Assembly (NCBI GenBank): GCA_010015675.1
Contig: ML977032.1
Coordinates: 261,845-275,937, forward strand
From: Byssothecium circinans
Taxonomy: Eukaryota > Ascomycota > Dothideomycetes > Pleosporales > Massarinaceae
Reading direction: 5' to 3'
DNA: 14,093 bases
Below, in pieces: positions 1 to 14,093 of this stretch. Positions within the stretch are counted from its first letter, which is position 1. Each line of letters begins with the position of its first letter. A model generated the notes under the pieces. It was not told the DNA's origin. It saw only the letters and a list, made by a program, of their open reading frames with translations, and searched no databases. The position numbers and the translations under genes are program-made.

Positions 1-1158
1 GAGGATTACACTAGGGTTATAGGGCCATATACTAGTAGCCTCAAAGGACTTCAGAATTATTTCCTTTTTAAAGGAGGTAGTCCAGGCCTCCTAGAAGAGA
101 GGGAAGAAGTCTCCTTTCTTTACTAAGAGTAGTCCCTGGGCCTCGTGGAGGTAGGTAGTAAGAGCTTTTAAGTAGGCTAATAAGAGAGGCTTAAAGAGTA
201 CTACATCAAGGGGCTACAGCGTGTGCGTTGAATGAGGAGGAAAGATCATAAGGAGAATTTAATTGCGGTTACAGTAGTTAATAAAGTCCATAGTTACGTG
301 GGACCCATGGCCATCCAGGATAAGTAATTGGTAGGCTCGACGAGCTTTCGCTTTTATGTACTAATCAAAGATCTGCTTGAGCCACGCAAGGCCTATATCG
401 TTGCTGGTCCATCCATTAGGAGAAGTAGTAATGAAAACCTCATGCTTCCTAGCCTTAATATCCTCTACCCAGGCTAATTGGAGAGCGTTATTGGCAGCTG
501 CAAATAGTAGGCCTGGTGGCAACGCTGTTCCATTAGCACAAACGCAAGCTAGGATGGTTATCCACTCTCTGTTACCATCTTAGAGGGCTGATTTCACTTC
601 CCCACAGTCCTACATGGCTTTGCTGAAGATCCTTTTACTTCTTCTAATCACCCCTGTGAGGAAGCCCTTCTCATCTATATTGTACGTGTGACGAGGCTCT
701 ATATCGTACTCCTCAATTTTCTCTAGCAGAAGTTGAAAGAATTGCTTATATTTGACTCCTAAATTAGCTTGGTGGCGCACTCAATCCATTCCAGTGGCCC
801 AATGGGGGGTGATTTCAACGTTATAACGGTTAATAAATTGGGTAACCTAGCTTTTTCCTACTAGTTGTTCGCCGTTAGTTTGAGCAATTGATAAAGCAAA
901 ATTCTGCAGCATCTCCCTTGTAGGTGGTAGACGACGGGCTGTAAGCTTTTCTATATAGCTTACAAGCTCTAGTTCTTGTTAAGGGGTGAGCTTTCGCCGT
1001 TGGAGTTGTTGCTCTTTCATCGGCAGGTTTTTGCCCTGGTGTATCCTCCTTAACGTAGTATCTGGTACACCATATTTTTTCGCTATTTTTTAATACGAGC
1101 ATTCTTCTCCTAGTCCACGCGATTCGATTTCTTCAATTGCCTTGTCAATTGGATCCAT
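1..1158 (-). pseudogene. Fot1/pogo-type DDE transposase, RIP-degraded, cut by window edge
   Basis: Translating the minus strand from the ATG at 1158-1156 gives one continuous frame of 386 codons to the window edge, with no indels but ten in-frame stops (first bases at 1092, 981, 849, 783, 612, 582, 363, 261, 216 and 93). Between the stops the protein reads as a Fot1/pogo transposase: N-terminal MDPIDKAIEEIESRG with a helix-turn-helix region, a CENP-B-like DNA-binding segment (TARRLPPTREM), then the DDE core. The core acids are present: D162 in YNIDEKGF, D282 in LDGHGSH and D318 in PLDVVLF. The 35 residues between the last two match the DD35D spacing of Fot1. Nine stops are explained by CAA/CAG to TAA/TAG or TGG to TAG, i.e. 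CpA-to-TpA changes on one strand, as RIP makes; the TGA at 783 would need CGA to TGA. The enzyme would normally cut and paste its own element at TA sites; this copy cannot make it. The C-terminus lies outside the window. Confidence 0.93.
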
Positions 1159-1250
1159 ATTGGCTGAGTTGTGGGTGGGTGAAGGATTGGGTGGAAAATG
1201 CGGGGGTGCGCCATTTGCTGAACCCCGCCAAGTGCTGAACCAACACGTTA
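1159..1250 (-). mobile_element. Probable 5' terminal region of the pogo-like element
   Basis: Between the transposase start and about 1250 there is no further coding sequence. Two near-identical 15-mers, gccatttgctgaacc at 1210-1224 and gccaagtgctgaacc at 1227-1241, repeat with a 17-bp period and differ at two bases. Such (sub)terminal repeats are usual at transposon ends. A TA at 1249-1250 is a candidate for the duplicated TA target of this superfamily. The opposite terminus lies beyond position 1, so the inverted-repeat match cannot be tested here; the exact boundary is an inference. Confidence 0.4.
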
Positions 1251-1683
1251 CGGCGGCATCAGCGGCCTGAACAATGTTTGGTTCTTCCCTCGTAAATCCT
1301 TTTTTTGCTTCAACCGAATCACTCTCGAAACTCATCTCATACCAGGTATCGACGCGGTACCAGTGTTGCGATCTATGGAATAAGCCTTGATGTCCAAAGC
1401 CCCCTTCACCGTGGCGCAGCATTCTTAGCGCGGAATGAGTCACTCTACATCAACTCAACACGCGGGACCAGAGGAGTCATCGCAGAGAAGCGTACTGGGA
1501 GTAAGCAATTTGAATGTCTTATGTATTGGGTGTGAAAGTATAAGTAGAGTTCCTCATCCGCAGCAAACACATTTTATCCATCCATATCTCTTTGCGCATT
1601 GTTAGCGTTACTACTTGCGATACCCAATCTCATTTCCATCGTCTTTTTCAACCACATTCAGATACCAATTGACGTTAAAAGTT
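1251..1683. other. Intergenic, upstream region of the RNA-repair gene
   Basis: 433 bp between the presumed transposon end and the start codon at 1684. I find no convincing ORF that begins with ATG. It should hold the promoter and 5' UTR of the gene at 1684. A TATA-like TATAAG lies at 1539-1544, about 140 bp upstream of the ATG, and the last 120 bp are pyrimidine-rich, as is common in fungal core promoters. Confidence 0.5.
1539..1544 (+). promoter_or_regulatory. Possible TATA element for the RNA-repair gene
   Basis: TATAAG on the plus strand about 140 bp upstream of the ATG at 1684. Many fungal genes lack a TATA box and this six-base match could be chance; the position would imply a 5' UTR of roughly 100 nt. 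Confidence 0.25.
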
Positions 1684-4600
1684 ATGGCGGCAACCAGCCA
1701 GTCTTCCGCATCTTTCGCAACCACGTCTTACGAGACAGCACTTTGCATCATTCCACCACAGAGTGACTGCCGAGAATTGGACAGTCTACGAGCACTCTAC
1801 GACAAGGCCTACGGGAAATGGCCCCCACATATCAACATCGTATACCCATTTGTGGCGCCCGAAAACCTCCATCGAGCGAAGTCGCAAATCGAAAAGGCTC
1901 TTGAAGCTAGTACAATACCCAAGCAGCCTTTGACCTTGGATCAATCAGGATATTTCATGCACCGCACCAACTCCACTGTCTTTCTCAATGGGGGCGACTT
2001 CGAGTCATCGAGCATTTTGCTAGACCTAAGAGCGACCATTTTACGCGCACTCGGGCAAGATGCAACTTCATCAAATTTTCATATGACCATTGGACAATCC
2101 GAAAACGAAACGGAGGCAAGCTGCAAATTCCTTCTCAGCAAAGCGAGTTTGATACCTGCGTTGAGCTTCACACCGAATATGCTCGCTATTCTCGTTCGCG
2201 AGCGAACTTCTGATAACGAAGCAACGAGCCGAATGAGGTTTTGGGGCAGCATTGACCTTCGCCAGTCTTCATCACTTAACTCATCTTTACAGGAGTTCTG
2301 GCTCGAAGAGCCAAAAAACCAGCTTGCTCAACTGGAATCTGTCGACGATGAGCATGCTTATACTTCACCGTCTCCCTATTCTCGGCAGGTGCAACCCAGA
2401 GCCACATACGAGTTCGACATAGAACAGGAACAATGGCGCTTCGCAGAGCCCTCCACAGGAAACTACTTTCCGTCGACATCACTGGATGTCTCTAGCTACA
2501 ACGTACTCATCGACTCAGAGTATCCGCCAGCACGCGATCGAGACCCATCACTGGTCAACACAATCATTTCTGACTCTGCGATGGCCGATGTTCTTGTGCT
2601 GCAGGAAGCATCCGACGACTTTCTGTCATATCTACTAGCGCACGACGATATCCGTGTGCAATATCCCTTCACCTCTCATGGGCCGCCTTCACAAGCCAAC
2701 ATCGGCCCATTGCCTAGCCTTCGAAATGTTGTCATCCTCAGCAAGTGGTACTTTGATTGGGAGTTTGTGCCCTTCCACAGACGGCATAAGGGTGCTGTGG
2801 TTGCTACTATGCCTCACGCTGCTGGTGGCCTTCCATTCGTCATCGCCGGCGTGCACCTGACCAGCGGACTTACCGATGGATCTGTTGCAGCAAAGAAAGT
2901 GCAACTTCAGAACCTGACTAATCATCTGGACAAAGAATACTCAAACAACCCCTGGATTGTTGTAGGAGACTTCAACATCACGACTTCAAAGTGCACGATC
3001 ACCGAGGCGGTGAAGAACAAATCCATCTCTCAGCAAACGGTGCGAACACTGGAGTCAATGGAGATCATGCTTTCGGAGATTGGCTTGCTCGACACTTGGG
3101 CAGTGGCTAGAGTGGAGGGCATTGTGTCCAATATGGCCATAGAGACCGATGACCTATTCGAGGGCGAGGAAGGCGCAACGTTCAACCCCAGGGAGAATGC
3201 GCTCGCGGCTGCGACATCTGGTACATCCAACAACAGACCGCAACGTTACGATCGCATCCTTATGCGACCGCAAGGACTTTTGAGCGTTCGTCAGTTTCAT
3301 GAGTTCGGTCTACCTTGTACCGTCGAGGGTAAAACGCAGGTCCCAAGCGATCATTCGGGTATTAGGGCATCAATGATCATTCGCAACCCTTCATCTAGCA
3401 CCGCAGGGTCATCGGATATACTCTCACAACATCCAGTGGAACACAAGCATGCTTCGATAGATCTCTCGTACAAAGGAGACATCAACGAAGTGCTCAGCGA
3501 ACTCTCAGTATTCCCCACCGCGGATGAAGAAGACCGTCGTAAGGACGCTTTCGCTCTCATCAAGAAAGTTGTTCTTGGACTCTCAAGCAACGAAGAAGAA
3601 AGCGAGTCCGATGTTCCCTTGGTCATAGTGTCAGTCGGCTCATATGCACTTGGGGTGTGGACAAAAGATTCAGACATTGACTGTCTCTGCATCGGCTCGA
3701 TCAGTTCGAAGACTTTTTTCCAATTAGCGCGCCAGCGCATTCACAAAGCTGAATCACAAGGGGTACGGCTCCTCCGCAAGGTGGAGGCGAGCACTGGCTC
3801 CATGCTTGAGCTTTCGGTGAACGGCATCAGCATGGATTTGCAGTACTGTCCAGCTGCAAATATTGTGGAAAGGTAAGCATCCCTTATTAACATTCGTATC
3901 GTATCATGCTAATATATGAGCAGGTGGTCAGAATTCCCGAACTTATCTCCTTCAGATCCAATCTTCAATCTCTCGATCCTTTCACTCCGCAAGCTCAAAC
4001 CCATACGCGACCTCACATATATCAAGCGCACGCTTCCGTCACTCGCATCTTTCCGAATCGCGTACCACTTCATCAAGCGTTGGGCCACCGAACGTGGCAT
4101 CTACTCTGGGAAGTTCGGCTTCCTGAGTGGCACGCACATTACGCTCATGCTCACTTGGGTTTGTAAGCGGCTCGCCCATGATAATGGATCCATCACCGCA
4201 GACGATCTAATCACTTCTTTTTTCTCTTACTACGCCAACTTCGACTGGCAAAACGGAATGGTCTTCGATGCTTTCTTCCACAAGAAGAAACCTAGGTATC
4301 AACGTAGTGCGAGGGAGCCAATGGTGATTCTAGGATACCATGCTCCGAATTCCAACATCGCACATACGGCCACGGCGCCTGGGTTACAGGTCATAGTAAC
4401 AGAATTGAAGCGTGCTAATGAGCTGCTCTCAACCCGGGGAATGACTTGGTCTGCCTTTTTCGAAGCGAGCGGCGCAAACCCATTGGCAGGCACAAAACCT
4501 TTTCTGTCTACTCATGAAAGCTATGTCAAGATTGACATTCAGTACTGGGGACGCGCTCTTCCGAAAGGGAAAGGATTGGTGGGTTGGATTGAATCTCGCT

Positions 4601-5409
4601 GCATCAACCTCGTCGTTGGTATGTAACTCACGCTCAACACCGCATCCAAGTTTTTTACTAATCGGTCACTAGATATCCACAAAGCCCTTCCTCATCTCTC
4701 TGTCCGCATATGGCCAGCTCGATTTTCCGACAGCGAGGCCAACACAACTGACACTTACTACAATGGCTGTTATCTCATCGGCTTATCCCGTAACGACGAT
4801 GCAGAAACCCCGACTTCCATCGAAGACCGGAACCAGGCAAAACAGGCGATACAGAAGACCTTCGACCGCTTCCTCACGCAACTCCAAGCAGATGGCAAGT
4901 ACTACGACCCTGAGTCATGCTGGATCGGTATCTCGCTGGCAAAGCCCAGCGAAGTCAAGCACATGAGCCTCGACAATCGCGAATGGGGCGACTACATCGC
5001 AGACATGGAGCCCGATTCCGATGACGAAGACGACGTCTCAGATTCAGCTGAAGACCTGCATCCTCAGCCATCGCGTAAACTTCCCATCCGTTCTGCCGCT
5101 CCATCAATATCAGCGCCCGTTTCATCATCTAAGCTCCGTCCAGCGTCCGATATCCTGAATCGCCTGCGCTGGGATCCGAATCTCGATCCTAGCGAGTACG
5201 TTGTGGGATATGAAGATAGATTTTTGGGAGCCAAAGAGACGAGTCTGGAGAGGTGGAAGACGGAACAGACGGATGAGGAGTTCATTCCTCAGCATCGGAT
5301 ATTGTATTTCAAGAAGCGGGGCGAAGGGGGTGCTGGTGGGGAGGTCGTGTGGGAGAGGGCGACGCGAGTTGATAAGGTATTTGGGAGTGGTGTTGGGAGT
5401 GGAGAGTAG
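1684..5409 (+). CDS. Four-domain RNA end-repair protein: 2H phosphoesterase, EEP, poly(A)-polymerase-like NTase, MJ1316/DUF504
   Basis: Three exons, 1684-3872, 3924-4618 and 4673-5409, encode 1,206 residues. Introns: 51 bp (gtaagc...cag, branch GCTAAT) and 54 bp (gtatgt...tag, branch ACTAAT). Start ATG 1684 has G at -3 and +4; the frame is open further upstream but only with a TTG. Domains: (a) 2H/2'-5' RNA ligase-like, about residues 10-195, motifs H49-I-N51 (PPHINIVYPF) and H133-M-T135; (b) endonuclease/exonuclease/phosphatase fold, about 265-570, with N273, E308 (LQE), H391, D429 and N431 (GDFN), D523, and D556-H557 (SDHSG); (c) polymerase-beta-type nucleotidyltransferase with G652-S653, D664-x-D666 and D718; (d) poly(A)-polymerase central and RNA-binding region, with KRWATERGIYSGKFGFLSG at 781-799; (e) acidic stretch near 1073-1089; (f) MJ1316/DUF504 domain, about 1118-1200, a family proposed to bind cyclic-phosphate RNA ends. 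All key catalytic residues are seen. I infer it opens 2',3'-cyclic or phosphorylated RNA 3' ends and then extends them. Which RNA (tRNA, U6, mRNA fragments) is unknown. No signal peptide; probably nuclear or cytosolic. Confidence 0.92.
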
Positions 5410-5562
5410 GTTGTAGAGGTGCGCTTTTTACGGCTAAGATTGGCGGTTATTCACGGGGCGAAGCCGCATTAAGCACCACGCAATAAATTTGCTAAGCTTT
5501 GCTGCCTAGACATCAATCAACCCTAAATATTACGTCCAGTTGTGCGCACAGCGGCATCCAAA

Positions 5563-6243
5563 ATGAATCATCCACCGCCACCGCCATTACCCTCACCTCG
5601 TCAGGAAGGTGAAATCTCGAAACCTAGTGCTGCAATGCCACCACCCCCTCCTCCACCACCACCACCTCCTACACGCCCGCCCAAGCCCTCAAACCCGGCG
5701 GTACCAACTTCCCCACCCCCTCCATTGCCTTCCGACGCCATTGAAGCCTTTGGCGCCATAGACAAAACTCGCTTTTTGCAAAGCCTCAAAGCTACGACGA
5801 AAGCAAACATATCCAGCGAACCCTTCCAGCCATGCCACATGTTTTTCTACGGTTCACTCATGGACCCCGAAGTCATCCAAGCAATTCTCAACCTCTCAGA
5901 ACCACCGACTACAAGGCCTGCTACCATTTCCGGCTTCCAGATCAAAATGTGGGGTATATATCCAACTCTGATACCTGGCAGATCTGGGATGGTAGTTGGA
6001 TGCGTATGGGAGGTAACCTCGGAAGACCACTTCGAACGTTTGGCAGCTTACGAGACTGCCGCCTACAGATGGGTTGAGTGCGATGCAGTTTTGGAAGACG
6101 GTGCGGTGCTCAAGGGGTGTCGGACATTCTGCTGGGCTAGAGAGCCTGATAGTAGTGAGCTTGAAGACGGTAGTTTCGATCTAGGACGCTACCAGAAGTA
6201 CTTCAAATCTTCTGTCACTAGGCGACGATCGCCAGTGCCCTGA
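5563..6243 (+). CDS. AIG2-like / gamma-glutamylcyclotransferase-fold protein with poly-proline N-terminus
   Basis: Single-exon gene of 226 residues, starting at ATG 5563 (A at -3) and ending in TGA at 6241-6243. A GTG at 5542 is in frame upstream but is not a eukaryotic start. Residues 4-56 are proline-rich, with runs of five, eleven and four prolines. The fold begins near residue 92: Y96-G97-S98-L99 in FFYGSLMDP is the substrate-loop motif of the AIG2/GGCT family, and E164 in AAYETAAY sits where the family's catalytic glutamate lies. Enzymes of this fold cyclise gamma-glutamyl peptides to 5-oxoproline, but many fungal members have no tested substrate, so only the fold is firm. It lies 153 bp downstream of the RNA-repair gene on the same strand, so the gap must hold both a terminator and a promoter. 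The proline tract could bind SH3/WW/profilin partners or just be disordered. Confidence 0.85.
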   Translation: MNHPPPPPLPSPRQEGEISKPSAAMPPPPPPPPPPPTRPPKPSNPAVPTSPPPPLPSDAIEAFGAIDKTRFLQSLKATTKANISSEPFQPCHMFFYGSLMDPEVIQAILNLSEPPTTRPATISGFQIKMWGIYPTLIPGRSGMVVGCVWEVTSEDHFERLAAYETAAYRWVECDAVLEDGAVLKGCRTFCWAREPDSSELEDGSFDLGRYQKYFKSSVTRRRSPVP

Positions 6244-6979
6244 GAACGGCTTCGTCGCGCTTGAGGCAAAGCTTGTACACTTCCTTATCTTAAGCTAGAC
6301 GCACTGCACCTATGATTTCTTTCATTCTCGCAACTCTCGTGCTCGTGTCGTTATATCTACCATGTATGACTTTACTTATTTTCCTTTATAGAGCTAACGT
6401 AAAGCACCACCAAGCGCGCCACACTACTAAGCGCGCCAGTTTTCCTTAGCAATACTAACACTACACTTAAATGCAAAGCACCACCGAGCGCGCCACACCA
6501 CTGAGAGTGCTAAAACTTAGCATTTTTTCGAGCTAGTATTATCTTAATTACAAAGCCAAACCTTAATATTTTCTTTTAAGATTTCGCCCCTGGTACCCAT
6601 AGGGATTTATTATAGTTCGAACAACCTGCTAGCTCAACAGTACTATAGCACCTCACCTTGCCAGTTTGGCATCGCTTACATTCTATCTTTTGGCCTGTTG
6701 GGTGAATAGATAGAAATGTCTATGGTTGGGTTGTGCAACTCGTAAGCACTGGTTGGGGTCATTTGGAGTATGGGTTTGGAAGCCAGGTGGTCATCAACGG
6801 GATAAAATACAAGCACTTACATAATCATTAGAGTGAAAATAGATGGCTTAGAACTCACCAGGATGCTTGGTGCATGACGTGCCCACAGTATATGCATATG
6901 TCAGTAATACCTAAAGCGCAGCCAACATTTCATCATTTCGCGGTAACTTTCGCTATTAAAGTATCTCAGGACTCTTATA
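6244..6979. other. Gene-free intergenic stretch with diverged repeats
   Basis: 736 bp between the convergent 3' ends of the AIG2-like gene (plus) and the GH3 gene (minus). No ORF with family resemblance was seen. It contains the direct repeat pair listed separately, a small TGCTAA/TTAGCA hairpin at 6508-6522 followed by six T, and AT-rich sequence. It probably supplies both 3' UTRs plus old repeat debris. Confidence 0.6.
6401..6505. repeat. Imperfect 31-bp direct repeat pair
   Basis: Copy A at 6401-6431 and copy B at 6475-6505 start aaagcaccacc and share agcgcgccacac; they match at 28 of 31 bases. All three differences are transitions, and two are CpA-to-TpA type. A third partial copy, AAGCGCGCCA, lies at 6429-6438. 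This fits a fragment of a noncoding repeat that has passed through RIP; the parent element is not identifiable here. Confidence 0.55.
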
Positions 6980-9422
6980 TTACAGAATAGTAGTAACGTT
7001 CTTCAAGTCTTGCGACCTTGAACTAGTCCCGACCCAAAACGTGTAATTCCCACCCTCAGCGTACCATTTTGTATTGACCCAATAACCCAACTCGTCTTTA
7101 GGAATACTGAACTTCACTTCCCTACTCTCGCCCGGCGCAAGATGGATCTTCTCAAACCCCACCAATTGCTTATTTGGTGTCTCGATCCGCGTGATCGCTT
7201 TTCGATAATAAACCTGAACGACTTCTTGACCAGCGACATTTCCAGTGTTTCGCACAACAGTACTGATAGTGGTGGAGCCATTTGTACTCGAGACATCCGG
7301 TTCCGAGATATCAAACGTCGTGTACGACAATCCGAAACCAAAAGGCATGGGCACTTCGCGCTGCAAGATAGGGAATTGCCACGCAGAAGCTGGAAACCCT
7401 GATTGACCCGGGAATCCACCGGCGTTGTCCGAAGGCAGGAAGTCGTAATATACCGGGAGGGCTCCTGAGTGCTGTGGGATGCTGATAGGGAGCTTGCCAC
7501 TAGGATTCACGATTCCTGTAACGATCTCAACGATTGCATCCGAGGTGTACTCTCCGGCAAACCAGGAGTGTAGGATGGCATTTGCGCGTAGGGTCGAGTT
7601 ATTCAGAACAAATGATTGACCTCCGCTTAGCACGAGTATCGTAGGAACGCCAGAGTCCAGCACAGCGTCAAGGAGCTGTTGCTGTAAGCCCGGAAATCCT
7701 AGATCGGCGTGTGCAATGAACTCGCCATCGGTTCGCTCAAGGCTTAGAGGGTCCTCGTTGCCAGTGGACAGCGAGCCGAGCATGAGGATAGCCAGACCAG
7801 CGTCTTTCGCAGCCTGGACGGCGACAGGAATCTCGGAGGCGTCGTCGGTGTTGTTGATCGCGCAGCCGCGAACAAATTGTACGCTTGGTGAGCCAAAATA
7901 GTTTTTAAGGCTTGTGGTGAGACGATTACCGAAGGTATGGTCGGTGCTATTGACATTCGCATAGTTTCCGGCGTTGATGAGTGCTGCAAATGGTCCCAAA
8001 ACAGCAACTTTGGTGGTATTTGTTTTTCTCAAGGGAAGGAGACCATCGTTCTGTAAAAGGACGATAGACTCTCGGGAGATGTTTCTGTTTGCTTCCAGGT
8101 GCGCTGGTTTTCGAAGAACTTTTCCCAAGTTTTCAATACTGGGAACCGGCTCTTCGAACAAGCCAGTCGCAAACTTGATCTCCAAGATCTTCTTTACCGC
8201 TGCATCGACATGTTTCACAATCCTTGGGTCGTTCGTGAGCGTTAACAACGTTGGGAAAGTCGCAGGTTGAGTCGGCGAAAGCTCTAGACCGATACCAGCA
8301 GTAAGCGCCATCACTGCCGCATCTTGAATTGACTCCACTACCTTCTAGATCTTCATGAGATTTATGATACCCATCGCATCAGACATGATCAGTCCGTCGA
8401 ACCCTAAGGTACCCCGAAGAATATCTTGAAGGAGGCATTCGTTGGCGTGGACTGGAACGCGGTCCACTGAAGAATAAGAAGCCATGATAGCCAGCGGCTT
8501 AGCTTCCTTAATGACTTTGTGGAAAGGCGCTGCAAGGTCATTCATAATGTGGTTCAGGCCGCTATCGATACTTCCCATGTTGACTCCGCCGTTGTTGCTG
8601 CCGTAGACGAAATGCTTTATGGTGGTTGCAACGCGGACGTATCCTCGCTCGTCCTTTTCTTGCATCGTCTTTACATACTGGGCGCCAAATGATCCAGCAT
8701 GATAGGCGCCTTCGCCAAACCTAAAATGTTCACGTAAGTAATTTGTCTGCGGTCCCAGAGTGAGTTTCTATCGTACATTTCTCCCACTCTACCACCTCTA
8801 AGTTCACGGGCTAGATCGATCTCAGGCGACATCATCCAGTACGTTCCAAATACGCGGTTCTCGTCCCGAAGTGCGGTGACGACTTTCTCGTAGAGAGGAA
8901 TGTTCCATGCAGCACCCATGGTAATCGCGCCGGGAAATAAGGTGCCGCTACCACCGGCAAATGTGTTCATGGAGTCGGTCATTTGGATGTACGGAATATG
9001 AAGACGGCTTGAGTTGATCTGTTCTTCTTTGAGAGGATTGAAAACTTCAACTGCTTGCAAGGCGGTCCCATAGTTTGCTGCCGGAGCTGGAAGTGTCTGT
9101 TAGTGATTTACACTAGAGCATATCCGGTGAATGGGATCAGTGTACCGATATTTCCATTCTGAGTTGCTCGTACACTCTCATACAGAGTTCGGTTGAAGGT
9201 CTTCGTGGGGTTTACAACGCGTCGGACACCGCCCATCTGTCCGACTTTCGGTTCCCAAGTCATCTGGTCGAGAAGATTTTGAGCGCGCACAGCGGGCGAC
9301 AAGCTCGCATCCAGATATCGCGTCGTGTTCTGGCTGCTGATCCCATTTTGTGGTGTCGCAGTGGAAAGAGTGGTGAAGTAGACCAAAGTAATGAACAAAG
9401 CGGACCATGGTGAATGCATCAT
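6980..9422 (-). pseudogene. Secreted glycoside hydrolase family 3 enzyme, broken by one TAG
   Basis: Minus-strand exons 9422-9146, 9086-8777 and 8720-6980 give 775 codons, with TAA at 6982-6980. Introns: 59 bp (gtacac...cag, branch ACTAAC) and 56 bp (gtacga...tag). Joining restores GEMFGEGAYHAGSFGAQYVK, as GH3 requires. The N-terminus is a signal peptide (MHSPWSALFITLVYF, cleavage around TATPQ). The GH3 N-domain follows, with RLHIPYIQMTDS, TLFPGAITMGAAWN, KHFVYGS and FDGLIMSDAMG, where D310 is the expected nucleophile. Codon 321 (8347-8345) is TAG, in frame with the rest. Beyond it lie an intact GH3 C-domain (LERTDGEF, SWFAGEYTSDA, PSGKLPISIP, PFGFGLSYT) and a fibronectin-III-like domain (NTGNVAGQEVVQVYY), about 454 residues. 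The truncated 320-residue product would lack both. If whole it would hydrolyse beta-glycosides outside the cell; substrate (glucose, xylose or GlcNAc links) cannot be told. A consensus E-to-P change in TWEPKVGQM is also odd. A sequencing error at the TAG is possible. Confidence 0.85.
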
Positions 9423-9591
9423 GATTACCCTGATTCCATAGGTTATTTTGAGGACGTTGGACGGTTCTACAAGATGAGCGAAAGCCTCCGCAGGCATACG
9501 CTACATGTTAACGGTCAAACGGCCATCATCACAGCAGCCATCTTCTGTAATTTGCTTAGTCTCTCGGTCAAAAATTTTTTGATCAATAGTC
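9423..9591. other. Short gap between divergent GH3 and MFS remnants
   Basis: About 170 bp separates the GH3 start codon from the first recognisable transporter residues. It should have held two promoters and also the first half of the transporter, which is absent. No TATA box, no membrane-protein coding sequence and no transposon end were recognised here, so the junction of the presumed deletion is not marked by any visible element. Confidence 0.5.
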
Positions 9592-10653
9592 GAGTCAGTG
9601 TGGTTGGCTAAGAAGGGAAGAAATGAAGAAGCGTTGAAGTCACTGATATGGATTCGTGGAGGCGACAGTCCAGAAGTTCAGACCGAGTACGTTTCCCCGT
9701 TGCTTCGTAGTGGGGGTATCGTTATGCTAACCATGACACCTCGACCAGGATGCAAGAGATCCTTGCGGGCATCGAATCCGAAAACGCTGCTCTTGAAGGT
9801 CTAACGTGGAGGGAATTCTTGCAGCCAGCGAATCGTTACCGAATGATCATCACCATCACACTGCAAATTGGAGTCCAGTTGACCGGAAACACTTCGCTCG
9901 CATACTGTAAGTATGGCCTCAATTTACTATTTACTGTCATATACTAATATATCCCAGATGCTCCTCAAGTTTTCGGCGCCGTTGGTGCAGGCGACAGCAA
10001 GATGTTGATCAGTGGCTTTTTTGGCCTCGTCAAAGTCGTATCTTGCGGCTTCTTCCTTGTTTTCCTAGTGGAAAGGATTGGCCACAGATGGGCGCTTATT
10101 GGCGGATCTTTTATGATGGGCGCCCTCATGCTCATTGTCGCATGTTTGTCTGCTACTCACCCGCCAAAAGCTACAGGTGGTATCTCCCCCACAGGCGTCG
10201 CGTCTATCACTATGATCTATCTTGAAGCGGCATCTTACAACATGTCCTAGGTCCGGTCCCTTGGTTGTATGTTGGAGAGATCTTTTCTACTCGCACCCGT
10301 GAGGTGGGAATTGCCTTCGGCACAGCTACCCAGTGGCTGTTCAACTTCGTCTTCTCGCAAGCCACACCTGTAGCTGTCACGAACCTCGGCTGGAAAGTTT
10401 TCCTCATGTTTTGCATTTTCAACTGGGCGCTGGTCATTTACGCTTTTTTCTTCACCAAGGAAACTACGGGAAGGAGCTTGGAGGACATGGATAGATGTAA
10501 GTGTGCCCTTGATGGAACGCTAGTCAGCGAAAGACTAACTTTCTTTCTGCAGTGTTTGCCGGGCATAGCATGCACTCTTGCGTTATTGATCCAGAGGGGA
10601 AGGTTGTAGATGAGAACGCCAAAGTTCAAGTCACTGACGTTCAAGCTAAGTGA
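9592..10653 (+). pseudogene. MFS sugar/quinate transporter, N-terminal half missing and frameshifted
   Basis: Recognisable exons: about 9592-9686, 9749-9906, 9958-10496 and 10553-10653, together about 297 codons. Introns are 62, 51 and 56 bp with branch sites GCTAAC, ACTAAT and ACTAAC, all GT-AG and all restoring the family frame. Homology starts at WLAKKGR, which in full sugar transporters (about 540 residues, 12 helices) lies in the loop after helix 6, so the first six helices and the start codon are gone; a TGA at 9580-9582 closes the frame upstream. Present are helices 7-12, ERIGHRWALIGG between helices 8 and 9, VPWLYVGEIFSTRTREVG, and KETTGRSLEDMDRLF at the end of helix 12. At 10246-10251 the expected TGGGGT (Trp-Gly of MSWGPVPW) reads TAGGT: one base lost plus G to A, giving both a stop and a frameshift. 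The family imports sugars or quinate by proton symport; this copy cannot. Confidence 0.9.
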
Positions 10654-10931
10654 CGCTGTCGCATGTGCGTTGATCTTGTAGTTTAAATTGTTCTTTACGG
10701 TTATTCTAGCAAATGTAACGCATAATTGCCTTCCCGACATACACCACACTTTTATAACGCGTGACACACTCAGTCATGTGCCAAATTTTGGGTCTACCAA
10801 GTCTTTGTAACACGTCTATCCTAGTGCTGTGCCATATTTGTTCCAGTCCACCTCCTTTTTCATAGTCCAAAAGCTGAGCCTAGGTGCGATAGCTTGCCGA
10901 ATTCCTGGGGAGCCCAAACGAGTACTTGCCA
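10654..10931. other. Convergent 3' intergenic gap
   Basis: 278 bp between the transporter remnant (plus) and the BTB gene (minus), whose 3' ends face each other. No ORF or repeat of note was seen; it presumably holds the two polyadenylation regions. Confidence 0.5.
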
Positions 10932-11891
10932 CTACTTTAAGCCCTTATCCGTTGTTACTAGGACATGGATCATAGTAATCATAAATACGAAGAGAAATAG
11001 GATCAAACACAGCAAGAAAACCGCCGCCCGAGTGAAGCAAGTACATAGAACATGACTCCAGAATTGAATCCTTCTGAATTTATTCCACTCTTTAAGTTCT
11101 TCACGATAGTCTTGAAGTAACCCTTCCAAATCGTCGATTTCTAAATCCTTCTTCTCAATAGCGGTCCTTAGCTCCCTAAGGTTGGCTTCAATTGTGGCTA
11201 TTTTTGCATCAACGTCTTTCTTGCGAGGTCGGTCCCTGATCATGCTACGCGAAAGGTCGTACAGGAATTCTTTAGGAACTTCGTCGATGTGTTCATCGAG
11301 AAAAGTTTCGTTCCCGTGCTTGCTGTACAAGGTCACCAACAGAGTGCGAGCAAGGCTTGAGGGCAGCGTGCCATCATAGATAATCTGTACGCAATCCATG
11401 CCTGGATAGTGGAGCTGACCATGCTTTCCAGGCGTACGGGTCAGGACTTCCAGCTTTCTGAGTACGATACATTTGGTGCGCGCGTCGACCAGTGACTCGG
11501 CCAGCACGAACAATTTGCACAAGGTGGTGTAGGCCTCTGCCATTAGATTACTTTGCGTCATAGCTTTTGCATCACCTCCTGGGTCGATGCAATCCCGCGG
11601 CTGGATTCCGGCACGGAATAGTAATTTGTGGTACACTGTAAACACCCAAGGGTCCTCTGCATCAAGGCAGACTGTGCCGCTGATCGTGTTGTTCCAATTT
11701 CCGTTGAATGCTCGCTTGAAGAATTCTGAACGGCTGCAAATCAGGTTTTTTGGGATCGTGAAAACCTTGCGATTGCCTTCGGCACCAACGATGACCTTGA
11801 CGTCCCTCATGTTGATAGGTTTGGATAAATCAGCTCGAGTTTGAAGGGCTGATCGTCTCGCAGTGTATTTTCCGGTTGTCGGGCGGGACAT
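10932..11891 (-). CDS. BTB/POZ protein with coiled coil and C-terminal membrane segment
   Basis: Single-exon gene of 319 residues. Its ATG at 11891-11889 has A at -3. Residues about 28-110 look like a BTB/POZ domain: MRDVKVIVGAEGNRKVFTI, then the typical L-x-x-x-S-x-x-F-x-x-x-F core as NLICSRSEFFKRAF, then the aspartate/proline step DAEDPWVF and YHKLLF. The region 110-215 is an unassigned helical domain. Residues 224-270 are a strongly charged heptad-like coiled coil (KIATIEANLRELRTAIEKK and onward). Residues about 284-312 are almost entirely hydrophobic (AAVFLLCLILFLFVFMITMI), so the protein is probably tail-anchored with the BTB domain facing the cytosol. BTB domains dimerise and often bring substrates to cullin-3 ligases, but lineage-specific fungal BTB proteins are many and mostly unstudied. 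Function is not assignable further. A TATAAAG lies 71 bp upstream. Confidence 0.8.
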   Translation of the reverse strand: MSRPTTGKYTARRSALQTRADLSKPINMRDVKVIVGAEGNRKVFTIPKNLICSRSEFFKRAFNGNWNNTISGTVCLDAEDPWVFTVYHKLLFRAGIQPRDCIDPGGDAKAMTQSNLMAEAYTTLCKLFVLAESLVDARTKCIVLRKLEVLTRTPGKHGQLHYPGMDCVQIIYDGTLPSSLARTLLVTLYSKHGNETFLDEHIDEVPKEFLYDLSRSMIRDRPRKKDVDAKIATIEANLRELRTAIEKKDLEIDDLEGLLQDYREELKEWNKFRRIQFWSHVLCTCFTRAAVFLLCLILFLFVFMITMIHVLVTTDKGLK

Positions 11892-12453
11892 TTCCTTGGG
11901 TTGTGGTGCAATTCAAGTGGGGTGGAGAGTGTTGTGGTGCTACCGTATGTACTACAAGGCACTTTATATCTTAGGGAAGCACGCTAGTGACTAGAAGATT
12001 CACCGCTAAGATTGAATAAGGACAGCGCATTGTATGCTATTCGCTCACTGTGGCTGATCAAGGTAATGTGTGTCAATTTCGTTTGTACTGCGCATTCAAT
12101 AGGCTAGTACCTATGGAGTATTGTGCGTGGAGTTACAACATTTTTTCTCACCTCAAAGTACCACGGTATGGTCAAGTCTGAGATTGGTACGCCGCACAAG
12201 AGGGCATTGCCATTTCAAAAACCTTTACCTGCGGTCGGCAATTCGATATACGATGTATGACGAGAGTTTACAGGCTTTGCATACTCACTTGTTGGTATCT
12301 TACTTGAGCGTACCATAAGGTAGTGTACCTCAGTACTCAACTTTCTTTCTTCCCATTTGTACGACTTGAGACAACAACATTCATACCAGACTTTTGTATA
12401 GCATACGCACAACACAGAAAGCTAAGAAATACCAGCTCAACTACACCTACACA
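11892..12453. other. Divergent intergenic region between BTB and small secreted protein genes
   Basis: 562 bp serving as the upstream region of both genes. It holds the BTB TATA box and, on the plus strand at about 12341-12356, a pyrimidine-rich run (aactttctttcttccc) typical of fungal core promoters before a short A/C-rich leader to the ATG at 12454. No coding sequence was recognised. Confidence 0.5.
11962..11968 (-). promoter_or_regulatory. TATA box of the BTB gene
   Basis: TATAAAG on the minus strand, 71 bp upstream of the BTB start codon. Sequence and spacing are those of a classic core promoter, leaving a 5' UTR of about 40 nt. Confidence 0.5.
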
Positions 12454-12910
12454 ATGCGTGCCTCCACCCTCGTCACCTTTTTCTTCCTCGCCTTCCTTGG
12501 CGCTACCAACCCATTGACCAACTTCGAGCCCGGGTCGGCCAGCATCATCGATAATGGAAGGCCCAAGGACGAACATGGCGCCGAAAAGATTTTCGCTCGC
12601 GACCGTCAGCTTGAACCCAAACGTGCTCTCGTCACGTTCAGCGACCACAGTCAAGCCGAGTTCAGGAACACCAAACGCCAACCTTTCGACAAGGAAGTCA
12701 TCGATGTGCTAGCCTTAAACTGCTACTGCGCACTTTGGGAGTAAGTTATCTAATCTGGGAGGAGCGATTGGATTCCTTGCTAATGGATGACAAAGAACTC
12801 AACAGTGTGCCGGCGTTGTTACTACGCTGCAAATGTGTGAGGGCCCAATCAGCACCTTCCGCCAGCCTGTCAAAGCAATAACTTGTGGTGGATGGAGGCC
12901 ACCATTCTAG
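12454..12910 (+). CDS. Small secreted cysteine-containing protein with dibasic processing sites (candidate effector)
   Basis: Exon 1 runs from ATG 12454 (A at -3) to 12740. The donor gtaagt at 12741 is strong and a branch site GCTAAT lies at 12778-12783. Two acceptors are possible. AAG at 12795 gives exon 2 12796-12910 and 133 residues with Cys at 90, 92, 100, 110 and 126. CAG at 12805 gives 120 residues ending at 12881, with four Cys as two CxC pairs. I prefer the first because its reading (ATCAGCACCTTCCGCCAG) has C/G-ending codons and its branch-to-acceptor distance is near 13 nt. Residues 1-18 form a signal peptide (MRASTLVTFFFLAFLGAT). Lys-Arg pairs at 56-57 (EPKR) and 74-75 (NTKR) would suit Kex2, leaving a mature piece from Q76 with NCYCALW and the later cysteines. 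No family recognised. Small secreted proteins of this build are often effectors or secreted peptides, but that is inference only. Confidence 0.62.
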
Positions 12911-13793
12911 ATAACGGCTGCGTTTCCATGGGCTATTCATGCATGGAAAAATTTGGCGTTTGAAGTATGGACCACGGAATATAGCGATCCATGGATATTT
13001 TTGGCACACATTGTGTGGAGGTGATGGCTTAGGAAAAGATATCTGGAAGTCGAAGTCGAAGGAACTTGGACAGCTTGCAACATCAGTGATAAAAATCACT
13101 GCACTAAATTCCTTAATATACCTTTTTAAGGGCAGTGTTTCTGAAATATGCATGCGTGACATCGTCTGTATTAATGCAAAAGAGTCCACAGCGGTCGTGA
13201 AATAATTAGAAATTTATCAAAATGCAAACTAGGGTATACTGGACGATGACTTATCAAAATAGCAAGTGGTTTGCGAAGCGTGTCCATATGCTTTTCCCTA
13301 TTCTCTGAGTCTTAAATGTGCCTAAACATATTCTCTAGTCAGAATAGGATGAATCCTGAGAAGAGATGGGCAGTGTGGCCATTGGAGTCTATCTTGAGTA
13401 GTTATGGGCTCGAGTGCACGTCCATGTTACGCTAAAGGAATGAGAAAAAGGGCGAATGTGCTGGAGAGATTCAAGTTGGAATTTATTTTTATAGATCTTT
13501 GGCATCTGGCGGGCATGATGAGATGACTCGGGATTCTCAACACCGTAAGGTTGGAGTCTCCCGCTAGATTCCTTACGCATATAACTCCACGGTGAACTTT
13601 TACATTTATTCATAATAAGCGAACTAGAGTCGAATTTGCTATCTTACAATAGTTTATTCTCCATTTGGACCATTTTTCCCCATTTGTTCTGCATTTTTAT
13701 AGTCAGCAGAACGATTGATATAGTGATAGGGCAGAATAATTAATAAAATATACATGTGTAGGCATCAAGCAGGTCACGCGTAGTGTTCCCTTT
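12911..13793. other. AT-richer intergenic stretch without convincing genes
   Basis: 883 bp. One ATG-started plus-strand frame, 12939-13205 (88 codons), shows no recognisable domain and low-quality composition, so it is not called. The final 200 bp are A/T-rich and lead into the LTR at 13794. No tRNA, hairpin of note or repeat was recognised. Confidence 0.5.
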
Positions 13794-13950
13794 TGTTAGA
13801 CTGAACAGTACCGAACAGTTCCGCACTGTTCACCAGCCTCATCCGGCCTAGCCTCGGTCCTTTCCGATATAGTCCTGTCTCCTGAGCATCTTCGCTCGAC
13901 ACACAATTCATCCTTTTCTCTCTATGCTCTCAGTGCTCTGCTGTCCAACA
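13794..13950 (+). repeat. Long terminal repeat (5' LTR)
   Basis: 157 bp, TG...CA bounded. Near its start GAACAGT occurs three times or nearly so (13803-13809, 13813-13819, and inverted at 13825-13831). The last two form a perfect 7-bp stem with a TCCGC loop at 13820-13824. The LTR would carry promoter and polyadenylation signals; no clear TATA box was seen. Confidence 0.72.
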
Positions 13951-13961
13951 GTTATGAGCCC
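13951..13961 (+). other. Primer-binding site for half initiator tRNA-Met
   Basis: GTTATGAGCCC directly follows the LTR. It is the exact complement of GGGCUCAUAAC in the anticodon arm of fungal initiator tRNA-Met, ending at tRNA nucleotide 39, the same place where the copia primer tRNA is cut. The match fades after 11 bases (CGGTC instead of the expected AGCGC). Its position, starting on the base after the LTR's CA, fixes the LTR boundary. Confidence 0.75.
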
Positions 13962-14045
13962 GGTCTAGCTTTATCTGCTTCATCTACTATCCAAACGCAA
14001 GCGGTCCCTATACCCACGCCTACACAGTCGCGCCGACTGTTCCTA

Positions 14046-14060
14046 ACGGTTCTGAACCGT
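14046..14060. other. Small inverted repeat in the retrotransposon leader
   Basis: ACGGTT, loop CTG, AACCGT: a perfect 6-bp stem with a 3-nt loop. Role unknown; may be chance. Confidence 0.3.
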
Positions 14061-14093
14061 CCCGTACACCCACGTACACCATCGCACCCTCGA

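What the first reader, a model, noticed from the sequence alone, without database searches (positions are those of the whole stretch)
1684..5409. One polypeptide with four RNA 3'-end repair activities
2H phosphoesterase, EEP nuclease/phosphatase, poly(A)-polymerase-type nucleotidyltransferase and the MJ1316/DUF504 domain are fused in the order in which an RNA end would be sensed, opened, trimmed and extended. The catalytic residues of all three enzyme domains can be read. MJ1316 has been proposed from comparative genomics to recognise cyclic-phosphate RNA ends. Such a fusion would be a self-contained repair machine for RNA cut by ribotoxins, RNase L/Ire1-type nucleases or invading elements. 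Its natural substrate is, to my knowledge, unproven.
Basis: partly seen in the sequence, partly recalled or inferred. Interest (0 to 1): 0.8.

Follow-up and report, generated by a model that had tools for sequence, protein, structure and literature searches.

The report
Fungal RNA-end heal-and-tail fusion protein
This fungal gene makes one protein that joins three enzyme modules and one predicted RNA-end-binding module, and it probably cleans blocked RNA 3' ends and then adds a tail to them; I found no experimental test of this.

Summary
Splicing 1684..3872, 3924..4618 and 4673..5409 gives a 1206-residue protein, identical to NCBI protein CC80DRAFT_555032 of Byssothecium circinans. Pfam finds 2H, EEP, poly(A)-polymerase and MJ1316 above their cut-offs. 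All modules are covered in 171 of 296 fetched proteins, itself included, and catalytic residues there are almost invariant.

New: elsewhere in this genome the protein matches only the canonical PAP gene and a stand-alone HxN 2H gene, which lie head to head, start codons 141 or 351 bp apart. This hints that 2H and polyadenylation work together.

Substrate and reactions are unproven. The general MJ1316-repair idea is in print.

The parts
1684..3872 (+). Exon 1: 2H domain, EEP domain and first part of the PAP nucleotidyltransferase (aa 1 to 729 plus 2 nt)
   Evidence: identical to the NCBI protein
3873..3923 (+). Intron 1, 51 nt, GT...AG, with a CTAAT stretch like a branch site (by eye)
   Evidence: the frame closes across it
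3924..4618 (+). Exon 2: PAP central domain
4619..4672 (+). Intron 2, 54 nt, GT...AG
4673..5409 (+). Exon 3: end of PAP C-terminal domain, acidic linker, MJ1316 domain, stop
1753..2205 (+). 2H phosphoesterase domain (aa 24-174), motifs HIN at 1828-1836 and HMT at 2080-2088
   Evidence: PF13563 E 2.5e-27; H49/N51/H133/T135 conserved
2494..3354 (+). EEP domain (aa 271-557), TDP2-like fold; N273, E308, H391, D429, N431, D556, H557
3457..3849 (+). PAP nucleotidyltransferase domain (aa 592-722), GS motif and D664/D666/D718
   Evidence: PF20750 E 6.9e-7, PF01909; conservation
4048..4464 (+). PAP central domain (aa 772-910)
   Evidence: PF04928 E 1.3e-13; same place
4507..4953 (+). PAP C-terminal (RRM-like) domain, about aa 925-1055, interrupted by intron 2
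4975..5124 (+). Acidic flexible linker (about aa 1063-1112; limits carried over from the orthologue)
   Evidence: pLDDT <50 at 1063-1107 of the orthologue model; sequence rich in D/E
5137..5358 (+). MJ1316 (UPF0248/DUF504) domain (aa 1117-1190), the only match in the genome
   Evidence: PF04457 E 1.5e-19; own-genome search, 1 match

Best explanation
A conserved, single-copy Pezizomycotina enzyme that converts phosphate-blocked RNA 3' ends into tailed ends. The MJ1316 module, on a flexible acidic arm, is proposed to catch RNAs ending in a 2',3'-cyclic phosphate (or a related phosphate). The HxN/HxT 2H domain opens the ring to a monophosphate. The TDP2-fold EEP domain removes the remaining phosphate (or the last nucleotide) to leave a 3'-OH. 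The complete PAP module then adds an oligo(A) or similar tail. The tail would send the RNA either to decay or to re-use. Shown here: the gene, its modules, the folds of EEP and PAP (by prediction), the catalytic residues and their conservation. Inferred: every reaction, the substrate, the order of steps and the fate of the product.
Against: I saw no report of an activity, substrate or phenotype. MJ1316's recognition of cyclic ends is itself, as far as I know, a comparative-genomics proposal, and no solved MJ1316 structure was found by sequence. The EEP is closer to TDP2, a 5'-phosphodiesterase, than to ANGEL2. 2H motif 1 lacks the usual T/S. The folds of the 2H and MJ1316 parts were barely tested by the structure comparison (rows span 257-568 and 580-1056 only). 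In eight relatives scanned, PAP_central passed its cut-off in 8, Exo_endo_phos in 5 and PAP_NTPase in 3 (P0178 and P0148 are shorter forms). The 2H/PAP-triad association is confounded by truncated gene models, by the length filter and by relatedness: independent-pairs sign tests were not significant (three tests, median p 0.5, 0.5 and 0.25). P0148, counted as lacking 2H, still carries what looks like its last quarter (profile 111-151 of 152, under the cut-off).
Confidence: 0.5

Rival explanations
1. Dedicated maturation of one non-coding RNA, comparable to U6 snRNA, where a tailing enzyme and a 2H enzyme (Usb1) together set the 3' end. The fused protein would serve one RNA rather than damaged RNAs in general.
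For: The U6 pathway combines a terminal transferase and a 2H enzyme (PMC6277466, passages). Single copy and broad conservation fit a housekeeping job.
Against: MJ1316 is described in connection with RNA repair and conflict (PMC6514570, passages). Nothing here points to a particular RNA.
Confidence: 0.2
2. The EEP domain works like TDP2, as a 5'-phosphodiesterase that removes a protein or peptide from a nucleic-acid end, so the protein treats blocked ends on both sides or a nucleic acid-protein adduct.
Confidence: 0.15
3. Mainly an RNA-binding scaffold: the PAP-MJ1316 part is what selection keeps, and catalysis is secondary or lost in some lineages.
For: Short forms without 2H and EEP exist; in 8 of 14 such rows the PAP triad is changed, for example DDN in P0166, P0171, P0178 and P0181 (636-657 aa), while MJ1316 stays intact. 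MJ1316 is the most conserved module (mean majority fraction 0.79).
Against: In four-module proteins the catalytic residues are nearly invariant. Short forms come from gene models whose upstream DNA I could not read; 6 of the 14 keep the triad.
Confidence: 0.1
4. Part of a nucleotide or oligonucleotide signalling path (2'-5'-linked products made by a nucleotidyltransferase and degraded by 2H/EEP phosphodiesterases).
Against: The polymerase is a canonical PAP in sequence and fold, not an OAS/cGAS-type enzyme.
Confidence: 0.03

Closest known systems
MJ1316/UPF0248 domain proteins (PF04457, 'RNA cyclic group end recognition domain'), including eukaryotic fusions with RNA-repair domains (Burroughs and Aravind 2016, not held, cited through passages of PMC6514570)
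   Same: Same domain above cut-off, same RLRWD and P-x-HR motifs as the two prokaryotic proteins compared
   Different: Here it is the C-terminal module of a 1200-residue 2H-EEP-PAP protein; whether the 2016 paper lists this architecture I could not read
ANGEL2 plus MTPAP (EEP-fold phosphatase followed by polyadenylation, mitochondria; PMC9525292, passages)
   Same: Same proposed logic: remove terminal phosphate, then polyadenylate
   Different: Two separate proteins there; this EEP is structurally nearer TDP2; 2H and MJ1316 are added here
TDP2 / VPg unlinkase
   Different: TDP2 acts on 5'-tyrosyl ends; the fused 2H, PAP and MJ1316 modules set this protein apart
Canonical eukaryotic poly(A) polymerase (Pap1/PAP gamma)
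   Same: Three-domain PAP, D-D-D triad; K781 (K 236, R 41 of 282) and Y790 (271 of 282) at positions that I recall as ATP contacts in bovine PAP
   Different: About 20% identity; a separate canonical PAP gene exists in this genome
Usb1 / LigT / YjcG 2H phosphoesterases
   Same: Two histidine motifs and PF13563 score; profile match to YjcG (2d4g) E 8e-6
   Different: Motif 1 is HxN, shared with a stand-alone 2H of the same genome, not HxT/S

Membership tests
MJ1316 (PF04457) | Profile score above the curated cut-off | tested here: met
   70.9 bits against 26.3
MJ1316 (PF04457) | Motifs shared with prokaryotic members | tested here: met
   RLRWD and P-x-HR also in the Marsarchaeota (L007) and Acidobacteria (L008) proteins; only two prokaryotic loci compared
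MJ1316 (PF04457) | Binding of 2',3'-cyclic phosphate RNA ends | not testable with these tools
   Stated in PMC6514570 (passages) with reference to comparative work; no solved structure by sequence
2H phosphoesterase superfamily | PF13563 score | tested here: met
   96.3 bits against 27
2H phosphoesterase superfamily | Two H-x-T/S motifs | tested here: not met
   Motif 2 is HxT (T135 168, S 3 of 171); motif 1 is HxN (N51 168 of 171). Both histidines kept; a stand-alone paralogue has HxN too
EEP superfamily | Score, fold and N/E/H/D/DH residues | tested here: met
   35.9 bits against 24.5; model and matches; conservation. Two relatives with an EEP score under the cut-off (P0105, P0148)
TDP2 | Closest relative by structure and sequence profile | tested here: inconclusive
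   First by Z but within about 2 of sphingomyelinase and bacterial EEPs; profile E 0.013 with no single significant stretch
TDP2 | 5'-tyrosyl phosphodiesterase activity | not testable with these tools
   Needs an assay
ANGEL/CCR4 branch of EEP | Closest relative by structure | tested here: inconclusive
Canonical poly(A) polymerase | GS motif and three catalytic Asp | tested here: met
   G652 171, S653 170, D664 171, D666 170, D718 166 of 171
Canonical poly(A) polymerase | Central and C-terminal RRM-like domains | tested here: met
   PF04928; whole-PAP structural match of an orthologue model to residue 1056. No PAP RNA-binding Pfam hit appeared at E up to 1
RNA repair (healing and sealing) system | RNA ligase and end-healing kinase in the protein | tested here: not met
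   No such domain at E up to 1 ('2_5_RNA_ligase2' is the family name of the 2H domain); Trl1-CPD, Tpt1 and RtcB families match elsewhere in the genome
RNA repair (healing and sealing) system | Protection against RNA-cutting toxins | not testable with these tools
   Needs a deletion strain

The most novel reading that the evidence does not exclude
Filamentous ascomycetes couple a special HxN class of 2H phosphoesterase to polyadenylation in two forms: as this fusion, and as a stand-alone 2H gene sharing a promoter region with canonical PAP1. Together they would form an unrecognised route that starts polyadenylation on RNAs whose 3' ends carry a cyclic phosphate (from ribozymes, tRNA-type endonucleases or toxins), rather than on ends made by the cleavage-polyadenylation complex.
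Probability: 0.2. Interest if true: 0.8.

Novelty: new variant of a known kind. Interest (0 to 1): 0.55.

Why it matters
If right, filamentous fungi carry a single protein that could turn a phosphate-blocked RNA fragment into a tailed RNA. That would make MJ1316's proposed role in reading cyclic-phosphate ends directly testable, since one protein offers the sensor and three read-outs (ring opening, dephosphorylation, tailing). It would also give a eukaryotic parallel, in one chain, to the ANGEL2-then-polyadenylation sequence of mitochondria.

Tried and rejected
Chance or mis-joined exons: rejected, since the NCBI protein is identical and 171 of 296 fetched proteins (itself included) cover all modules.

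2H decay because of HxN: rejected as a simple reading, since N51 is in 168 of 171 four-module proteins and in the stand-alone 2H at C21 (HIN and HLS), while the third PF13563 locus in the genome has HIT/HWT (one in-frame TAA in that match).

Lineage loss of the 2H domain with decay of the PAP triad: interesting but not proven. Raw counts are 169 of 175 against 32 of 49 intact (72 of 296 rows not scored; Fisher p 1.9e-8 ignores relatedness). By the tool's length rule admitted only proteins of about 340-1081 aa, so diverged full-length ones were under-sampled, in part still. Sign tests on independent pairs in the first 160 rows were not significant. At least one row counted as lacking 2H is a truncated model (P0148). 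I first read Diaporthales as having lost 2H and withdrew that for this reason. P0205 likewise proved to be a truncated copy of P0248 (460 of 463 residues).

Four-module models P0044, P0059, P0061 and P0069 lack the EEP stretch with H391 to N431; a gene-model error is likely but was not checked. P0083 has A, P0264 G, at D429, and P0264 has N at H133.

Relatives in viral contigs: none confirmed (33 and 24 pattern matches). Non-fungal eukaryotic relatives were not surveyed; each protein search scored about 8,000 candidates and lists only the best 120.

Neighbourhood of prokaryotic MJ1316: only two loci found (26 pattern matches, 2 confirmed). In one the gene is directly before a frame that looks like RNase III (L008), by eye; a wider survey was not possible.

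Literature: searches listed no paper that I recognised as describing this four-module protein; I judged by titles, abstract starts and passages. The two most relevant papers (gkw722, gkf645) are not held, so 'not in print' is not claimed.

Full report
The gene. A forward-strand gene occupies 1684-5409. Removing two short GT-AG introns (3873-3923, 4619-4672) gives 1206 residues without a stop. The same protein, 100% identical over its whole length, is in NCBI as hypothetical protein CC80DRAFT_555032 of Byssothecium circinans, on a contig of the same length as the one holding the window. The species is a pleosporalean ascomycete.

The 2H domain. Both histidines are kept, but motif 1 reads HxN: N51 in 168 of 171 four-module proteins, S or K in one each, one gap. 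This is not decay: a stand-alone 2H in the same genome has HIN and HLS, while a third PF13563 locus has HIT and HWT. HxN is thus a subfamily mark whose chemical meaning is untested.

Conservation. Three protein searches gave 296 distinct proteins, this one included (578, 273 and 580 matches at the thresholds used, best 120 of each listed). In 171 of 296 every module is covered at more than 70%. Proteins listed with all four Pfam domains come from Dothideomycetes, Sordariomycetes, Eurotiomycetes, Geoglossomycetes and Coniocybomycetes (lists; classes). Catalytic residues in the 171 are nearly invariant: H49 170, H133 170, E308 171, H391 167, D429 165, D556 170, H557 171, D664 171, D666 170, D718 166. 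The exceptions include P0083 (GAFN in the EEP), P0264 and six PAP-triad changes: four DDE, one DDY and one DND. In eight relatives scanned with Pfam, PAP_central passed its cut-off in 8, Exo_endo_phos in 5 and PAP_NTPase in 3. MJ1316 is the most conserved module (mean majority fraction 0.79 against 0.56-0.66 for the others). Its RLRWD and P-x-HR motifs recur in an archaeal and an acidobacterial MJ1316 protein.

Coupling between modules. Proteins with 2H and EEP keep the PAP triad in 169 of 175; those without 2H keep it in 32 of 49 (72 of 296 not scored). This is what a chain of dependent steps would leave behind, but truncated gene models, the length filter of one search and relatedness could give the same, and sign tests on independent pairs in the first 160 rows were not significant. 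I hold it as a lead only.

The unfused parts lie together. Searching the whole genome with the protein gives three places: itself, canonical PAP on C21 (26% identity, residues 648-912) and the stand-alone 2H on C21 (30%, residues 13-143). The last two are neighbours, head to head: PAP start codon at C21:68691, 2H start at C21:68550 or, if the inner methionine is used, C21:68340 (starts chosen by eye). By my own arithmetic, one of the two other PF13563 loci would fall within 1.5 kb of PAP by chance with a probability of about 1e-4 in 48 Mb; the comparison was made after seeing it. I could test one genome only.

How it most likely works. Three catalytic modules and one predicted binder fit a chain: catch an RNA with a 2',3'-cyclic phosphate, open the ring (2H), strip the phosphate or last nucleotide (EEP), tail the 3'-OH (PAP). 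Precedents for the logic are ANGEL2, whose phosphatase activity must precede mitochondrial polyadenylation (PMC9525292, passages), and 2H enzymes that open cyclic phosphates (PMC9503650, passages). I saw no report of any of these reactions for this protein. It holds no ligase or kinase domain that Pfam sees, so it probably does not seal breaks by itself; the genome has matches to the Trl1 CPD domain, Tpt1 (two in-frame TAG inside the match) and RtcB families elsewhere. The fate of the tailed RNA (decay or rescue) is open.

What is known. Pfam names PF04457 'MJ1316 RNA cyclic group end recognition domain'. PMC6514570 (passages) says that MJ1316 recognises 2'-3' cyclic ends and shows diverse fusions to RNA-repair domains in eukaryotes, citing Burroughs and Aravind 2016. 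That paper is not held, so I cannot say whether it draws this architecture; from memory it may. Database names for the listed family members are mostly 'polynucleotide adenylyltransferase' or hypothetical protein. I therefore call it a new variant of a known kind, to my knowledge uncharacterised, and not categorically new.

Surroundings. The window's left end is a degenerate transposon copy with 39 other scored matches in the genome. Downstream lie a gamma-glutamylcyclotransferase-like gene, a GH3 glycosidase and a sugar transporter. I saw nothing in the window that suggests a defence cluster.

Noticed in passing
Own genome C21:67774-69833 (loci L002, L004): A stand-alone 2H gene with HxN motif lies head to head with the canonical poly(A) polymerase gene, start codons 141 or 351 bp apart depending on the 2H start used.
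   Followed up: partly
[quoted passage not shown]
   Followed up: partly
window 1-1160, minus strand: Stop-ridden pogo/Fot1-like transposase remnant (recalled resemblance). The DNA has 39 other scored matches of 67-99% identity in the genome, a lower bound.
   Followed up: partly
Homologues P0122, P0129, P0166, P0171, P0178, P0181: Short PAP-MJ1316-only forms whose PAP catalytic triad is changed while MJ1316 is intact, as if the polymerase had become an RNA binder.
   Followed up: partly
L008 6001-6917: The acidobacterial MJ1316 gene is directly followed by a reading frame that looks like RNase III (by eye).
   Followed up: no
window 5542-6243, +: Gamma-glutamylcyclotransferase (AIG2-like) gene with a proline-rich N-terminus, just downstream.
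   Followed up: no
window 6980-9497, minus strand: GH3 glycosyl hydrolase: the C-terminal and Fn3-like domains score in 6980-8338; further open frames to 9497 look like the rest (by eye).
   Followed up: no
P0233 (Pseudogymnoascus sp.): A 1233-aa protein listed with PAP and MJ1316 domains and PF17917 but without 2H or EEP; perhaps a gene-model fusion with a neighbouring element.
   Followed up: no
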